64,000 nt of DNA from Comamonadaceae bacterium (GTDB taxonomy: Bacteria > Pseudomonadota > Gammaproteobacteria > Burkholderiales > Burkholderiaceae_C). The position numbers were made by a program, and so were the translations under genes. Under the pieces are notes generated by a model. The model saw nothing but the letters and a program-made list of their open reading frames with translations, was not told where the DNA came from and did not search any database. Every line of letters begins with the position of its first letter. Within the stretch, counting starts at the first letter, position 1. The stretch lies in assembly GCA_947448745.1 (NCBI GenBank), contig CANFOQ010000009.1, positions 1 to 64,000 on the forward strand, written 5' to 3'. Below are positions 1-64,000 of the stretch, piece after piece.

Positions 1-86
1 ATTTCAAATTCCTTTTCAGGAATATTAGACACAACATACTATTTTGTAAAATCAATTCTTCAATTTACAGATATAGATAAAAGACT

Positions 87-980
87 ATGAATATTACCTT
101 CAAACAATTGAAACTATTCCAAGCTTTTGCAGATGCGAAAAGTGTCAGTTTGGCGGCAAAGCAAATGTTTGTAACCCAGCCAACTGCATCCATGCAACTC
201 AAAGAAATCACGCAGTCTGTGGGAATTCCTTTATACGAAGTCATTTCTAAAAAGATTTATCTCACTGACGCAGGCAAAGAATTAGCATTCACCGCAAGAG
301 ACATACTCAATACATGGTCAACATTTGAGCAGCAGATGGATGCGGCCAAGGGTATTAGCCGTGGCAAGTTGAAAATTGCCGTGGTGAGTACTGCCAAGTA
401 CTTCATGCCACGATTGATCGGTCAATTTTGTAAAAAATATCCTGACATTGATGTGTCTCTTGAGATCTTGAACCGTAACGGCGTAGTCGCTCGCATGATG
501 GACAACCTTGATGATATTTACATCATGTCTCAACCACCAAAAGGCATGGCTTTAGATGACCATATCTTCATGGACAATCATTTGGTTGCTATTGCTGCAC
601 TTGGTTCGTCAATTGCAAAGCGATCGGCAATGTCTTTGAATGCATTCAAAGACCACAGATTTATTCTTCGTGAACAAGGTTCTGGTACTCGGATGACGGT
701 TGATAATTTCTTCAAAAAAATGAAGTTTCAACCAGACGTTCGCATGGAACTAGGTAGCAACGAAGCCATCAAAGAAGCAGTTGCAGGTGGTCTTGGTATT
801 GGGGTCTTGTCAAAATATGCACTTCACGGTCGACAAAAAGAACACGGTGTGGCAATCGTTGATGTCAAAGGTTTCCCAATAACTTCTCATTGGCATGTCG
901 TCAGTCCTTTGAATAAAAAACTATCTCCAGTTGCTTCTGCCTTCAAACAAGAAATACTCAAGAGTTCTGCGAAGCATTAG
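87..980 (+). CDS. LysR-family transcriptional regulator (CbbR/CysB-like)
   Basis: The 297-residue protein has the LysR layout: an N-terminal winged helix-turn-helix (about residues 5-65, with the LAAKQMFVTQPTASMQLKEI helix region) and a periplasmic-binding-like effector domain from about residue 92. The stretch FILREQGSGTR near residue 192 resembles the effector-binding segment of the CbbR/CysB branch. It would act as a DNA-binding dimer in the cytoplasm that senses a small molecule. LysR genes often control a divergent neighbour, but what lies upstream is outside the window, so the target is unknown. The local DNA is more AT-rich than most of the window. The family call is firm; the regulon is unknown. 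Confidence 0.9.
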   Translation: MNITFKQLKLFQAFADAKSVSLAAKQMFVTQPTASMQLKEITQSVGIPLYEVISKKIYLTDAGKELAFTARDILNTWSTFEQQMDAAKGISRGKLKIAVVSTAKYFMPRLIGQFCKKYPDIDVSLEILNRNGVVARMMDNLDDIYIMSQPPKGMALDDHIFMDNHLVAIAALGSSIAKRSAMSLNAFKDHRFILREQGSGTRMTVDNFFKKMKFQPDVRMELGSNEAIKEAVAGGLGIGVLSKYALHGRQKEHGVAIVDVKGFPITSHWHVVSPLNKKLSPVASAFKQEILKSSAKH

Positions 981-1061
981 TTTTTCATTGATTTTGCTAA
1001 GTAGAAATTGAAAGCCTCTTGCTTGTCCTTTATAGGGACATCTCAAACCCTTATGCAATAG

Positions 1062-1223
1062 TGTCGGTTCAACCGACATCTGATCAACCGGCCTTAACTG
1101 GACGCTGAGCAAGTGTCTTGCTCTCTACCGATTGTTCAATCCTACTGCCTTAGTGTCTGGTTGAACCGACACCTACTCAACCGAGCCGTTGCCGGACGCA
1201 GGGAAATGTCGTTTCTCACGACA
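1062..1223. repeat. Three successive GTCG-type inverted repeats in a gene-free spacer
   Basis: The gap between the LysR gene and the TA pair (981-1325) holds no convincing gene. It contains three short hairpins sharing TGTC/GACA ends: a perfect 8-bp stem with a one-base centre (1062-1078), a 9-bp stem with one bulged T (1153-1172) and a 6-bp stem with a five-base loop (1207-1223). The first two are followed by similar sequence (TCAACCG... then GGACGC at about 1099-1104 and 1194-1199), so they look like two diverged copies of one element about 90 bp apart. The function is unknown; a REP-like or decayed mobile element is possible. Confidence 0.5.
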
Positions 1224-1325
1224 CCTCTCCCACCCCATTAACTGTGAACCACACTAGACCACACAGCGTAGCAAGGTGACTGGACTGACCCTAGCGATTT
1301 TTTTGCCTTGCCCAAGCTTTCAAAA

Positions 1326-1337
1326 TATACTTGTATA
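1326..1337. promoter_or_regulatory. Probable autoregulatory operator of the RelBE-type pair
   Basis: TATAC-TT-GTATA is a perfect 5-bp inverted repeat centred 25 bases before the antitoxin start codon. Ribbon-helix-helix antitoxins normally bind such short palindromes over their own promoter. A good ribosome site, AGGAGA, lies between it and the start. Confidence 0.5.
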
Positions 1338-1355
1338 GCAAATTAGGAGACGTGC

Positions 1356-1580
1356 ATGTTAGCCCTGAGACTCCCCGAAGATATCGAAACCCGTCTTGAC
1401 AAGTTAGCCAAAGCCACTGGGCGCACCAAGAGTTTTTACGCTCGTGAGGCGATTCTTGAGCATTTGGCTGATCTGGAAGATCTTTACCTCGCAGAAAAGC
1501 GACTTGCCAAAGTTCGCAATGGCAAAAGCAAAACGTACACTTTGAATGCCGTGGAGCAAGAGCTTGGCTTGGCAAATTGA
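1356..1580 (+). CDS. RelB/DinJ-type ribbon-helix-helix antitoxin
   Basis: A 74-residue protein that begins MLALRLPEDIETRLDKLAKA, the beta strand and first helix of a ribbon-helix-helix fold. It continues with SFYAREAILEHLADLEDLYLAEKRL, typical of RelB/CopG-type antitoxins whose C-terminus wraps the toxin. It would neutralise the downstream RelE-type toxin and repress the shared promoter. The start is supported by AGGAGA seven bases upstream. It overlaps the toxin gene by 35 bases if the toxin starts at 1546, which fits translational coupling. Confidence 0.88.
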   Translation: MLALRLPEDIETRLDKLAKATGRTKSFYAREAILEHLADLEDLYLAEKRLAKVRNGKSKTYTLNAVEQELGLAN

Positions 1581-1836
1581 GATTGATGAAACCGCCAAGA
1601 AAGAGCTTGGCAAATTAGATCCTCAAGTAGCCCGCAGAGTCATACAGTTTCTAAGGACAAGACTGCAAAGCCTCAAAGATCCCCGCAGCATTGGTCAAGC
1701 CCTGAAAGGCTCTGAGCTTGGTGACTTCTGGAAATACCGATTGGGTGACATCAGAATCATTGCCAGCATAGAAGATGATAGATTGGTGATCTTGGTCTTG
1801 CGTGTAGGCAACCGAAAAGAAATTTACAGACGTTGA
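1546..1836 (+). CDS. RelE/ParE-family toxin
   Basis: The 96-residue protein has the compact RelE fold signature: IDETAKKELGKLDPQVARRVIQFL at the N-terminus, then GSELGDFWKYRLGDIRIIASIEDDRLVILVLRVGNRKEIY. That C-terminal half carries the basic residues (Arg of YRLGDIRI, Arg of VLRVGNRKEIYRR) seen in ribosome-dependent mRNA interferases of the RelE group. It is the toxin partner of the antitoxin just upstream. Homologues often begin near AWQIE, so a TTG start at 1564 is an alternative to the ATG at 1546. RelE-type cleavage activity is inferred from the family; ParE-like gyrase inhibition is less likely. Confidence 0.87.
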   Translation: MPWSKSLAWQIEIDETAKKELGKLDPQVARRVIQFLRTRLQSLKDPRSIGQALKGSELGDFWKYRLGDIRIIASIEDDRLVILVLRVGNRKEIYRR

Positions 1837-1887
1837 GACTGGTTTTGATTCCAAATCACCTCCTCAAATCCCCCACCGCAGTCTCGC

Positions 1888-1893
1888 TATAAT
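1888..1893 (+). promoter_or_regulatory. Consensus -10 box of the tRNA-Met promoter
   Basis: A perfect TATAAT sits 10 bases before the first base of the tRNA. No good -35 hexamer is visible 17 bases upstream, so the promoter assignment rests on the -10 box and its position. Confidence 0.5.
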
Positions 1894-1902
1894 TTGCGGC
1901 TC

Positions 1903-1979
1903 GGCGCTTTAGCTCAGTCGGTTAGAGCGATGGAATCATAATCCACAGGTCCGCGGTTCGAATCCGTGAAGCGCCACCA
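1903..1979 (+). tRNA. tRNA-Met (anticodon CAT)
   Basis: The 77 bases fold as a complete cloverleaf: acceptor stem GGCGCTT/AAGCGCC, D arm GCTC...GAGC, anticodon loop ATCATAA with anticodon CAT, T stem CGCGG/CCGTG with loop TTCGAAT, and an encoded 3' CCA. The D loop and T arm resemble elongator tRNA-Met. A tRNA-Ile2, whose C34 is modified to lysidine, also has a CAT anticodon and cannot be excluded by eye. The first acceptor pair is G-C, which argues against initiator tRNA, where that pair is mismatched. Confidence 0.93.
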
Positions 1980-1983
1980 AATC

Positions 1984-2015
1984 AAGCCCTTGATGTCCGC
2001 ATCAAGGGCTTTTTT
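1984..2015 (+). terminator. Rho-independent terminator of tRNA-Met
   Basis: A perfect 12-bp stem (1984-1995 with 2000-2011) around the loop TCCG is followed by a T run. It lies five bases after the tRNA CCA end. Confidence 0.92.
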
Positions 2016-2029
2016 CATGCGCATTGCAG

Positions 2030-2407
2030 TCAGTTCAAGATATTCAGCTTCAACCTGGCCAATCCGGCATTCGGGTCGTTGTCGTCCAGAACCCAGCCTT
2101 GGGTCAACATGCGCACCATGTATTGGCGGTTGTACAAAAATGGAAAAATCAGCTGCGACAAACCAAACGACACCAAAGTGATGACCAGGTGCAGCACGCC
2201 CACGCCAAGCTCGCCGCGCACCACCGGCACAAACCAGCCGAACACCAAGTACGTCCAGCTGTAGCCCACATAGCCCACTTTCACAATGCCAGAGGCCTGG
2301 TGAATGATGCGCACAGGTTTTTGCAATCCCAACAACAGCAAGCCCAGAATGATGGGGCTGAGCACCAGCAAAAACAGCACCCAAAAAAAGATTGAAAACG
2401 CTTCCAT
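2030..2407 (-). CDS. Small inner-membrane protein of unknown function
   Basis: The 125-residue protein has three hydrophobic segments, at about residues 5-28 (FWVLFLLVLSPIILGLLLLG), 42-62 and 68-92, and a polar C-terminal tail containing LDDNDPNAG. No enzymatic motif is visible. It starts 14 bases after the end of nnrD on the same strand, so the two are probably co-transcribed. That does not by itself suggest a role in NAD(P)HX repair. The 3' end faces the tRNA terminator, whose stem may also serve this strand. Confidence 0.7.
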   Translation of the reverse strand: MEAFSIFFWVLFLLVLSPIILGLLLLGLQKPVRIIHQASGIVKVGYVGYSWTYLVFGWFVPVVRGELGVGVLHLVITLVSFGLSQLIFPFLYNRQYMVRMLTQGWVLDDNDPNAGLARLKLNILN

Positions 2408-2421
2408 GTTGTTCCTTTTAT

Positions 2422-3282
2422 TTATTGAAGTTGCGCGTTGATTTCAGCGCGAATCTCTTGGGCCAATTCACTGGGCGTCATGCCCACCGGCCCCACACCT
2501 TGGTGGGCCAAGGCATCGCCCGCCATGGCGTGCAATTGCACACCCAAGCCAGCTGCTTGCCACAACTGAAAACCCGCACGTGCACCTTGCGCGGCCAAAG
2601 CTGCAATGCAGCCGGTGAGCACATCGCCCATGCCGGCCACGGCCATGCCAGGGTTGCCTTGCAAACATTGGTGGGCCTCGTGTTGGGGTGAGGCCAGCAA
2701 AGTGTGTTGGCCTTTCAAAACCACCACAGCTTGTGTGAGCGCCACCAATTGCTGCAAGGCCGAAGCCCTATCGGCCTGAACAACTTGGTTGCTGCAGCCC
2801 AACAATCTGGCGGCCTCACCGGGGTGCGGTGTGATGCAAACATGCCCTCGCTTGGCCAGCTGTTGCACAAGTGTCGGATGCAAGGCCAGCAGATTCAAAG
2901 CATCTGCATCCAACACCAAGGGACCCGTCCATTGCAAGCCCGCTTGCAACCAAGCCAGTGCTTGATCACTTGTGCCCAAGCCCGGGCCGATGGCCACCAC
3001 ATCGGGGCGCATCTGAGCCAAGGCTTGCAGGGGATCATGGTTGTGCGCGTTGTGCACCATCAACTCGGGGTGGCTGGGCACCAAGTGCGCACTGTTCGCA
3101 TCCAACATCATCAGTTGGGTCCAGCCCGCGCCGCTGTAGAGGGCGCCCATGCCGGCCAACACCAAAGCGCCGGCCATGCTGTTGGCGCCACCCACCAACA
3201 ACACCTTGCCGGCATCGCCTTTGTGCGCGTCAGGGCGACGGCGCAGGGCTTGAAGGTGTTCGAGTGCTTGAAGTGTTTGCAT
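2422..3282 (-). CDS. nnrD: ADP-dependent NAD(P)H-hydrate dehydratase
   Basis: The 286-residue protein matches the C-terminal dehydratase half of the YjeF family. The phosphate-binding start HKGDAGKVLLVGG lies near residue 19, followed by AIGPGLG near 97, LVLDADALNLLA near 120, ITPHPGEAARLLG, and the nucleotide site GNPGMAVAGMGDVLTG near 230. The enzyme converts damaged (S)-NAD(P)HX back to NAD(P)H using ADP. In many bacteria this domain is fused to the NnrE epimerase, but here it is a separate protein and no epimerase gene is in the window. The small membrane-protein gene follows 14 bases downstream. Confidence 0.93.
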   Translation of the reverse strand: MQTLQALEHLQALRRRPDAHKGDAGKVLLVGGANSMAGALVLAGMGALYSGAGWTQLMMLDANSAHLVPSHPELMVHNAHNHDPLQALAQMRPDVVAIGPGLGTSDQALAWLQAGLQWTGPLVLDADALNLLALHPTLVQQLAKRGHVCITPHPGEAARLLGCSNQVVQADRASALQQLVALTQAVVVLKGQHTLLASPQHEAHQCLQGNPGMAVAGMGDVLTGCIAALAAQGARAGFQLWQAAGLGVQLHAMAGDALAHQGVGPVGMTPSELAQEIRAEINAQLQ

Positions 3283-3354
3283 GGAAGTTTGATTGTGCGC
3301 CTTCTTGCAAAGCCTCCACCTAAAATGCCTTCAACATTTTTATAGAAAGCTCTC

Positions 3355-3960
3355 TTGGAATTCCTTCACTTCTCTACCGAAGCTTTGCAATCGCTGTTGG
3401 TGTCCACCGGGGTGGTGGCGCTGGCCGAGATTGGCGACAAAACCCAATTGCTGGCGTTCATCTTGGCGGCACGTTTCAAAAAACCGCTGCCCATCATCGC
3501 GGGCATCTTGGCGGCCACCATCCTCAACCACGGCTTGGCAGGTGCGTTGGGCGCGTACATCACCAACTCGGTGGACCCGTCCATCTTGCGTTGGTTGTTG
3601 GGCGCTTCCTTCATTGGCATGGCGGTGTGGACGCTGATCCCCGACAAGATTGAAGAAGAAGAAACCGAAGTGGCGCACAAACTGGGCGTGTTTGGTGCCA
3701 CCTTCGTCACTTTCTTTTTGGCGGAAATGGGTGACAAAACCCAAATCGCTACCGTTGCGTTGGCGGCGCATTACGCCAATCCGCTGATGGTGGTGGCGGG
3801 CACCACCTTGGGCATGTTGATCGCCGATGTGCCCGCCGTGTTTGTGGGTGACAAGCTGGCCGACAAAATCCCGATGCGCGTGGTGCACACCATTGCGGCA
3901 GGTATTTTTGCGGTGCTGGGTGTGGCCACGCTGCTGGGCGTGGGCAAAGAATTTTTCTAA
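3355..3960 (+). CDS. Gdt1/TMEM165 (UPF0016) family manganese exporter
   Basis: The 201-residue polytopic membrane protein carries the two family signatures: EIGDKTQ at about residue 25 in the first repeat and EMGDKTQ at about residue 124 in the second. These acidic motifs form the cation path. Six hydrophobic segments are visible, with an acidic linker (KIEEEETEV) between the two halves, as expected for this pseudo-symmetric family. Characterised bacterial members export Mn2+. The start is a TTG at 3355. No manganese riboswitch fits in the 70-base space before it. It is divergent from nnrD and convergent with the next gene. Confidence 0.9.
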   Translation: MEFLHFSTEALQSLLVSTGVVALAEIGDKTQLLAFILAARFKKPLPIIAGILAATILNHGLAGALGAYITNSVDPSILRWLLGASFIGMAVWTLIPDKIEEEETEVAHKLGVFGATFVTFFLAEMGDKTQIATVALAAHYANPLMVVAGTTLGMLIADVPAVFVGDKLADKIPMRVVHTIAAGIFAVLGVATLLGVGKEFF

Positions 3961-3967
3961 ACCTGGC

Positions 3968-4927
3968 TTATTGATCGGGGTGCCGCGAACAACTGCGAAA
4001 CACCTCGGAGTACATGCGCAAACGGTCTTTGCCGTTGGTGAGTTGGTCTGAAATCAAATCCGCAATGCCGGTGGTCAGCCGAATGAAATCGGGGTTGCAG
4101 TGGTGCTTGGTGGTGCTGGTGTATTTGTCTTGCCGCGCCCAACCGTTTTCGCGCATCAAAAACGCATAGTGGGTCAGCTCATGACCCGCGGCCCAACTCA
4201 CCATGCCTCGGCTCCATGCGCTGAGGGTGCGAGGTGACACCCCAATTTGCAAGATGTTGTCGGGTTGCTCTGGCGACGGAAATTGAAACACCATGCGTGC
4301 ATTCACCGGCAACGTGGCGTCCACCACCACTTGCGGCATGGGGAAGTCTTTGGGCGCTTCGGTTTCCGATTTGATGTAAGCCCACACCATTTGCAAGATG
4401 GCCATATCGAGCTTGTTGTCTGCGTTTTGAATCATGTCGGCTGAGGCGGGTTTGTTGGTGGCGAACTCCAACTCCAATTCACGCACCATCACTTGCGTGT
4501 TGCGGTATTGCCGTAAACACAAATCCACATCCTCACTCAATGGCGCTTGCATCACCTCTCCGGTGCTGGCCAGGTTGTCCTTGATCCACTTGGCGTAGGT
4601 GCTGTTGATCGTGTTGTAGGTCTCCAGCGCCTCGGCTTCACTGAAACCTTGTTTGATGCTTAAAAAATAGCCCACGCGCACATAGGTGTCGCTGTGGTTC
4701 AAAAAGATGTTGGCGCTGCGTCGTTGTTCATCCAAGGTGGCATGCACCGCGAAATGGTTGCCCACCAAATCAAAGGCGCTGGCACATCGGTTGGCCACAT
4801 ACGCCAGTTCGGGTTTGTGGTCACGCCACTGTGGATGTTGATCCACCCAGGCCTGCAATGGCGGCATGTCTTGGGCCCAGGCAAATCCACACAAACAACA
4901 CAAGAAAAAGGTGGCGATGTTTTTCAT
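3968..4927 (-). CDS. Secreted protein with HExxH zinc-protease motif
   Basis: The protein (319 residues from the ATG at 4927; a GTG at 4936 would add three) starts with a clear signal peptide, MKNIATFFLCCLCGFAWAQ. Near the C-terminus lies WAAGHELTHYAF, a classical HExxH zinc-binding and catalytic motif, followed about 25 residues later by HHCNPDF, which could give further ligands. The rest is not recognised. It is therefore a putative periplasmic metallopeptidase of unknown family. It lies 18 bases after the DUF1566 gene on the same strand and may share the transcript that begins at paaA, though nothing links it to phenylacetate metabolism. Confidence 0.65.
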   Translation of the reverse strand: MKNIATFFLCCLCGFAWAQDMPPLQAWVDQHPQWRDHKPELAYVANRCASAFDLVGNHFAVHATLDEQRRSANIFLNHSDTYVRVGYFLSIKQGFSEAEALETYNTINSTYAKWIKDNLASTGEVMQAPLSEDVDLCLRQYRNTQVMVRELELEFATNKPASADMIQNADNKLDMAILQMVWAYIKSETEAPKDFPMPQVVVDATLPVNARMVFQFPSPEQPDNILQIGVSPRTLSAWSRGMVSWAAGHELTHYAFLMRENGWARQDKYTSTTKHHCNPDFIRLTTGIADLISDQLTNGKDRLRMYSEVFRSCSRHPDQ

Positions 4928-4945
4928 CGCACACACTTTAAGTGC

Positions 4946-5431
4946 TTATCGAACCCAGCGTACGAACAAGGGGAATTTGTTATACAAATTATTTACTGCG
5001 CCGTTACCCATGTGCACCACCCACGCGCCTTCTTTGCTGTCGTCGGCCGTGCCCGACCAGGTGACGCCGCCCGGGTCGCCGGGAAACCAAGTGGTGTTCA
5101 AGGTGGGCACGATGCAAGTGCGGTCCATGATATTTAGAAGTTCATCACGGCTTGGCAAGCGCCAAGGTTTGGCATTGACCACCGTGGCCACAGCTTGCGG
5201 AAACTGCCGCGCAATCGGCTCGCCCATGCATTGCGCTCCATCCCACTTTTGGCCATACACACAGCGCATCCAAACCAAGCCGGTGACGGTGTCGCGCACT
5301 TCGCCACCATTGCTGTTGTCCACCGACACAAAGCGGCTGTCGGGATGTGTGCGTTTGTCGTCTGATGGGCAGTTGTCGGCCCACAAAGCCGTGGTGCACA
5401 AACTCAAAAATAGAACTGCGATTTTTTTCAT
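4946..5431 (-). CDS. Secreted DUF1566 (Lcl C-terminal-like) protein
   Basis: The 161-residue protein has a signal peptide (MKKIAVLFLSLCTTALWA) and a mature part with the DUF1566 pattern: VRDTVTGLVWMRC, then WRLPSRDELLNIMD, then TWSGTADDSKEGAWVV and a C-terminal FVRWVR. Domains of this fold are found in secreted and surface-associated proteins and are related to Legionella collagen-like protein C-termini. Two or more cysteine pairs may form disulfides. Its start lies one base after the paaZ stop, so it is probably read from the paa transcript. No catalytic role can be assigned. Confidence 0.75.
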   Translation of the reverse strand: MKKIAVLFLSLCTTALWADNCPSDDKRTHPDSRFVSVDNSNGGEVRDTVTGLVWMRCVYGQKWDGAQCMGEPIARQFPQAVATVVNAKPWRLPSRDELLNIMDRTCIVPTLNTTWFPGDPGGVTWSGTADDSKEGAWVVHMGNGAVNNLYNKFPLFVRWVR

Positions 5432-5432
5432 G

Positions 5433-7478
5433 TCAATGCTTTTTGGAGACCAAGGTCAAGATGTCATAACTGGCCACCACTTCGCCCAATTGATTGGTGA
5501 CTTCCACGTCCCAAACCACCACGCCTTGGCCCACGCCGTTGGCGTCGCGTTTGCGACGGTCGATTTTGCGCTTTGCAGTGAGCCGCGCTTGGATGGTGTC
5601 ACCAATGCCCACCGGCTTCACAAAGCGCAAGGTGTCCAAACCGTAGTTGGCCAACACCGGGCCCACGGCGGGTGACACAAACAAACCTGCCGCAGCAGAC
5701 AAGACGAAATAACCATGTGCAATGCGTTTGCCGAAGGCTGAATTCTTCGCGGCTTCTTCGTCAAAGTGCATGTAGAAATAGTCGCCCGAGATGCCACCGA
5801 AATTCACCACATCCGCTTCGGTCACAGTGCGTCTGTGGGTCAACAAAGAGTCGCCAATTTGCAGCTCTTCAAAATAACTTCTGAACGGATGCAAGGGCGT
5901 GTCATTCACTTTGGCACCACGCATGTACTCGCCGGTGATGGCGGCCAACATGGTGGGCGAGCCTTGCAGCGCGGTGCGTTGCATATAGTGCGTCACTGCC
6001 CGCAAACCACCCAACTCTTCACCACCGCCTGCGCGGCCTGGGCCGCCGTGTTTGAGTTGGGGCAAGGGTGAGCCGTGGCCGGTCGATTCGACAGCAGCTT
6101 CGCGGTCCAAAATCAACATGCGGCCATGCCAAGCCGCCGCCGCGTGCACCACTTTCACAGCCACTGCGGGGTCGTGGGTGACCAAGCTGCCCACCAAGCT
6201 GCCTTTGCCCAACTTGGCAATCGCCAAGGCTTCTTCCACATCGGCATACGGCATCAAGGTGCTGACCGGGCCAAAGGCTTCCACATCATGCACGGCCGAG
6301 GTGCTGAGTGGTTTGACACAGACCAACACGGTGGGCGCGAAGAAGGCACCTTGGTCCACGCCCTCGCCCACGAGTTTCAAATCAGCGCTGCCACCCAATA
6401 ACAGCTTGGCGTGTTGCTTGAGCAAATCCACTTTGTGTGCCACGTCATCGCGCTGCGCGTGCGAGGCCAATGCACCCATGCGCACACCTTCCACAGACGG
6501 GTCACCCACCACGGTTTTGGACAAACGCGCAATCAGCTTTTCAGCGACGGCATCCAGGTGTTTGGCTGGCACGATAGCGCGGCGAATCGCGGTGCATTTT
6601 TGGCCGGCTTTGGTGGTGATTTCTTTCGCTACTTCTTTCACAAACAAATCGAACTCTTCATCGTCTGGGCTGACATCGGGGCCGAGGATGGCGCAGTTGA
6701 GCGAATCGGCTTCGGCATTGAAAGGAATGCTGTTTTTCACCAAGTTGGGATGCACCCGCAACTTCGCAGCCGTGTCTGCCGAGCCCGTGAACGTGACGAC
6801 ATCGGACACGTCCAGTTTGTCCAGCAAATCGCCGGTGCCGCCAATCACCAATTGCAAACTGCCCTCGGGCAACAAGCCCGAATCCAACATCAAACGCACC
6901 GCGGCTTCTGTGAGGTAACTGGTGGCGGTGGCGGGTTTGCCAATGCAAGGCATGCCCGCCAAAAAGCTGGGTGCGAATTTTTCCAACAAACCCCACACGG
7001 GGAAATTGAAGGCGTTGATGTGCACCGCCACACCACCGCGCGGCACCAAGATGTGTGTGCCCGCAAAGCCGCCTTTTTTGCCCAATGGCAATGCAGGGCC
7101 TTCATGGATCACATTGCCCGAGGGCAGTTCGTTGCTGCCCATGCCTGCATACGCATACAAGGTGCCTGCACCGCCTTCGATGTCAATCCAACTGTCGGCT
7201 TTCGTGGCCCCGGTGTGCGCCGAGATGGCATAGAGCGCTTCTTTGTGGTCCATCAAATACTTGGCCAAGGCTTTCAAGCGTTGCGCACGTTCTTGAAAAT
7301 CCATGGCCATCAGGTTTTTCAAACCCACGCTGCGTGCATGGTGCAACGCGCTCTCAAAATCAATGGCTTCAGCATGCGTGGTGGCCACGGTTTGACCGTT
7401 GATGGCGCTGCGCAATGTTTGTGCAGATTGCTGGCCCAGCCATTGGCCAGCGATGTAACTTTGAAGAGTGTGTGTCAT
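5433..7478 (-). CDS. paaZ: Bifunctional oxepin-CoA hydrolase / semialdehyde dehydrogenase PaaZ
   Basis: The 681-residue protein has an aldehyde dehydrogenase domain (about residues 1-520) with the catalytic Cys in TTKAGQKCTAIRRA and the Glu in NAEADSLNCAIL. A C-terminal MaoC-type hotdog domain (about 540-675) carries the hydratase Asp and His in GDYFYMHFDEEAAKNSAFG and RIAHGYFV. The hotdog domain opens the oxepin-CoA ring made by PaaABCE and PaaG, and the dehydrogenase oxidises the resulting semialdehyde. It follows paaE by 12 bases in the paaABCDEZ operon. Length and domain order are normal. Confidence 0.97.
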   Translation of the reverse strand: MTHTLQSYIAGQWLGQQSAQTLRSAINGQTVATTHAEAIDFESALHHARSVGLKNLMAMDFQERAQRLKALAKYLMDHKEALYAISAHTGATKADSWIDIEGGAGTLYAYAGMGSNELPSGNVIHEGPALPLGKKGGFAGTHILVPRGGVAVHINAFNFPVWGLLEKFAPSFLAGMPCIGKPATATSYLTEAAVRLMLDSGLLPEGSLQLVIGGTGDLLDKLDVSDVVTFTGSADTAAKLRVHPNLVKNSIPFNAEADSLNCAILGPDVSPDDEEFDLFVKEVAKEITTKAGQKCTAIRRAIVPAKHLDAVAEKLIARLSKTVVGDPSVEGVRMGALASHAQRDDVAHKVDLLKQHAKLLLGGSADLKLVGEGVDQGAFFAPTVLVCVKPLSTSAVHDVEAFGPVSTLMPYADVEEALAIAKLGKGSLVGSLVTHDPAVAVKVVHAAAAWHGRMLILDREAAVESTGHGSPLPQLKHGGPGRAGGGEELGGLRAVTHYMQRTALQGSPTMLAAITGEYMRGAKVNDTPLHPFRSYFEELQIGDSLLTHRRTVTEADVVNFGGISGDYFYMHFDEEAAKNSAFGKRIAHGYFVLSAAAGLFVSPAVGPVLANYGLDTLRFVKPVGIGDTIQARLTAKRKIDRRKRDANGVGQGVVVWDVEVTNQLGEVVASYDILTLVSKKH

Positions 7479-7490
7479 AGCGGTGTTGGT

Positions 7491-8579
7491 TTAACGTTCA
7501 TCAAAACTCAGGGTCACGGCGGCGCTGGTGGGTTTGGACTGGCACGACAGCACAAAGCCTTGCGCAGTTTCCCACGCTTCCAGTGTGAAATTTTTCTCCA
7601 TGGCCACGCTGCCTTGCGTGACTTTGGCGCGGCAGGTGCAGCACACGCCGCCCTTGCAGGAATGCGGCAAGTCCAGCCCCGCCGTCAAGGCCACATCCAA
7701 GATGCGTTCATCCGCGTTCATGCGCAAGTGATGCGTTTTGCCATCGAGCACCAGGGTGAGCGCCACGGCTGGTTCCGTGTTTTGGGGGGCGGTGTTGCTT
7801 TGGCGTGGCGTGGCGGGTGTTGAGGCAGACGCAAAGCGTTCAGCATGCACCCGGTTGGCGGGCACACCCGCGTCCAACAACGCTTGGCAGGTGGTTTCAA
7901 TCATGCCTTCAGGGCCACACACAAACACCTCGTCCATGCTTTTTGCAGGCAACAAACTCGATAGCAAGCGCTGCACTTTGGCAGTGTCAATCCGCCCTTC
8001 CAGCAAATCGGCTTCTTGCGCTTGTCGTGACAACACATGAATCAAGGTGACGCGATCGGGGTAGCGGTCCTTCAAGTCTTGCAAGGTTTCATTGAACATC
8101 ACTGAGGCCATGTTTTTGTTGCCGTACACCAAGGTGAATTTGCTGTGCGATTGGGTTTGCAGGCTGTGCAGCATGATGGACAGAATGGGCGTGATGCCCG
8201 AGCCCGCCGCAAAGCCCACACGGTGAATCGCTTTGGGCTGCTTGGACACGAAGCGACCATCGGGCGGCATCACTTGCAAGCTGCTGCCCGCCTTCACATG
8301 TGTGGCCAACCAATTGGAAAACACACCGTCGGGCACCACACGCACACCCACTTCAAAGTAGCCCGACTGCGCCAGCCACTGCGGCGTGCTGCAAATGGAA
8401 TAACTGCGCCGCACATCAGCGCCATTCACATCGGCACGCAATGTGATGAACTGCCCGGGCTGAAAAGCAAACGATTCGCGCAATGCATCGGGCACCGCAA
8501 ATCGAATGACCACGGCCTCGCCTGCTTCAGGCCGCACGGCGGCCACGGTCAAGGCATGGAATCGGGTGGAAGTGTTCAT
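7491..8579 (-). CDS. paaE: Phenylacetyl-CoA epoxidase reductase subunit PaaE
   Basis: The 362-residue reductase has an FAD-binding ferredoxin-reductase domain with RRSYSICS near residue 55, an NAD(P)-binding domain, and a C-terminal plant-type 2Fe-2S ferredoxin with DLPHSCKGGVCCTCRAKV. It passes electrons from NADPH to the PaaA di-iron centre. The reading frame stays open upstream to 8846, but the ATG at 8579, one base after the paaD stop, gives MNTSTRFHALTV and the normal family length. The longer version would overlap paaD extensively and is rejected. Confidence 0.96.
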   Translation of the reverse strand: MNTSTRFHALTVAAVRPEAGEAVVIRFAVPDALRESFAFQPGQFITLRADVNGADVRRSYSICSTPQWLAQSGYFEVGVRVVPDGVFSNWLATHVKAGSSLQVMPPDGRFVSKQPKAIHRVGFAAGSGITPILSIMLHSLQTQSHSKFTLVYGNKNMASVMFNETLQDLKDRYPDRVTLIHVLSRQAQEADLLEGRIDTAKVQRLLSSLLPAKSMDEVFVCGPEGMIETTCQALLDAGVPANRVHAERFASASTPATPRQSNTAPQNTEPAVALTLVLDGKTHHLRMNADERILDVALTAGLDLPHSCKGGVCCTCRAKVTQGSVAMEKNFTLEAWETAQGFVLSCQSKPTSAAVTLSFDER

Positions 8580-8580
8580 G

Positions 8581-9168
8581 TCAATACGGTTTGAAATAGT
8601 CGAAGGGTTCCATGCAGTCCAAACAGCGGTACATGGCTTTGCAAGCGGTCGAGCCAAAGCGCGACACCTCGGTGGTGTTGCTGGAATGGCATTGCGGGCA
8701 GGCCACGTCGTCTTTGCGTGAGGTGCTGCGGTTGAAATGCACCACGTTGGAAGCAACACCGGCCATGGCAGAACCCTCAGCTGTTTGCGATGCACTTCCA
8801 TTGGGTGGCGCAATGCCATAGCGCCTGAGTTTTTCTCGCGCTTCATCGGTCAACCAATCGGTGGACCACGCGGGTGCGAGTTGTGTCAAGACCTGCGCTT
8901 GCACACCTGCTGCAGCCAAGGCCGCTTGCACATCGTCGTGCATTTGCGTCATGGCCGGGCAACCGCTGTAGGTGGGCGTGATGATGACGTGCAATCCGTC
9001 TGGACCTTCGCGAATGTCGCGCAGCACACCCATCTCGCGCAAAGACACCACGGGGATTTCAGGGTCGCACACGTTTTCCAACAACAGCCACAGCGCATGG
9101 TGCGGATGGTCTGCATCCGGCAAGCCAAGGGGCCCTTGTGGATTCACGGCCTGCAACACACTCACCAC
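8581..9168 (-). CDS. paaD: Phenylacetate degradation protein PaaD (MIP18-type maturation factor)
   Basis: The 195-residue protein has an N-terminal MIP18/DUF59 domain (VCDPEIPVVSLREMGVLRDI, then TYSGCPAM with the conserved Cys) and a C-terminal zinc-ribbon-like segment CPQCHSSNTTEVSRFGSTACKAMYRCLDC with four cysteines. PaaD is thought to help insert or maintain the Fe-S or di-iron cofactors of the epoxidase rather than catalyse a step itself. It overlaps paaC by seven bases and precedes paaE by one base, consistent with coupled translation. Confidence 0.95.
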   Translation of the reverse strand: MVSVLQAVNPQGPLGLPDADHPHHALWLLLENVCDPEIPVVSLREMGVLRDIREGPDGLHVIITPTYSGCPAMTQMHDDVQAALAAAGVQAQVLTQLAPAWSTDWLTDEAREKLRRYGIAPPNGSASQTAEGSAMAGVASNVVHFNRSTSRKDDVACPQCHSSNTTEVSRFGSTACKAMYRCLDCMEPFDYFKPY

Positions 9169-9959
9169 ACGCCACTCGGATGGGCGCGGGCCAGGCTTTG
9201 CATCTCGGCCAACACAAAACCCAGATGCTCGGAATGCACACCGACATGGCCTTGCGGCACATGACCGCCATCGGCAGGCATTGTGAGCGTGGCCTCTGCC
9301 AGCACACGGGCCACCTGGGTTTGCCAGGCCTTTTGCAAGCTGCTGAAGTGCGCCACGCCCAGTGCTTGCAAGGCCGCTGCTTCAGCCTCACCCAACAACC
9401 AAAACGATTGGGTGTAGGGCATCAAATGGTTCAAGGCGGCTTGCGCTTTCTGATGTGACTCGGCCGTGCCATCGCCAAAACGAATCAACCAATCTTGTGC
9501 GTGTTGCACATGGTAGAGCGCCTCTTTGCGCGACTTGCTGGCAATCGCTGCCAGTTGCGGGTCGTTGGCCTGTTGCAAAGCGTCCCACACCAAGACCATG
9601 AAGCTGCTGTACAAAAAATTGCGCACGATGGTGACCGCGTAGTCGCGGTCGCCACTTGCCGTGGGCGCAAGTGCCGTGGAATGCGGCAACTCCAACAGCG
9701 TGTGGTTTTTGAATTCATGCGCATCCCGAAAATACGCCAAGCGGTCTTCGTCGCTGCCGTCTTGGCGCAGCGCCGCCACGTGTTGGTAGAGCAATCGCGC
9801 TTGGCCGATCAAATCCAGGGCGTTGTTGGCCAGCGCCAAGTCTTCTTCCAGAATGGGCCCGTGCCCACACCACTCGGCGTTGCGCTGCCCCAAGATCAGC
9901 GCGTTGTCGGCCAAGTGCAGCGCCAAGGCGGCTGCATCTGTTGAAACCACCGCGCTCAC
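9162..9959 (-). CDS. paaC: Phenylacetyl-CoA epoxidase structural subunit PaaC
   Basis: The 265-residue all-helical protein is the ferritin-like but catalytically silent partner of PaaA. Recognisable parts are LADNALILGQRNAEWCGHGPILEEDLAL near residue 15 and EALYHVQHAQDWLIRFGDGTAES near residue 145. It forms the PaaAC core that holds the substrate-binding catalytic subunit. The start is a GTG at 9959, whose first four bases overlap the paaB stop (GTGA). Confidence 0.96.
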   Translation of the reverse strand: MSAVVSTDAAALALHLADNALILGQRNAEWCGHGPILEEDLALANNALDLIGQARLLYQHVAALRQDGSDEDRLAYFRDAHEFKNHTLLELPHSTALAPTASGDRDYAVTIVRNFLYSSFMVLVWDALQQANDPQLAAIASKSRKEALYHVQHAQDWLIRFGDGTAESHQKAQAALNHLMPYTQSFWLLGEAEAAALQALGVAHFSSLQKAWQTQVARVLAEATLTMPADGGHVPQGHVGVHSEHLGFVLAEMQSLARAHPSGVW

Positions 9960-10258
9960 ATGTGCCCCACTTCGTCGGGAATCACAAAGAAAGTGGGGTG
10001 CCGGTACACCTTGTCACGCGCGGGCTCAAACAAGGTGTCTTTGTCCTCGGGGTCGCTGGCCGTGATGGCAGCCGAGGGCAGCACCCAAATGCTCACGCCT
10101 TCTTGGCGGCGCGTGTAAACGTCCCGCGCCATGTGCAGGGCTTGTTGTGCGTCGGCGGCGTGCAAACTGCCGCAGTGCTTGTGCTCCAAGCCTTGTTTGC
10201 TGCGCACGAACACTTCCCACAAGGGCCATTCTTTCAAGGCGGGTTGTTTGTCGCTCAT
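9956..10258 (-). CDS. paaB: Phenylacetyl-CoA epoxidase subunit PaaB
   Basis: The 100-residue protein contains the family hallmarks [24 protein letters not shown] and [20 protein letters not shown]. PaaB bridges PaaAC units in the epoxidase complex. The frame is open further upstream to 10330, but the ATG at 10258 ([12 protein letters not shown]) overlaps the paaA stop as ATGA and gives the normal size. The stop overlaps the paaC GTG. Confidence 0.95.
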
Positions 10259-11289
10259 GCGGCCTCCTGTTGTTGTGCTTGGCGCGTGGCTTGTTTTTGC
10301 GCGTGGGCCATGGCGGCTTCGCGCACCCATTGGCCGTCTTCATGGGCTTTCACCCGCGTGGCCAAGCGTTCTTTGTTGCACGGTCCGTTGCCGTTCACCG
10401 TCGCCCAAAACTCGTCCCAATCAATTTGTCCATAGTCATGGTGGCCGCGTTCTTCGTTCCACTTCAAATCGGGGTCGGGCAAGGTCACGCCCAACACCTT
10501 GGCTTGCGGCACGGTGGCGTCGACAAACTTTTGCCGCAGGTCGTCGTTGGAAATGCGCTTGATGCCCCAGCGCATGCCTTGCACGCTGTTGGGGCTGTCG
10601 GCGTCGGGCGGGCCGAACATGGCCAGGCATTTCCACCACCAGCGGTTCACCGCGTCTTGCACCATGGCTTGTTGCGCGGCGCTGCCTTGCATCATGGCCA
10701 GCAGGGCTTCAAAGCCTTGGCGTTGGTGAAAACTTTCTTCCTTGCACACGCGCACCATGGCACGGGCGTAGGGGCCATAGGAGCAGCGGCACAGCGGAAT
10801 CTGGTTCATGATGGCCGCGCCGTCCACCAGCCAACCGATGACACCGACATCGGCCCAGGTGAGCGTGGGGTAGTTGAAGATCGAGCTGTACTTGGCGCGG
10901 CCGATGTGCAGGGCGTCCAACATTTGGTCGCGGCTGGTGCCCAGGGTTTCGGCGGCGCTGTACAGGTACAGGCCGTGGCCGCCCTCGTCTTGCACTTTGG
11001 CAATCAAGATGGCTTTGCGCTTGAGGCTCGGGGCGCGGCTGATCCAGTTGCCCTCGGGCAGCATGCCGACGATTTCGCTGTGGGCGTGCTGGCTGATTTG
11101 GCGCACCAAGGTTTTGCGGTAGGCGTCCGGCATCCAGTCTTTCGGCTCGATCTTGCCGTCGGCGTCGATGACGGCGTCAAACTTGGTTTGGGCGGCTTGC
11201 AGCACCTGCTGCTGGGCGGCATTCAAAACCGCCGCCACGGCTTGGGCGGGGGCGGCGCCATCGGGCACATTGAAGGACTGGGTGTACAT
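10255..11289 (-). CDS. paaA: Phenylacetyl-CoA 1,2-epoxidase catalytic subunit PaaA
   Basis: The protein (344 residues from ATG 11289) is the ferritin-like di-iron subunit that epoxidises phenylacetyl-CoA. Carboxylate and His ligands lie in [17 protein letters not shown] and [18 protein letters not shown]. The C-terminus ends in an Ala/Gln-rich tail. The open frame continues upstream through the promoter region; [11 protein letters not shown] at 11289 is preferred because it has AGGAG ten bases before it and leaves the divergent operator free. It is the first gene of paaABCDEZ. No CoA ligase paaK or paaFGHJ genes are in the window. Confidence 0.96.
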
Positions 11290-11330
11290 GGTTGGGGGGC
11301 TCCTGATCAAGCCGGCGCAGGTTAGCACGG

Positions 11331-11369
11331 TGATACATAATTTCAGCAAAAAGCCGTTTTTATGTATCA
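11331..11369. promoter_or_regulatory. Probable PaaX operator between paaA and paaX
   Basis: TGATACATAA (11331-11340) and its perfect inverse TTATGTATCA (11360-11369) flank a 19-base spacer in the 107-base divergent intergenic region. PaaX is a GntR-like repressor released by phenylacetyl-CoA, and known PaaX sites are spaced inverted repeats of TGAT-type half-sites. The position lets one site control both directions. Confidence 0.75.
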
Positions 11370-11396
11370 TAAAAAGCCTTGAAACCCAATACCCGT

Positions 11397-12350
11397 ATGA
11401 CCACCCCCTCAAAACCAAGCCTTTCGGACCCCTTCCAACAACGCCTTCAGATGTGGCAGGAACAGCCCCGCCAGCAGGCCGGCTCGCTCATCATTTCGGT
11501 GTTTGGCGATGCGCTTTACCCGCGCGGCGGCGCGGTGGCCATGGGCAGCCTGATCCATTTGTTGGCGCCACTGCAGGTGAACGAGCGGCTGATCCGCACC
11601 GCTTGCTTTCGGCTGGTGCAAGAGGATTGGCTGCAAGCCAAGGCGGTGGGCAACCGCAGCAATTACGTGCTCAGCCGCACCGGGCGCAGCCGGGTGGAGG
11701 AAGCCTCGCGCCATATTTACGCCGCGCACCCGGTGGTCTGGGACAAGCAGTGGCGCAGCATCATCGTCACCGGCCAGCACAGCCCCACGGCGCTGGAGCC
11801 TTTGCGCCGCGCCCTCTATTGGCAAGGCTTTGGCCAGATCAACCACCAATGCTTCATCCACCCCAGCGCCGACTTGAGCAGCGTGATGACCAACTTGCGC
11901 ATCAGCGGCTTGGACGCGTGGGAGAGCCGCTTGCTGACCTTGGTCGGCAAGCCGCCCAGCGGCAGCGTGTTGGACGCGCCCGCCCAGGTGGTGAAAACCG
12001 CTTGGTATTTGAACGAGCTGGATCGCAACTACGCCCAATTCGTCGGCATCTACGAAGCCATTGAACGCTGGTGCCAAAAACGCAAAGCCAAAGCCTTCAG
12101 CGATGAACAAGCGTTTTGGTTGCGGGTGTTGTTGGTGCATGACTTCCGGCGTTTGCTGCTGCGCGACCCGTCGCTGCCGCCGAGTTTGTTGCCGCCGCGT
12201 TGGATGGGTTCACGCGCCCGTGCCGTGTTCAACAGTTTTTATCCGATGCTGCTGTCGGCCTCCGAGCGGCACTTGGATTTGCACCTGAAAGTGGCCGGTG
12301 CAGCCACGCCCAACGCCGACCTCGAGGTGTTGAAAAACAGAACAACTTAG
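11397..12350 (+). CDS. paaX: Phenylacetate operon repressor PaaX
   Basis: The 317-residue protein (ATG 11397) has the PaaX layout: an N-terminal winged helix ([23 protein letters not shown], then [22 protein letters not shown]), a central ferredoxin-like domain ([12 protein letters not shown]) and a C-terminal domain containing [22 protein letters not shown]. Phenylacetyl-CoA is the usual inducer that releases it from DNA. A TTG at 11379 in frame is a less likely start. It is divergent from paaA across the inverted repeat at 11331-11369 and is followed by a terminator. Confidence 0.95.
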
Positions 12351-12377
12351 GCCGGTTGGAAATACCGATAATGCCTT

Positions 12378-12407
12378 GCACACTTTTGCTGAAAGTGTGC
12401 TGGTTTT
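12378..12407 (+). terminator. Probable terminator after paaX
   Basis: A 9-bp perfect stem (GCACACTTT at 12378-12386 with AAAGTGTGC at 12392-12400) and a five-base loop are followed by TGGTTTT. The T tract is interrupted, so efficiency is uncertain. Confidence 0.6.
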
Positions 12408-12440
12408 GTTGTCGTGTGTATAAAAATCCAAAGGCGTCTG

Positions 12441-15400
12441 ATGTTGACTAATGTGGTGGGCGTGGCCCTGAAACGACCCTACACCTTTGTGGTCATGGCC
12501 TTGTTGTTACTCATCTTGGGGCCGCTGGCTGCGCTTCGCACACCCACCGACATCTTTCCCGAAATACGCATCCCGGTGATTGCTGTGGCCTGGTCTTACA
12601 CCGGCTTGCCACCCGACCAAATGGCCGGTCGCATCACCACCGCCTTCCAACGGGTGCTCACCACCACGGTGAACGACATCGAGCACATCGAGGCCAACTC
12701 GTACAACGGCATCGGCATCGTCAAAATCTTTTTCCAACCCGGCGTCAACATCGCGGTGGCCAATGCGCAGGTCACTTCTGTATCCCAGTTCATGGTGCGC
12801 CAAATGCCGCCGGGCACCCAGCCGCCAATCATCATCAACTACAACGCCTCGACCGTGCCCATCTTGCAACTGGCCTTGGCCGGCAAGGGCCTGACCGAGC
12901 AAAACCTGGCTGACTTGGGGCTCACGCAAGTGCGCAGCCCCTTGGTCACGGTGCCGGGTGCGGCTGTGCCGTTTCCTTATGGCGGCAAATCGCGTTTGGT
13001 GCAACTCGACTTGAACCCCAGCGCCTTGCAAGCACGTGGTTTGTCGGCGCAAGACGTGACCAACGCCTTGGCCGCGCAAAACATCATCATCCCGGTGGGC
13101 ACGCAAAAAATCGGCAGCCTCGAATACACCATCAACCTCAACAGCGCAGCGTCTGACTTGAAAGACTTGGACAACCTGCCGATCAAGTCGGTGAATGGGG
13201 CCATGGTCTACATCCGCGATGTCGCCAATGTGCACGACGGCAACGCACCGCAAACCAATGTGGTGCATGTGGATGGCAACCGCTCGGTGCTGATGTCGGT
13301 GTTGAAAAACGGCAGCACCTCCACCTTGGCCATCGTCGATGGTGTGCGCGAGAAGTTGCAAGCGATCAAAGCTTCATTGCCACCCAACCTGACCATTCAA
13401 CCGATCAACGACCAATCGGTGTTTGTGCGGGCGGCGATTCAGGGCGTGGCCTTGGAAGGTTTGATTGCCGCGGCCTTAACGAGCGTGATGATCTTTTTGT
13501 TTTTGGGCAGTTGGCGCTCGACCATCATCATCGCGGTGTCCATTCCACTTTCCATCATGGGTGCCATCGTCGGTCTGTATGCCTTGGGCGAGACCTTGAA
13601 CATCATGACCCTGGGCGGCTTGGCGCTGGCCGTGGGCATCTTGGTGGACGACGCCACCGTCACCATTGAAAACATCAACTGGCACCTCGAGCAAGGCAAG
13701 GGCGTGGAGCAAGCCATTTTGGATGGCGCGGCGCAAATCGTCACCCCCGCGTTTGTGTCCTTGCTGTGTATTTGTATTGTGTTCGTGCCAATGTTTTTCT
13801 TGGAAGGCGTGTCGCGCTTTCTGTTTGTGCCCATGGCCTTGTCGGTGATGTTGGCCATGGTCTGGTCCTTCTTTTTATCGCGCACCTTGGTGCCGACCAT
13901 GGCGCTGTTTTTGTTGAAGCCGCATGCACCACACACCGACATGCACGGTTTGAACAGCACCCTGCCGCGCACCCGCAACCCGATCGTGGCGTTTCAACGC
14001 GGCTTTGAAGCCCGCTTTGAAGCCTTTCGCGCGGGCTACAAAAACCTGTTGAACCTGGCCTTGCACCACCGGGGTCTGGTGACGGTGGGTTTTGCTGCCG
14101 TTGTGGTGGGCTCGTTTGCATTGGTGCCTTTTTTGGGCAGCAACTTCTTTCCCGATGTCGACGGCGGCCAAATCTTGATTCACGCCCGTGTGCCGGTGGG
14201 CACCCGGGTTGAAGAAACCGCCGCGCGTTTCTCCAAGATACAAGCGCACATTCGGCAAGTGATTCCGGCGCACGACATCACCACCGTGGTGGACAACATC
14301 GGTTTGCCGCCCAGCTACATCAACCTGATTTACAACAACACGGGTGTGGTGGGCTCGCAAGATGGTGACATTCAAATTGCATTGAACCCCGGCCACGCGC
14401 CCACCGCCGACTATGTGCGCACACTGCGCGAACAACTGCCCGTGGCCTTCCCCGACACCGTGTTTTCGTTTCCGCCGGCCGACATCATCAGCCAGATCTT
14501 GAACTTTGGGTCGCCTGCACCCATCGACATTCAAGTGCGTGGCAACAACTTGAGCGCCAACTATGACTACGCCAATTTGTTGTTGAAAGAAATTCGCCGC
14601 ATCCCCGGCGTGGCCGATGCGCGGATTCAACAATCGGCCAAGAGCCCGGTGTTTGAAGTGAACTTGGACCGCACCCAAGCGCAAGACATGGGCATCACCG
14701 CACGCGATGTGACCAACAACATGGTGGTGAATTTGGCGGGCAGCAGCCAGGTCTCGCCCACCTTTTGGTTGAACCCGGCCAATGGCGTGTCCTACCCCGT
14801 GGTGATGCAAACGCCGCAGTACAACCTCGACTCCTTGAACGACTTGGCCAATGTGCCGATCAGTCCCGCCAACGCCAGCACACAACAAGTGCTGGGCAGC
14901 GTGGCGAGTTTCAACCGCACTGCGAAAAGCGCCTTGGTGACGCAGTACGACATCCAACCCATGGTGCAAATCCATGCCGCCACCCAAGGCCGCGACTTGG
15001 GCAGTGTGGCCAAAGACATTCAACGCGTCATCACTGAAACGCAAGAGAAGTTGCCCAAGGGCAGCAAGGTGGTCATGCTGGGTCAAGTGCGCACCATGGA
15101 CAAAGCCTTCTCGGGGTTGTTGTGGGGCCTGTTGGGCGCGGTGGTTCTGATCTACTTCCTGATCGTGGTGAATTTCCAATCCTGGCGCGACCCCTTGGTG
15201 ATCGTCAGCGCCTTGCCTGCTGCGTTGGCTGGCATCGTCTGGATGTTGTTTGCCACCCGCACCACGCTCTCTGTGCCGGCGCTGACCGGTGCCATCATGT
15301 GCATGGGCGTGGCCACTGCCAACAGCGTCTTGGTCATCAGCTTTGCCCGCGAGCGTTTGGATGAACTCGGTGACGCGGTTGCTGCGGCTTTGGATGCAGG

Positions 15401-15638
15401 CTTTGTGCGTTTTCGCCCGGTGCTCATGACCGCCTTGGCCATGATGATCGGCATGGTGCCCATGGCCTTGGGTCTGGGCGAAGGCGGCGAACAAAACGCC
15501 CCCTTGGGCCGCGCTGTGATTGGCGGTTTGTTGTTTGCCACCTTGGCCACCTTGGTTTTGGTGCCCTTGCTGTTCAGCATGGTTCATGGCCGCCCCAAGG
15601 CCACCCCTTCTTTGAATCCCGGAGTCCGTCATGCTTGA
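12441..15638 (+). CDS. RND-family efflux pump inner-membrane transporter
   Basis: The protein of about 1065 residues has the RND layout. A first membrane helix at residues 12-30 is followed by a large periplasmic loop, a six-helix bundle at about 335-520 with GGLALAVGILVDDATVTIENI, a second periplasmic loop, and a final bundle at about 850-1045 ending in FRPVLMTALAMMIGMVPMALGLGEGGEQNAPLGRAVIGGLL. It is the proton-driven exporter of a tripartite pump. The start MLTNVVGVALKRPY at 12441 is preferred over an upstream GTG at 12414. The membrane fusion gene overlaps its end by eight bases; no outer-membrane channel gene follows, so TolC or another channel must be recruited. The substrate is unknown. 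Confidence 0.93.
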   Translation: MLTNVVGVALKRPYTFVVMALLLLILGPLAALRTPTDIFPEIRIPVIAVAWSYTGLPPDQMAGRITTAFQRVLTTTVNDIEHIEANSYNGIGIVKIFFQPGVNIAVANAQVTSVSQFMVRQMPPGTQPPIIINYNASTVPILQLALAGKGLTEQNLADLGLTQVRSPLVTVPGAAVPFPYGGKSRLVQLDLNPSALQARGLSAQDVTNALAAQNIIIPVGTQKIGSLEYTINLNSAASDLKDLDNLPIKSVNGAMVYIRDVANVHDGNAPQTNVVHVDGNRSVLMSVLKNGSTSTLAIVDGVREKLQAIKASLPPNLTIQPINDQSVFVRAAIQGVALEGLIAAALTSVMIFLFLGSWRSTIIIAVSIPLSIMGAIVGLYALGETLNIMTLGGLALAVGILVDDATVTIENINWHLEQGKGVEQAILDGAAQIVTPAFVSLLCICIVFVPMFFLEGVSRFLFVPMALSVMLAMVWSFFLSRTLVPTMALFLLKPHAPHTDMHGLNSTLPRTRNPIVAFQRGFEARFEAFRAGYKNLLNLALHHRGLVTVGFAAVVVGSFALVPFLGSNFFPDVDGGQILIHARVPVGTRVEETAARFSKIQAHIRQVIPAHDITTVVDNIGLPPSYINLIYNNTGVVGSQDGDIQIALNPGHAPTADYVRTLREQLPVAFPDTVFSFPPADIISQILNFGSPAPIDIQVRGNNLSANYDYANLLLKEIRRIPGVADARIQQSAKSPVFEVNLDRTQAQDMGITARDVTNNMVVNLAGSSQVSPTFWLNPANGVSYPVVMQTPQYNLDSLNDLANVPISPANASTQQVLGSVASFNRTAKSALVTQYDIQPMVQIHAATQGRDLGSVAKDIQRVITETQEKLPKGSKVVMLGQVRTMDKAFSGLLWGLLGAVVLIYFLIVVNFQSWRDPLVIVSALPAALAGIVWMLFATRTTLSVPALTGAIMCMGVATANSVLVISFARERLDELGDAVAAALDAGFVRFRPVLMTALAMMIGMVPMALGLGEGGEQNAPLGRAVIGGLLFATLATLVLVPLLFSMVHGRPKATPSLNPGVRHA

Positions 15639-16791
15639 TCCCCGTCCCCCCGTTTTTTCGCGCAGCAAACTTTGGACGGCTTTGTTGATCGTGGGCGTGG
15701 TGGCCGCCGCCGTGGTGGTCCACGGTCTGCGTGAGCGCAGCGCCGACAACAGCCAACTCAAGGCCGTGGCCGACAAACAATCGGTGCGCACCGTCACGGT
15801 CATTGCACCAGCGGTGTCGCCTGCTTCGCCGAGCATGGACTTGCCCGGTCGCATCGAGGCTTATGCCAAAGCCCCTTTGTATTCGCGCATCAGCGGCTAT
15901 TTGAAAGTTTGGAAGGCCGACATCGGCACGTCGGTGAAAGCCGGACAGTTGTTGGCCGAGATCGACACGCCCGATGTAGACCAACAAATTTTGCAAGCCA
16001 AGGCCGAATTGGCCAGCACCCAAGCGAATGCGGCGTTGTCTGAAACCACCGCCAAGCGTTGGCAGTCTTTGCAAACCACCAACTTCGTGTCAGCCCAAGC
16101 CGTGGAAGAAAAAATGGGCGACTTGAGCGCCAAGCAAGCGGTGGTGAATGCCTCACAAGCCAATGTGAACCGTTTGCAAGCCTTGAAAAATTTCAGCCGC
16201 ATCACTGCGCCCTTTGATGGCGTGGTGACCGCACGCAACACCGATGTCGGCGCCTTGGTGAATGTGGGCGGTGCACCTGGCACCGAGCTGTTTGTGGTGT
16301 CGGATGTGAGCCGCTTGCGCTTGTACGTCAATATTCCTCAAAACCAAGTGGCGGCCATCCACAAAGGCAGCGTGGCCAAGTTCACAGTGCCCGAAAAACC
16401 AGGCAAGGTGTTCACGGCCACGGTGCAATCCATGGCCCAAGCCATCAACGCAGGCTCGGGCAGCATGTTGGTGCAACTCGCCGCAGACAACAGCCGTGGC
16501 GAGTTGTTGCCCGGTGGTTATGCGCAGGTCAGCTTTGACATGCCTGCTCACACAGAACATTTGAATATCCCGCCAAGTGCTTTGATTTTCACCAAAACTG
16601 GGATTCAAGTGGCCACTGTCGATGCGCAAAACAAGGTCGTCATCAAGCCTGTGGTGGTGGCCAAAGACCATGGTGTTCGACTCGAACTCTTATCGGGTCT
16701 GGAGAGCACTGATCGCGTCATTGAAAACCCACCTGATGGTGTGATGCAAGGTGACCTGGTGAACGTGGCCGTGGTTGAAAATAAAAAATGA
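15631..16791 (+). CDS. RND efflux periplasmic adaptor (membrane fusion protein)
   Basis: The 386-residue protein has one N-terminal membrane anchor (about residues 10-30), a split lipoyl/barrel-sandwich domain (GRIEAYAKAPLYSRISGYL with VGTSVKAGQLLAEID-like sequence, and later NFSRITAPFDGVV), an alpha-helical hairpin between about residues 105 and 175, and beta-barrel and membrane-proximal domains. It links the upstream RND transporter to an outer-membrane channel. Its ATG lies inside the last codons of the transporter gene, so translation is coupled. The order, transporter before adaptor, is the reverse of the common acrAB arrangement. Confidence 0.92.
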   Translation: MLDPRPPVFSRSKLWTALLIVGVVAAAVVVHGLRERSADNSQLKAVADKQSVRTVTVIAPAVSPASPSMDLPGRIEAYAKAPLYSRISGYLKVWKADIGTSVKAGQLLAEIDTPDVDQQILQAKAELASTQANAALSETTAKRWQSLQTTNFVSAQAVEEKMGDLSAKQAVVNASQANVNRLQALKNFSRITAPFDGVVTARNTDVGALVNVGGAPGTELFVVSDVSRLRLYVNIPQNQVAAIHKGSVAKFTVPEKPGKVFTATVQSMAQAINAGSGSMLVQLAADNSRGELLPGGYAQVSFDMPAHTEHLNIPPSALIFTKTGIQVATVDAQNKVVIKPVVVAKDHGVRLELLSGLESTDRVIENPPDGVMQGDLVNVAVVENKK

Positions 16792-16795
16792 TTTC

Positions 16796-16824
16796 TTGAC
16801 TCAATATGTCAAAAACGTTAATAA
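16796..16824 (+). promoter_or_regulatory. Sigma-70 promoter for the YkgJ-like/GNAT-like pair
   Basis: TTGACT (16796-16801) and TAATAA (16819-16824) are separated by exactly 17 bases, just after the adaptor stop and 91 bases before the next start codon. Confidence 0.6.
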
Positions 16825-16915
16825 TTATTTAAACCACTGCTTAGCTTGATGTCCAACACAACAGTTTTATTGAACAGCAAGCAGCACCAAGGCCTCGTTT
16901 CACTGGAGCCCACGC

Positions 16916-17371
16916 GTGCTGTTTGACCACTGTGCCGAATGCCAACGATGCTGCAACGTCGAGGCAGGATACCCACCCCTTGAAATCACATTGACGACTG
17001 TCGAGCAACAACGCTTAGGCAGCGTATGCATAGAACAACAATGCACACACTTGGGTCCGCAAGGTTGCACGATGGGCGAGGACAAGCCCTTTGGATGCAA
17101 ACTCTATCCACTCAGCTACAACCCAAAAAACAAAAGTTTTTATTTTGATGCCGACTGTCCTTTGATGGACCCCTACATCGCCGGTTTGCAAGATGCACAC
17201 AGTGATTCAAGTTTGCATTTGCACAGCGCACAACAAGTTATATTGCAGCTAGAAAAAAAAGACCCCGCGTTTTTGAAAAACAACCACGCAGTAGACAAGA
17301 TGTACTTCGACCTGAAGAAAATACACAGCACTGCAAATTCCAACAATAAGAAAACAAGCAAAAAAGCTTGA
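16916..17371 (+). CDS. YkgJ-family cysteine cluster protein
   Basis: The 151-residue protein has the CxxC...CC cysteine pattern of the YkgJ/UPF0153 family: CAECQRCC near residue 6, then CIEQQCTHLGPQGCTMGEDKPFGCKLYPL at about residues 38-66, and a further C in DADCPLMDPY. These cysteines probably bind zinc or an iron-sulfur cluster. The lysine-rich C-terminus (TANSNNKKTSKKA) is low complexity. The start is a GTG. It is 16 bases upstream of the GNAT-like gene and appears to share the promoter at 16796-16824. In this family the cluster has been linked to protein modification, but the function here is unknown. Confidence 0.8.
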   Translation: MLFDHCAECQRCCNVEAGYPPLEITLTTVEQQRLGSVCIEQQCTHLGPQGCTMGEDKPFGCKLYPLSYNPKNKSFYFDADCPLMDPYIAGLQDAHSDSSLHLHSAQQVILQLEKKDPAFLKNNHAVDKMYFDLKKIHSTANSNNKKTSKKA

Positions 17372-17387
17372 AAAAAAAGGCAACAAC

Positions 17388-18299
17388 ATGAATGGCACGC
17401 TCTATCAATTCAAACCTGCGAATTCCTTCACGCCCCCACCTGGTCCGGTGGTGCACGAAGTGGGATACCAAAGTTGGACCGAAGACAACTTGTTGGTTGA
17501 GAGCGAGCACAACGACATTCTTTACTACACCACCCGCTGGGACGCGCTGTGCCCCTATGTGAACGTCTCAGAAGAGATGATGAACTTCGCGCCCCGCCCC
17601 TTCGTGGTCTACGCCCTGCCCCCCGACAGCCCTTATGGCGTCCCCATCAATGACAAATACGGTTTGGTCGATTGCTTTGCTGACAGCTTCTGGCAAGAAG
17701 CCCGCCGCGAGCGCAAGTTCCGCGAACTCGACAAGCAATACAAGCACTTCACCTACACCGAGAAAGTGGTGGCCGGCAAAGACCTGACGGTTGAAGACAT
17801 GTTTGAGATGGGTGGCGAGCACTTTGCCAACTACTACATTGACGACCGCGAGGTGGAAGGTTTTGTTGACTACGTGCGCCACCTGGATGTGCTCATCCTG
17901 CAAGTGCATTCCAACGAAGGTGAGCTGGTGCTGACCGATGTCTCCATCCTGCTGCCCCAGTACAACCAGCTCTATGGCAGCTTTTGCCAATGGAACCGCG
18001 CCTTCAAAAACAAATCGCCTGGCATTTACGCTTGCTTGCAAGCTTGCCGCTGGGCCGCGAAAAACGGCTTGCGCTATTACAACCTGGGCCCCGTGGACGA
18101 CTATGGCTACAAGGCCTTGTTTGTCACCGACTACGAACCCATTTACGCCATGGCCTTGATCGATGCCGATCATCCCCTGGCCACCGACCCCACCTCACCG
18201 CTGATCGTGGACTTCAAGCCCCAGGAACTGAACCAGGTGTACCGCCATCCCGAGCAGCATCAACAGCATTTGCTCGATGAACTGGTGATGGCTGGCTAA
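17388..18299 (+). CDS. Conserved protein with GNAT-like C-terminal region, function unknown
   Basis: The 303-residue soluble protein is not confidently assigned. The C-terminal part (about residues 180-270: ILQVHSNEGELVLTDVSILLP, then CRWAAKNGLRYYNLGPVDDYGYKALFVTDYEP) resembles the acyl-acceptor half of GNAT or FemAB-like acyltransferases, where a phrase of the form YYNLG precedes a YK-type motif. No signal peptide or membrane segment is seen. It follows a cysteine-cluster gene by 16 bases, suggesting the two act together, for example as a modifying enzyme and a metal-cluster partner. That is inference only. Confidence 0.6.
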   Translation: MNGTLYQFKPANSFTPPPGPVVHEVGYQSWTEDNLLVESEHNDILYYTTRWDALCPYVNVSEEMMNFAPRPFVVYALPPDSPYGVPINDKYGLVDCFADSFWQEARRERKFRELDKQYKHFTYTEKVVAGKDLTVEDMFEMGGEHFANYYIDDREVEGFVDYVRHLDVLILQVHSNEGELVLTDVSILLPQYNQLYGSFCQWNRAFKNKSPGIYACLQACRWAAKNGLRYYNLGPVDDYGYKALFVTDYEPIYAMALIDADHPLATDPTSPLIVDFKPQELNQVYRHPEQHQQHLLDELVMAG

Positions 18300-18317
18300 A
18301 TACCCAAGCCACTCCCA

Positions 18318-18354
18318 AAACAAACAAGCCGCTTGATCAGCGGCTTGTTTGTTT
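18318..18354. terminator. Bidirectional terminator
   Basis: A perfect 16-bp stem (18318-18333 with 18339-18354) around a five-base loop lies between convergent genes. The stem arms are A-rich and T-rich at their ends, so both strands end in a T-rich tract. Confidence 0.85.
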
Positions 18355-18773
18355 CAGAAGTAGTGTTTTTCGCCGAAGCTGATGTCGTAGTCGATGAACA
18401 TCTCATCGCCCTTCTTCACCGTATGCAAAGTTTCCAAGGTGCCGTTCTTTTTGAAACGCAAGCTGGGCTTTTTAGAGTGGTTCAGGTAGATGGCCATGTC
18501 AAAGGTATTGAGGCCATTGCGCGGAATGCTGACCGACTTTTTGTCGTAATAGCAAAACGTGTCGATTTGGTCGCGTACCCCTTTGGGCAAATGCTTGATG
18601 TCTTGCTTGGGAATATCAATCTCTTTGACGCGCACGTAGCTTTTCAAAGGATTCACCCCCTTGGGGATGTCACGCACGGCAAACACGCCGATGCCATGGA
18701 TGGGGGACACCCCTAGGCGGCAATAGACCTCGTTTTCCAAATGGTCGAGGATTTTCTTTTTGGTATTCAACAT
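18354..18773 (-). CDS. Bacterial SET-domain protein
   Basis: The 139-residue protein is almost entirely a SET domain. GIGVFAVRDIPKGV near residue 27 is the substrate-side start, YLNHSKKPSLRF near residue 95 is the pseudoknot Asn-His motif that binds S-adenosylmethionine, and KKGDEMFIDYDISFG near residue 120 supplies the catalytic Tyr. SET proteins methylate lysine residues of proteins. No post-SET cysteines are present. Stand-alone SET proteins are scattered in bacteria, and their targets are mostly unknown. It is monocistronic and ends at the bidirectional terminator. Confidence 0.85.
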   Translation of the reverse strand: MLNTKKKILDHLENEVYCRLGVSPIHGIGVFAVRDIPKGVNPLKSYVRVKEIDIPKQDIKHLPKGVRDQIDTFCYYDKKSVSIPRNGLNTFDMAIYLNHSKKPSLRFKKNGTLETLHTVKKGDEMFIDYDISFGEKHYF

Positions 18774-18869
18774 GCCAACACTCCTAACAGGGCGGGCTAC
18801 TATAACGAATGAAACCCGTGTTTCATGCGTTTTTCATGACAACGACAGGCCCTGCTTAGAATCTGGCCA

Positions 18870-19676
18870 ATGAATCTTTCCCTCGAAACGCCCTCTCGCG
18901 AGCGCCTCCCAAAGGGTTTGGGGTGGGTCGCAGCGCTCTTGGTTTTGACGGGCGTGGCGGTTTTCAATGCCCCCTTGAACCAAGCTTGGCTGCTGCAGTT
19001 GCACAGCACCCACCTGGGCCCCGATGCACTGTGGTCCTTCCTGACCCAGTTTGGTGAAGGCGGTGCTGCCTTTTTGTTGCTGATCGTGGCCGCCCAATTC
19101 GCCCCCCGCACCAGCGCCGTGGTGGTCAAAAGTTTTTTAATCGGCGCAGTGCTGTCGCCGTTGCTGAAAAGCCTGGTGGCGTCGCCCCGCCCCTTGGGTG
19201 TGCTTGACGCCAGTGTGTTGCACCCGATTGGCTCGCCCCCCAGCGGTTCCAATTCCATGCCCTCAGGCCACGCCATGACGATTGCAGCCGCCATCACCTT
19301 GGCGCTCTTCATGACACGCGATGCCAAATACCGCCAACCCCTTTGGCTGGGCTTGGTGCTGTGGGGCGTGCTGGTGGCCTTGTCCCGCGTGGTGGTGGGT
19401 GCGCATTGGCCCGCCGATGTGTTGGTGGGCAGTGGGCTGGGCATCATGGTGGCCCTGCTGGCCTTGGCCTGGGAGCAGCGTGTACCCTGGTCACCCCGCT
19501 TGCAAACCAAACCCTTGCAAATGGTGTTGCTGTTGCTCGAGTTGGGTCTGGTCATCTATTTGTTCCGCGCCCATGCAGACACGGATGCCGCCCGGTTGGC
19601 CTTTGATTTGATGGCCACGGTGGGTATTGCCGGCGCCATGAACAGATGGATCGGCCTGCGTCGACAAACCCCATGA
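18870..19676 (+). CDS. PAP2-family membrane phosphatase (first of a tandem pair)
   Basis: The 268-residue protein has five to six membrane segments and the full PAP2 triad: KSLVASPRP (KxxxxxxRP), SMPSGHAM (PSGH) and SRVVVGAHWPADVLVG (SRxxxxxHxxxD). Members dephosphorylate lipid phosphates such as phosphatidic acid, undecaprenyl pyrophosphate or lipid A at the periplasmic face. The gene overlaps the next PAP2 gene by four bases (ATGA), so the two are made together. Which lipid each uses cannot be told from sequence. Confidence 0.88.
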   Translation: MNLSLETPSRERLPKGLGWVAALLVLTGVAVFNAPLNQAWLLQLHSTHLGPDALWSFLTQFGEGGAAFLLLIVAAQFAPRTSAVVVKSFLIGAVLSPLLKSLVASPRPLGVLDASVLHPIGSPPSGSNSMPSGHAMTIAAAITLALFMTRDAKYRQPLWLGLVLWGVLVALSRVVVGAHWPADVLVGSGLGIMVALLALAWEQRVPWSPRLQTKPLQMVLLLLELGLVIYLFRAHADTDAARLAFDLMATVGIAGAMNRWIGLRRQTP

Positions 19677-20368
19677 ACAAGCGCCAGCAAGAATGGGCGT
19701 GGGGCTTGGCAGGCGTATTGCTGAGTGTGGCGCTGTTCATGTTGTGGCCGACATTGGACCTGCAAATCAGTCTTTGGTTTTTCGACCCGGCCTTGCCCGG
19801 CTTTCCAGCCAAGCGCGTGGCTTGGGTGTTGCAGCTCTACCATCTGGCCCCCTTGGTGAATCAGATTTTGTTGTTGTGCAGTGTGTTGGTGTTGATCACT
19901 GCGTGGCTCAAACCCACTTGGATCAACCAACGCTGGCGTCAGCGCAGCATGGCCTGGGCCTTGATGATGGTGCTGGGCATCGGGGTGGTGGTGGACTGGG
20001 CCTTGAAAGACCATGTGGGACGTGCCCGCCCCGAGCAAAGCCAGGCCTTTGGTGGCCTCTTGCAAAGTCGGCCCTTGTTTGAATTCGACCGCGCTTGCGA
20101 TGTGAACTGTTCTTTTGTGAGTGGCCATGCGGCCGGTGGCTTTGCCCTGATGGCCTGGGGCATGTGGGCCCCCAGACGCCAGCGACAACAGTGGTTGGCG
20201 CTGGGCGCGGTTGCAGGCTTGGGTATTGGTGCCGTGCGCGTTGCCCAAGGCGGTCACTTTGTCAGCGATGTCATCTTTGCCGGATGGGTCATTTGGCTGA
20301 TCTACCAAGGCATACGCCACGCTTGGTTACATTGGCGGCTTCGCCGCTTGCTTGCGATTTCTCTTTAG
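19673..20368 (+). CDS. PAP2-family membrane phosphatase, LpxE/LpxF-like (second of tandem pair)
   Basis: The 231-residue protein (ATG 19673, overlapping the upstream stop) has several membrane helices and the PAP2 motifs KDHVGRARP, CSFVSGHAAG and RVAQGGHFVSDV. The short form with CSFVSGH and GGHFxSD is common in lipid A phosphatase-like and KdtA-neighbour PAP2 proteins. Two non-identical PAP2 enzymes in tandem suggest related but different lipid substrates. TerC follows after 15 bases. Confidence 0.87.
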   Translation: MNKRQQEWAWGLAGVLLSVALFMLWPTLDLQISLWFFDPALPGFPAKRVAWVLQLYHLAPLVNQILLLCSVLVLITAWLKPTWINQRWRQRSMAWALMMVLGIGVVVDWALKDHVGRARPEQSQAFGGLLQSRPLFEFDRACDVNCSFVSGHAAGGFALMAWGMWAPRRQRQQWLALGAVAGLGIGAVRVAQGGHFVSDVIFAGWVIWLIYQGIRHAWLHWRLRRLLAISL

Positions 20369-20383
20369 CTGTTTGGAAACAAC

Positions 20384-21139
20384 ATGGAATTACTGACACA
20401 ACCGCACATGTGGATCGCTTTGGCCACGCTCACTGTTTTAGAGCTGGTGCTGGGCATCGACAACATCATTTTCATCTCGATCTTGGTCAGCAAGTTGCCC
20501 AAGGCCAAGCAAGAGATGGCGCGTCGCATCGGCTTGTTCATGGCGATGTTCATGCGCATCGGTTTGCTATTGGTTTTGTCGGTCATCATTGGCTTGGTCG
20601 AGCCCATCTTCACGGTGATGGACCAGCCGTTTTCAGGACGCGATCTGATTTTGCTGGCCGGTGGTTTGTTCCTCATTTGGAAAAGCACCGGTGAAATCCA
20701 CCATTCGCTGGAAGGGGATGAAGCGCCAGCGGACGTGAAAGCGCGGGTCAATGTGATGGCGACGATTGTGCAAATCATGCTGATTGATTTGGTGTTTTCA
20801 CTTGACTCCATCATCACCGCGGTCGGCATGGTGGACGATGTGCGCATCATGATCGCCGCTGTTGTCATCTCGCTGGGCTTGATGATGCTGTTCGCCAAAG
20901 GCATTGGCGAGTTTGTCGATGCGCACCCCTCCATCAAGATGCTGGCCCTGAGCTTTTTGGTGGTGGTGGGTGTGGTGCTGGTGGCCGAAGGTTTTGGTCA
21001 CCATGTGCCCAAAGGTTACATCTACTTCGGCATGGCCTTCGCCTTCAGCGTCGAGATGCTCAATATCCGCTTCAGAAAGAAACGGACCCAGGCAGTGCAT
21101 TTGCGCCCAGCGCAGATGCCGGGTGAAGACGATTCATAA
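20384..21139 (+). CDS. TerC-family integral membrane protein
   Basis: The 251-residue protein has seven or so membrane helices and the TerC signatures ELVLGIDNIIFISIL near residue 19 and DLVFSLDSIITAVGM near residue 139, each with the paired Asp and neighbouring polar residues of a metal path. TerC proteins are associated with tellurite resistance and with metal (notably manganese) homeostasis of secreted enzymes. It follows the PAP2 pair closely and is probably in the same operon. With the UPF0016 protein at 3355 it is a second putative manganese-handling membrane protein in the window. Confidence 0.9.
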   Translation: MELLTQPHMWIALATLTVLELVLGIDNIIFISILVSKLPKAKQEMARRIGLFMAMFMRIGLLLVLSVIIGLVEPIFTVMDQPFSGRDLILLAGGLFLIWKSTGEIHHSLEGDEAPADVKARVNVMATIVQIMLIDLVFSLDSIITAVGMVDDVRIMIAAVVISLGLMMLFAKGIGEFVDAHPSIKMLALSFLVVVGVVLVAEGFGHHVPKGYIYFGMAFAFSVEMLNIRFRKKRTQAVHLRPAQMPGEDDS

Positions 21140-21316
21140 GGGCTTGACGCCATAGCCCTTCATGGCAAAGGTGTCGCATGAAAAGCGCCCTAGATTCGGA
21201 TTAATCGAGTCCCCATCAATGATTTTGTAATGCACAGATAACCACTTTTGTTGGGTATTTGGTGATGATCGCGTTGAGAAATGCATCTTCAACTACATCA
21301 TCTGGTGGTATATTTA

Positions 21317-21703
21317 ATGGCCGATTCACGCATATTTACCACCAAAACATTTTCAAAATGGCAACGAAAAACAGGCATGAGCGATCAGTCATTGATCAAA
21401 GCCATCCAGGAAATTCAGTCGGGCTTGGTCGATGCACAACTGGCAAAAGGACTTGTTAAAAAAAGAGTAGCTCAATCAGGTCGGGGCAAGCAAATCAGCG
21501 CAAGAACGTTGGTTGCCACCTATTTTGAAGCCCGGTGGTTTTTCATTTTTGGTTTTTCGAAAAATGAAAAATCAAATATTACTGCGAAGGAATTGCAATG
21601 GCTGATGAGCTTTGCTCAGCAGTTACTGGGCCTGAGCGAGCAAGAATTGTCTATGGCTATTGAAGTTGGAGAGCTCTATGAAATCAAACCAGAAAGCACC
21701 TAG
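21317..21703 (+). CDS. RelE/HigB-like toxin of a toxin-first TA pair
   Basis: The 128-residue protein (MADSRIFTTKTFSKWQRKTG) resembles the type II RelE-like family often annotated as HigB2 or DUF4258-like. It has KTFSKWQRKTGMSDQSLIKAI, then GLVKKRVAQSGRGKQISARTLVATYF and FFIFGFSKNEKSNI, the GFxKNexxNI phrase being typical. It precedes and overlaps its XRE antitoxin by 26 bases, the HigBA order. An in-frame start at 21281 lacks the family pattern. Local composition is AT-richer than the flanks, suggesting transfer. Toxicity is inferred from family and context. Confidence 0.85.
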   Translation: MADSRIFTTKTFSKWQRKTGMSDQSLIKAIQEIQSGLVDAQLAKGLVKKRVAQSGRGKQISARTLVATYFEARWFFIFGFSKNEKSNITAKELQWLMSFAQQLLGLSEQELSMAIEVGELYEIKPEST

Positions 21704-22001
21704 TCGAATCATTCAAGAAATGCAAGCCAGCATGTCTGGCTTGGACCGAGCGCTCAAGGTCAGCAAAAAAAACATGCGTCAATTCACCGAGTTTTCTAAT
21801 CTGAACGTGAGCAGTATGACGCCTTCACAAATCAAAGCATTGCGTGAAAAGTCCAGCATCAGCCAAGCTGTGTTGGCCGCTGTTCTTAACACCAGTTTGT
21901 CAACAGTTCAAAAATGGGAGATTGGCGACAAGCAACCAAGTGGTCCCAGTCTGAAACTCTTGTCCTTGATCAAGCGCAAAGGCCTGCAAACAGTGATTTG
22001 A
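21678..22001 (+). CDS. HigA-like XRE-family antitoxin
   Basis: The 107-residue protein (ATG 21678) ends in a helix-turn-helix of the XRE type: LREKSSISQAVLAAVLNTSLSTVQKWEIGDKQPSGPSLKLLSLI. The N-terminal 50 residues would contact the toxin. It overlaps the toxin gene by 26 bases, consistent with coupled synthesis, and would bind the pair's own promoter. No clear palindrome was found upstream of 21317. It converges with the pentapeptide-repeat gene six bases later. Confidence 0.87.
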   Translation: MKSNQKAPSRIIQEMQASMSGLDRALKVSKKNMRQFTEFSNLNVSSMTPSQIKALREKSSISQAVLAAVLNTSLSTVQKWEIGDKQPSGPSLKLLSLIKRKGLQTVI

Positions 22002-22007
22002 AAGACC

Positions 22008-22541
22008 TCAACAACCCGAGTCGTTCACCGCACCGTCGGGCATGGTGGTTTTGCAAAACTTGGCGTCATCCAATTTGGCATCGTCCAACTTGGCCCCTTT
22101 GAGGTTGGCACCATTGAGCACCGCACCCTTGAGGTTGGCCTTGCTCAGCACGGCGTCGCTCAAATCCGCACCCGTCAGGTTGGCGTCGCGCAAATAAGCA
22201 TTGGTGAAATTGGCCAGGTGCAGGTTGGCACCACTGAAATCGGCGCGGCGCAAATTGGCATCTTCAAAGTTGGTGACCAAGGTGCGCTTTTCCATGGGTC
22301 GCTCGCCCATGTTGGACTTGCTCAACACGGCCCCGGACAAGTTGGCATTTTGAAAGTCGGCGCCGCGCATATCGCGTCCACTCAGGGGCGCATCAGTCAG
22401 GTCACAGTACTTGCACACATTGGTGGTTTTGAAGTCTTCCAACTTGGTGGCGTCAAAAGCCCAAGCCGACCAAGACGCGGCCGACAAGGCCGCCGACAAC
22501 GCCAGCCAGCGCAAAGGATGAAGAACAACTGCTTTAGCCAC
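22008..22541 (-). CDS. Exported pentapeptide-repeat protein
   Basis: The 177-residue protein starts at GTG 22541, with AGAGGA seven bases upstream. It has a signal peptide (residues 1-29, ending ASWSAWA) and a run of A(D/N)LxX pentapeptides from about residue 55 to 165, with units such as ANLSG, ADFSG, ANLTG, ADLSD and ANLKG. These fold as a right-handed square helix. KTTNVCKYCDL near the start holds a Cys pair, and another Cys ends the protein, so a disulfide or metal site is possible. The frame is open upstream to 22757 but without a start context. The role is unknown. Confidence 0.8.
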   Translation of the reverse strand: MAKAVVLHPLRWLALSAALSAASWSAWAFDATKLEDFKTTNVCKYCDLTDAPLSGRDMRGADFQNANLSGAVLSKSNMGERPMEKRTLVTNFEDANLRRADFSGANLHLANFTNAYLRDANLTGADLSDAVLSKANLKGAVLNGANLKGAKLDDAKLDDAKFCKTTMPDGAVNDSGC

Positions 22542-22669
22542 GGCACAATCCTCTTGGGTTGAAATGATGGTTTGAATAATACCCAAGTCAAGCCCCGTGA
22601 ATTGGCTGTGGGCTTGGGCGGCGGCGGCCCCATCCGTGCGAAGATCAGACAACTCGAAAGACCCCAAGC

Positions 22670-23122
22670 ATGCTGTCCCTGCTGAAGAATCGCCTCTCCC
22701 CCGCTGTTGGTGCCCGCGCTGGCTTGTTGGCATTGCTGATTTCAACCATGGTGCCAAGTTGGGCCTACACCCTCACCTGTGATGTGCAGGGTAAATTTCC
22801 TGAGATGGACAAAATTGTTTTGGAACCTGCCATCGTCACCATCGACATCACCTCGATTGGCAACCATCTCTACATCAAAATGGACGGCCCCAAGCTCTAC
22901 AACATGTTTGCCAACACCATCATCAGCCCGGAGTTTGAAGGCCAGGACCTGACGTCGGACACCAGCATTTGGGTGCGCCGAAAAAATGTGCAAACCAAAG
23001 AAGAAACCGAAATCAAAATCACGCGCCAACCAGTCACTGTCAAAGCCATGAAAGATGTGAAGCGCTACGGCAAAGACATGAAATTGCTGGTCTCCGGCCC
23101 ATGTCAACTTCCTAAAAACTAA
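22670..23122 (+). CDS. Secreted protein of unknown function
   Basis: The 150-residue protein has a signal peptide that probably ends at VPSWA, followed by YTLTCDVQGKFP. The mature part is rich in beta-type residues and has two cysteines (TCDVQG near residue 36 and SGPCQLP near the end) that could form one disulfide. It has no recognisable domain. It lies five bases before the metal-dependent hydrolase gene, so they are likely co-transcribed. Confidence 0.65.
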   Translation: MLSLLKNRLSPAVGARAGLLALLISTMVPSWAYTLTCDVQGKFPEMDKIVLEPAIVTIDITSIGNHLYIKMDGPKLYNMFANTIISPEFEGQDLTSDTSIWVRRKNVQTKEETEIKITRQPVTVKAMKDVKRYGKDMKLLVSGPCQLPKN

Positions 23123-23127
23123 GTCCC

Positions 23128-23952
23128 ATGAGCCATCTTGTTGTTCGCCAACTGCTGATTGATTTGGAAACACCCATCGCGGTGCGCTGGAATGGCGGCG
23201 ATGCGTTCACCTCTGCTTTCATGAATGCGCTGTCCATGAGTTTCCCGGTGGGCGAGCAATTCTTCATCGACAGCCTGCGCCATGCGCAAAAGGAACTCTC
23301 GCCCGAGCAGCAAAGCCAATTTGCGGATGAACTCAAAGGCTTCATTGGCCAAGAAGCCACACACCGTCGTTTGCACCAGTTGTTCAACCTGCACTTGGAA
23401 AACCAAGGCATGGTCAACCATTGGGCACCCCGCGCTTTGAAGCGCATCGCCAAGGTGGAGCCCATGAATGTGCGCCATGCGGTGGCCGCCACCGCCGCCA
23501 CCGAGCATTTCACCGCGGTGTTGGCCCAATGGCTGTTGTCCAACCCGGCTTTTTTGGCGCAAGCCGAGCCCCGCTTGCAAACCCTGTGGCATTGGCATGC
23601 CAGCGAAGAAAGCGAACACCGCTGCACCGCCTTTGACATGTACAAAGCCTTGAATGGCAATGAGCAATGGCGACTGCAATGGATGCGCCTGACCACATGG
23701 TATTTGCTGTCAGACTTGTTGCGCCAAACCGTGAACAACCTGTGGCACGACGGCAGCTTGTTCAAGTTCAGCACCTGGCGCAGTGCCTGGGTGTTTTTGT
23801 TGGCCAAACAAGGTTTGTTTCGTTCGTCCTATGCCATGTGGCGGCGTTATTTCCGTCCCGATTTCCACCCCCAACAAGACGACGACAGCCTGTCACAAGC
23901 ATGGTTGCAAAACCACGAAAATGCCTATGCCCGTGTGGGCAGCACCACCTGA
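23128..23952 (+). CDS. Predicted metal-dependent hydrolase (PF10118/COG3687 type)
   Basis: The 274-residue all-helical protein matches the COG3687 pattern. EATHRRLHQLFN near residue 75, AATEHFTAVLAQWLL near residue 120 and WHASEESEHRCTAFDMY near residue 160 provide Glu/His pairs in a ferritin-like arrangement that could hold a di-metal centre. No biochemical function is established for most members. It is followed eight bases later by an alpha/beta hydrolase gene. Confidence 0.8.
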   Translation: MSHLVVRQLLIDLETPIAVRWNGGDAFTSAFMNALSMSFPVGEQFFIDSLRHAQKELSPEQQSQFADELKGFIGQEATHRRLHQLFNLHLENQGMVNHWAPRALKRIAKVEPMNVRHAVAATAATEHFTAVLAQWLLSNPAFLAQAEPRLQTLWHWHASEESEHRCTAFDMYKALNGNEQWRLQWMRLTTWYLLSDLLRQTVNNLWHDGSLFKFSTWRSAWVFLLAKQGLFRSSYAMWRRYFRPDFHPQQDDDSLSQAWLQNHENAYARVGSTT

Positions 23953-23960
23953 GGACCACC

Positions 23961-24884
23961 ATGCTCGACCCGCAAGCCCAAGCCCTGTTGCAACTCATGA
24001 AAGACCGTGGCGTGCCCGCGGTCAACACCCAGCCTGTTCAAGAAGCGCGCGATTTTTACCTGGTGCGCAAAGCCCTGACCCAACCCGACCCGCTGCCCAC
24101 CTCGGTTTGCAAAGACCACGCTTTGTCGTTTGGCGCGGTGCGTGAATACCGACCCCTGGGTGCGTCTGCCAAGCAGGTGCTGCCCGCCTTGGTGTACTAC
24201 CACGGCGGTGGTTGGGTGATTGGCAACATCGAGACCCACGACGTGCTGTGCCGCCAGTTGTGCGACGCCAGTGGTTGCGCGGTGTTTTCAGTGGATTACC
24301 GTTTGGCCCCCGAGCACCCTTTTCCTGCCGCCTACGACGATGCCTTGCATGCCTTTCATTGGGTGGTGGACAACGCCGCCAGCTTGCATGTGGACCCCAC
24401 CCGCCTGGCTGTGGGTGGTGACAGCGCTGGTGGCAATTTGGCTGCGGCTGTTTGTTTGGGTTCGCGTGACAGCGCCCAACCGCCCGCTTTTCAATTGCTC
24501 ATTTACCCCGCCACCATCATGTACCCCGACACGCCCAGCTACCACGCCAATGGCGAGGGCTACATGCTGACCGCGGCTGCCATGCACTGGTTCATGGATC
24601 ATTACTTGCCCAACACCGCCGACCGACACGACTGGCGTGCGTCGCCGTTGAAAGCCGACAGCCACGCCAAGTTGCCACCCGCGTTTGTGATGACCGCAGG
24701 CTTTGACCCCTTGCGCGATGAAGGCTTGATGTATGCCGATGCGATGGCTGCGGCGGGTGTGGCGACTGAATACATTTGCTTCGAACGGCAAATCCATGGC
24801 TTCATCACCATGGGCCGTGTCATGCGCGAGTCGCATGCCGCTGTCGGTGTATGTGCCGATGCTTTGAAGCGCTATTTGAAATGA
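23961..24884 (+). CDS. Alpha/beta hydrolase of the HSL (Aes) esterase family
   Basis: The 307-residue esterase starts at ATG 23961. The oxyanion-hole motif YYHGGGWVIG lies near residue 77, the nucleophile elbow GGDSAGGNLA near residue 152, the acid Asp in GFDPLRDEG near residue 250, and the His in RQIHGFITM near residue 280. This is the hormone-sensitive-lipase group, which hydrolyses short-chain esters. The frame remains open upstream to 23667, inside the preceding gene, but that extension is not homologous. soxX follows after ten bases, yet no functional link to sulfur oxidation is evident. Confidence 0.9.
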   Translation: MLDPQAQALLQLMKDRGVPAVNTQPVQEARDFYLVRKALTQPDPLPTSVCKDHALSFGAVREYRPLGASAKQVLPALVYYHGGGWVIGNIETHDVLCRQLCDASGCAVFSVDYRLAPEHPFPAAYDDALHAFHWVVDNAASLHVDPTRLAVGGDSAGGNLAAAVCLGSRDSAQPPAFQLLIYPATIMYPDTPSYHANGEGYMLTAAAMHWFMDHYLPNTADRHDWRASPLKADSHAKLPPAFVMTAGFDPLRDEGLMYADAMAAAGVATEYICFERQIHGFITMGRVMRESHAAVGVCADALKRYLK

Positions 24885-24894
24885 CCTGCCAGCC

Positions 24895-25329
24895 ATGAGA
24901 TTGTTGTTTGTTTGTTTCTGGATGTTGGTCAGTGGGGTGCATGCGGCTGACAACGCGACCGCTGCCAAATCCACGGTCGATGGCATGCCGGCCACCAAGT
25001 CGGCCGCCACCGCCAATGTGGAGCGCGGACGCAAGCTGTTGCTGAACCGGCAAGACACCGGCTGCATCCTGTGCCATGTGGTGCCGGGCTTCAAAGATGG
25101 CGGTGACATGGGCCCCAGCCTGGTGGGTGTGGGCCAACGCCTGAGCCCCGAGTTGTTGCGCCAGCGCATTGCCGACCCGCGCGTCATCAACCCGCAAACC
25201 TTCATGCCGGCTTACTTCAGCACCAAGGGCTTGCAAAACGTGGCCAAACCCCTGAAGGGCAAGACCGTCCTCACCGAGCAAGCGCTGGAAGACATCATCA
25301 GCTACTTGCTCAATCCTCCTAAGGACTGA
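24895..25329 (+). CDS. soxX: Sulfur-oxidation cytochrome c SoxX
   Basis: The 144-residue protein has a signal peptide (MRLLFVCFWMLVSGVHA) and one c-type haem site, DTGCILCHVVPG, with GDMGPSLVGVGQRLSP after it and a likely Met ligand in NPQTFMPAYF. SoxX pairs with SoxA in the periplasm to join thiosulfate oxidatively to the SoxY cysteine. It is the first gene of soxXYZA; soxY follows after two bases. Confidence 0.92.
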   Translation: MRLLFVCFWMLVSGVHAADNATAAKSTVDGMPATKSAATANVERGRKLLLNRQDTGCILCHVVPGFKDGGDMGPSLVGVGQRLSPELLRQRIADPRVINPQTFMPAYFSTKGLQNVAKPLKGKTVLTEQALEDIISYLLNPPKD

Positions 25330-25331
25330 CG

Positions 25332-25841
25332 TTGAACGATTTGTTGAACCGACGAGATTTTTTAAACCACTGCGCCCAAACTTCCTTGGCAGCCAGTGGT
25401 TTGTTGCTGGGCGCAGAGGCCTTGGCGCAAGTGGACAAGCTCACGCTCAGTGGTTTGGCCGAATCGCGCTTGCGTACTTTTGACGAGATGGTCAAGCCCT
25501 TTGTGGTCAATCAACCCTTGGTGAAAGAAGGCGTGAGCCTGACCCTGCCCACACTGGCCGACAACGGCCACTTGGTGCCTTTGCACCTGAAGGTGGACAG
25601 CCCCATGACCGAGGCTTCGCATGTGACCCACATCTATTTGGTGTCGCAACGCAACCCGGTGCCCTTGATGTGTTTGTTTGTGCTGGGACCTTGGAACGGG
25701 CGCGCTGAAATCAACACGCGGGTGCGCTTGTCGGGCACCCAAATGGTGGTGGCCTTGGCGCGTTTGTCCGACGGCACCTTTCGCTATCAAACCCAAGAAG
25801 TTGCGGTGACCGAAGCCGCCTGTGTGGACAACGGCACATGA
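25332..25841 (+). CDS. soxY: Sulfur carrier protein SoxY with atypical C-terminus
   Basis: The 169-residue protein has a twin-arginine signal (NRRDFLNH near residue 6, then a hydrophobic stretch to ALA) and the SoxY immunoglobulin-like core (PLHLKVDSPMTEASHVTHIYLVSQRNPVPL). In canonical SoxY the chain ends with the swinging arm GGCGG, whose Cys carries the sulfane intermediates. Here the end reads EAACVDNGT: the Cys is present, but the flanking glycines are not. The start is a TTG two bases after soxX. SoxZ overlaps its end by four bases. The family call is strong, but the carrier function may differ from the model enzyme. Confidence 0.88.
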   Translation: MNDLLNRRDFLNHCAQTSLAASGLLLGAEALAQVDKLTLSGLAESRLRTFDEMVKPFVVNQPLVKEGVSLTLPTLADNGHLVPLHLKVDSPMTEASHVTHIYLVSQRNPVPLMCLFVLGPWNGRAEINTRVRLSGTQMVVALARLSDGTFRYQTQEVAVTEAACVDNGT

Positions 25842-26188
25842 GCAACGCCCGATTGCAACTCCCGCCCCGCATCGTTGAAGGCGATGTCTTCAAACTGCGC
25901 CTGCTGGTGAACCACCCCATGGACAGCGGCTTTTTGCGCGACATCGACGGCGTGTTGATCAAGCGCAATGTGATTCGCCAACTCAGTTGCACCTTGAACA
26001 ACCAAGAAGTGTTTCGCGCCGAGCCCACCACTGGCATTGCCGCCAATCCATTGTTCGAGTTTTATTTGCGCGCCGTGAAATCCGGCGAGTTGTATTTCCG
26101 CTGGGTCGACGACAAGGCCAACATTGGTGAGATGCGGCATCCACTGGTCGTGTTGCCAGCCAACAGTTCAAGCGCACCCAAGCCATGA
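25838..26188 (+). CDS. soxZ: Sulfur-oxidation protein SoxZ
   Basis: The 116-residue protein matches SoxZ: an N-terminal RIVEGDVFKLRLLVNHPMDSGFLRD, with the MDSGFLRD region in place of the usual METG phrase, and FYLRAVKSGELYFRWVDDKAN near residue 80. SoxZ forms the scaffold dimer with SoxY. No signal peptide is present, so it would be exported with SoxY through the Tat system. It overlaps soxY by four bases (ATGA) and soxA by four bases. Confidence 0.92.
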   Translation: MSNARLQLPPRIVEGDVFKLRLLVNHPMDSGFLRDIDGVLIKRNVIRQLSCTLNNQEVFRAEPTTGIAANPLFEFYLRAVKSGELYFRWVDDKANIGEMRHPLVVLPANSSSAPKP

Positions 26189-26970
26189 AGAACTTCCTGG
26201 TTTATGTGTTGACCGTGGGCTTGTGGGTTGGCAACGCTGCTGCTCAACAACGCAACATCCCGTTGGACCAACTCAAGTCTGGTTTGGAATTCTCCAGTCC
26301 CGAGGTGCGCGGTTTGCAACTCGATGACGATTTCGCCAGCCCCAGCGCCCATGGCATTGACAAGGGTGCCCAACTGTGGAATCAAGTGACTGGCAGCAGC
26401 AACAAAAGTTGCGCCGCTTGCCATGGCGACGCGAATGAAAGCATGAAAGGGGCGGCCACCCGCTACCCCGCCATCGACAAGGCCACGGGCAAGTTGTTCA
26501 ACTTGGAAGACCGCATTCGCAATTGCCGTTCCAAGCAACAAAAAGCCAGCAACTGGCCGCTGGAATCCGACGAACTGTTGGCCATCACCTTGCATGTGAC
26601 CAGCGCCTCTAAGGGCATGCCGATTTTGGTGAGCATCGACGGCCCTGCCAAAAAACATTTCGAAGCCGGGCAAAAGCTCTACATGGCGCGTCAAGGCCAA
26701 ATGAACTTGTCGTGCACCCAATGCCATGACCAGCACTATGGGCAACGTCTTTACAACGACAAGCTCAGCCAAGGCCAGCCCAATGGCTACCCCATCTTCA
26801 GATTGGATTGGCAGTACTTGGCGTCCCTTGAGCGGCGCTTGCGTTTTTGTTATGCCAGCGTGAAAGCCGAAATTCCGCCTTGGGGTCACCAAGACATGCG
26901 CGATCTGAATTTGTATTTGATGTGGCGGGCGCAAGGCCTGGCCATCGAGGTGCCTGCTGTTCGCAAATAA
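26185..26970 (+). CDS. soxA: Dihaem sulfur-oxidation cytochrome SoxA
   Basis: The 261-residue protein has a signal peptide (to AAA near residue 20) and two c-type haem sites, SCAACHGD near residue 76 and SCTQCHDQH near residue 176. Each has the downstream Cys typical of SoxA ligands: EDRIRNCRSKQQ for the first and RRLRFCYASVKAE for the second. The latter corresponds to the active-site cysteine persulfide ligand. It works with SoxX. soxB, soxCD and other sox genes do not follow; aroE faces it four bases downstream. Confidence 0.93.
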   Translation: MKNFLVYVLTVGLWVGNAAAQQRNIPLDQLKSGLEFSSPEVRGLQLDDDFASPSAHGIDKGAQLWNQVTGSSNKSCAACHGDANESMKGAATRYPAIDKATGKLFNLEDRIRNCRSKQQKASNWPLESDELLAITLHVTSASKGMPILVSIDGPAKKHFEAGQKLYMARQGQMNLSCTQCHDQHYGQRLYNDKLSQGQPNGYPIFRLDWQYLASLERRLRFCYASVKAEIPPWGHQDMRDLNLYLMWRAQGLAIEVPAVRK

Positions 26971-26973
26971 GCC

Positions 26974-27819
26974 TTAGAACGAGGCCAACACCTTTTGCCA
27001 CAAGGCGGGTGTGACCTCGGGCAGGACACCAAACCAAGCCGCAAAAGCGGGCCGCGCTTGATGCAACAACATGCCCAAACCGCCAACGGTGGGGTTGCCC
27101 CGCGCTTGGGCACGCAGCAGCAAGTCGGTTTGCAAGGGCGTGTACACAATGTCCGACACCAACGCATGGGTTGGCAAGGCGTCCAAGCGAATGTCCAGTG
27201 CAGGCTGGCCTTGCATGCCCTGCGTGGTGGTGTTCACAACGAGTGCTGCATCCGCCAAAGCCGCGTGCCGTTGATCCCAATCCAGCGCTTTCACGGGAGC
27301 ACCAAACTCAGCGGCCATGGCCTGCGCTTTGTCCATGCTGCGGTTGAGCAAACGAATGTCTGTGGCACCGGCATCGGCCAGCGCCCACACCACCGCCCGC
27401 GCAGCGCCACCTGCCCCCAGCACCACAGCCGGTCCTGTGCTGGCTTGCCAGTCGGGCTGTGCTTCGCGCAAACTGTGGATGTAGCCAAAGGCATCGGTGT
27501 TGGTGCCCGCCAAGCTGCCATCGGGCTGCACCACCACGGTGTTGACCGCACCGATTTGCCGCGCCACATCGTCCAACTGAGAAATGCAGTCCAACGCTTG
27601 CACTTTGTGCGGCAGTGTGAGGTTGCAGCCAGCAAAACCCAAGGCAGACAAGCCCGCAAGGGCTTCAGGCAAGTGCAGCGGGTTGACTGGCAAGGGCAGG
27701 TACACGCCATGCAGGCCGTGCTCGGCGATCCAGTGGCTGTGAATCAAAGGCGAGCGTGAATGCTTGATGGGCCAACCCATCACGCCGGCCATCACAAAAG
27801 AGGAAGAAGCAGTGGTCAT
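26974..27819 (-). CDS. aroE: Shikimate dehydrogenase AroE
   Basis: The 281-residue enzyme (ATG 27819, MTTASSSFVMAGVMGWP) reduces 3-dehydroshikimate with NADPH. The substrate site is seen in KHSRSPLIHSHW and NLTLPHK (catalytic Lys) and in NTDAFGYIHSL (Asp). The nucleotide site is VVLGAGGAARAV, and the C-terminus has VGGLGMLLHQA. The frame is open to 27897, which would overlap the divergent gene; the inner ATG fits the family. It converges with soxA. Confidence 0.95.
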   Translation of the reverse strand: MTTASSSFVMAGVMGWPIKHSRSPLIHSHWIAEHGLHGVYLPLPVNPLHLPEALAGLSALGFAGCNLTLPHKVQALDCISQLDDVARQIGAVNTVVVQPDGSLAGTNTDAFGYIHSLREAQPDWQASTGPAVVLGAGGAARAVVWALADAGATDIRLLNRSMDKAQAMAAEFGAPVKALDWDQRHAALADAALVVNTTTQGMQGQPALDIRLDALPTHALVSDIVYTPLQTDLLLRAQARGNPTVGGLGMLLHQARPAFAAWFGVLPEVTPALWQKVLASF

Positions 27820-27875
27820 GATGCCCTCAAGCATAGCTTCGAAAATCTGGCGAAAGGGCGTCATCCTGTGAAACA

Positions 27876-30329
27876 ATGCGCCAGCCCTTTTCGACACCCA
27901 TGATGCAAGCTGTCCAGCCTCTCAACACCGCCCGCCTTCATCAATTTTTGGCCGACCTGACACGGCTGGTCGACAGTGCGCCGCCTGAACAAGATTTGTT
28001 GGCCCAAGCCAAGCACTTGCTCTATCCCTTGTTGCGCAACGACGATTGGCTCAGCCCCGATTTGGCGCAACCGCATCCGCAGCACTATCAACAATTTTTG
28101 TTGTACGCCGACCCACAAGACCGCTTCTCGGTGGTGAGCTTTGTCTGGGGCCCAGGACAAGCCACGCCAGTGCACGACCACACGGTGTGGGGCTTGGTTG
28201 GCATGTTGCGCGGCTCGGAGTCTTGTCAGCCTTACAGCCGCATGTCGGATGGTCGTTGGGTGCCTGCGGGTTTTCAAGTGGACATGCTGCCGGGTGACAT
28301 TGAAGCCGTGTCACCCCGCATTGGTGACGTGCACAAAGTGTGGAATGCCTTGCCCGATCAAGTGTCGATCAGCATCCATGTGTATGGCGGCAACATTGGC
28401 AAGATTGAACGCCACAGTTACCGCGAAGACGGCAGCCGCGCCACCTTCGTCTCGGGCTACAGCAATGTCATGTTGCTGGGCGAGCAAAAAGAAGCCTTGT
28501 GGACCAGCCCACCACCCGTGGGCAACCTGAGGATGCCAGCTGCAGCCCCTGCTGCTGCACCTCCTGCACCCGCCGCTGCTGCCCCCCAAGCACCGCCAAC
28601 ACCGACCGTTGCTGTGTTGCCAGAGCGCGTGGCCCCTGTCCAGGTTGCACCACCTGCACCAGTAGCCACCGCTGTAACGCCAAGCCCTGTGGTGGAACCG
28701 CCTGCAGCCGAAGAGCAACTCGACCCTGGCCACCCCTACCCCGTGACCACCTTTGCGCAAGTGCGCCAAGCCTTGCTGCAAAAAGAAGAAATCGCGTTGG
28801 TGGATGTGCGTGAAGAAGACCCCTACGCGCAAAGCCATCCACTGTTTGCCATCAACCTGCCCTATGGCCGCATCGAATCGGACGCGCTTGTGCGCATTCC
28901 ACGCCTGAACACGCCGCTGGTGTTGCTGGACAACGGTGAAGGTTTGGCGGTGCGCGCCGTGCCGGTGTTTCAACGCTTGGGCTATTCGCAGGTGAGCGTG
29001 TTGCTCAATGGCTTGGCCGGTTGGGCTGCTGCTGGTGGCGAGTTGTTCCGCGATGTCAACGTGCCCAGCAAATCCTTTGGCGAGTTGGTCGAGTCGCAAC
29101 GCAAAACCCCTTCTTTCTCGGCGCACGAAGTCAACGCGCTGCTCGAACGCGGTTCGGACATGGTGGTGTTGGATGCCCGCCGTTTTGATGAATACCAAAC
29201 CATGAGCATCCCCGGGTCCATCAGCGTGCCAGGCGGCGAGTTGGTATTGCGAGCACGTTCATTGGCACCCAGCGCCACCACCCGCATCGTGGTCAATTGC
29301 GCGGGCCGCACCCGCAGCATCATCGGTGCGCAGTCGCTCATCAATGCCGGCATCCCCAACCCCGTCTGTGCTTTGCGCAACGGCACCATCGGCTGGACCT
29401 TGGCTGGCCTTGAGTTGGAACACAAAGCAGACCGACGCTTTGGCCCAGTGAGTGACGCCGACAAGAGCAAATCTGCGGCCACCGCTTTGGCCTTGTTGTT
29501 CCGCGCGGGCGTGCAACGGATTGACCGCGACACACTTGCTCAGTGGCAAGCCGACACCACACGCAACACCTATTTGTTTGATGTGCGCACGCCCGAGGAA
29601 TACGCCCTCGGCCATTGGCCCCAAGCCATCAGTGCACCAGGTGGTCAATTGGTGCAAGAAACCGATCACCATGTGGGTGTGCGCGGCGCTCGCTTGGTGG
29701 TGTATGACGACGATGGTGTGCGCGCTTCCCTCACCGCATCATGGTTGGCGCAAATGGGCTGGGAAGTGGCGGTGTTGAAAGATGTGAAGTCTCAAGACTT
29801 GACCAACACCGAGACACCGCATCTGCACCAACTGCCCGACACCCTCGAGCCGGTGCCCGAGGTGGACCCGGCCACCTTGAAAGAATGGTTGGCCAACCGC
29901 AGCAACCTGAGCATGGTGATTGATGTGGGCGACAGTGCCACCTATGTGAAACGACACATTCCAGGTGCATGGTGGTTGTTGCGTTCGCAAATGGCACAAG
30001 ACTTCAGCCGGGTGCACAAGGCCAACCGCTATGTGCTCACCTGTGCCGATGGCCGTGCCTCACGTTACGCCGTGGCCGAACTCAAACCATTGGTGCGCCC
30101 CGGCGTGGAAGTGCTGTGGTTGCCCGGTGGCAATGCCGCATGGATGGCACAAGGCTTCAGCACCCAACAGGGTGAGTCCTATGTGGCCAGCCCGCGCATC
30201 GATCGTTACCGACGCCCCTATGAGGGCACCAACAACCCGACAGAAGCCATGCAGGCTTATCTGGATTGGGAGTACGGTTTGGTGGAACAACTGCGCCGCG
30301 ATGGCACGCACCACTTCAAGGTGATTTAG
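27876..30329 (+). CDS. Cysteine-dioxygenase-type cupin fused to four rhodanese domains
   Basis: This 817-residue protein joins two sulfur enzymes. Residues about 15-205 form a thiol-dioxygenase cupin: His100 and His102 (GQATPVHDH) and His153 (GDVHKVWN) are the iron ligands, and ISIHVYGG holds the conserved His168/Tyr170. There is no Cys at the usual crosslink position. Residues about 218-284 are a Pro/Ala-rich linker. Four rhodanese-like domains follow (about 287-392, 412-516, 548-640, 664-765). Only the second (Cys475, VNCAGRTRS) and fourth (Cys723, LTCADGRAS) keep the catalytic Cys; the others have Asp-rich loops. No signal peptide is present, so it is cytoplasmic. It may oxidise a thiol and handle the sulfane sulfur. 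A second start at 27900 is possible. It lies near soxXYZA. Confidence 0.88.
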   Translation: MRQPFSTPMMQAVQPLNTARLHQFLADLTRLVDSAPPEQDLLAQAKHLLYPLLRNDDWLSPDLAQPHPQHYQQFLLYADPQDRFSVVSFVWGPGQATPVHDHTVWGLVGMLRGSESCQPYSRMSDGRWVPAGFQVDMLPGDIEAVSPRIGDVHKVWNALPDQVSISIHVYGGNIGKIERHSYREDGSRATFVSGYSNVMLLGEQKEALWTSPPPVGNLRMPAAAPAAAPPAPAAAAPQAPPTPTVAVLPERVAPVQVAPPAPVATAVTPSPVVEPPAAEEQLDPGHPYPVTTFAQVRQALLQKEEIALVDVREEDPYAQSHPLFAINLPYGRIESDALVRIPRLNTPLVLLDNGEGLAVRAVPVFQRLGYSQVSVLLNGLAGWAAAGGELFRDVNVPSKSFGELVESQRKTPSFSAHEVNALLERGSDMVVLDARRFDEYQTMSIPGSISVPGGELVLRARSLAPSATTRIVVNCAGRTRSIIGAQSLINAGIPNPVCALRNGTIGWTLAGLELEHKADRRFGPVSDADKSKSAATALALLFRAGVQRIDRDTLAQWQADTTRNTYLFDVRTPEEYALGHWPQAISAPGGQLVQETDHHVGVRGARLVVYDDDGVRASLTASWLAQMGWEVAVLKDVKSQDLTNTETPHLHQLPDTLEPVPEVDPATLKEWLANRSNLSMVIDVGDSATYVKRHIPGAWWLLRSQMAQDFSRVHKANRYVLTCADGRASRYAVAELKPLVRPGVEVLWLPGGNAAWMAQGFSTQQGESYVASPRIDRYRRPYEGTNNPTEAMQAYLDWEYGLVEQLRRDGTHHFKVI

Positions 30330-30365
30330 TTCCCAAAGACTTGACGGCACTGGACAGCCAAGTTA

Positions 30366-30397
30366 TTGTCATACAATTATTTTTCTTTGTATGACAA
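30366..30397. promoter_or_regulatory. Operator of the VapBC-type pair
   Basis: TTGTCATACAA (30366-30376) and its perfect inverse TTGTATGACAA (30387-30397) flank ten T-rich bases, nine bases before the antitoxin start codon. An 11-bp perfect inverted repeat at this position is typical of an autoregulated TA operon. Confidence 0.75.
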
Positions 30398-30406
30398 GAG
30401 GTTCAC

Positions 30407-30676
30407 ATGTTGTCCGTTCGATTAACCGATCCCGTTGAACGCGCGTTGCAGTCCTATTGCACCGAGCACGCGGTCAGCAAATCTCACGTGGTGCAAGAGG
30501 CCTTGGCCGAGTGGTTGGGCAAGGCCCAATTGGCCCATGACCGCTCAACGGCCGATGCCTTGTCCTTTTTGGCAGCAGACGATCCCTTGCGTCAGGCTGT
30601 TGGCATCATCAAACAAGGCCCCAGCACGGATGAGTGGATGGCCACCACCCGTGGAGATGATTGGAAAAAGCCATGA
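30407..30676 (+). CDS. Ribbon-helix-helix antitoxin of a VapBC-type pair
   Basis: The 89-residue protein begins MLSVRLTDPVERALQSYCTEH, a ribbon-helix-helix strand and helix, followed by KSHVVQEALAEWL. The C-terminal half (SFLAADDPLRQAVGIIKQGPSTDEWMATTRGDDW) matches the tails that wrap PIN toxins. It should repress the operon through the inverted repeat just upstream. Its stop overlaps the toxin start as ATGA. Confidence 0.88.
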   Translation: MLSVRLTDPVERALQSYCTEHAVSKSHVVQEALAEWLGKAQLAHDRSTADALSFLAADDPLRQAVGIIKQGPSTDEWMATTRGDDWKKP

Positions 30677-31071
30677 CCTTGGTGGACACCAATGTGCTGT
30701 TGGATGTGTTCAATGCCGATGCGCAATGGATGGCATGGTCTGCAAGACAACTGCATCTGGCACGCAGCAGCCAAGGCTTGGCCATCAACATGGTGGTCTA
30801 TGCCGAGTTGACGGGTCATCCACACTGTCCCAAACACTTGGATGCGGTGCTGCAAAGCCTTGAAGTCGAGGTGTTGAATGTGAACCGCGCCAGCGCCAAA
30901 CTGGCTGGCAAAGCTTTCTACCAATACCGTCAACGCGGTGGTCAGAAGTCAGGTGTGTTGCCCGATTTTTTCATTGGCGCACAAGCTGTGAGCGAGGGTT
31001 ATCGATTGCTGACCCGCGATGCAGGCCGCTACAAAACCTATTTCCCCAAAATCAAACTGATCAGCCCTTGA
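30673..31071 (+). CDS. VapC-type PIN-domain ribonuclease toxin
   Basis: The 132-residue PIN protein starts at ATG 30673, overlapping the antitoxin stop. Its acidic active-site residues are the Asp of TLVDTNVLLDVF, the Glu of VYAELTGH, the Asp of VLPDFFIGAQA and the Asp of LLTRDAGRY. VapC toxins cleave RNA, often tRNA, when freed from the antitoxin. An in-frame TTG at 30661 is a less likely start. The gene converges with the cytochrome b561 gene. Confidence 0.9.
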   Translation: MTLVDTNVLLDVFNADAQWMAWSARQLHLARSSQGLAINMVVYAELTGHPHCPKHLDAVLQSLEVEVLNVNRASAKLAGKAFYQYRQRGGQKSGVLPDFFIGAQAVSEGYRLLTRDAGRYKTYFPKIKLISP

Positions 31072-31097
31072 GAGGTTGGCGATCCATGCCGCCTTTT

Positions 31098-31634
31098 TCA
31101 GGATCCCCAGCGCATCCGGTTGAGCAAACCGTCCTTTTTGACCACGGTGTGCCAAACAACGGCCAGCAGATGTAAGGCCACCAAGGCCGCCAAGATCCAA
31201 GCGGTGTTTTCATGCACCTCGGCCAAGGCTTCTTTCAGCTCGGGTTGGGCTTCCCACAAGCGCGGCAACGCGAAACCAAAAAATTTCACCGGGTAAGGTG
31301 AAAAACTGGAACCCAAAAAACCAGTCACGGGGATGAGCAACATCAACAGGTACATCAAGCCATGAACCGCTTTGGAAAGCTTGGCTTGCCAATCGGGTGT
31401 GTTGGGTACATCGGCAGGGACAGCATGGGTCACGCGCCAACCCATGCGCCACAACACAAACAAGGTGAGCAACAAACCAATGGACTTGTGCAAGTTGAAC
31501 CAAAAGGCGCGAACGCCGGGTGGGTCCTTGGGAATTTCTTCCATCCACAAACCCAGTCCAAACTGGGCAATCAAGCCCAGCGCCAGCAGCCAATGCAAGG
31601 CCACCATCACACGGTTGTAGCGTTCGTTGTTCAT
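31098..31634 (-). CDS. Cytochrome b561-family di-haem membrane protein
   Basis: The 178-residue protein has four membrane helices with haem-ligand histidines: VMVALHWLLALG near residue 15, NLHKSIGLL near residue 48, KAVHGLMYLLMLLIPVTGFL near residue 95, and VHENTAWILAALVALHLLAVVWH near residue 145. Bacterial b561 proteins move electrons between the quinone pool and periplasmic carriers. The ATG overlaps the stop of the beta-propeller gene (ATGA), so the two are translationally coupled. In this context it may link the periplasmic alcohol-oxidation chain to quinone. That is inferred from position. Confidence 0.9.
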   Translation of the reverse strand: MNNERYNRVMVALHWLLALGLIAQFGLGLWMEEIPKDPPGVRAFWFNLHKSIGLLLTLFVLWRMGWRVTHAVPADVPNTPDWQAKLSKAVHGLMYLLMLLIPVTGFLGSSFSPYPVKFFGFALPRLWEAQPELKEALAEVHENTAWILAALVALHLLAVVWHTVVKKDGLLNRMRWGS

Positions 31635-32578
31635 TGCGTCACCACCCCCCAAGGCAGTTTGCCGGTGGGAATTTCTTTCACCATCTTGCGCGAAGCCAAA
31701 TCAATGACGCTGATGGAACCACTGCGACCCGCAGCGGCATAAAGCTTGGTGCCGTCCGGGCTGAAGGACATGTTCCAGGGGCGCTGACCGATGGCGATGT
31801 TTTCCACCAAGGTGAATGTTTTGGTGTCCACCATCGACACGTTGGCGTCGCCACCATTGGAGGCGAACACATAGGCGCCATCAGGCGAGACGATGACGCC
31901 CGCCGTGCGTTTGCCTACCGCTTGCTTGCCCACCACCTTGCGTGTTTTCATGTCGATGGCCACCAACAAGCTGGCACTTTCCACGGCCACATAAGCGCGT
32001 TGTCCATCCGGGCTGAAGGCAATGCCGCGAGGACGTTCACCCACTTTGACCGAACCAACTTGTTTTCGTTTGCCAATGTCCAAGATGTCCACTTGGTCGG
32101 CTTCTTCGGCAGAAACCAGCATGAACTTGCCATCAGGGCTGAAGACGCCGTGCTCGGGGTTTTTGCCGTGCACAGGAATGGAAAAAACCAGCTTCATGCT
32201 TTTGACATTGATGAAGCTGATGCTGTTGGTGCCTTCGTTGGCCACGCCCAGCCATTCGCCATTGGGCGAGCAGTACAGGGCTTCCGGGGACTCGCCCAAC
32301 TGCACGCGTTGCTCGATCTCGCCTTTGACGGTGTCGATCATCCACAGCTGTGAAGAATTTTGCTCGGTGACAAACAGCTTGCTGCTGCCTTTGCACACCG
32401 CCAAGCCACGCGGCTTGCCGCCTGTTTCGATCGTTGAGAGAACGGTGTCGGTGTCGGCATCGATGACGGAGACCGTGCCCGCACCTTCATTGGTGGCATA
32501 GGCGCGGGCTTGAGACCAAGCCGGCGCGGAAACAAACGAAGACAACACCAGCACTGCGCTGAGTGACAAGATTTTCAT
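31631..32578 (-). CDS. YVTN-family beta-propeller protein of quinoprotein clusters
   Basis: The 315-residue protein (ATG 32578) has a signal peptide (MKILSLSAVLVLSSFVSAPAWSQA) and about seven propeller blades marked by repeats such as ATNEGAGTVSVIDADTDTV, GVFSPDGKFMLVSAEEADQVDILD, IAFSPDGQRAYVAVE and MSFSPDGTKLYAAAGRSGSISVID. It resembles the PQQ-dependent-catabolism-associated beta-propeller proteins, which are periplasmic and of unknown exact role. Placement beside a PQQ alcohol dehydrogenase island supports this. It is coupled to the downstream b561 gene and lies 97 bases after the TonB receptor. Confidence 0.87.
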   Translation of the reverse strand: MKILSLSAVLVLSSFVSAPAWSQARAYATNEGAGTVSVIDADTDTVLSTIETGGKPRGLAVCKGSSKLFVTEQNSSQLWMIDTVKGEIEQRVQLGESPEALYCSPNGEWLGVANEGTNSISFINVKSMKLVFSIPVHGKNPEHGVFSPDGKFMLVSAEEADQVDILDIGKRKQVGSVKVGERPRGIAFSPDGQRAYVAVESASLLVAIDMKTRKVVGKQAVGKRTAGVIVSPDGAYVFASNGGDANVSMVDTKTFTLVENIAIGQRPWNMSFSPDGTKLYAAAGRSGSISVIDLASRKMVKEIPTGKLPWGVVTQ

Positions 32579-32675
32579 TGGGCAGACCTTTGGGGAAATA
32601 TCAATTGAGAACTTGCATCTTAGAACAGGCTGGTGCTGGGGCTTCGGGAAACATTCCCGAAGCACTTGGGGCAGC

Positions 32676-34829
32676 TTAGAACTTGTAAGCAGCTTTCACA
32701 CCGACGATCCAGTTAGCGGGTGCGGCTGGTTCGTAATAACGACCAGCTGTGTAATCGTTCACTCGAACAGAACCAATGTATTTGACATCAGTGAAGTTGT
32801 TCAAAGTAACGTATTCCGTTGTGCTCCATGGACCTGTTTTTTGGTTCAAGCTCGCACGGAGATTAAACACCGTATACCCTGCAGCAGCTGTTCCAGCTTC
32901 GTTTGTATCGTTCACTTGAGTTGAACTGTTGTAAACAGCATTTAATGCAGTTTGAAAACCCCAAGAAGGATATGACCAAGCCAATTCAGCAAAGGCTTGT
33001 TGCTTGTAGGTTCCAGGAATTAGATTGCCTTTGGCAACCGTATTTCCACCGGATGTGAAGCCTTCCTCAAATGTCGCGTTTAACTGTGTATAGGATGCGT
33101 ATGCACTAAAGTTATAGGGCAATAATGAATCTATAGAAACTTCAGCACCAGTTCGTTTTGTTGATTTTCCGTTTTGGTAACTTGTTCTTCCGCTGACTGT
33201 TGAGTTGATGATGATTTCATTTTGGGTGTCAACTTGAAAAATCGTCAAATTGATCTTGGTGTTGTCATTCAAAAATGCTTTAGCACCGGCCTCGTAGTTA
33301 TTGCTGGTGCTTGGCTTGATAGACAAGTTTGGTCCAGAGCCAGAAGTTGCATCCAAGAATGAGGTTTCTACCAAGGTGGGGGTTTCAAAGGCCATTCCAG
33401 CATTTGCATACAAATTAACTGCAGGTGTTAATTTGTAGATGCCACCGATTACAGGTGTAGTTTTGTCGTAGGTCAAATTTCCACTTGTATCTTCAAATCT
33501 TTTAGATTCTTTAGCTGCCACAGTGTTGCCAGCAACCACTTTGGAAGGATCAACCAATGCATCTTCAAATTTCATTGTCAATCGTGTATGTCTAAGTCCG
33601 GCATGCATATCTAGCTCAGGAATAACTGTCAAACTTCCTTGAATATATTGATCAAAAATTGTTGCTGTCTGCTTTTCCTTACGATTGAAGTTATTATCAA
33701 TTAAAGAAGATCTTGCTACTCCATTATCAGCGTTGATGTCATTTCTATCATCAATCATCTGGCCAAATGTAATACCTGAAGTTAGGGCATAAGGCATTTG
33801 GGAGATATTGCCTTTATTCAGCCACTTGAGTTCTGCCCCGTAAAAATCGCGTGCGATGATACTTGCACGACTATTGTAAGTTTCCGCAGACCCAGTTGGC
33901 GGCGCAGAATAAAGAATTCCAGTGTTATCCCGCTTACCAGCGTATGCCAACAAAGCTAGCGTGTCAGTTGAGCTAAGTATTTTTTCAAAATTAAAGCCAA
34001 TCTGTGTATTACTCCTCTCTGCTCGTGCGCTTACCAACTTGGAAGTGCTGGACGCAATGTTTGGAGTCGAAATTTCGCTCAACTTCAATCCACCAGGATC
34101 TTTTGCATATTGATCAAACCAACTGATCAAGGTAGTCAATTTCGCATCGTCACCAATTGTTGTCTTCAACTTGGCTGTTGCTTGTTTTTTAGTGTTGTCA
34201 CTGCTATCACGGTAACCATCCGATTTGAAATTCGAGTAGCCCAACAAATAATCAACACCTGAAGTCGAGCCCGCGGCCTTCACCGATTCGCTGTAAGTGC
34301 CATAACTGCCAGCCAACACATCGCCTGAAATTTCAGGTGATTTGGGTGCGTTCTCGGTGAACATCTGAATCACACCACCCGACGAATTGCCATACATGGC
34401 CGAGAAAGGTCCACGCATCACTTCAATAGAGTCGATCATGCCCAGGTCCACGCTGCCGGGGTTGCCAATGCCGTCGGGCATAGAGAGCGGAATGCCGTCC
34501 ACATACACGCGAATGCCACGCACACCAAACGCTGAACGTGCACCAAAACCGCGTGAAGAAATTTGCGGGTCTTGCGCCATCTGTGTGCGGTTTTGCGCGG
34601 TGATGCCAGGCACGCGGGCCAGACTTTCAGACAAAGTCATGCGCAAGTTGCCGTCTTGAATTTGTTCTTTGCTAACCTTGTCGATGGACATGGGCAAATC
34701 AAAACTGTCTTGTTCTGTTTTGGTGGCGGTGATCACCACGGAGGACAACGTTTTCACGTCCTCAGCTTGCGCCAATTGGGCACTCAAACACATCACGGCA
34801 AAAGGAATGGCGGCGTATCTCTTCAACAT
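32676..34829 (-). CDS. TonB-dependent outer-membrane receptor (first)
   Basis: The protein (717 residues from ATG 34829) has a signal peptide, then a TonB-box-like start (LSSVVITATKTEQ). A plug domain follows (about residues 45-160, with PQISSRGFGARSAFGVRGIRVYVDGIP and IEVMRGPFSAMYGNSSGGVI), then a 22-strand-type barrel ending in the C-terminal Phe of KAAYKF. The barrel part is AT-richer than neighbouring genes. It imports a scarce ligand using proton-motive energy. The ligand is unknown; position in a quinoprotein island suggests a lanthanide chelate, PQQ or another metal complex. It is followed by the beta-propeller and b561 genes. Confidence 0.92.
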   Translation of the reverse strand: MLKRYAAIPFAVMCLSAQLAQAEDVKTLSSVVITATKTEQDSFDLPMSIDKVSKEQIQDGNLRMTLSESLARVPGITAQNRTQMAQDPQISSRGFGARSAFGVRGIRVYVDGIPLSMPDGIGNPGSVDLGMIDSIEVMRGPFSAMYGNSSGGVIQMFTENAPKSPEISGDVLAGSYGTYSESVKAAGSTSGVDYLLGYSNFKSDGYRDSSDNTKKQATAKLKTTIGDDAKLTTLISWFDQYAKDPGGLKLSEISTPNIASSTSKLVSARAERSNTQIGFNFEKILSSTDTLALLAYAGKRDNTGILYSAPPTGSAETYNSRASIIARDFYGAELKWLNKGNISQMPYALTSGITFGQMIDDRNDINADNGVARSSLIDNNFNRKEKQTATIFDQYIQGSLTVIPELDMHAGLRHTRLTMKFEDALVDPSKVVAGNTVAAKESKRFEDTSGNLTYDKTTPVIGGIYKLTPAVNLYANAGMAFETPTLVETSFLDATSGSGPNLSIKPSTSNNYEAGAKAFLNDNTKINLTIFQVDTQNEIIINSTVSGRTSYQNGKSTKRTGAEVSIDSLLPYNFSAYASYTQLNATFEEGFTSGGNTVAKGNLIPGTYKQQAFAELAWSYPSWGFQTALNAVYNSSTQVNDTNEAGTAAAGYTVFNLRASLNQKTGPWSTTEYVTLNNFTDVKYIGSVRVNDYTAGRYYEPAAPANWIVGVKAAYKF

Positions 34830-35043
34830 GTTGTCTCTCTTTGATTCCAAACAACCAACACGGAATGTGTTGGCGAAACGCGAGAGTCTAGAGACGACAA
34901 GCTTTTTATCCAAATCCAATCATGCAAAGACCCGCCGACGTGATCTAGCAAAAATCTTGAGATGTTGTCAGTTATTATTCGCCGCACTCGCAAGGTCCAC
35001 CCCTGAATCATCTCGGTCATGACCCTGTCACCCCTTTATTTGT

Positions 35044-35742
35044 TTGCACAGGCGGTCTGACTTGAAGTCTTTTTTCACGCGTCTCAAAAGCGACAACCCC
35101 CACTGGGACGTCGAACCACTTTGGTTCGAATGGCTGGTGATGTTGGGTTTGTTCATCTTCTCTACCTGGTTGTTGGGCATCAAAGGTGTTTGGCAATTGC
35201 TGATCAGCTCGGACCCCACAGGGATTACCCTCGTCATCATCATTGTGTTTGCGGTGTCCACGCTTTGGTGCGGTGTGCGATCCAAAGAACTCGCCAAACA
35301 ACGTGAGATGCTGCAACACGCGGTGGCTGCGGGCTACGAAGGCTTGCTCAGTTGCGAAGGTTGGGCGGGTGAATACTGGAATGCCTTGGCGGCCAACCCG
35401 CAAGACAGCGGTGCACCACTTGACCTCTTGATGGACAAAACACATGGGCCGCACAGCACCGCTTGGTGGGTCAACGGCGTTCAACTCAAATTAGGTTTGC
35501 TTGGCAAAGTGATTGGCTTCTCGGTGTTGGCCATGCAAATCGGTCAGATTCAAAGCTTTGACCCGAGTCAAGCGCAAGAACTGTTGCGCAATCTCACCTC
35601 TGGTTTGGGTGTGGCGCTGCTCACCACCATGGTGGGTTTGGTGGGCAACATCTTGCTGGGGTTGCAACTCACCCGCATGGACCGTTTCTCCGATGAATTG
35701 GTGGCGCAAGCCCAACGCCACGGACTGCGCATCGGTCGCTAA
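35044..35742 (+). CDS. MotA/TolQ/ExbB-family proton channel protein
   Basis: The 232-residue protein has membrane helices at about residues 28-48 and 58-76 and a C-terminal pair. The family motif is GLLGKVIGFSVLAM followed by NLTSGLGVALLTTMVGLVGNILLGLQ. Such proteins form the pentameric channel that, with an ExbD/TolR/MotB partner, turns proton flow into mechanical work. The start is uncertain: TTG at 35044 or TTG at 35062, both with weak ribosome sites. It is divergent from the TonB receptor (214-base gap) and 15 bases before an ExbD-like gene. It differs from standard ExbB in having a long soluble loop (about residues 85-140). Confidence 0.85.
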   Translation: MHRRSDLKSFFTRLKSDNPHWDVEPLWFEWLVMLGLFIFSTWLLGIKGVWQLLISSDPTGITLVIIIVFAVSTLWCGVRSKELAKQREMLQHAVAAGYEGLLSCEGWAGEYWNALAANPQDSGAPLDLLMDKTHGPHSTAWWVNGVQLKLGLLGKVIGFSVLAMQIGQIQSFDPSQAQELLRNLTSGLGVALLTTMVGLVGNILLGLQLTRMDRFSDELVAQAQRHGLRIGR

Positions 35743-35757
35743 AGCGACACCCTACCC

Positions 35758-36387
35758 ATGCGCAAAAACCGATTCGCTCGCGAACCCGAGGTCGATCCTT
35801 TCTACGACATGTTGTTCAACATGCTGATCGCCTTCGTCTTTTGTTTCATCATCGCGCTGTTGGCCATGAACCCCAAGGCCACCAAGTCGGGCGACATTCC
35901 TGCCAAGGCGGAGTTCATCATCACGTTGTCTTGGCCAGACATGGACCCCAACGACATTGACCTGTGGGTGCAAGGCCCTTCGGGTGAAAGCGTTTGGTTT
36001 CGCAACCGCGAAGCCGACTTGATGCACTTGGACCGGGACGACCGTGGCAACGCCAGCAACACCATCATGGTGAACGGCAAAAAAGTGGTGAACCCTTTGC
36101 GCCAAGAAGTGGTGACGATTCGCAGCATCATCCCTGGCGAGTATGTGGTGAATGCCAACTACTACGACACCAAAGACATTGACAGCAGCGATCCACGGGC
36201 TGGCAAGCCGGTGGAAGCCACACTGTCCATCATCAAGGTCAACCCCAAGGCCGAGGTGATTTTTTACGGCCAAACCACGCTGGAAGCACGTGGCAAAGAA
36301 GTCACGATGGCTCGGTTCACCGTCACCCCTGGTGGCGGTGCTGACAACATCAACACCATTCCTAAATCACTCATGAGCGCGTTTTGA
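35758..36387 (+). CDS. ExbD/TolR-like anchor fused to a DUF2135-like periplasmic domain
   Basis: The 209-residue protein has a single N-terminal membrane helix (about residues 18-36) preceded by EVDPFYDMLFNMLIAF. This aligns with the ExbD/TolR plug ITPLVDVMLVLLIIF, so Asp17 is the candidate proton-carrying residue. The periplasmic part is not the usual ExbD fold. It contains MDPNDIDLWVQGPSGESVWF and HLDRDDRGN, a YfaP/DUF2135-type beta domain that often has a Ca-binding look. It is the stator-type partner of the ExbB-like protein 15 bases upstream. The next gene starts one base after its stop. Confidence 0.75.
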   Translation: MRKNRFAREPEVDPFYDMLFNMLIAFVFCFIIALLAMNPKATKSGDIPAKAEFIITLSWPDMDPNDIDLWVQGPSGESVWFRNREADLMHLDRDDRGNASNTIMVNGKKVVNPLRQEVVTIRSIIPGEYVVNANYYDTKDIDSSDPRAGKPVEATLSIIKVNPKAEVIFYGQTTLEARGKEVTMARFTVTPGGGADNINTIPKSLMSAF

Positions 36388-36388
36388 C

Positions 36389-36886
36389 ATGACACTCACC
36401 TTCATTCTTGTTTTCGTATTGTTTGCTGTGCTGGTGGCTTTGGCCCTGGTGTTTTCCAAATGGCCGAATTGGCTCAAAGGCTTGTTGGCTTTGGGCATCA
36501 CGGGTTTTTATTTCTGGGGCTATACCAGTGTGCATTCTTTGTTGGGTATTCCCAGCACCGACGCTTTGCCCGAGCGCTTCGTGATGATCGCCGCCATCGT
36601 CGATGAGCCCCGACCCAAATTTCCAGGCGCTTTGTACATCTGGATCACGCCGATTGAAGAAGGCCAAGGCGTGTTGCAACCCAAGGCCTACAAACTGCCC
36701 TACACCCGCCCGGTGCATGAAATGATTGTCGAGGGCATGCGCAAAGGCCGCGATGGCGTGAACCAAATGGGTGTGGCCGAAGCCAAACCCGGCAATGGCA
36801 AAGGCTCGGGTTGGCTCAAGCCCGGCAACGATGAGCAAGAAGTGAAGATCATGGACTTGCCCACGCCCCACGTGCCGGAAAAATAA
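36389..36886 (+). CDS. Membrane-anchored protein of unknown function in the ExbB/ExbD-like cassette
   Basis: The 165-residue protein has two hydrophobic segments at the N-terminus (about residues 3-22 and 28-48) and a soluble C-terminal part with no known domain. That part includes PKFPGALYIWITPIEEGQGVLQPKAYKLPYTRPVHEMI and a Gly/Lys-rich stretch AKPGNGKGSGWLKPGND. It starts one base after the ExbD-like gene and ends two bases before the lipoprotein gene, so all four are one transcription unit. It is likely a structural partner of the channel complex. Confidence 0.65.
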   Translation: MTLTFILVFVLFAVLVALALVFSKWPNWLKGLLALGITGFYFWGYTSVHSLLGIPSTDALPERFVMIAAIVDEPRPKFPGALYIWITPIEEGQGVLQPKAYKLPYTRPVHEMIVEGMRKGRDGVNQMGVAEAKPGNGKGSGWLKPGNDEQEVKIMDLPTPHVPEK

Positions 36887-36888
36887 TC

Positions 36889-37608
36889 ATGCGCCGTCTC
36901 ACTATTTTTTCTTTGTTGGGCTTGCTGTTGCTCAGTGCTTGCGACAAACCCTCGCACGAGAACCCCTTGTTCCCCTTGGTCAAGGGCAAAACCTGGACGT
37001 ACCAAATCGAAACCGTTTACGACGAGCCCGATGCCAGAACGGTGAAATACACGCTGGAGATGAAGAACCTGGGCAGCGCCGAATTGAGTGACGGCAGCAC
37101 CGCGTGGCTTCGCCGCAGCAACATGGGCCACGAGTATTGGCTGCGCAACAACAAGCAAAGCATCACGCGTGTCGCGATGAAAGGGCCTTTGAAAGAACGC
37201 GCCATCATGGACGAGGAAGAAACCACCGTGATGCCGAATCCCTTGGCAGTGGGTGCAACCTGGACCACCACCACCGTGCCTTATGTTTTGCGCCGACGCA
37301 ACGAAAAACCAGCCGACTTTCGTTATCTGCCCAAATATCAAAATCTGCCCATTGTTTTCACGGTGATGGAATTGGATGTGGGCTTGGACACACCAGCTGG
37401 TCACTTCGATGGTTGTGCTCGCATTGAAGGCAAGCTCGACATCTTGCTTTGGAATGATGATGCTTTTGCTTTCAAACCCAATCATTTGATACAGCAAGAG
37501 TGGTATTGCCCAGGCATTGGATTGGCCCAAGTCGAACGCGTGGAACCCACCACCACCAAGCTGCTTCAAGGTGGTGTGATGCGCATGAAATTACTCGACG
37601 TGCATTGA
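36889..37608 (+). CDS. Lipoprotein of unknown function in the ExbB/ExbD-like cassette
   Basis: The 239-residue protein has a lipoprotein signal with lipobox LLLLSAC (Cys18) followed by DKPS; the Asp at +2 would favour retention in the inner membrane by the E. coli rule. The mature part begins NPLFPLVKGKTWTYQIETVYD, a start seen in many uncharacterised beta-rich lipoproteins, and continues with alternating charged strands. It is the last gene of the four-gene cassette and is followed by a terminator, so it is transcribed separately from the PQQ dehydrogenase. Confidence 0.7.
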   Translation: MRRLTIFSLLGLLLLSACDKPSHENPLFPLVKGKTWTYQIETVYDEPDARTVKYTLEMKNLGSAELSDGSTAWLRRSNMGHEYWLRNNKQSITRVAMKGPLKERAIMDEEETTVMPNPLAVGATWTTTTVPYVLRRRNEKPADFRYLPKYQNLPIVFTVMELDVGLDTPAGHFDGCARIEGKLDILLWNDDAFAFKPNHLIQQEWYCPGIGLAQVERVEPTTTKLLQGGVMRMKLLDVH

Positions 37609-37668
37609 AGCTGACGCGAGATTGACGCGACGCTAACAAGGGCTTACGAACATGCCCTGAATTGACCT

Positions 37669-37697
37669 AGACACCGCCTTTGTGCGGTGTCTCTTTT
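37669..37697 (+). terminator. Terminator of the ExbB/ExbD-like cassette
   Basis: A 9-bp stem, AGACACCGC (37669-37677) with GCGGTGTCT (37684-37692), and a six-base loop are followed by CTTTTT. Confidence 0.88.
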
Positions 37698-37718
37698 TGA
37701 GAAATTCAACAACTCTCT

Positions 37719-37757
37719 AATCCCGACTAGGGTTTGCTCTAGGCGCAGTCTTATACA
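37719..37757 (+). promoter_or_regulatory. Putative promoter and activator site of the PQQ dehydrogenase gene
   Basis: ATCCCGACTAGGGT contains CCC-N5-GGG (37722-37732), followed by CTCTAGG and a -10-like TATACA (37752-37757) 62 bases before the start codon. The GC-rich motif sits where a -35 element would be, as for an activator-dependent promoter. CCC/GGG motifs also occur upstream of the XoxJ-like gene and the second receptor. Confidence 0.35.
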
Positions 37758-37818
37758 AGTCAATCAAAATTGACGCCGTTAGTTGTGTTCCCTTGTTAAA
37801 CCCTGAAGGAATTTTTTT

Positions 37819-39495
37819 ATGAAACTTTTGATGAAATCCGTAGCGTTCGCTGCCGCCCTGGGCGCAGCAACGTTGGCCAGCGCGCAAAGCTGGCCTGTTT
37901 ACGGCGGCGATACCGGTAATCAACGTTACAGCCAAGGTAACCAAATTACCCCTGCCAACGTGAGCAAACTCAATGTGAAATGGGCTCTGCAACTGGGATC
38001 CAACCGTTCACAAGAATCCAGCCCCATTTTGGTTGGCGACACTTTGTATGTGACCTCTTCTTTCGGTCCTAAAAACGTGTTTGCTGTCAATGCCAAAACC
38101 GGTGAAGTTCGCTGGAAATGGTCTCCTGAAATGCCTAAAGGCGTTGAACAATACGCTTGCTGTGACGTGAACAGCCGTGGCGTGTCTTACAACGAAGGCA
38201 AAATTTTCGTCGGTCGCTTGGACGCCAAAGTCACAGCCCTCGACGCAAAAACAGGTAAAGAAGTTTGGACATCCACCGTTGTGGACTACACCCAAGGTTC
38301 CGTCATCACTTCACCTCCCACCATTGCTAAAAACGTCCTGATCACCGGCTTCGGTGGCGGCGAATACGGCGTGCGTGGTGCTTTGGTTGCTTTGGACCAA
38401 TCCACTGGTAAAGAAGTTTGGCGCACCCACACCGTTCCAGTTGGCAATGAGAAAAATGCCGACACATGGAAGGGTGACACTGGCAAAACAGGCGGCGGCG
38501 CTGCTTGGAACGTTGGTTCATACGACGCCAAATTGAACTTGGTTTACTACGGCACCAGCAACCCTGGTCCTTGGACAGCCATCGTTCGCGGCAACGACTC
38601 CAGCGACGTGGGCAAGTTCACCAACTTGTACACCGCTTCTGTCATCGCTTTGAATCCTGACACCGGCAACATCGTTTGGCACTACCAGTTCACACCCCAT
38701 GACGCATGGGACTACGACGGTGTGAACGAATTGGTGTTGGCTGACTTGACCATCGACGGCAAACAAGTTCCTGCCCTGATGCAAGCCAACCGCAACGGTT
38801 TCTTCTACGTGATCGACCGCTCCAACGGCAAACTAATCTCAGCCAAAAACTTCGTGCCTACCAACTGGGCCACTGGTATTGACCTGAAAACCGGCATGCC
38901 TATTGAAACAGCCAACAACGAAAAGCGTCCTCGCCTGAAAAAATGGGCCAAAGACATTTGCCCCAACTTGGTTGGTGGTAAAAACTGGATGCCCATGTCT
39001 TTCAACCCCAAAACTGGTCTGGTGTACATCCCCACCAACAACCTGTGTATGGACTTGGAAGGCGTGCAGGAAGAGTACAAACGCGGCCAATTCTTCTTGG
39101 GCGTGAACTTCGACTTGGACAAACCAGGTCCTGGCGGCTACCTCGGCGGTTTGAAAGCTTGGGACCCCGTGGCTCAAAAAGAAGTTTGGTTCAACAAGGA
39201 TGACCTGCCCTTCAACGGCGGCACCATGACCACCACAACTGGTCTGGTTTTCGCTGGTGACATCAAAGGTACATTCCGTGCCATGGATGCCAAATCAGGT
39301 AAAGAACTGTGGAAGTTCAACGCTGGCTCCGGCATCAGCGCTGCACCTATCAGCTACACCTTGGATGGCAAGCAATACGTTGCCGTGGTCTCTGGCCGCA
39401 CACAATCCATGCCTGCTTTCTTCGGCAAAATCGGCGAGAAAATGATCGCTGCCAGCCCTGAAGGCGGTACTTTGTACGTGTTCGCTCTGAACTAA
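37819..39495 (+). CDS. PQQ-dependent alcohol dehydrogenase, lanthanide-type (ExaF/PedH-like)
   Basis: The 558-residue periplasmic quinoprotein has a signal peptide (to ASA near residue 22) and the eight-bladed propeller repeats of the methanol/ethanol family (TGEVRWKW, TGKEVWTS, TGKEVWRT, TGNIVWHY). The adjacent cysteines Cys114-Cys115 form the unusual vicinal disulfide over PQQ. Metal-site residues are Glu182 (GGGEYGVRG), Asn248 (GTSNPGPW) and Asp298 (PHDAWDYDG). Asp300, two residues after the catalytic Asp, is the extra ligand that marks lanthanide enzymes; calcium enzymes have Ala or Ser there. The NLYTASVIALNPDTG segment looks more like ethanol-type enzymes than XoxF. No fused cytochrome. 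It oxidises primary alcohols. It has its own promoter and terminator. Confidence 0.93.
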   Translation: MKLLMKSVAFAAALGAATLASAQSWPVYGGDTGNQRYSQGNQITPANVSKLNVKWALQLGSNRSQESSPILVGDTLYVTSSFGPKNVFAVNAKTGEVRWKWSPEMPKGVEQYACCDVNSRGVSYNEGKIFVGRLDAKVTALDAKTGKEVWTSTVVDYTQGSVITSPPTIAKNVLITGFGGGEYGVRGALVALDQSTGKEVWRTHTVPVGNEKNADTWKGDTGKTGGGAAWNVGSYDAKLNLVYYGTSNPGPWTAIVRGNDSSDVGKFTNLYTASVIALNPDTGNIVWHYQFTPHDAWDYDGVNELVLADLTIDGKQVPALMQANRNGFFYVIDRSNGKLISAKNFVPTNWATGIDLKTGMPIETANNEKRPRLKKWAKDICPNLVGGKNWMPMSFNPKTGLVYIPTNNLCMDLEGVQEEYKRGQFFLGVNFDLDKPGPGGYLGGLKAWDPVAQKEVWFNKDDLPFNGGTMTTTTGLVFAGDIKGTFRAMDAKSGKELWKFNAGSGISAAPISYTLDGKQYVAVVSGRTQSMPAFFGKIGEKMIAASPEGGTLYVFALN

Positions 39496-39522
39496 TCTGG
39501 TCTTCACCGACTTGATTTGATC

Positions 39523-39553
39523 AAGACACCGCCTTCGGGCGGTGTCTTTTTTT
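39523..39553 (+). terminator. Strong terminator after the PQQ dehydrogenase gene
   Basis: An 11-bp perfect stem (39523-39533 with 39538-39548) closed by a TTCG tetraloop is followed by a T run. Confidence 0.95.
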
Positions 39554-39692
39554 CCAAGTCATCAGTTGCTTGTAACCCTGCGTTAAGGGTGTACGCTGAA
39601 AATATTGTGAGAGCAGTTGGTAGGCTTCTGTTCCACGCCACACAACAACAATATTTCCAGCGTATTTTCAAAAAACCATAGGAGATTTTTTC

Positions 39693-40844
39693 ATGTCCAA
39701 GTCGTTCAACAGAGCGCTCAGAATCCGTCTGAGCTTGGCTGCACTGGCAGTGTCTGCATTGGCAGCGCCCATGGCCTCCGCAGACACCCTGCGCGTCTGT
39801 TCTGATCCCGACAACCTGCCTTTCAGCAAATCTGAAGGCCCTGAAAAAGGTTTGTACATCGAGTTGGCAGAAAAAGTGGGCCAACGCTTGGGCAGCCCCG
39901 TTGAATACGTGTGGTGGTTGTCTTTCAACCAACGCCGCGCCTTGCGCAACACCATGGAAGGCTGCGACGCCTATTTCGCTTTGCCTGCTGATGCTGAATA
40001 CCGCGTCAAAGGCTTGGACAAGAGCAACGCTTTCATGAGCCTGAGCTATGCCTTGCTGGCCCCCAAAGGACAACAGTTCACTGGCTTGGCCGACCTCAAG
40101 GGCAAACGTGTGGGCGTGTTGTTCGGCTCACCCCCCCAAATCCTGTTGGCCAGTTCTGGTGAAGGCTACCAATGGACCACCTTCCGCAGTCAAGATCAAG
40201 TCTTTGCCGCGATGGAAAAAGGTGAAATTGATTTGGCCCTGCTGTGGGGTCCGAGCGCAGGTTTTGAAAACAAATCCCAATACCAAAGCCGTTGGCAAGT
40301 CCTGCCCATCAGTGGTGACAGCCTAGGCGGTCAAGTGGCCATCGCCGTGTCCAAAGCCAAGCCTGAGCTGAAAGATCAAATCAACAAAGCATTGGAATCG
40401 CTCAAACCTGAAATCAACCAGCTGTCTCAAAAATACGGCTTCCCAACCCAAGCACCATTGCTGCTCAACAGTGCCAACAAGCACATCAGCAAAACGCCTG
40501 TGTTGGCTCAAAAGTCTTCAGGCTTCATCAAGGTAGGTGCCAAGGCTGAACAACGCGAATGGCTGGTGGCTGATGCCACTGCTGCTTTCGACACAGCTGA
40601 AGTTCGCTCAAACTTCAACAACAAATGCTCGCATTGCCATTCACCCAATGGTGCCAGCCCCCAACAAGAGCGCGACCTGCGCAAGCTGGTGGTTCGCTAT
40701 GGCGACAACTGGAAAAAAGTCACCTATGACACCATCACCAAAGGTCGTATTGAATACGGTATGCCTGTGTGGGGTGGCATTCTTCCAGAGAATGAAATCC
40801 AAGACATCATTCGCTTCCTGGACGAGCAAGTGGTGAAGAAATAA
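39693..40844 (+). CDS. XoxJ/MxaJ-like periplasmic binding protein fused to a cytochrome c domain
   Basis: The 383-residue protein has a signal peptide (to ASA near residue 30) and a periplasmic-binding domain at about residues 31-255. This begins DTLRVCSDPDNLPFS and contains YVWWLSFNQRRALRNTM, the pattern of quinoprotein-associated XoxJ/MxaJ proteins, which help mature or activate the dehydrogenase. A separate C-terminal cytochrome c follows at about 305-380, with haem site KCSHCHSPNG (Cys312, Cys315, His316) and Met357 in EYGMPVWGG as axial ligand. In methanol systems the J protein and the electron-accepting cytochrome are separate genes, so this fusion could couple activation and electron uptake. 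It has its own terminator. Confidence 0.9.
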   Translation: MSKSFNRALRIRLSLAALAVSALAAPMASADTLRVCSDPDNLPFSKSEGPEKGLYIELAEKVGQRLGSPVEYVWWLSFNQRRALRNTMEGCDAYFALPADAEYRVKGLDKSNAFMSLSYALLAPKGQQFTGLADLKGKRVGVLFGSPPQILLASSGEGYQWTTFRSQDQVFAAMEKGEIDLALLWGPSAGFENKSQYQSRWQVLPISGDSLGGQVAIAVSKAKPELKDQINKALESLKPEINQLSQKYGFPTQAPLLLNSANKHISKTPVLAQKSSGFIKVGAKAEQREWLVADATAAFDTAEVRSNFNNKCSHCHSPNGASPQQERDLRKLVVRYGDNWKKVTYDTITKGRIEYGMPVWGGILPENEIQDIIRFLDEQVVKK

Positions 40845-40864
40845 GCAACACACCAGCTCACCTC

Positions 40865-40891
40865 AAAAAGCCACCTTCGGGTGGCTTTTTT
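40865..40891 (+). terminator. Terminator after the XoxJ-cytochrome fusion gene
   Basis: The arms AAAAAGCCACC and GGTGGCTTTTT (40865-40875, 40880-40890) enclose a TTCG loop and end in a T run. Confidence 0.95.
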
Positions 40892-40975
40892 CATGTCGGT
40901 TGATACTTCAAACACAAACCACAACAGCGCTTGAACACTGTGAAGTTTGAAACATGCGACAAAATTTGGACGAAA

Positions 40976-41003
40976 AAAAAGAGCGGGAGAACCCGCTCTT
41001 TTT
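40976..41003 (-). terminator. Terminator of the IorAB-type operon (minus strand)
   Basis: A 12-bp perfect stem (40976-40987 with 40992-41003) and a four-base loop lie 42 bases after the molybdopterin-subunit stop. The A run at its left end gives a T tract on the minus strand; the T-rich right arm could also act on the plus strand. Confidence 0.9.
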
Positions 41004-41044
41004 GCTGAACATTCAAGTGCTGCCCGAGGACAGCGCTTGAGTGC

Positions 41045-43186
41045 TTAGGCTTCTTGAATCGCTTTGCCAGTCATAGGCAGTTTGCGAATACGTTTGCCGG
41101 TGAGTTTGGCAACCGCGTTGGCCAAGGCAGGAACGATGGCCGCTGTGTAGGGCTCGCCGATACCACCAGGCTTCTCTGAGCTCTTGATCAAGGAAATCAC
41201 CACTTCAGGTGTTTCATTGGTGCGAACCAGAGGATAGGTGTTGAAGTTGGTTTGCTGAACGCGACCGCCTTCGACAGTGATGGAATGCTTGAGTGCAGTA
41301 CCCATGCCCATGATGATGCTGGACTGGATTTGTTGTTCCACGATTTCGGGGTTCACAACCATGCCCAAGTCGGTAGAGGTGGTGACCTTGTGGACACGCA
41401 CTTCACCGTCAGCACCCAAGCTGATTTCAGCAACGACCGCCAGAATGGTGTCGTAGCCATCCATCAGCGCCACACCCAAAGCACGGCCTTTGGCAGCGCC
41501 TTTTTTGTAGCCAGATTTCTCGACCACGTCTTTCAACACGGCTTGGTGACGGGGTTTGCCGTCCAACATGGCCATGCGGAAGTCCACAGGGTCTTTGCCA
41601 GCAGCCAGAGCCAATTCGTCGATGAAGCTTTCGTTGGCGAAAGCATTCATGTTGTGGCTCACACCGCGCCAGTAACCGACACGCAAACCGGCGTCATGGA
41701 TGACCAAGTCGTGTTGTGTGTTGGCGATGTTGTAAGGCGTGACACCGTACTCGACCATGAAAGGATCCAATGTGTCTTTTGGCAGACCGAAAGCACGTTG
41801 AGTGATGGACTGTGAAGTCAGTTTGAAGTGCAAGCCGGTCAATTTGCCGTTGCCATCCAAACCAGCAGACAGTTGGTTCAAGCCCAGAGGACGGTAGAAG
41901 TCATGGGTCATGTCGTCTTCGCGTGACCACAACAGTTTCACAGGCAGTTTGACTGCTTTGGAAATCAGAGCGGCTTGCACCACGAAGTCGAGTTCGATAC
42001 GACGACCGAAACCGCCACCCAAGAAGGTGGTTTGCACATCCACGTCTTCAGGCTTGATGCCCAAAGCAGCAGCAGTAGCACCTTGTGCACCTTGTTGGAA
42101 TTGGGTTGGGCCAATCAACAGCGCTTTACCAGCAGTCACGTGGGCCGTGAAGTTCATGGGCTCCAGGGGTGAGTGTGATTGCAGAGGTGTGATGTAAGTG
42201 GCATTGACTTGCTTGGCTGCACTGCCGATAGCACCTTTGGCGTCGCCTTTGGCAGGCTGAACCGGAATGACTTTACCGTTTTGTGCGGCGTCCAAGCTGG
42301 ATTGCAGCATGCCTGCGGAGTTGACGGAAGCGCCTTCACCCAGGTCCCACTCGATTTTCAGAGCACGACGAGCTTTGACAGCACCCCAGTAGGAGTTGGC
42401 CACAACAGCCACGCCATCAGGAATTTGCACCACATCAACCACGCCAGGCATGGCTTTGGCAGCAGCAGCGTCCAAGCTTTTGACTTTGCCACCGATGACG
42501 GGAGACTGTTCCAAGCTGGCGTAAACCATGCCGGGCAGTTTGACGTCGATACCGAATTGAGCGGTGCCGTTGACTTTGGCAGCGATGTCGGTACGGGGAA
42601 TGCGTTTGCCAACGACGCGGAAGTCTTTGTAAGCTTTGATGGCTGGTTTTTCTGGCACGGGCTGCTTGGAAGCAGCTTCAGCCATTTCACCGTAGGTGGC
42701 TTTTTTGCCGCCAGGGCCGGTCAGGATGCCGTTTTCTGCTTTGACAGCAGAAGCAGCAACGCCCCACTCGGCAGCAGCAGCGCCCACCAACATTTCGCGA
42801 ACTTGTGCGCCAGCGACGCGCAATTTTTCCCAGCCTTCACGAACGGAGGTAGAACCACCGGTGATCATGGCGCCCAGGAAAGCATTGGCGTATTGGGCTC
42901 CGGGAGGAGCGGCAGCGACGGTGACCTTGGTCACGTCAACGTTGAGTTCTTCAGCGATCAACATGGGCATGGAGGTGTACACGCCTTGACCCATTTCTGA
43001 ACGAGCAGAGATGAGGGTGATGCTGTTGTCGTCGGCAATGTGCACCCAAGCATTGGGCGTGTGCAATGTGCCAGCGGCCATGGTTTCACGCACGGTGCCA
43101 GGAAGCACCACGCCCATGATCAGGCCAGAAGTGGTGATGGAGGTCGTTTTGAGGAAGTCGCGACGGTTGGATTGTGTGCTCATCAT
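41045..43186 (-). CDS. IorB-type molybdopterin-binding subunit of an aldehyde dehydrogenase/oxidoreductase
   Basis: The 713-residue protein has a twin-arginine signal (NRRDFLKTTSITTSGLIMG), which sends the folded enzyme to the periplasm. It is of the isoquinoline 1-oxidoreductase beta (IorB) branch of the xanthine dehydrogenase family. ISARSEMGQGVYTSMPMLIAEELNVD lies near residue 60, TTFLGGGFGRR near residue 388, and the catalytic Glu is in SEKPGGIGEPYTAAI near the end. IorB-type enzymes commonly oxidise aldehydes with a cytochrome or external acceptor and do not need an FAD subunit; none is present here. It follows its 2Fe-2S subunit by 18 bases and probably oxidises the aldehyde made by the PQQ dehydrogenase. 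Confidence 0.92.
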   Translation of the reverse strand: MMSTQSNRRDFLKTTSITTSGLIMGVVLPGTVRETMAAGTLHTPNAWVHIADDNSITLISARSEMGQGVYTSMPMLIAEELNVDVTKVTVAAAPPGAQYANAFLGAMITGGSTSVREGWEKLRVAGAQVREMLVGAAAAEWGVAASAVKAENGILTGPGGKKATYGEMAEAASKQPVPEKPAIKAYKDFRVVGKRIPRTDIAAKVNGTAQFGIDVKLPGMVYASLEQSPVIGGKVKSLDAAAAKAMPGVVDVVQIPDGVAVVANSYWGAVKARRALKIEWDLGEGASVNSAGMLQSSLDAAQNGKVIPVQPAKGDAKGAIGSAAKQVNATYITPLQSHSPLEPMNFTAHVTAGKALLIGPTQFQQGAQGATAAALGIKPEDVDVQTTFLGGGFGRRIELDFVVQAALISKAVKLPVKLLWSREDDMTHDFYRPLGLNQLSAGLDGNGKLTGLHFKLTSQSITQRAFGLPKDTLDPFMVEYGVTPYNIANTQHDLVIHDAGLRVGYWRGVSHNMNAFANESFIDELALAAGKDPVDFRMAMLDGKPRHQAVLKDVVEKSGYKKGAAKGRALGVALMDGYDTILAVVAEISLGADGEVRVHKVTTSTDLGMVVNPEIVEQQIQSSIIMGMGTALKHSITVEGGRVQQTNFNTYPLVRTNETPEVVISLIKSSEKPGGIGEPYTAAIVPALANAVAKLTGKRIRKLPMTGKAIQEA

Positions 43187-43204
43187 GATTTATTTCCTTT
43201 GAAA

Positions 43205-43666
43205 TTAAGCGGCGCGCATCATGGATGCGGCATCTTTGACAGCAGCACGGATTCGTGTGTAAGTACCGCAACGGCACAGATTGCCAGCCATGGCTGCATC
43301 GATGTCTGCATCGCTGGGGTTCTTGTTGTGGCTCAACAGAGCGGCAGCGCTCATGAGTTGGCCAGATTGGCAGTAGCCGCACTGTGGCACTTGGTGTTTG
43401 ATCCAAGCTTTTTGCAGGGGGTGTGTGCCAGCGCCCAAGCTTTCAACGGTGCTGACATTGGAGCCAGCGACGTTGCCAACTTGTGTTTGGCATGAACGAA
43501 CGGCTTCGCCGTTGACATGCACGGTGCAAGCACCGCACAGGGCAGCGCCGCAACCAAATTTGGTGCCGGTCATGCCGAGTTCATCACGAATGACCCAAAG
43601 CAGAGGCGTGTCGGCCTCGGAGTTGGACTGAACGGCTTTGCCGTTGACTTTGAATTGAAGGCTCAT
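43205..43666 (-). CDS. IorA-type 2Fe-2S subunit of the molybdenum aldehyde dehydrogenase
   Basis: The 153-residue protein (ATG 43666, MSLQFKVNG) has a plant-type 2Fe-2S cluster in [21 protein letters not shown] (about residues 42-62) and an all-helical 2Fe-2S domain with CGYCQSGQ near residue 100 and [11 protein letters not shown] near residue 133. It passes electrons from the molybdenum cofactor subunit to an external acceptor, probably a c-type cytochrome. The frame extends upstream to 43705, but the inner start is the family start. It lacks its own signal and would be co-exported with IorB. It is divergent from the second TonB receptor. Confidence 0.93.
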
Positions 43667-43825
43667 AGATACTTCCTTGATTGAGGGATGCGGAACGTGG
43701 GTCATATTAATGAAGTCCAGCCCGTTCCATATGAGGGAAAGCCCTTGTTTGCTTCTTCAAATTCTCTTTTTGAGACATCCTTTGTCGCCTAGGTGGCAGT
43801 ACCCAATCGAGCCCTGTGGTTATTA

Positions 43826-43875
43826 CCTAGCGAATTTCCCTAGCCCTGCCTGCCAAGGGGAATTTTTCCCTAGCC
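43826..43875. promoter_or_regulatory. CCTAG-rich control region with the GGGGAATTTTTCCC box
   Basis: Within the 268-base divergent region, CCTAG occurs at 43788, 43826, 43839 and 43869, and GAATTT followed by CCCTAGCC is repeated (43832-43845 and 43860-43875). The second copy lies inside GGGGAATTTTTCCC (43857-43870), the same 14 bases found upstream of the kinase gene at 47805-47818. It sits about 65 bases before the receptor start codon and is a candidate activator site. Confidence 0.45.
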
Positions 43876-43934
43876 ACCAAGTCCAGTGCCTGCCTATATT
43901 GGCCGTCTTTTCTTCAACGCCATGTGACATTCCC

Positions 43935-46220
43935 ATGAAATCGATTCCATTTGCCCCCAGCTTGACCGCCTGTGCGGTGTCTGCTTTGTTGTTGCACACA
44001 GCAAGTTGGGGCCAGCAAGCCGCCGAAGGCGGCAGTTTGAAAGAAGTGCAAGTCATCAACACCTCGCCTCTGCCTGGCATTGGCATTGAAAAAAACAAAC
44101 TGCCCTACGAAGTTCAAAGCTTAGACAGCAAGACACTGAAAAACAGCAACACCTTGAACATCACCGAGTTCATGAATGAAAACCTGAATGGTGTGAATGT
44201 GAACGACATTCAAGGCAGTCCTTACCAAGCAGACGTGACCTACCGAGGCTCTCGTGCATCAGCCACCTTGGGCGCGGCACAAGGTTTGTCGGTGTACATG
44301 GACGGCGTGCGTGTGAACGAACCTTTTGGCGATGTGGTGAATTGGGACATGCTGCCCGAGGCGGCATTTGAAAACGTCACCTTGGTGCCAGGCTCCAACC
44401 CGATTTATGGCTTGAACACCCTGGGTGGTGCTTTGGCCTTCACCACCAAGTCCGGTCTCACCACGCAAGGCAATGAAGTGGGCTTGAGTTTGGGCAGTTT
44501 TGGTCGCTTGAAATTGGATGTGACACATGGTGGAAAGTCCAACGATGGTTGGCACCGTTTTGTAGCCGCCACGGCGTTCAACGAAAAAGGTTGGCGTGAT
44601 GAATCGGCCGGCAATTTGCAAAACCTGTTTGTGAAATTGGGTCGCACACAAGAAGACACCAACTGGGATGTGTCCTTCTTGTATGGCACCAGTAAATTGG
44701 TAGGAAATGGTTTGACGCCCAGCACCAACTATGGCGCAGCTGGTGCAGATGCCGAGCACCCAGCGGACGGCTTGTATGAGCTGAACCGCAAAGCGGTCTA
44801 CAGCCACCCCGATGAAACCAAAAACAACACTGCCTTGCTCACCTTCAATTTGCAGCATGTGTTGGATGCCAACACCGAGTTGGCAGCTACTGCGTATGTG
44901 CGCAGTGGCAAGCAAAACAGGTTGGGCGGGGATGTGGAGTGGATAGACGCCGTACCAGGAACCCCAGCACATGCATCTGGCTTGATTCGACACTCAGCCA
45001 CATCACAAACCAGTTATGGTGTTAGCGCCAATCTCACAAAAATTTTAGATACACATCAAATAACCACCGGTGCTTCGATAGATAAAAGCACGAGCAAATA
45101 CGGCGCGTCTGAGGAAAGCGATTGCCCCATCAGCGAATCACGTGGCGTTTCTGCTTGCGACATCGCAGAAGTAGACACTGCGGGCGTGAAAGGTGGTGCC
45201 ACAGCTTATGGCGTGTACATGGCTGACACCATGAAATGGGGCGAAAAAACCTATGTCACGGTTGCGGGCAGATACAACCAAACCACAGTCAACAACACAA
45301 TCACTGACTACCTAGGTAATCGTGGTGTTTTAGATGAAGAAAAATTCACTTACCGAAGCCTCAATCCATCGATTGGTTTGAGTCAAACACTGAACGACAA
45401 CTTGTCCATGTTTGGCAATTGGGCGCAAAGCAACCGCGCGCCAACGGTCATCGAATTGGGTTGCGCCGATCCGGTCTATCCTTGTCAGTTGCCCACAGGA
45501 TTGCAATCCGATCCTTACTTGAAACAGGTGATTGCCCAAACTATTGAGGGCGGTATCCGCTGGAAAAACAGCAGCAATTACAACTTGGCAGTGTCCATCT
45601 ACAGAACAGACAACAAGAACGATATTTTGTTTTCGCCCAGCCACACTGCTGGATTTGGATTTTTCCAAAACTTCTCCAAAACCCGTTACCAAGGCATGGA
45701 CATCAACGCCAGCAAAGCTTGGAGCACCGTGCGCATGAATGCCGCCTACAGCTACTTGCATGCCACCTATGAAGCAGATGGTGAATTGTTTGCGGGTGAC
45801 CGCGAACTCGTTATCACCCCTGGCATGCGATTGCCCGGCATTCCACTGCATACCATCAAGCTGAACATGGACTGGCAAGCCACTGAAAAAATCAGCTTGG
45901 GTGCGGGCTTGCAGTACAGCTCTAGCCTGCGCACACAAGGCAACGAAGATGGTTTGGTAGCCGATGGCGAAGCTGCTGACGCCAGCATCAAGGCGCACAC
46001 CTTGTTGAACCTCAAAGCCAACTATCAACTGCAAAAAGGCTTGAGCGTGTTTGGCAAGATCAACAACGTGCTCGACACCCGTTACGAAACCTACGGCATG
46101 ATCGGCATGAACAACTTTGAAATTGACGGAGGCACTTCAGCAACCAATCAAACGGTTGCCAAATTCGTCGCCCCCGGTGCACCGCGCAGCTACATGGTGG
46201 GTTTGCGCTACCAGTTCTAA
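43935..46220 (+). CDS. TonB-dependent outer-membrane receptor (second)
   Basis: The protein (761 residues from ATG 43935; the frame is open 86 codons further upstream through the control region) has a signal peptide and a TonB-box-like SLKEVQVINTSPLPG. A plug follows with PYQADVTYRGSRASATLGAAQGLSVYMDGVRVNEPFG and VTLVPGSNPIYGLNTLGGALAFTTK, then a barrel ending GAPRSYMVGLRYQF with the C-terminal Phe. It differs clearly from the receptor at 32676. Its neighbours, the PQQ dehydrogenase, IorAB and a two-component system, suggest uptake of a lanthanide complex, molybdate-like metal complex or PQQ. The ligand cannot be read from sequence. It overlaps the response-regulator gene tail to tail by four bases. 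Confidence 0.92.
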   Translation: MKSIPFAPSLTACAVSALLLHTASWGQQAAEGGSLKEVQVINTSPLPGIGIEKNKLPYEVQSLDSKTLKNSNTLNITEFMNENLNGVNVNDIQGSPYQADVTYRGSRASATLGAAQGLSVYMDGVRVNEPFGDVVNWDMLPEAAFENVTLVPGSNPIYGLNTLGGALAFTTKSGLTTQGNEVGLSLGSFGRLKLDVTHGGKSNDGWHRFVAATAFNEKGWRDESAGNLQNLFVKLGRTQEDTNWDVSFLYGTSKLVGNGLTPSTNYGAAGADAEHPADGLYELNRKAVYSHPDETKNNTALLTFNLQHVLDANTELAATAYVRSGKQNRLGGDVEWIDAVPGTPAHASGLIRHSATSQTSYGVSANLTKILDTHQITTGASIDKSTSKYGASEESDCPISESRGVSACDIAEVDTAGVKGGATAYGVYMADTMKWGEKTYVTVAGRYNQTTVNNTITDYLGNRGVLDEEKFTYRSLNPSIGLSQTLNDNLSMFGNWAQSNRAPTVIELGCADPVYPCQLPTGLQSDPYLKQVIAQTIEGGIRWKNSSNYNLAVSIYRTDNKNDILFSPSHTAGFGFFQNFSKTRYQGMDINASKAWSTVRMNAAYSYLHATYEADGELFAGDRELVITPGMRLPGIPLHTIKLNMDWQATEKISLGAGLQYSSSLRTQGNEDGLVADGEAADASIKAHTLLNLKANYQLQKGLSVFGKINNVLDTRYETYGMIGMNNFEIDGGTSATNQTVAKFVAPGAPRSYMVGLRYQF

Positions 46221-46843
46221 ATCACTTGGTGTCTTTGCGCCAAATGCACCATGGCGGCCAAGGTGGCGACCTGTAATTTCTCTTTGATTTGGGTCTGGTG
46301 ATTGGAGATGGTTTTTTGGCTCAGGTGCATGGCGTTGGCGCAATCGGCCACGCTTTGACCCTGGGCCAACAAGCGAAAAATTTCAAACTCACGGGCGGTC
46401 AGGCTGGCAATCCGTTGGGCTTCTTCATTCCACAGCAAGCCTGTGGCTTCAGTCTTGCGCGTGTCGCTGGGATGGGCTTGCCCACGGTACACAGCATGCA
46501 CGGCCTGCACCAGTTCTTCGGGTTGGGCATTTTTAGACACAAAGCCTTTGGCACCCGTTTGCAAGGCGCGTTGCACCACCTGAGGCGAGTCGTACATGCT
46601 GCAAACCAACACACGTGCCGAGGCTTCGCGGGCCAGAATTTTTTGCAAAAGACCCAGGCCACCAACACCGGGCATGGACAGGTCGGTGATGGTCACATCG
46701 GGCAGGTGTTCGACAAAAGCTAGGTAGCCTTCATCGGCCGCACTGGCCTCGGCCACCACTTGAATGGCCGGGTCTTGGGACAACAAGCGCATATAGCCCG
46801 ATCGCACCACCGGATGGTCATCCACCAAGAGCACGCGAATCAT
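46217..46843 (-). CDS. NarL/FixJ-type response regulator
   Basis: The 208-residue regulator has a receiver domain (VLLVDDHPVVRSG with the acidic pair, phospho-acceptor Asp in VTITDLSMPGVGG near residue 54, Lys in GFVSKNAQ near residue 104). A LuxR-type helix-turn-helix (LTAREFEIFRLLAQGQSVADCANAMHLSQKTISNHQTQIKEKL) lies near residue 150. It overlaps the kinase gene by four bases. Pairs of this type (MxbM, ExaE and relatives) control quinoprotein alcohol dehydrogenases, so it probably regulates this island. Confidence 0.93.
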   Translation of the reverse strand: MIRVLLVDDHPVVRSGYMRLLSQDPAIQVVAEASAADEGYLAFVEHLPDVTITDLSMPGVGGLGLLQKILAREASARVLVCSMYDSPQVVQRALQTGAKGFVSKNAQPEELVQAVHAVYRGQAHPSDTRKTEATGLLWNEEAQRIASLTAREFEIFRLLAQGQSVADCANAMHLSQKTISNHQTQIKEKLQVATLAAMVHLAQRHQVI

Positions 46844-47754
46844 GCAGCCACCAATGGCAAGGTCACCAGCACGTGAAAGCCTTGACCCGGCGCGCTTTGC
46901 AACTGCAAATGGCCGCCCAAACTCAACACACGTTCACGCATGCCCAACAAGCCAAAGCCCGCATGGTTGGCTTCAGGCGACAGCATGCCTTGGCCATCAT
47001 CTTGCACGCTCAAATGCAGCCCTTGAGTCGCTTGCCATGTGATGTGCACTTGCACTTTTCGGGCTTGGGCATGGCGTGCCACATTGGTCAAACTTTCTTG
47101 AAGTAACCGGTACAGGGTGACGCAAACATAGTCGTCCAAATGCGTGGGCAAGGGATCAGACGTGTAATCGCACTGCACACCTGCGCTTTCTTGCCATTGC
47201 TCGCACAAAGACAGCAGTGCATCTGACAAACCCATGCTGTCCAACACCGCTGGGCGCAAGCGTTGCAGCATATGTCGGGTGAGCAAAGACACCTGCTCTG
47301 CCGAATTGGCAATGCGTTGCGCAGAGTCGAGTACTTCTGCTGGATTGAGCCGACCACCGGCCAACACAGCGGCTTCGGTGCGGATGGCGGTGCAGGTTTG
47401 GCCCATTTCGTCGTGTAAATCGCGGGCCAGTGCGCGGCGCTCGTCTTCTTGGGCCGTGAACAAACGCTGCGCCAAATCACTGTTGTGGCTGAGCAGTTCT
47501 TGCACCTTGGCTTCGGAACGAATGCGTTCTTGGATTTCGAGTTGCGCGTCTTCTGAGCGACGCCACGAGTACCAAGCCAAACCCAAGCTCAACACCAACA
47601 AGGCCCAAGGCATTTCATCGAGTTGCAGCGGCTCGTAGCCTTGGCTGAATTTGTCGATGCTTTCGGAAAATTCAAACTGCACAGCCAACAACACATAAAT
47701 GAGCAAACAGGCCAAGACCCAGAGCAAATCGGTTTGTGCTTTGTTGAGCTTCAT
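46840..47754 (-). CDS. HisKA_3-type sensor histidine kinase
   Basis: The 304-residue kinase has two membrane helices (about residues 8-26 and 50-66) enclosing only a short periplasmic loop, then a coiled region. The dimerisation and phospho-acceptor motif is RDLHDEMGQTCTAIRTEA (His near 115) and the ATP domain holds ESLTNVARHA, DDGQGM and GFGLLGMRERV. The short loop suggests sensing within the membrane or through a partner. It is coupled to the response regulator. A 14-bp near-palindrome lies about 51-64 bases before its start codon. Confidence 0.92.
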   Translation of the reverse strand: MKLNKAQTDLLWVLACLLIYVLLAVQFEFSESIDKFSQGYEPLQLDEMPWALLVLSLGLAWYSWRRSEDAQLEIQERIRSEAKVQELLSHNSDLAQRLFTAQEDERRALARDLHDEMGQTCTAIRTEAAVLAGGRLNPAEVLDSAQRIANSAEQVSLLTRHMLQRLRPAVLDSMGLSDALLSLCEQWQESAGVQCDYTSDPLPTHLDDYVCVTLYRLLQESLTNVARHAQARKVQVHITWQATQGLHLSVQDDGQGMLSPEANHAGFGLLGMRERVLSLGGHLQLQSAPGQGFHVLVTLPLVAA

Positions 47755-47804
47755 CGGCTCATTCTAAGAAGAAGCCACCAGAGAAAGTGCTTTCTCGAAG
47801 TGGC

Positions 47805-47818
47805 GGGGAATTTTTCCC
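47805..47818. promoter_or_regulatory. GGGGAATTTTTCCC box upstream of the kinase operon
   Basis: The 14 bases are identical to 43857-43870 in front of the second TonB receptor. The box lies between gloB and the kinase gene, 51 bases upstream of the kinase start codon. A similar distance at both loci suggests a shared regulator, possibly the response regulator itself. Confidence 0.45.
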
Positions 47819-47824
47819 GACGAC

Positions 47825-48616
47825 CTACCAGGTGTTGCGCAACTCTCGCAGTTTGACAAACACGGTTTCTTCACCCGGTTGCGCTGGCAAGTCTGGGAAG
47901 GCTTGGCGCAATTGAGCGATCACACTGGCTTGGCCCAAACGAAAGAACGTGTTGACCTCGCGCTCTTGCGCCACGGTGGTGACCCATGGCGCTTCCAAAC
48001 TTTGGCCGCTGACTTGGTCCAGCAAGGCTTGCGCCGCATGGTTGTCCGGTTCGCGGTTCAAGGTGAAGCGCAAGTTGTTTTCGATGTAATCGTGGCCGGG
48101 GTAAATGCGGGTGTTGGCTGGCAGTGTGTGGAGTTGCTGCGCAAAGGTGTTGTAGAGGGCTTGTGCGTTGCCGCCGTTGTGGCAATTGCCCGCACCTGCA
48201 TTGAACAAGGTGTCACCTGAAAACAAAGCCGGCTGGTCGGTGTGGGCGCGCAAGCAAATGTGGCACATGGTGTGGCCCGGGGTATCCAAGGCTTCCAGCT
48301 CGACCGTCTTGCCCACCTTGATGATGTCGCCGGCAATCAGCCCGCGAAACATGCCAGGAATGCTGTCCTTGGCTTTGGCGTGGGCCAACACCTTGGCGCC
48401 CGTGGCGGCCACCACGGCATCGTTGCCACCGGTGTGGTCATGGTGCTCGTGGGTGTTCAATATTTGGGTGATGTCCCAGCCTTCGTCTTTGGCAGCTTTC
48501 AAACATTTGTCGCTGTCCAAGGGGTCGATGGCCAAGGCCTCGCCTGTTTCAGGGCAGGCCACAAGATAGTTGAAATTGCGGTAAGGGTTGGCGGTCCAAA
48601 TTTGTTTGACGATCAT
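47825..48616 (-). CDS. gloB: Hydroxyacylglutathione hydrolase (glyoxalase II)
   Basis: The 263-residue metallo-beta-lactamase-fold enzyme has the binuclear site THEHHDHTGGND near residue 55, further ligands in TPGHTMCHI and LFSGDTLFNAGAGNCH (Asp), and YPGHDYIENNLRF near residue 168. The C-terminal helical domain that binds glutathione (FFRLGQASV...KLRELRNTW) is present. It hydrolyses S-lactoylglutathione in methylglyoxal detoxification and may also act on other glutathione thioesters. It ends just before the kinase upstream region and may be outside the quinoprotein regulon. Confidence 0.94.
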   Translation of the reverse strand: MIVKQIWTANPYRNFNYLVACPETGEALAIDPLDSDKCLKAAKDEGWDITQILNTHEHHDHTGGNDAVVAATGAKVLAHAKAKDSIPGMFRGLIAGDIIKVGKTVELEALDTPGHTMCHICLRAHTDQPALFSGDTLFNAGAGNCHNGGNAQALYNTFAQQLHTLPANTRIYPGHDYIENNLRFTLNREPDNHAAQALLDQVSGQSLEAPWVTTVAQEREVNTFFRLGQASVIAQLRQAFPDLPAQPGEETVFVKLRELRNTW

Positions 48617-48797
48617 TGTTGTGTCTCAACGGGATGACTGAGAAATCATTGTTGCACTGTTTTCTACTGACTATTTTTCACTTTCAGCCTGCGCATGGGC
48701 CCAGACAGACACAAGGGTTTCATCAGACAGTCACATTACCCACTTACGCTTGACCCAGATCACATCAGCATGACGCCAGTAGAACAAAGAGGGATTG

Positions 48798-49628
48798 ATG
48801 CATTACAGAGCCGTCTTCATTTCAGATCTGCACCTTGGCACCCCAGGGTGCCAAGCCGAAGAACTACTGGCCTTTCTCAAATCCCACACCAGTGACCATC
48901 TTTATTTGGTGGGCGACATCGTCGACGGTTGGCAACTGCGGCGCAAGTGGTTCTGGCCGCAAGCCCACAACGATGTGGTGCAAAAAATATTGAAACGGGT
49001 GCGCAAAGGCTGTCATGTGGTGTACATCCCGGGCAACCACGACGAATTTGCCCGCGACTTTGTCGATCACCATTTCGGTGGCGTGCAAGTGATGGAAGAA
49101 GCCACCCACACCATGTTGGATGGTCGCCGTTTGTGGTTGATCCATGGCGACTACTTTGACCCGGTGGTGAAGTACGCCAAATGGCTGGCGTATGTGGGCG
49201 ACAGTTTGTATGAATTCACATTGCGTTTGAACCGGCACTTCAACCGCATCCGCGCACGCTTGGGCATGCCTTATTGGTCTTTGTCGGCCTTCCTCAAAGG
49301 CAAGGTGAAGAAGGCCTTGAACTTTGTCGCCGACTTCGAAAAAGCCGTGGCGCACGAGGCCCACAAACGCGGCTACCAAGGTGTGGTGTGTGGGCATATC
49401 CACCGCGCTGAAATGCGCGAGATTGATGGCGTGCTTTACTGCAACGATGGCGATTGGGTGGAAAGCCGTTCCGCCTTGGTCGAACACATGGATGGCAGTT
49501 TGGAATTGGTGTTTTGGAACCAAGTGCTGGACTACAAACCAGCACTCATCGAAGCCCGTGCGCCTTTGGTGCAACCTGTGGCCGCACCCCGTCCACTGAC
49601 CGCCAGCATCGCCAGTCACTCTTCTTGA
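48798..49628 (+). CDS. UDP-2,3-diacylglucosamine diphosphatase-like metallophosphoesterase (COG2908)
   Basis: The 276-residue protein (ATG 48798 after AGAGGGA) has the calcineurin-type motif set FISDLHLG, LVGDIVDGW, YIPGNHDEFARDF, LIHGDYFDPVVKYAKW and VCGHIHRAEMREIDGVLYCNDGDWVES. This matches the LpxH/YbbF-like group, but the sequence is closer to the longer COG2908 branch than to enterobacterial LpxH. The expected role is cleavage of UDP-diacylglucosamine in lipid A synthesis or of a related nucleotide-lipid. The downstream gene overlaps its stop. Whether it is the main LpxH of the cell is not known. Confidence 0.82.
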   Translation: MHYRAVFISDLHLGTPGCQAEELLAFLKSHTSDHLYLVGDIVDGWQLRRKWFWPQAHNDVVQKILKRVRKGCHVVYIPGNHDEFARDFVDHHFGGVQVMEEATHTMLDGRRLWLIHGDYFDPVVKYAKWLAYVGDSLYEFTLRLNRHFNRIRARLGMPYWSLSAFLKGKVKKALNFVADFEKAVAHEAHKRGYQGVVCGHIHRAEMREIDGVLYCNDGDWVESRSALVEHMDGSLELVFWNQVLDYKPALIEARAPLVQPVAAPRPLTASIASHSS

Positions 49629-50884
49629 AGCCTGCTGCCACGCCCGGCATGGCCAGTTTGCTGGCCGCGCAATTTGTGTCGGCATTGGCCGACAACGCTT
49701 TGTTGTTGTTGGCCATGGCCTTGTTGGCCGAGCAAGGCTATCCCGTGTTTTGGATTCCGTTGCTCAAGCTGCTGTTCACCTTGTCCTATGTGTTGTTGGG
49801 GCCTTGGGTGGGTGCCTGGGCCGACACATGGCCCAAACGACGCGTGATGATGTGGGCCAATGGCATCAAGGCCGTGGCGTGCCTCGGTATGTTGTCAGGC
49901 GTGCCACCGATGCTGGCTTTTGGCATGGCAGGTTTGGGGGCTGCCATGTATGCCCCCGCCAAGTATGGGTTGATCACTGAACTCACCCCCGCTGAACATT
50001 TGGTACGGGCCAATGGTTGGATTGAAGTGAGCACCGTGTGTGCCGCATTGTTGGGCGTGATGCTCGGCGGTTTGCTGGTTTCTGATCGTTTGCAGGCGCT
50101 GCAAGCGATTGTTCAATTCAATCAACTGATGGGCGCTGGCAGTCGGTTCAATGCTTCATTGCTCATGCTCTTGCTGTTGTATGGCCTGGCTGCCCTGATC
50201 AATCGCTTGGTGCCAGACAGTGGTGTGCGCTATCCCCGCCATGCTTGGCATGTGGTCGCTGTGTGGCAGCAATTCAAGCAAGATCACTTGAAGCTTTGGC
50301 GGGACCCCTTGGGCAGCATCAGCCTGTCGGTCACCACCTTGTTTTGGGGCGTCGGCGCCACTTTGCAACTCTTGGTGTTGGCATGGGCACAAAGCGCCTT
50401 GCACTTGAATTTGGAACAAGCCGCCTATTTGCAAGGTGCCACCGCCTTGGGTGTGATTGCAGGCGCGGCACTGGCTGCACGCATCGTGGCCTTGCAGCAC
50501 GCCCCCAAAGTATTGATGGTGGGCATGTTGTTGGGAGCGCTCTTGCCCTTGATGGCCTGGGTGCAAAGCACGGAAGTGGCCCTGGCCCTCACCTTCCTGC
50601 TGGGTTTGGTGGGCGGATTTTTTGTCGTGCCCATGAATGCCCTGCTGCAACACCGAGGTGCACAACTGCTGACCGCAGGCCGCTCAATTTCAGTTCAAAA
50701 CGTGAATGAAAACGCCAACATTTTGGTGATGATGGGCATTTACAGCGCTTTGCTGTATGGCGGTATCAGCGTGGTGGATGTCTGCTGGTTGTTGGGCGGT
50801 GCGGTGTTCTTGGGCATGGCCGCCGTGCAATGGCGCTATTGGAAATATGTGCGGCCATCACTTCGCTCAGTCAAGGCAGCTTGA
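49625..50884 (+). CDS. LplT-like lysophospholipid transporter (MFS)
   Basis: The protein is about 419 residues from TTG 49625, which overlaps the preceding stop; ATG 49649 is an alternative. It has about 12 membrane helices. The start MASLLAAQFVSALADNALLLLAMALLAEQG and the motif GAAMYAPAKYGLITELTPAEHLVRANGWIEVSTV are typical of LplT, which flips lysophospholipids into the cytoplasm for re-acylation. No acyltransferase domain is fused. It converges with the psd gene with a 14-base overlap. Confidence 0.85.
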   Translation: MKPAATPGMASLLAAQFVSALADNALLLLAMALLAEQGYPVFWIPLLKLLFTLSYVLLGPWVGAWADTWPKRRVMMWANGIKAVACLGMLSGVPPMLAFGMAGLGAAMYAPAKYGLITELTPAEHLVRANGWIEVSTVCAALLGVMLGGLLVSDRLQALQAIVQFNQLMGAGSRFNASLLMLLLLYGLAALINRLVPDSGVRYPRHAWHVVAVWQQFKQDHLKLWRDPLGSISLSVTTLFWGVGATLQLLVLAWAQSALHLNLEQAAYLQGATALGVIAGAALAARIVALQHAPKVLMVGMLLGALLPLMAWVQSTEVALALTFLLGLVGGFFVVPMNALLQHRGAQLLTAGRSISVQNVNENANILVMMGIYSALLYGGISVVDVCWLLGGAVFLGMAAVQWRYWKYVRPSLRSVKAA

Positions 50885-51740
50885 ACAAAGCTTGTCCCAT
50901 GCGAATCCCTTGGCCGGTGCAGAGTTCGGGCACGAACTCGAAAGACTTGGGCACAAAAACCAAGATGGTGGAGCCATGTTCAAACCAGCCCATCTCTTCG
51001 CCTTTCTTGAATGAGGCATTGCAGGGAATGTCGTTGGGTCCTTTGTAACGGGTGTGCAGCAAGGTATCAATGGCATGCAAACGGATGCTGGCCACCAACA
51101 CGGCCGCCACCGGCACCAAGGCCACGGGATGGGCTTGCGGCCCAATCTCCAAGTTCAGCAAGGCGCGTTCGTTTTTGCAAAACAATTTCTCTACCCGCGC
51201 CAATGCCACGGGGTTCACGTTCCAGGTGTCGCCTGAAAAATACTTGACATGCGTCAGTCGCCCATCGAGGGGCGCGTGAAAGCGGTGGTACATGGAAGAG
51301 GTGATGCGGATGGTGAGGTACAAGCCGTCAACCCAAGGTGTTTTCGCAACCTCATCGCCCAGCAAATCCGTCAAGGTGTAGGGGAATCCTTTGGCCTGAT
51401 ACAGCTTGCCATCCTCTACCCGGCCCATGGCCCCAATGATGCCGTCACACGGACTGGTGAACACCTGCGGGTCTGGATGGATGGTTCGTGCGCCCTCCTT
51501 CAATTCACGGATAAAGCAATCATGCAAGCTGTCAAAGCTGGTTTTTTTGGCTTCAGACAAATCCAAATCAGCCAGCATCTTCCACGTCGAGATGGCAGTG
51601 TTTTTCACCCAGGGGTGGCGAATCTTGCTGAACCAGCCCATGAAATGCGTCAGGGTGATGCGCGGTACGCGGTTGGTGAGCAAGAAGTTCAGGTCCTCGT
51701 TGGCACCTATTTTTTGAAAGAGTCGTCGAATAGTCATCAT
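50871..51740 (-). CDS. psd: Phosphatidylserine decarboxylase
   Basis: The 289-residue proenzyme contains TSPCDGIIGAMGRVEDGKLYQAKG, the membrane-near LTIRITSSMYHRFHAPLDGRLTHVKYFSGDTWNVN with the catalytic His, and near the C-terminus WFEHGSTILVF. The Ser of the HGST site is where the chain self-cleaves to form the pyruvoyl group; the common bacterial form is LGST. It makes phosphatidylethanolamine. A Ser-for-His change is not seen, so the enzyme should be active. Confidence 0.93.
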   Translation of the reverse strand: MMTIRRLFQKIGANEDLNFLLTNRVPRITLTHFMGWFSKIRHPWVKNTAISTWKMLADLDLSEAKKTSFDSLHDCFIRELKEGARTIHPDPQVFTSPCDGIIGAMGRVEDGKLYQAKGFPYTLTDLLGDEVAKTPWVDGLYLTIRITSSMYHRFHAPLDGRLTHVKYFSGDTWNVNPVALARVEKLFCKNERALLNLEIGPQAHPVALVPVAAVLVASIRLHAIDTLLHTRYKGPNDIPCNASFKKGEEMGWFEHGSTILVFVPKSFEFVPELCTGQGIRMGQALFKLP

Positions 51741-51792
51741 TTTTTCATCCTGGCGTCATACAAAGGAGTTTTCGGAAAAAGAGGTCACCAAC

Positions 51793-53463
51793 ATGGATGG
51801 TTTTGAAACACTTGTGTCTGTGGGAACGTGGGGGCTTGCCGCCTTGGTGGGCATCAGCTTGATGATGAAAATCACCCAACGCTTGCAGTTGTCGCTGGCC
51901 AAGCACCCTTCGCTGGGTGGGCATTTGCGCATGGCCAAACGCGTGGCCAAATGGATTCCGGGGTATGACTACAGCAGCCACCAATGGTTTGATGTGGATG
52001 GCGCCCCCGCATCGGTGGCCCAACAAAGACGCCATGCCTTGCACAACCTGGGCGCACAACTGCAGTCGCGCAGCCCGCAAACACTGGCCCAAACAGACGC
52101 CACCAAACCCATGGTGTCGGACTTGCAATTGATCAGCCAATACCGTGTGCCCTTTCAATTTCGCAGCGTGTTGGCGCAGCACATCACGGTTGGTAGTTTT
52201 TGGCGCGAAAGCCAGGGCGTGTGGTTGACCGATTTGGACGGCAACCAGTTCATCGATGTGACCGGCTCGTATGGCGTGAATTTGTTCGGCATGGACTTTT
52301 ACAAAAGCTGCATCCAAGAAGGCGCCACCATGGCCGCCAAATTGGGGCCCGTGCTCGGTGCCTACCACCCCTGTGTGTTGGACAACGTGCAACAGCTCTG
52401 CGCCCTCTCGGGACAAGACGAGGTGTCGTTTCACATGTCGGGTACCGAGGCCGTGATGCAAGCCGTTCGTCTGGCCAGGTACCACAGCAAGAAACGCAAA
52501 ATTGTGCGCTTCACTGGGGCTTATCACGGTTGGTGGGACGACGTGCAACCCGGACCTGGCAACCCGATGCCGCCTTCTTCGGACACCCTGACACTGAACG
52601 AAATGCATCCCAACACCTTGCGGGTGCTGCGCAACCGTTCGGACATTGCTTGCGTGTTGGTCAATCCTTTGCAAGCCATGCATGTGAACAAGGCTGCACC
52701 CACCGACTCGACCTTGGTCGATGGTGGTCGGCAAGTTCACTATGACAAAGCCGCCTACAAAGCCTGGTTGGCCCAACTGCGCGAAGTCTGCACAGACAAA
52801 GGCATCGCTTTGATTTTGGATGAGGTGTTTCTGGGCTTTCGCTTGGCACCCGGCGGCGCTCAAGAATACTTTGACGTCCAAGCCGACATGGTGACTTACG
52901 GCAAAACCTTGGGTGGCGGCTTGCCGGTGGGTGTGGTGTGTGGCAAAGCCGAATGGATGAAGCGCTTCACCTCGGACAAGCCCGGTGACATTTGTTTTGC
53001 CCGCGGCACCTTCAATGCACATCCCTATGTGATGGCCACCATGAATGTGTTTTTGCACCGATTGCAAACCCCTGCGGTGAAAGCCCATTATGCTGAAGCG
53101 TCGGCCGTTTGGCAGGCGCGTCAAAACAGTTTCAACACAGCGATGCAGGCTGCCCAATTGCCCGTGCGTGTCGCCGGCATGGAAACCGTCTGGTCGGTGC
53201 TGTTCGAGTTGCCCAGCCGTTACAACTGGATGCTTCAATACTATTTGCGGGAACAAGGGGTTGCGCTCAGTTGGGTGGGGTCGGGCCGCATGATTTTCAA
53301 TTTTGAATTTGACGACACCACCTTCCAGCTGTTCACCAATCGCTTCATCAAGGCGGCACAGCGCATGAAAGAGGATGGTTGGTGGTGGACCCCGGAACAT
53401 CAAAACAACCGCAACATCCGTCGGCAAGTGCTGAAAGAAATGTTGCGGTTGCGCTGGGCTTAA
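51793..53463 (+). CDS. Membrane-anchored class III PLP aminotransferase (glutamate-1-semialdehyde aminomutase-like)
   Basis: The 556-residue protein has an N-terminal hydrophobic helix (about residues 8-27) and a region up to about residue 100 not found in soluble relatives. A class III aminotransferase core follows, with the cofactor site HMSGTEAVMQAVRLARYHSKKRK, FTGAYHGWWDD, LILDEVFLGFR (Asp for the pyridine N) and the Schiff-base Lys in MVTYGKTLGGGLPVG. A membrane-tied aminotransferase of this type suggests a lipid or polyketide-like amino acceptor rather than free glutamate semialdehyde. It lies between psd and a glycosyltransferase. The substrate is unknown. Confidence 0.82.
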   Translation: MDGFETLVSVGTWGLAALVGISLMMKITQRLQLSLAKHPSLGGHLRMAKRVAKWIPGYDYSSHQWFDVDGAPASVAQQRRHALHNLGAQLQSRSPQTLAQTDATKPMVSDLQLISQYRVPFQFRSVLAQHITVGSFWRESQGVWLTDLDGNQFIDVTGSYGVNLFGMDFYKSCIQEGATMAAKLGPVLGAYHPCVLDNVQQLCALSGQDEVSFHMSGTEAVMQAVRLARYHSKKRKIVRFTGAYHGWWDDVQPGPGNPMPPSSDTLTLNEMHPNTLRVLRNRSDIACVLVNPLQAMHVNKAAPTDSTLVDGGRQVHYDKAAYKAWLAQLREVCTDKGIALILDEVFLGFRLAPGGAQEYFDVQADMVTYGKTLGGGLPVGVVCGKAEWMKRFTSDKPGDICFARGTFNAHPYVMATMNVFLHRLQTPAVKAHYAEASAVWQARQNSFNTAMQAAQLPVRVAGMETVWSVLFELPSRYNWMLQYYLREQGVALSWVGSGRMIFNFEFDDTTFQLFTNRFIKAAQRMKEDGWWWTPEHQNNRNIRRQVLKEMLRLRWA

Positions 53464-54074
53464 TGCTGATGCGTACCTACATGATCCATGGTATCAATCC
53501 ATTCACCACGCAGCAAATGCAAAGGGGACTTGTGATAAAGCTTGATGTCATGGAAGGGGTCGGTGATGATTTTGAAAGCCCATGCCAAACCAGCCGTCAA
53601 GCTTTCTTGCTTCCACAGTTGCAAGACACGAAACACCAAACCAGCCACGCCTAGAAACAACCAAGCGATGGCCGTCATGCGAATGGGGGTGTCTTCGTAA
53701 GCCTCAGGCACGGCCCAAGCCACATACTGTGGCATCCAATAAGCCAACACGGGAATGGCAGCACAGATGCTGAGCAAGACAATTTTGCGGTTCAAGTTGT
53801 AGCCCACTTTGATTTCTTCTTTGTATTCGTGGGTGGCTTGGTTCACTTCGTCAAAGCCCTTGGGCTCAAAGAAGAAGTGTCCAATCTGACGTGTGCTCAT
53901 GGAAATCAACCAAGCAACCAAGGCAGAGACCACGGGGTCGATGAACAAAAACACATAGGCCACCAAGAACGAGATGGCGCTGATCAAGTGCAACGTCTGG
54001 TTGATGCGGCTGTGGTGGTAGTAGCGGTGGTCGTCCCAGCGTTGGACTTGAAGGGTTTGCATCAGTTGTTTCAT
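53460..54074 (-). CDS. Polytopic membrane protein, possibly Mpo1-like (DUF962)
   Basis: The 204-residue protein (ATG 54074, AGGAG upstream) has about four membrane helices. His-rich spots DDHRYYHHSRINQTLHL and RQIGHFFFEPKGFD, and a late FHDIKLYHKSPLHLL, could form a metal site. GHFFFE preceded by a helix is reminiscent of DUF962/Mpo1 proteins, which are iron dioxygenases acting on fatty acids in yeast, but the match is tentative. It overlaps the aminotransferase gene tail to tail by four bases. Confidence 0.6.
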   Translation of the reverse strand: MKQLMQTLQVQRWDDHRYYHHSRINQTLHLISAISFLVAYVFLFIDPVVSALVAWLISMSTRQIGHFFFEPKGFDEVNQATHEYKEEIKVGYNLNRKIVLLSICAAIPVLAYWMPQYVAWAVPEAYEDTPIRMTAIAWLFLGVAGLVFRVLQLWKQESLTAGLAWAFKIITDPFHDIKLYHKSPLHLLRGEWIDTMDHVGTHQH

Positions 54075-54183
54075 GAAAGCTCCTGTGAGTGAATGTGCCA
54101 CTGAAATGTCACGCTTTCGCATGAAAATTTCGTGACAAGCGGTTTGTCATCAAACTGTTGCAATTGACGTTCACAGTACGCTT

Positions 54184-55410
54184 ATGAACATTGATGCCCA
54201 TATCCAAGTAGAGCGGATTGGCTCTACACGGCCCCACTTGAACATCGCCGTGGTGACGGAAACCTATCCCCCAGACATCAACGGTGTGGCCCACACACTG
54301 TCCAAAATAGTTGATGGCCTGCAGCGCAATGGCCATGTCCTGTGGTTGGTTCGACCCAAGCAACAAGCCACCGATACAGCCATCAACAAGGACCGTTACA
54401 AAGAAATTTTGGTCAAGGGCTTGCCGATTCCTTTTTACAAGCAATTGCGCATGGGCTTGCCTGCCAAACGTGAACTCACGCGCTTGTGGTCTCGGCAACG
54501 CCCTGACATTGTTCACATTGCCACCGAAGGGCCCTTGGGTTGGTCGGCACTGCAAGTGGCCAAGAAACTCAAGCTGCCGGTCAGCACGGACTTTCGAACC
54601 AACTTCCATGCCTACAGCCAGCACTACGGCATCGGTTGGTTGAGCGGCGCCATCATGGCTTACCTCAAAAAATTTCACAACGCAGCGCATGCCACCATGG
54701 TGCCTACCAGCCAGTTGCAAGCGGAGTTGGACAAAGTGGGCTTCAAACACTTGTCCGTGGTTCCCAGAGGCGTGGATACCGATATTTTTTCGCCCGAACA
54801 CCGCAGTGATGCATTGCGAACAACGTGGGGCGCGGATGCCGCCACCAGGGTGTTGTTGTATGTGGGTCGATTGGCCCCAGAAAAAAACCTGAAACTGGTG
54901 ATCCAGACCTACAACAATTTGAAGCGAAGCCATCCGGACATCAAGCTGGTGCTGGTCGGCGATGGTCCCATGCGAGCTGGCCTTGAGAAAGACAACCCTG
55001 AGGTGATCTTTGCGGGTTTTCAAACCGGCGCATCATTGGCCCAACATTACGCCAGCGCCGATATATTCTTGTTTGCAAGTCAAACCGAAACCTTTGGCAA
55101 TGTGACTTTGGAAGCCATGGCATCCAAGTTGGCGATCGTGGCTTTTCACCACGCAGCCGCTGGCGAATTGATTCAAAGTGGCGTGAACGGCATGTTGGCC
55201 CGAACCCATTCAGAAGTGGATTTTGAAATGGGTGTTCAAACCCTGCTCAACAACCAAGCCTTGATGCACCACGTGGCCGAACAAGCATGCTTAAGTGCTC
55301 GTGCCTTGAGTTGGCGCATGATTGTCGAAAGAACAGAAGGTGTTTTTCAACACGTGATGCGACAGCACATTCAATCCTTCACCATGAGCACGGCGACAGC
55401 GACAGCTTGA
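54184..55410 (+). CDS. GT4-family glycosyltransferase (MgtA/PimB-like)
   Basis: The 408-residue GT-B enzyme has the N-terminal acceptor half (VVTETYPPDINGVAHTLSKIVDGL and DIVHIATEGPLGWSALQVAKKL, TDFRTNFHAYSQHYG) and the donor half with VVPRGVDTDIFSP, LLYVGRLAPEKNLKLVI, LVGDGPMR and the E-x7-E motif in SQTETFGNVTLEAMA. This subgroup transfers a sugar to lipids such as diacylglycerol or phosphatidylinositol. Its neighbours are lipid genes. PPK2 follows 37 bases later. Confidence 0.88.
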   Translation: MNIDAHIQVERIGSTRPHLNIAVVTETYPPDINGVAHTLSKIVDGLQRNGHVLWLVRPKQQATDTAINKDRYKEILVKGLPIPFYKQLRMGLPAKRELTRLWSRQRPDIVHIATEGPLGWSALQVAKKLKLPVSTDFRTNFHAYSQHYGIGWLSGAIMAYLKKFHNAAHATMVPTSQLQAELDKVGFKHLSVVPRGVDTDIFSPEHRSDALRTTWGADAATRVLLYVGRLAPEKNLKLVIQTYNNLKRSHPDIKLVLVGDGPMRAGLEKDNPEVIFAGFQTGASLAQHYASADIFLFASQTETFGNVTLEAMASKLAIVAFHHAAAGELIQSGVNGMLARTHSEVDFEMGVQTLLNNQALMHHVAEQACLSARALSWRMIVERTEGVFQHVMRQHIQSFTMSTATATA

Positions 55411-55447
55411 TTCTCTGGCCCAAGCATCCTTGATAAGAAGTCAACAT

Positions 55448-56365
55448 ATGAATACCAACGACAAACCCCAATTGATCGACCAAGCGCAAATGCTGCGGAT
55501 CCGCGAGGACATGCTGGACAGCTTGGATGAAGAGTTGGAAATGGAATTTGACGACTTAGACCCCGGCAGTGACAAAGATGTCCAAACCCTCAAGGGCGAG
55601 CGCCTCCAGTACTTCAAAACCCTTTTGCATTTGCAAGGTGAATTGGTGAAGTTGCAAGACTGGGTGGTCGCCAGCAAATCCAAGGTGGTGATTATTTTTG
55701 AAGGCCGGGACGCTGCGGGCAAAGGTGGGGCCATCAAACGCATCACCCAACGCTTGAACCCGCGCATTTGCCGTGTGGCCGCCCTGCCCGCACCCAACGA
55801 CCGAGAGCGCACACAGTGGTATTTCCAACGCTACACCGCGCACCTGCCGGCGGCTGGTGAAATTGTCTTGTTTGACCGCAGTTGGTACAACCGTGCGGGT
55901 GTTGAGCGGGTCATGGGTTTTTGCAATGACGACGAGTACGAAGAATTTTTTCGCACTGTCCCTGAGTTTGAAAAAATGCTGGTGCGCAGCGGCATCACCT
56001 TGGTGAAATACTGGTTTTCCATCACCGATGACGAGCAGCACTCACGCTTCTTAGGACGCATTCACGACCCCTTGAAGCAATGGAAGCTCAGCCCCATGGA
56101 CTTGGAAAGCCGCCGTCGCTGGGAAGCCTACACACGCGCCAAAGAAACCATGATCGAGCGCACCCATATTCCCGAAGCGCCGTGGTGGGTGGTGCAGGCA
56201 GTGGACAAGAAAAAGGCCCGGCTCAATTGCATCGATCATTTGCTCTCCCTCATGCCCTACGAGGAAGTGACTCACGCTGACATCAGCTTGCCTGCTCGCG
56301 TGCGCAACCCAGACTACATTCGCCATCCCGTTCCGGCTGAGATGTACGTACCGGAAAAATACTGA
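55448..56365 (+). CDS. ppk2: Polyphosphate kinase 2 (class I)
   Basis: The 305-residue kinase (ATG 55448) has the PPK2 P-loop IFEGRDAAGKGGAIKRIT near residue 80, the lid region with LPAPNDRERTQWYFQRY, and the Walker B DRSWYNRAGVERVMGF near residue 140. A single PPK2 domain of this length is the class I type, which uses polyphosphate to phosphorylate nucleoside diphosphates (ADP or GDP). It is downstream of the glycosyltransferase and converges with ugd. Confidence 0.94.
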   Translation: MNTNDKPQLIDQAQMLRIREDMLDSLDEELEMEFDDLDPGSDKDVQTLKGERLQYFKTLLHLQGELVKLQDWVVASKSKVVIIFEGRDAAGKGGAIKRITQRLNPRICRVAALPAPNDRERTQWYFQRYTAHLPAAGEIVLFDRSWYNRAGVERVMGFCNDDEYEEFFRTVPEFEKMLVRSGITLVKYWFSITDDEQHSRFLGRIHDPLKQWKLSPMDLESRRRWEAYTRAKETMIERTHIPEAPWWVVQAVDKKKARLNCIDHLLSLMPYEEVTHADISLPARVRNPDYIRHPVPAEMYVPEKY

Positions 56366-56392
56366 CCCCAAAACCGCCAGGGCCGCAGCGAT

Positions 56393-57712
56393 TCATCGAC
56401 CCATGCCAAAGTAGTCGATGCCGCGCTCTTTCATGCGCGAGGGTTCAAACAAGTTGCGTCCATCAAAGATGGCGGGTGACTTGAGTGTTTTCTTGATGAG
56501 CTCAAAATTGGGTGCTTTGAACTGTCGCCACTCGGTCATGATGACCAAGGCATCGGCATTGTTCAAGGCCGTCTCCTTGGTGCCTGCCAACATCAACTCG
56601 GGCTTGTTGCCATACAAATGCTGCGCTTCTTCCATGGCCGCTGGGTCATAAGCTTGCACTTTGACACCTTCAGCCCACAAGGCTTCCATCAACACCCGGC
56701 TGGGCGCTTCGCGCATGTCATCGGTGTTGGGCTTGAAGGCCAACCCCCACAAGGCAATGGTTTTGCCCTTCAGGTTGCCTTTGAAATAGGCTTTGACTTT
56801 GTTGAAGATGACTTGCTTTTGCGCTTGATTGCGAGCCTCGACGGCATTCAAGATGAGGGGTTCAAAGCCCAGGCCTTGCGCGGTTTTCACCAAGGCACTG
56901 ACGTCTTTCGGAAAGCAACTGCCGCCATAACCCGCACCTGCATAAATGAAGTGGTAGCCAATGCGTTGATCGCTGCCGATGCCTAAGCGCACCGATTCAA
57001 TGTCTGCACCCACGCGCTCGGCCAAATTGGCCATCTCATTCATGAAGCTGATTTTGGTGGCCAACATGCAGTTGGCCGCGTACTTGGTGAGCTCGGCACT
57101 GCGCACGCCCATGACGATGATTTTTTCGTGGTTCCGGTTGAACGGTTCATAGAGTTCGCGCAGTAGTTTTTCGGCGCGGGCGCTGCTGGTGCCAATGACG
57201 ATGCGGTCGGGGCGTTGGCAATCCGCCACCGCCGCGCCTTCTTTCAAAAACTCGGGGTTGGACACCACATCAAATTCGAACGCCACACCTCGGGCTGTCA
57301 AGGTTTGCTGAACCACCTCGATGACTTTGTCGGCGGTGCCCACTGGTACTGTTGATTTATTCACGATGACCGTGTAGCCGGTCATGTGGGTGGCGATGGT
57401 CTTGGCCACGGCCAACACATGTTTCAAATCTGCGCTGCCATCTTCGTTGGGTGGAGTGCCCACCGCAATGAACTGGATGTCGGAGCCGGCTATGGCTTGG
57501 GCCGCATCCGAGGTGAAATCGAGTCGGCCTTCAGCGTGGTTGGATTTCACCAATGGTTCTAAGTTCGGCTCATAAATTGGAATTTCGCCACGCCGGAGCC
57601 GAACTAACTTTGCTTCGTCAATATCAACGCATACAACCTTGTGTCCTGCATCTGCCAGTACTGCGCCTTGCACCAAACCCACATAACCAGTTCCAAACAC
57701 GGCAATATTCAT
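56393..57712 (-). CDS. ugd: UDP-glucose 6-dehydrogenase
   Basis: The 439-residue enzyme has the NAD site [44 protein letters not shown], the central [17 protein letters not shown], the catalytic Cys in [16 protein letters not shown] near residue 260, and the C-terminal UDP-binding half with [17 protein letters not shown]. It oxidises UDP-glucose twice to UDP-glucuronate for capsule, exopolysaccharide or lipid sugars. It is monocistronic. Confidence 0.96.
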
Positions 57713-57854
57713 AGCACCTCTTTGTTAGTAGTCCAATAATAAAAGACAGTTATTTCATTTGAATGTCAGCAAAGTGAACATTTAGTGAAACTTACCCAAT
57801 ATCGTCATCATTCAGTCAAACACTTCAAGCATATTCAAGGTCAGTGAAATATAT

Positions 57855-58328
57855 ATGGATTTCAAAATGGACTTGATACTGTGGCGACACGCTGAAGCGG
57901 TGCCCATCGAAGAGGGTTTGACCGATGCCGAGCGCCCCCTCACGCATCGCGGTGAACGTCAGGCAACGCGCATGGCGCAATGGCTCGAGCGGCAGTTGCC
58001 CGATGGGGCCAAGGTGATGTGCAGCCCCACGGTGCGCACCCAGCAAACTGTTTTACCCCTGGGGCGCAAATACAAACTTCGCGATGAAATTTCACCCCAA
58101 GGAACCGTGGAACACGCCTTGGAATTGGCGCAATGGCCCACCGCCAAAAACACCATGGTCATGGTGTCCCACCAGCCCTTGATTGGCCTGTTGGTCAGCC
58201 AGTTGCTGGGCATGCCTGCGCATGAAATGATGATCAAAAAGGGATCTGTTTGGTGGCTGCGCTATAAGCTGAAAGAAGGCGTTCCACAAGTCAGCTTGTT
58301 GACAGTTCAGTCGCCTGAGCTGCTTTGA
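57855..58328 (+). CDS. sixA: SixA-type phosphohistidine phosphatase
   Basis: The 157-residue histidine phosphatase has the catalytic LILWRHAEA near the N-terminus, a second-site stretch MCSPTVRTQQTVLPL, and MVSHQPLIGLLVS near residue 105. SixA removes phosphate from His residues of signalling or PTS proteins. The second ATG at 57867 gives the common start MDLILWRHAEA, so the first four residues are uncertain. Confidence 0.92.
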   Translation: MDFKMDLILWRHAEAVPIEEGLTDAERPLTHRGERQATRMAQWLERQLPDGAKVMCSPTVRTQQTVLPLGRKYKLRDEISPQGTVEHALELAQWPTAKNTMVMVSHQPLIGLLVSQLLGMPAHEMMIKKGSVWWLRYKLKEGVPQVSLLTVQSPELL

Positions 58329-58415
58329 TGTCATTGAACTGACATTGATTTGTCACAATGTTTGAGGGGGTAAAGCACCGACAATAGCCAGCCCTAGTGT
58401 TCAACAAGGATTTGT

Positions 58416-58685
58416 ATGCGTTCCATCAAGCAAGTGAAAAATATCATTGAAGCCAACCCCAAATCGGACGTGGCCCAAACATTTGCCAAGCTGATCTTGT
58501 CGTTGGAAACCGAACAGGCCTTCCCCATGCAGTCGCTGTATGCCTTGAACACATCCGACTTTGAACTGGCCATTGAAGTGTTGAAAGACTGGCGCTTGGA
58601 CCGTTTTTACATTGGCAAGGCCAAGGTGTTTGACGCGTCTTTCCATGCCAGCAACTTGCTGACTTTGCCGGAAGCCAAGAAATAA
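58416..58685 (+). CDS. Small conserved protein of unknown function
   Basis: The 89-residue soluble protein has helical character (MRSIKQVKNIIEANPKSDVAQTFAKLILSLE...) with no known domain. AAGGA lies six bases before its ATG, which supports the gene. The last residues are LLTLPEAKK. It stands between sixA and the convergent monooxygenase gene. Confidence 0.65.
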   Translation: MRSIKQVKNIIEANPKSDVAQTFAKLILSLETEQAFPMQSLYALNTSDFELAIEVLKDWRLDRFYIGKAKVFDASFHASNLLTLPEAKK

Positions 58686-58715
58686 GGGGCATCTGCAAAT
58701 CAGCAAACGCCCCTT
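58684..58715. terminator. Possible weak terminator between convergent genes
   Basis: A 7-bp stem, AAGGGGC (58684-58690) with GCCCCTT (58709-58715), has an 18-base loop and only short T-rich flanks. It lies between two convergent stop codons. Confidence 0.3.
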
Positions 58716-58721
58716 CACCTT

Positions 58722-60518
58722 TCAACGCAAATGGTGCACCTTGGCTTGCGCGTACACCGGCGTTTTCAAACCTTCATAACGCGCCTTGAGTTGCAAGGAT
58801 AAAAACTGTGAATAGTGGCGGCTTTGGTGCAGGTTGCCGCCGTGAATCCACAGTTGTTGTTGGTTGGTGGGTTTCCACATGTTGCGCAACTCACCTTCCC
58901 AAGGACCTGGGTCTTTGGTGGTGCTGGACCCCAAGCCCCACACCTTGCCCACTTTGTCGGCCACTTCGGGCGACACCAAATCGGCCAACCAGTGGTTCAT
59001 CGAGCCATAGCCCGTGGCATACACCAAGACATCGGCAGGCAACTCGGTGCCATCCGTGAGCGTCACCGACTTGGGGTTGATGCGTTCGATGTTGTTGTGG
59101 CTTTTGAGTTTGATGCTGCCATTGGCCACCAACTCGCTGGCGCCGACATCAATGTAGTAGCCCGAGCCTCGGCGCAAATACTTCATGAACAAGCCCGATC
59201 CATCGTCGCCAAAGTCGAGCATGAAGCCCGCCTTTTCAAGCCGGCCATACAAACTGGCTTCGCGCTTTTGCATTTCTTCATAAACAGGTATGTGGAAGCT
59301 GTGCATGATTTTGTAGGGGACGCTGGCAAACACCAAATCGGCTTTGTGGTGGTCGATGCCACTCTTGACCGCTTCTTCGCTGTACAGGCCGCCCAACGCC
59401 AATTCCATCAGCGCATCAGACGGCGCGATGTGGGTGCTGCTGCGTTGGACCATGGTGACGTCGATGTCGTTCTCCCACAGCGCGGCGCAAATATCGTGGG
59501 CTGAATTGTTGGAGCCCAACACCACCACCTTCTTGCCCTTGCAACTGTCAGGGCCAGGGTGTTTGCTGGAATGGTGTTGGTCGCCTTGGAATGATTCAGC
59601 ACCCGTGATTTTGGGCACATTGGGGTAGCCCGACACACCCAGCGCGAACACCAGTTGTTTGGGTCGCACGGTGATGGCCCGGCCTTCGCGTTCAAGCTCG
59701 ACTTCCCATTCGCCGTTGGCCTCGTTGAAGTGGGCTTTTTTGGCTGTGGTGGAACCCCAGTAGTTGATCTCCATGATCTTGGTGTACATCTCTAGCCAGT
59801 CACCCACTTTGTCTTTGGGCGCAAACACCGGCCAGTCATCGGGGAAGGGCAAGTAAGGCAAGTGGTCGTACCACACGGGGTCGTGCAAACACAATGTTTT
59901 GTAACGGTTGCGCCAGCTGTCGCCCGGGCGTGCATTTTTTTCCACCACGATGGTGGGCACACCGAGGCGGCGCAAACGCGCGGCCAGCATGATGCCCCCT
60001 TGGCCGCCACCGATGATCAGCACATAAGGCTGCTCTTTGTAGCCCAGCGTTTCTTGTTCTTCTTTGCGCAACTCCAGCCAACTCTTGCGGTGCTTGTGCG
60101 CACCGTGCTCCGCGCCTTTGATGCGGTGTGTGCCTTTTTTCTCTTCGAAGCCTTTGAGTTCGGTCATGGTGGTCAGCAGCGTCCAGGCCTTGCCCGTCTT
60201 CAACCGCAAATGACCCAAACCGCGAGCCACACCCGTTTCAAACGTGAACCAGGCATCCACCACACCATCGGCTTCGGTGGCCTCGCCTTGCAACGCAAAG
60301 TGCGAAGGCTTCACCTCCTTCAAGCAGGCCGTCAACATGTCGGCAATGGCAGCATGACCTTCTTGGGTGCAAATGTTCCAGGTGAACGAGACCAAATCGC
60401 GCCAATAACAATCGGTGTCAAACAGCGGCGTGACTTGATTGGCTTGGCCACTGGCGAGTGCTTTTTCAAAAGCGGCGAGCCAAGTGGAAGCCTGTTGTGA
60501 GGGGGAGTGGCTGCTCAT
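58722..60518 (-). CDS. Flavin-containing monooxygenase with N-terminal NTF2-like domain
   Basis: The 598-residue protein begins with a 130-residue SnoaL/NTF2-like domain (TPLFDTDCYWRDLVSFTWNI). This is followed by a flavin monooxygenase: the FAD site LIIGGGQGGIMLAARLRRLGVPTIVVEKN near residue 167, the linker ALGVSGYPNVP, the NADP site VVVLGSNNSAHDICAALWE near residue 333, and LVYATGYGSMNH near residue 500. It resembles Baeyer-Villiger or YUCCA-like enzymes that oxygenate ketones or heteroatoms. The substrate is unknown. It is monocistronic. Confidence 0.88.
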   Translation of the reverse strand: MSSHSPSQQASTWLAAFEKALASGQANQVTPLFDTDCYWRDLVSFTWNICTQEGHAAIADMLTACLKEVKPSHFALQGEATEADGVVDAWFTFETGVARGLGHLRLKTGKAWTLLTTMTELKGFEEKKGTHRIKGAEHGAHKHRKSWLELRKEEQETLGYKEQPYVLIIGGGQGGIMLAARLRRLGVPTIVVEKNARPGDSWRNRYKTLCLHDPVWYDHLPYLPFPDDWPVFAPKDKVGDWLEMYTKIMEINYWGSTTAKKAHFNEANGEWEVELEREGRAITVRPKQLVFALGVSGYPNVPKITGAESFQGDQHHSSKHPGPDSCKGKKVVVLGSNNSAHDICAALWENDIDVTMVQRSSTHIAPSDALMELALGGLYSEEAVKSGIDHHKADLVFASVPYKIMHSFHIPVYEEMQKREASLYGRLEKAGFMLDFGDDGSGLFMKYLRRGSGYYIDVGASELVANGSIKLKSHNNIERINPKSVTLTDGTELPADVLVYATGYGSMNHWLADLVSPEVADKVGKVWGLGSSTTKDPGPWEGELRNMWKPTNQQQLWIHGGNLHQSRHYSQFLSLQLKARYEGLKTPVYAQAKVHHLR

Positions 60519-60671
60519 TCAATGGCCTTTCTGAAGGAAGAAATTCGGCGTGGCGCCGAGGGGCTGAAGGGATGTCAACGAGCCCTGAAGGTTCTTCTTT
60601 CGACAAAAGACTGTCAACACCGTGTTTACCCTTTGCGGGTTAGCGCCAGCCTTGAGCAAGCTGCTTGACCG

Positions 60672-61106
60672 TCAGAGATGTTTGCCCGCTTCGCGAACCG
60701 TTAAACCTGACAAAACCTGTTGATGCTTCTTCAAAAATGCACGTACCGCTTATGGTCGGGTGCGGGCATGGTCGCGCAAAGCCCAACCTATGGCTTTGCG
60801 GATGAAGAACTCTTTTCATTGGCCAATGACAGCGCATAGTCAAACAATCGCACTTCATCGGTCTGCGTTTTCCAACCGAGTTGGTGCAGCATGGCCACGC
60901 GTCGCACCCACATGTTGGGATGCTGGACACATTCATCCATGTGGATTTGCGGGTCAGGATGGTCCGGCAAACACTGAGCGCAAAGCTTGTCACCTAGGGC
61001 CTGCGCGGATGCCTAAAAACGCAAACTGGTTCAGCATGTAGGCCTGCATGTGCGCTTCCTGCTTGGGGTCTTACAAGGGCCCAAAAGCTTGTTCGATGAC
61101 GATCAT
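60672..61106 (-). pseudogene. Decayed AlkD-type DNA alkylation repair gene
   Basis: Segments of a DNA alkylation repair (AlkD HEAT-repeat) protein are spread over two frames on the minus strand. The start is MIVIEQAFGPL (from 61106), followed by a stop at 61071-61073 and then DPKQEAHMQAYMLNQFAFLGI. A second stop follows near 60990, and then VQHPNMWVRRVAMLHQLGW and DEVRLFDYALSLANEK. One missing base shifts the frame to EFFIRKAIGWALRDHARTRP, after which a further stop precedes AVRAFLKKHQQVLSGLTVRE. The middle of the family, with the active-site region, is missing. This is a multi-lesion pseudogene and not translated as a whole. The gap between the monooxygenase and the next gene is otherwise empty. 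Confidence 0.8.
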
Positions 61107-61121
61107 AGACAAGTAAAAGTC

Positions 61122-61907
61122 TTAGCGAGCGTTTGCAAAACCTTTTTTTAATGCATGCCATGCTACTGGAATATTGGATTCCCTAAGTATCCGGTAATTT
61201 TCATTTGCAACAACCCCCCCCGCTCTAACTCTGCTTCCTTGAATGCTCATAAACCACAAAGGAATTTGATTCTTCTGAATTCGGTAGAGTAGGAATTTTT
61301 CTGCGTGCAACGGTTTTTTCGTATTCAAACAATAATCAATCGCCCAATCTATACGCTGGGCATAACAACGGGCAGCTGCTTGACTGTTGGCTATGGCAAA
61401 TCGATCATTGCAGCCGCCAAAGCCTTGCCACAGAGGAACGCAAAGGCCTGATTTCTTTCCAAATGCCATTTGTTGAAAGATCGGTTTGAAACTTTGCAAA
61501 TACCGCAAGTCTGGGCGCAAGAACATGTAAACATCGGGCTCCCATGCTTGGGCTGCTAACCAGCCCTGCTTTAATGAGTGCAGCTCATGAATCAAATTTT
61601 TAACTGAGCTGAAGTCATCTTTCCAAGGGTCGCCAAAAGTTTGCAATTGCTCAAACCCACAAATCGACAAACACTCACCTGGAGCCTCAAGTTGCTCCCA
61701 GTCACTGTTGAGCAACTTGTGCTCAGTCGAATTTAATTGGCCTTTTTCGCCACTCCTTGGATTGTCGATATGGTGTTGGTCAAACAAGTGTGTGAAGATT
61801 CGCACTTCGCCAGCTTCATGGGCAGGTTTGAATACATTTTCTTCAATCGAAGCAATGGTATGGCTAAGAGAACGTGAAATACCCCGAAAACATATTGCAA
61901 TTTTCAT
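61122..61907 (-). CDS. Unknown protein paired with a DegT aminotransferase
   Basis: The 261-residue protein (ATG 61907) starts MKIAICFRGISRSLSHTIASIEENVFKPA, resembling the start of a nucleotide-sugar or GT-like fold. It has WEPDVYMFLRPDLRYLQSF near residue 125 and LWQGFGGCNDRFAIANSQAAARCYAQR near residue 160. The PDxxxxLRPDL and NDRFAIA phrases recall uncharacterised glycan-related proteins. The gene begins eight bases after the DegT aminotransferase stop, so the two are co-transcribed. Composition is AT-rich for the window, suggesting horizontal origin. No reaction can be assigned. Confidence 0.65.
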   Translation of the reverse strand: MKIAICFRGISRSLSHTIASIEENVFKPAHEAGEVRIFTHLFDQHHIDNPRSGEKGQLNSTEHKLLNSDWEQLEAPGECLSICGFEQLQTFGDPWKDDFSSVKNLIHELHSLKQGWLAAQAWEPDVYMFLRPDLRYLQSFKPIFQQMAFGKKSGLCVPLWQGFGGCNDRFAIANSQAAARCYAQRIDWAIDYCLNTKKPLHAEKFLLYRIQKNQIPLWFMSIQGSRVRAGGVVANENYRILRESNIPVAWHALKKGFANAR

Positions 61908-61915
61908 AAAGGTAA

Positions 61916-63049
61916 TTACCACCCTTCATTGATCAAACCACATATTTTTTCAATGTCTGATAAGCGAATTCTTGGATGAAGTGGCAGCACCAAATAGCGA
62001 TCTTCGAGTTCATCCATATGTGGCAAGTCTTTGCAGCGTCCACCCAATATAGAGTAGCGATCATTTCGATAATGCACTTGACCAGATTCAACTCCGTTTT
62101 CTCGAAGCTTTTTCATCAAAGCCACGCGATCTTGATCAACAATGATGGTTAGTAACCATGCACAAGTGAAATAGTCACTGGTGGAAGATTGACCTATCAA
62201 TTTTACGCGGGAGCTTGTCAGCTTTGCTTCGTAGTGCTGGAACAATTCGTTGCGATAGCGAATCACTTCGCGAATGTGCTTCAAGCCAGCCAAGCCTATG
62301 CCAGCTGCAATATCAGTCATTTGGTATTTGTACCCAACTTCAATGATGTCATTTTCCCAAATACCACCTTGCTTGGCTGACCTATCAATGCCAAACCAAC
62401 GAAGCCGCTTGGCTTTTTCAATCAGCGATGGATCGCGAATTGTCAGCATGCCGCCATCGCCAGTGGTTAGGGTTTTGATGGCTTGGAAGGAAAAAATCGT
62501 GAAGTCGGCACATGTGCCAGAAAATTGGCCTTTGTATTTCGAGCCTATGGAATGAGCCGCATCAGAAATGAGTTTCAATCCATGCTTTTTACATAAATGA
62601 TTTAATGCATCGTAATCACAAGGCACGCCACCGTAGTCGACGCAGACAATCGCCTTTGTTTTTGGGGTGATTTTTCGTTCGACATCCGGAATCGAAATAT
62701 TCATTGTGTCTGGGTCAATATCTGCAAAAACTATTTTTGCACCAATGTAAAGAAGCGGAATATTAGTAGCTGTGCATGTGAAAACTGGAACGATCACTTC
62801 ATCATCGGCAGTCACGTTGGCAAGCAAGTAAGCAAGGTGCAAAGCATCTGTGCCAGAACCAACGGCAAGCGCTTTGTGCTGACCTAAGAACATGTCTTCA
62901 AATTGCTTTTCGAATAAATCGACTTTGGGTCCTTGCCCTATCCAACGACCGGACAAAGTGTCCGTGACCTCAGCAATCGCTTCAGCTGGAACATAGGGAT
63001 AAAAAAGTGGAATGCCATCGCTTGGATCTAGCAATGGAAATTCATTCAT
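61916..63049 (-). CDS. DegT/DnrJ/EryC1/StrS-family sugar aminotransferase
   Basis: The 377-residue PLP enzyme (ATG 63049) has VGSGTDALHLAYLLANV near residue 70, VPVFTCTATNIPLLYIGAKIVFADIDPDTMNI, the Asp site in LISDAAHSIGSKY, and the Schiff-base Lys in FSFQAIKTLTTGDGGML near residue 190. The family aminates keto-sugars on nucleotide carriers, or acts as a sugar dehydratase, in O-antigen and capsule synthesis. It is the first gene of a two-gene unit of lower GC, with no other sugar genes in the window apart from ugd. Confidence 0.9.
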   Translation of the reverse strand: MNEFPLLDPSDGIPLFYPYVPAEAIAEVTDTLSGRWIGQGPKVDLFEKQFEDMFLGQHKALAVGSGTDALHLAYLLANVTADDEVIVPVFTCTATNIPLLYIGAKIVFADIDPDTMNISIPDVERKITPKTKAIVCVDYGGVPCDYDALNHLCKKHGLKLISDAAHSIGSKYKGQFSGTCADFTIFSFQAIKTLTTGDGGMLTIRDPSLIEKAKRLRWFGIDRSAKQGGIWENDIIEVGYKYQMTDIAAGIGLAGLKHIREVIRYRNELFQHYEAKLTSSRVKLIGQSSTSDYFTCAWLLTIIVDQDRVALMKKLRENGVESGQVHYRNDRYSILGGRCKDLPHMDELEDRYLVLPLHPRIRLSDIEKICGLINEGW

Positions 63050-63234
63050 AGGTTGATTTTTTTTCAAGATAAGACCAATTTGGTTAACTTTGTATCGACT
63101 GGATAATCATACTGGATGCTTATCAGGTGGAATCAATCCCCTGAGCATGAGATCTGGGCCTTGCTTTCACAATTCGGCTTACGAACTTATCAACTGTTTC
63201 ATTCAACGCGTACTTTTGTCATCGTTCTTTGCCC

Positions 63235-63851
63235 ATGTGCACCAACTTCACCGCCACGCGCAACAACCCTTGGGTGAAAGAACACTTGAATGTGGATTTG
63301 CCGTCTGCGCCCTACCCACCTGAGGCCTACCCCGGCTACGCCGCGCCGCTGGTGCTCAAAAGCCACAGCACGGGGCGGGTGGCTTGGCCCGCTTTGGCTT
63401 GATTCCCGCTTGGGCCAAAGACGACAAGATCAGCCGCCACACCTACAACGCCCGCGCTGAAACCGTGGCCAGCAAACCCAGCTACCGCACGCCTTGGCGG
63501 CAACGTCGCTATGGCATCGTGCTGCTAGACAACTTTTTCGAACCGCACTATGGCAGTGGCAAAGCACAACTTTGGCAAATTGCGTTGGCCTCGCATGAAC
63601 CCTTTGGCATCGCCAGCATTTGGGACACCTGGACCGATCCTGCATCCGGCGAGTTGGTGACGAGCTTTTCGATGCTGACGGTGAATGCGGATGCGCACCC
63701 GGTGATGAACCAGTTTCACAAACCGGGGGACGAAAAACGCACACCGCTGGTGTTGGCCACCGCGCAATTTGAAGCCTGGCTGGGTGCCACGCCAGACGAG
63801 GCGCAGGCGATGATGCATTGGCATGACATGCCCGAATTGGTCACGCCATGA
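63235..63851 (+). pseudogene. Frameshifted SRAP (YedK/HMCES) family gene
   Basis: The first frame runs from ATG 63235: MCTNFTATRNNPWVKEHLNVDL then PPEAYPGYAAPLVLKSHSTGRVA, ending in a stop near 63400. It has the Met-Cys start whose Cys2 is the catalytic and DNA-crosslinking residue. The second frame picks up without a gap from about 63384 as LARFGLIPAWAKDDKISRHTYNARAETVASKPSYR and continues to 63851 with WDTWTDPASGELVTSFSMLTVNADAHPVMNQFH. One base missing near 63380 would rejoin both parts into a normal protein of about 205 residues. Sequencing error or true decay cannot be separated. Confidence 0.75.
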
Positions 63852-63894
63852 CCAGCGTCTCTAGTCTCTTCATATGTCCCAATTCAGCTTTCAA

Positions 63895-64000
63895 CTAGGC
63901 TTGCGCGTGCCAGAGGTCATATTGTGTTTGCATGTCCAGCCAAAGCTGAGCGCCGTTGCCCAGAAGGACGCCCAAGCGCAAGGCCATTTCGACGGAAACA
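63895..64000 (-). CDS. HigA-type antitoxin, C-terminal part (cut by window edge)
   Basis: The last 34 residues before a TAG at 63895-63897 read VSVEMALRLGVLLGNGAQ then LWLDMQTQYDLWHAQA. This is the typical C-terminus of HigA-family addiction-module antitoxins, in which an XRE helix-turn-helix is followed by the NGAQ-WLDxQTQYDLW phrase. The N-terminus and any HigB toxin lie outside the window. Confidence 0.8.
   Translation of the reverse strand, partial: VSVEMALRLGVLLGNGAQLWLDMQTQYDLWHAQA

Follow-up and report, generated by a model that had tools for sequence, protein, structure and literature searches.

Gln-type 3-mercaptopropionate dioxygenases (3MDOs), represented by the enzymes of Azotobacter (6xb9) and Pseudomonas aeruginosa (3uss/4tlf), are like the whole of the cupin described below, with the same iron ligands and with equivalents of its Gln (Gln63), its Arg (Arg168) and its SHY motif. 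The product of a thiol dioxygenase is a sulfinate. Fusions of a persulfide dioxygenase to a rhodanese also exist, CstB and PRF being examples, and in these an iron dioxygenase is joined to a rhodanese as it is here; they act on persulfides, however, and their metallo-beta-lactamase fold differs from that of the present cupin. The other half of the protein has its counterpart in the four-rhodanese ‘thiosulfate sulfurtransferase’ of P. aeruginosa (1yt8, which we take to be PA2603), which has the same four repeats and C-terminal tail but was solved as a stand-alone protein, and for which no functional study or clear role was found in the open-access literature. PA2602 is listed in PMC8407307 among the genes bound and controlled by BsrA. 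In P. protegens and other bacteria the same two proteins occur in the same order as an adjacent 3mdo–tst pair, although as two chains, and PMC12947264 indicates that in P. protegens the two genes apparently form one transcription unit. A thiol dioxygenase gene likewise lies beside a rhodanese gene in the mercaptosuccinate dioxygenase systems of Variovorax B4 and Advenella DPN7, for which PMC5373536 gives sulfite as the end product, but there the enzyme is a distant one (8vni, 24% identity) and the genes are separate. A description of the fusion was not found in the open-access literature; subscription papers on bacterial cysteine dioxygenase (CDO) homologues could contain one. Both halves and the adjacent gene pair are already known, and it is the gene fusion in one genus that we read as new.

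The window, by which is meant the whole stretch of 64,000 nucleotides that was analysed, carries the fused gene at 27876..30329 on the plus strand, where all of its parts described below also lie. The gene runs from an ATG start in a single frame without an internal stop and encodes 817 amino acids, such that the earlier note’s description of one 817-residue chain made up of a cupin, a linker and four rhodanese repeats is upheld by the agreement of the open reading frame, Pfam, phmmer and AlphaFold2. The cupin occupies residues 14–200 (27915..28475) and is followed by an Ala/Pro-rich linker at residues ca 201–287 (28476..28736). Thereafter come the rhodanese repeats at residues 290–392 (28743..29051), 410–518 (29103..29429), 544–645 (29505..29810) and 656–765 (29841..30170), and finally a C-terminal tail of two helices, residues 766–817 (RYRRPYEGTNNP..., 30171..30326), which aligns to the end of 1yt8 and is modelled with a pLDDT that is mostly 88–97. 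The AlphaFold2 model of the whole chain has a mean pLDDT of 88.8 and a pTM of 0.69, with residues 200–276 disordered (pLDDT < 50). Cysteine occurs in the chain only at positions 117, 475, 498 and 723. The protein is probably cytoplasmic, given that a signal peptide was not seen by eye.

Assignment of the N-terminal half as a dioxygenase is made because phmmer matches residues 14–200 to the solved 3MDO chains 6xb9 and 3uss (E 1.1e-65, about 57% identical), the Pfam CDO_I model (PF05995) having remained below its gathering cut-off (18.2 bits against 23, E 0.0019). The AlphaFold2 model compares with 3MDO structures at a Z of about 30 and with mammalian CDO at a Z of about 23. Moreover, the three iron ligands proposed previously, His100, His102 and His153, are all present, so that the iron site is intact as had been claimed. 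Alignment to the solved chains places Q73 at Av Gln63, R179 at Av Arg168 and S166/H168/Y170 at the SHY motif; both the Gln that distinguishes the Gln-type 3MDOs and the equivalent of Av Arg168 are therefore found in this protein. According to PMC8050391, which sets out residue roles in a Gln-type dioxygenase, Av Arg168 binds the substrate carboxylate. Judged by its sequence, then, the cupin belongs to the Gln-type 3MDO class rather than to that of the mammalian-type CDO; of the original label of a cysteine-dioxygenase-type cupin, the thiol dioxygenase part survives and the mammalian CDO type does not.

The residues of this site are well kept across the relatives. The three iron-binding histidines and R179 are invariant in all 93 cupin rows, Q73 and H168 are each kept in 90 of the 93, and the iron ligands are retained in every fused row that shows them (42 rows, corresponding to 41 genes, with L005 and L028 from one genome). 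Unlike the described Gln-type 3MDOs, the present cupin makes up the N-terminal half of a longer protein, its activity is a predicted one, and some of its fused relatives have lost the Gln, the SHY His or the Arg: among the 42 fused rows, Q73 is replaced by another residue in seven (with gaps in two), H168 is changed to Glu in six and R179 to Cys in two. Substrate preference may thus be shifting in those relatives, since the residues that drift are ones that contact 3-mercaptopropionate (3-MPA). The window protein itself retains Q73, H168 and R179, and also Cys723, despite this drift.

The C-terminal half is equally well defined. Pfam Rhodanese finds four stretches in the chain (4.5e-45), the best within the second repeat covering residues 415–508, and residues 290–817 match 1yt8 at E 1e-201 with 60% identity over 522 residues (phmmer); the AlphaFold2 model superposes on 1yt8 with a Z of 62.0 and an rmsd of 1.5 over 522 aligned residues. 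All four rhodanese domains of 1yt8 thus have counterparts here, as does its C-terminal tail. EanB structures are also among the Foldseek matches of the model, with a TM by target length of no more than 0.28. Comparison of the repeats with one another by BLASTP gives E values of 7e-6 (repeats 1 and 2), 4e-6 (2 and 3) and 4e-4 (3 and 4), a weak match of 2 with 4 (0.11) and no match for the pairs 1–3 and 1–4.

Repeats 2 and 4 carry cysteines, Cys475 (codon 29298..29300, in the loop CAGRTR) and Cys723 (codon 30042..30044), the former being the presumed persulfide-carrying residue, and repeats 1 and 3 carry Asp352 and Asp611 at the same position. The pairing of active with silent repeats that had been noticed is accordingly seen in the residues, a silent repeat being followed by an active-Cys repeat twice over (Asp352/Cys475 and Asp611/Cys723). 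It is the order found in the tandem-domain sulfurtransferases of the TST/MST type, where the silent domain comes first and the active-Cys domain second. In a set of 93 rhodanese rows, which excludes those whose rhodanese part is cut short (L058, for example), Cys475 and Asp611 are invariant, Cys723 is kept in 89 rows and replaced by Ser in four, and position 352 is Asp in 80 and Gly in the other 13. The fused rows have Cys475 in 42 of 42 and Ser in place of Cys723 in three of 42.

With regard to its distribution, the fused state is the less common one, as the earlier note had supposed. One genome collection gave 587 confirmed loci; of the best 80, 56 have the two genes split and adjacent, 22 have them fused and two have the rhodanese gene alone. 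Across the family of the window’s organism matches were found in 22 of 120 genomes, its own included, and among the loci that were read only the window genome and one other of the same genus (G080) have the fusion. Within that genus a match is present in 75 of 84 genomes, and in all 40 of those with a completeness of 90% or more and a contamination of 5% or less; a single frame reads through both halves in 72 of the 75, the other three (G123, G126 and G151) ending at contig ends. These 72 consist of 53 of 54 two-piece genomes, which passed the span test, together with 17 single-piece genomes, G137, which failed the span test with a match running past an upstream stop and was counted on its frame as read, and G139, which was counted via a contig-end frame, that of its contig C119, taken to be L059 because length and frame agree. 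The split form was not seen among the genus genomes with a match. Chance is ruled out as the origin of such an arrangement, because the frame is open across both halves in so many of these genomes. An artefact of assembly is also rejected, in that G080 and G147, genomes of a single contig each, have both halves in one frame. The fusion is a real, well-conserved and genus-specific joining of an already known gene pair, and a single genus of freshwater Comamonadaceae appears to have fixed it.

A second fusion, suspected in another genus (g92) from an equal frame length in genome G205, was not borne out on reading; all nine genomes of that genus have a match, and the frames of the six that were read are all split. 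Class-wide, 11 of 369 genomes match, the window’s own included, and no further fused frame was found with at most two candidates scored per genome. On a tree of 53 of the 93 rows, with most of the Pseudomonas rows left out, a single change (support 73) accounts for the fused label, and 22 of the 23 fused rows lie in one clade; L059, which is partial at a contig end, falls outside this main fused clade. The fusion may, in this regard, have arisen once. Some record titles in the genus name ponds, and one member is titled Limnohabitans.

Fusion of adjacent genes is a usual sign of functional coupling, and the joining of two enzymes in one chain suggests that they act jointly. Our preferred reading, to which we would give a probability of about 0.45, is of a bifunctional and probably cytoplasmic enzyme, formed by in-frame fusion of normally adjacent genes, whose dioxygenase and sulfurtransferase act in one pathway. 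In favour of it are the adjacency of the split genes in 56 of the best 80 loci, their apparent transcription unit in P. protegens, the transport genes near all eight of the annotated split regions described below, the persistence of the fusion in 72 of 75 genus genomes with a match, the alignment of both halves over their length to solved relatives and the retention of the active-site residues. With O2, the Fe(II) site at H100/H102/H153 would oxidise a small thiol that bears a carboxylate, 3-mercaptopropionate or one of its relatives being the likeliest, to the corresponding sulfinate. In the rhodanese half, Cys475 (together, as a rule, with Cys723) would take up a persulfide from a sulfane-sulfur donor and deliver it to an acceptor within that pathway; the simplest candidate is sulfite set free from the sulfinate, in which case thiosulfate would result. 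The two halves would then act in sequence, with sulfur transferred in the direction given, and the flexible linker would keep both activities together and in equal amounts rather than serve as a tunnel. Necessarily, since a thiol dioxygenase yields a sulfinate, any thiol-derived persulfide would need another source.

The linker is informative in its variability. Its length in other fused proteins ranges from 5 to 300 residues: the fused rows on the tree divide into a branch with short linkers (5–14 residues) and one with longer linkers (37–219, the window protein having 80), and rows off the tree extend the range to 300. Ala, Pro, Ser, Val and Thr are abundant in the pooled linkers. A rigid channel or tunnel joining the two active sites is unlikely on this evidence, because the linker is disordered and both very short and very long forms persist, which leaves tethering and equal dosage as the modest reading. 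The same disorder and want of a fixed length are what would be expected if the halves were independent, the fusion doing nothing beyond fixing their co-expression after the stop that separated two abutting genes was lost in a nearly neutral step, and in several loci the annotated split genes do indeed abut or overlap. We nonetheless hold such independence to be doubtful, given that every fused row (of 42) in which the iron ligands and Cys475 can be read retains them, and that the genus yielded no split form.

The order of the two activities could also be the reverse of that preferred above, with the rhodanese half taking the sulfane sulfur off a persulfide, such as that of 3-mercaptopropionate or glutathione, and the dioxygenase then oxidising the freed thiol to a sulfinate. 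Rhodanese chemistry is reversible, persulfide dioxygenase–rhodanese fusions of another fold are known, and Cys475 is invariant in 93 of 93 rows, all of which are consistent with this order. PMC12947264 reports, however, that in P. protegens deletion of 3mdo raised extracellular 3-MPA and deletion of tst did not do so significantly. This result counts against the reversed order, which we regard as unlikely, and also against the pathway of joint, sequential action that we favour. Further points against the latter are the drift of the substrate site in some fused relatives, the change of Cys723 to Ser in four of 93 rows, the sub-threshold CDO_I score and two features of the surrounding genes and genome, namely the want of an uptake gene beside fused loci and of a desulfinase over its cut-off.

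As to the first of these two, a test of ten genes around three fused loci that lie beyond the window’s subclade found no uptake gene; DsbB, iron-traffic, Rrf2 and family III CoA-transferase genes are among the ten, the CoA-transferase beside L045 falling under every model cut-off (best 260 of 750 bits). Eight annotated split regions, which were picked from the best plasmid matches (116 records with a match) and are not a random sample, have transport genes nearby in all eight, LysR/CysB regulators in seven, LLM monooxygenases and acyl-CoA dehydrogenase-like genes in five each and class II aldolases in four. Two tested monooxygenases near split pairs resemble SsuD/SfnG and three tested dehydrogenases resemble SfnB or 3-sulfinopropanoyl-CoA desulfinase, in every case under the family cut-offs. 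In the window’s own genome no 3-sulfinopropanoyl-CoA desulfinase exceeds its cut-off (none of 14 matches, best 203 of 600 bits), so that the known route from sulfinate to sulfite is not seen there.

The same result leaves room for a direct transfer of sulfur to the sulfinate. By analogy with the conversion of hypotaurine to thiotaurine, the rhodanese half might load sulfane sulfur onto the sulfinate made by the dioxygenase, to give a thiosulfonate, R-SO2-S-. Such a scheme would link the product of the first half to the acceptor of the second without a desulfinase. We know of no 3-MPA thiosulfonate in any bacterium, however, and consider the scheme decidedly unlikely. Transfer by sulfurtransferases from thiocysteine or mercaptopyruvate to hypotaurine, which speaks in its favour, is described in PMC7545470, with Sorbo 1957 among its citations. 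A stronger form of the proposal, in which the tethered halves would constitute a self-contained thiosulfonate synthase throughout the genus, producing R-SO2-S-, an acid analogue of thiotaurine, as a soluble carrier for sulfane sulfur, we take to be very unlikely. The weights implied for these several alternatives are not mutually exclusive.

Upstream of the fusion in the window lies a soxX–soxY'–soxZ–soxA set (24895..26970, plus strand; soxZ assigned by eye), and between the two is a divergent aroE-like gene, also assigned by eye (26974..27897, minus strand), whose open reading frame overlaps the start of the fusion by 22 bases; neither is judged to be part of the system. In order, the window thus has soxX, soxY', soxZ, soxA, the aroE-like gene, the fusion, a PIN-domain gene, cytochrome b561, a YVTN-type propeller and a TonB receptor. 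A position beside soxXYZA, as had been stated, holds to the extent that the sox set is upstream, but not as immediate adjacency. Sox genes are also upstream in all eight of the near-subclade loci with flanking sequence, and relatives of the aroE-like gene stand in the same place in eight subclade loci. This proximity speaks for a reading in which the fusion belongs to a sulfur oxidation system linked to Sox. Against that reading, sox genes are upstream in none of the nine remaining fused loci whose upstream sequence reaches 2.8 kb or more, nor in any split locus examined, where 50 of the 77 loci with separate genes or the cupin gene only have at least 4 kb upstream and many family loci have a flank of about 1.5 kb. 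A constant neighbourhood with canonical sox genes was not found across the relatives.

The SoxY' protein is itself unusual. It ends in EAAC(V/I)DNG in the nine loci read, the window included, without the canonical GGCGG, and it scores 88 bits against the model of true SoxY (cut-off 125) and 117 bits, its best fit, against that of the ‘AACIE arm’ paralogue (cut-off 172). The genome’s other SoxY ends in GGCGG, and contig 24 of the same genome has soxC, soxY, soxA and soxB over their cut-offs together with a c-type cytochrome gene. Sox proteins are, moreover, periplasmic, a further point against a linked system. From the gene order across relatives and the unusual end of SoxY', linkage to Sox is rejected as exceedingly improbable.

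The structure of the four-rhodanese protein has been available since 2005 (1yt8), and the fused chain makes its role testable, just as a single fused protein allows the coupling of the two halves to be tested. The apparent genus-wide fixation of the two halves as one chain is comparative evidence that they serve one pathway, and the fusion also bears on the handling of organic thiols by freshwater bacteria.

Upstream of the fusion lies a soxX-soxY'-soxZ-soxA set (window 24895-26970), which looks like a paralogous one. The SoxY-like protein that it encodes, SoxY', ends in EAACVDNGT in place of GGCGG, and the model that scores best against it is the 'SoxY-related AACIE arm', with a score below the cut-off. 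No soxB was seen adjoining this set; soxC, soxY, soxA and soxB are carried on a different contig of the same genome.

Directly downstream of the fusion is a PIN-domain gene (window 30661-31071), for which the remaining loci searched yielded no relative. Genes for a cytochrome b561, a YVTN-type beta-propeller and a TonB receptor are also found downstream, on the reverse strand (31098-34919), and several of the nearest relatives with sox genes upstream of the fusion also carry the b561 and the propeller. A metagenome-assembled genome titled Rickettsia typhi, a title that is probably wrong, also has the fusion at locus L036, next to sox and aroE-like genes; the neighbourhood matches that in the window's own Comamonadaceae genus.

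In one long-linker branch (L040, L044 and L051), Ser replaces the Cys of repeat 4 (Cys723 in the window protein), such that repeat 2 would be the sole active rhodanese. The cupin also varies within the fused genus. Among 42 fused rows (41 genes), the SHY His (H168) is Glu in six, the substrate Arg (R179) is Cys in two and the typical Gln (Q73) is replaced in seven, the altered rows being grouped as L037, L038, L058, L133, L135 and L137; L039 and L127; and L036, L121 and L124. Despite these substitutions the iron ligands are retained, and it is possible, judging from these residues, that the substrate of the altered cupins has changed.
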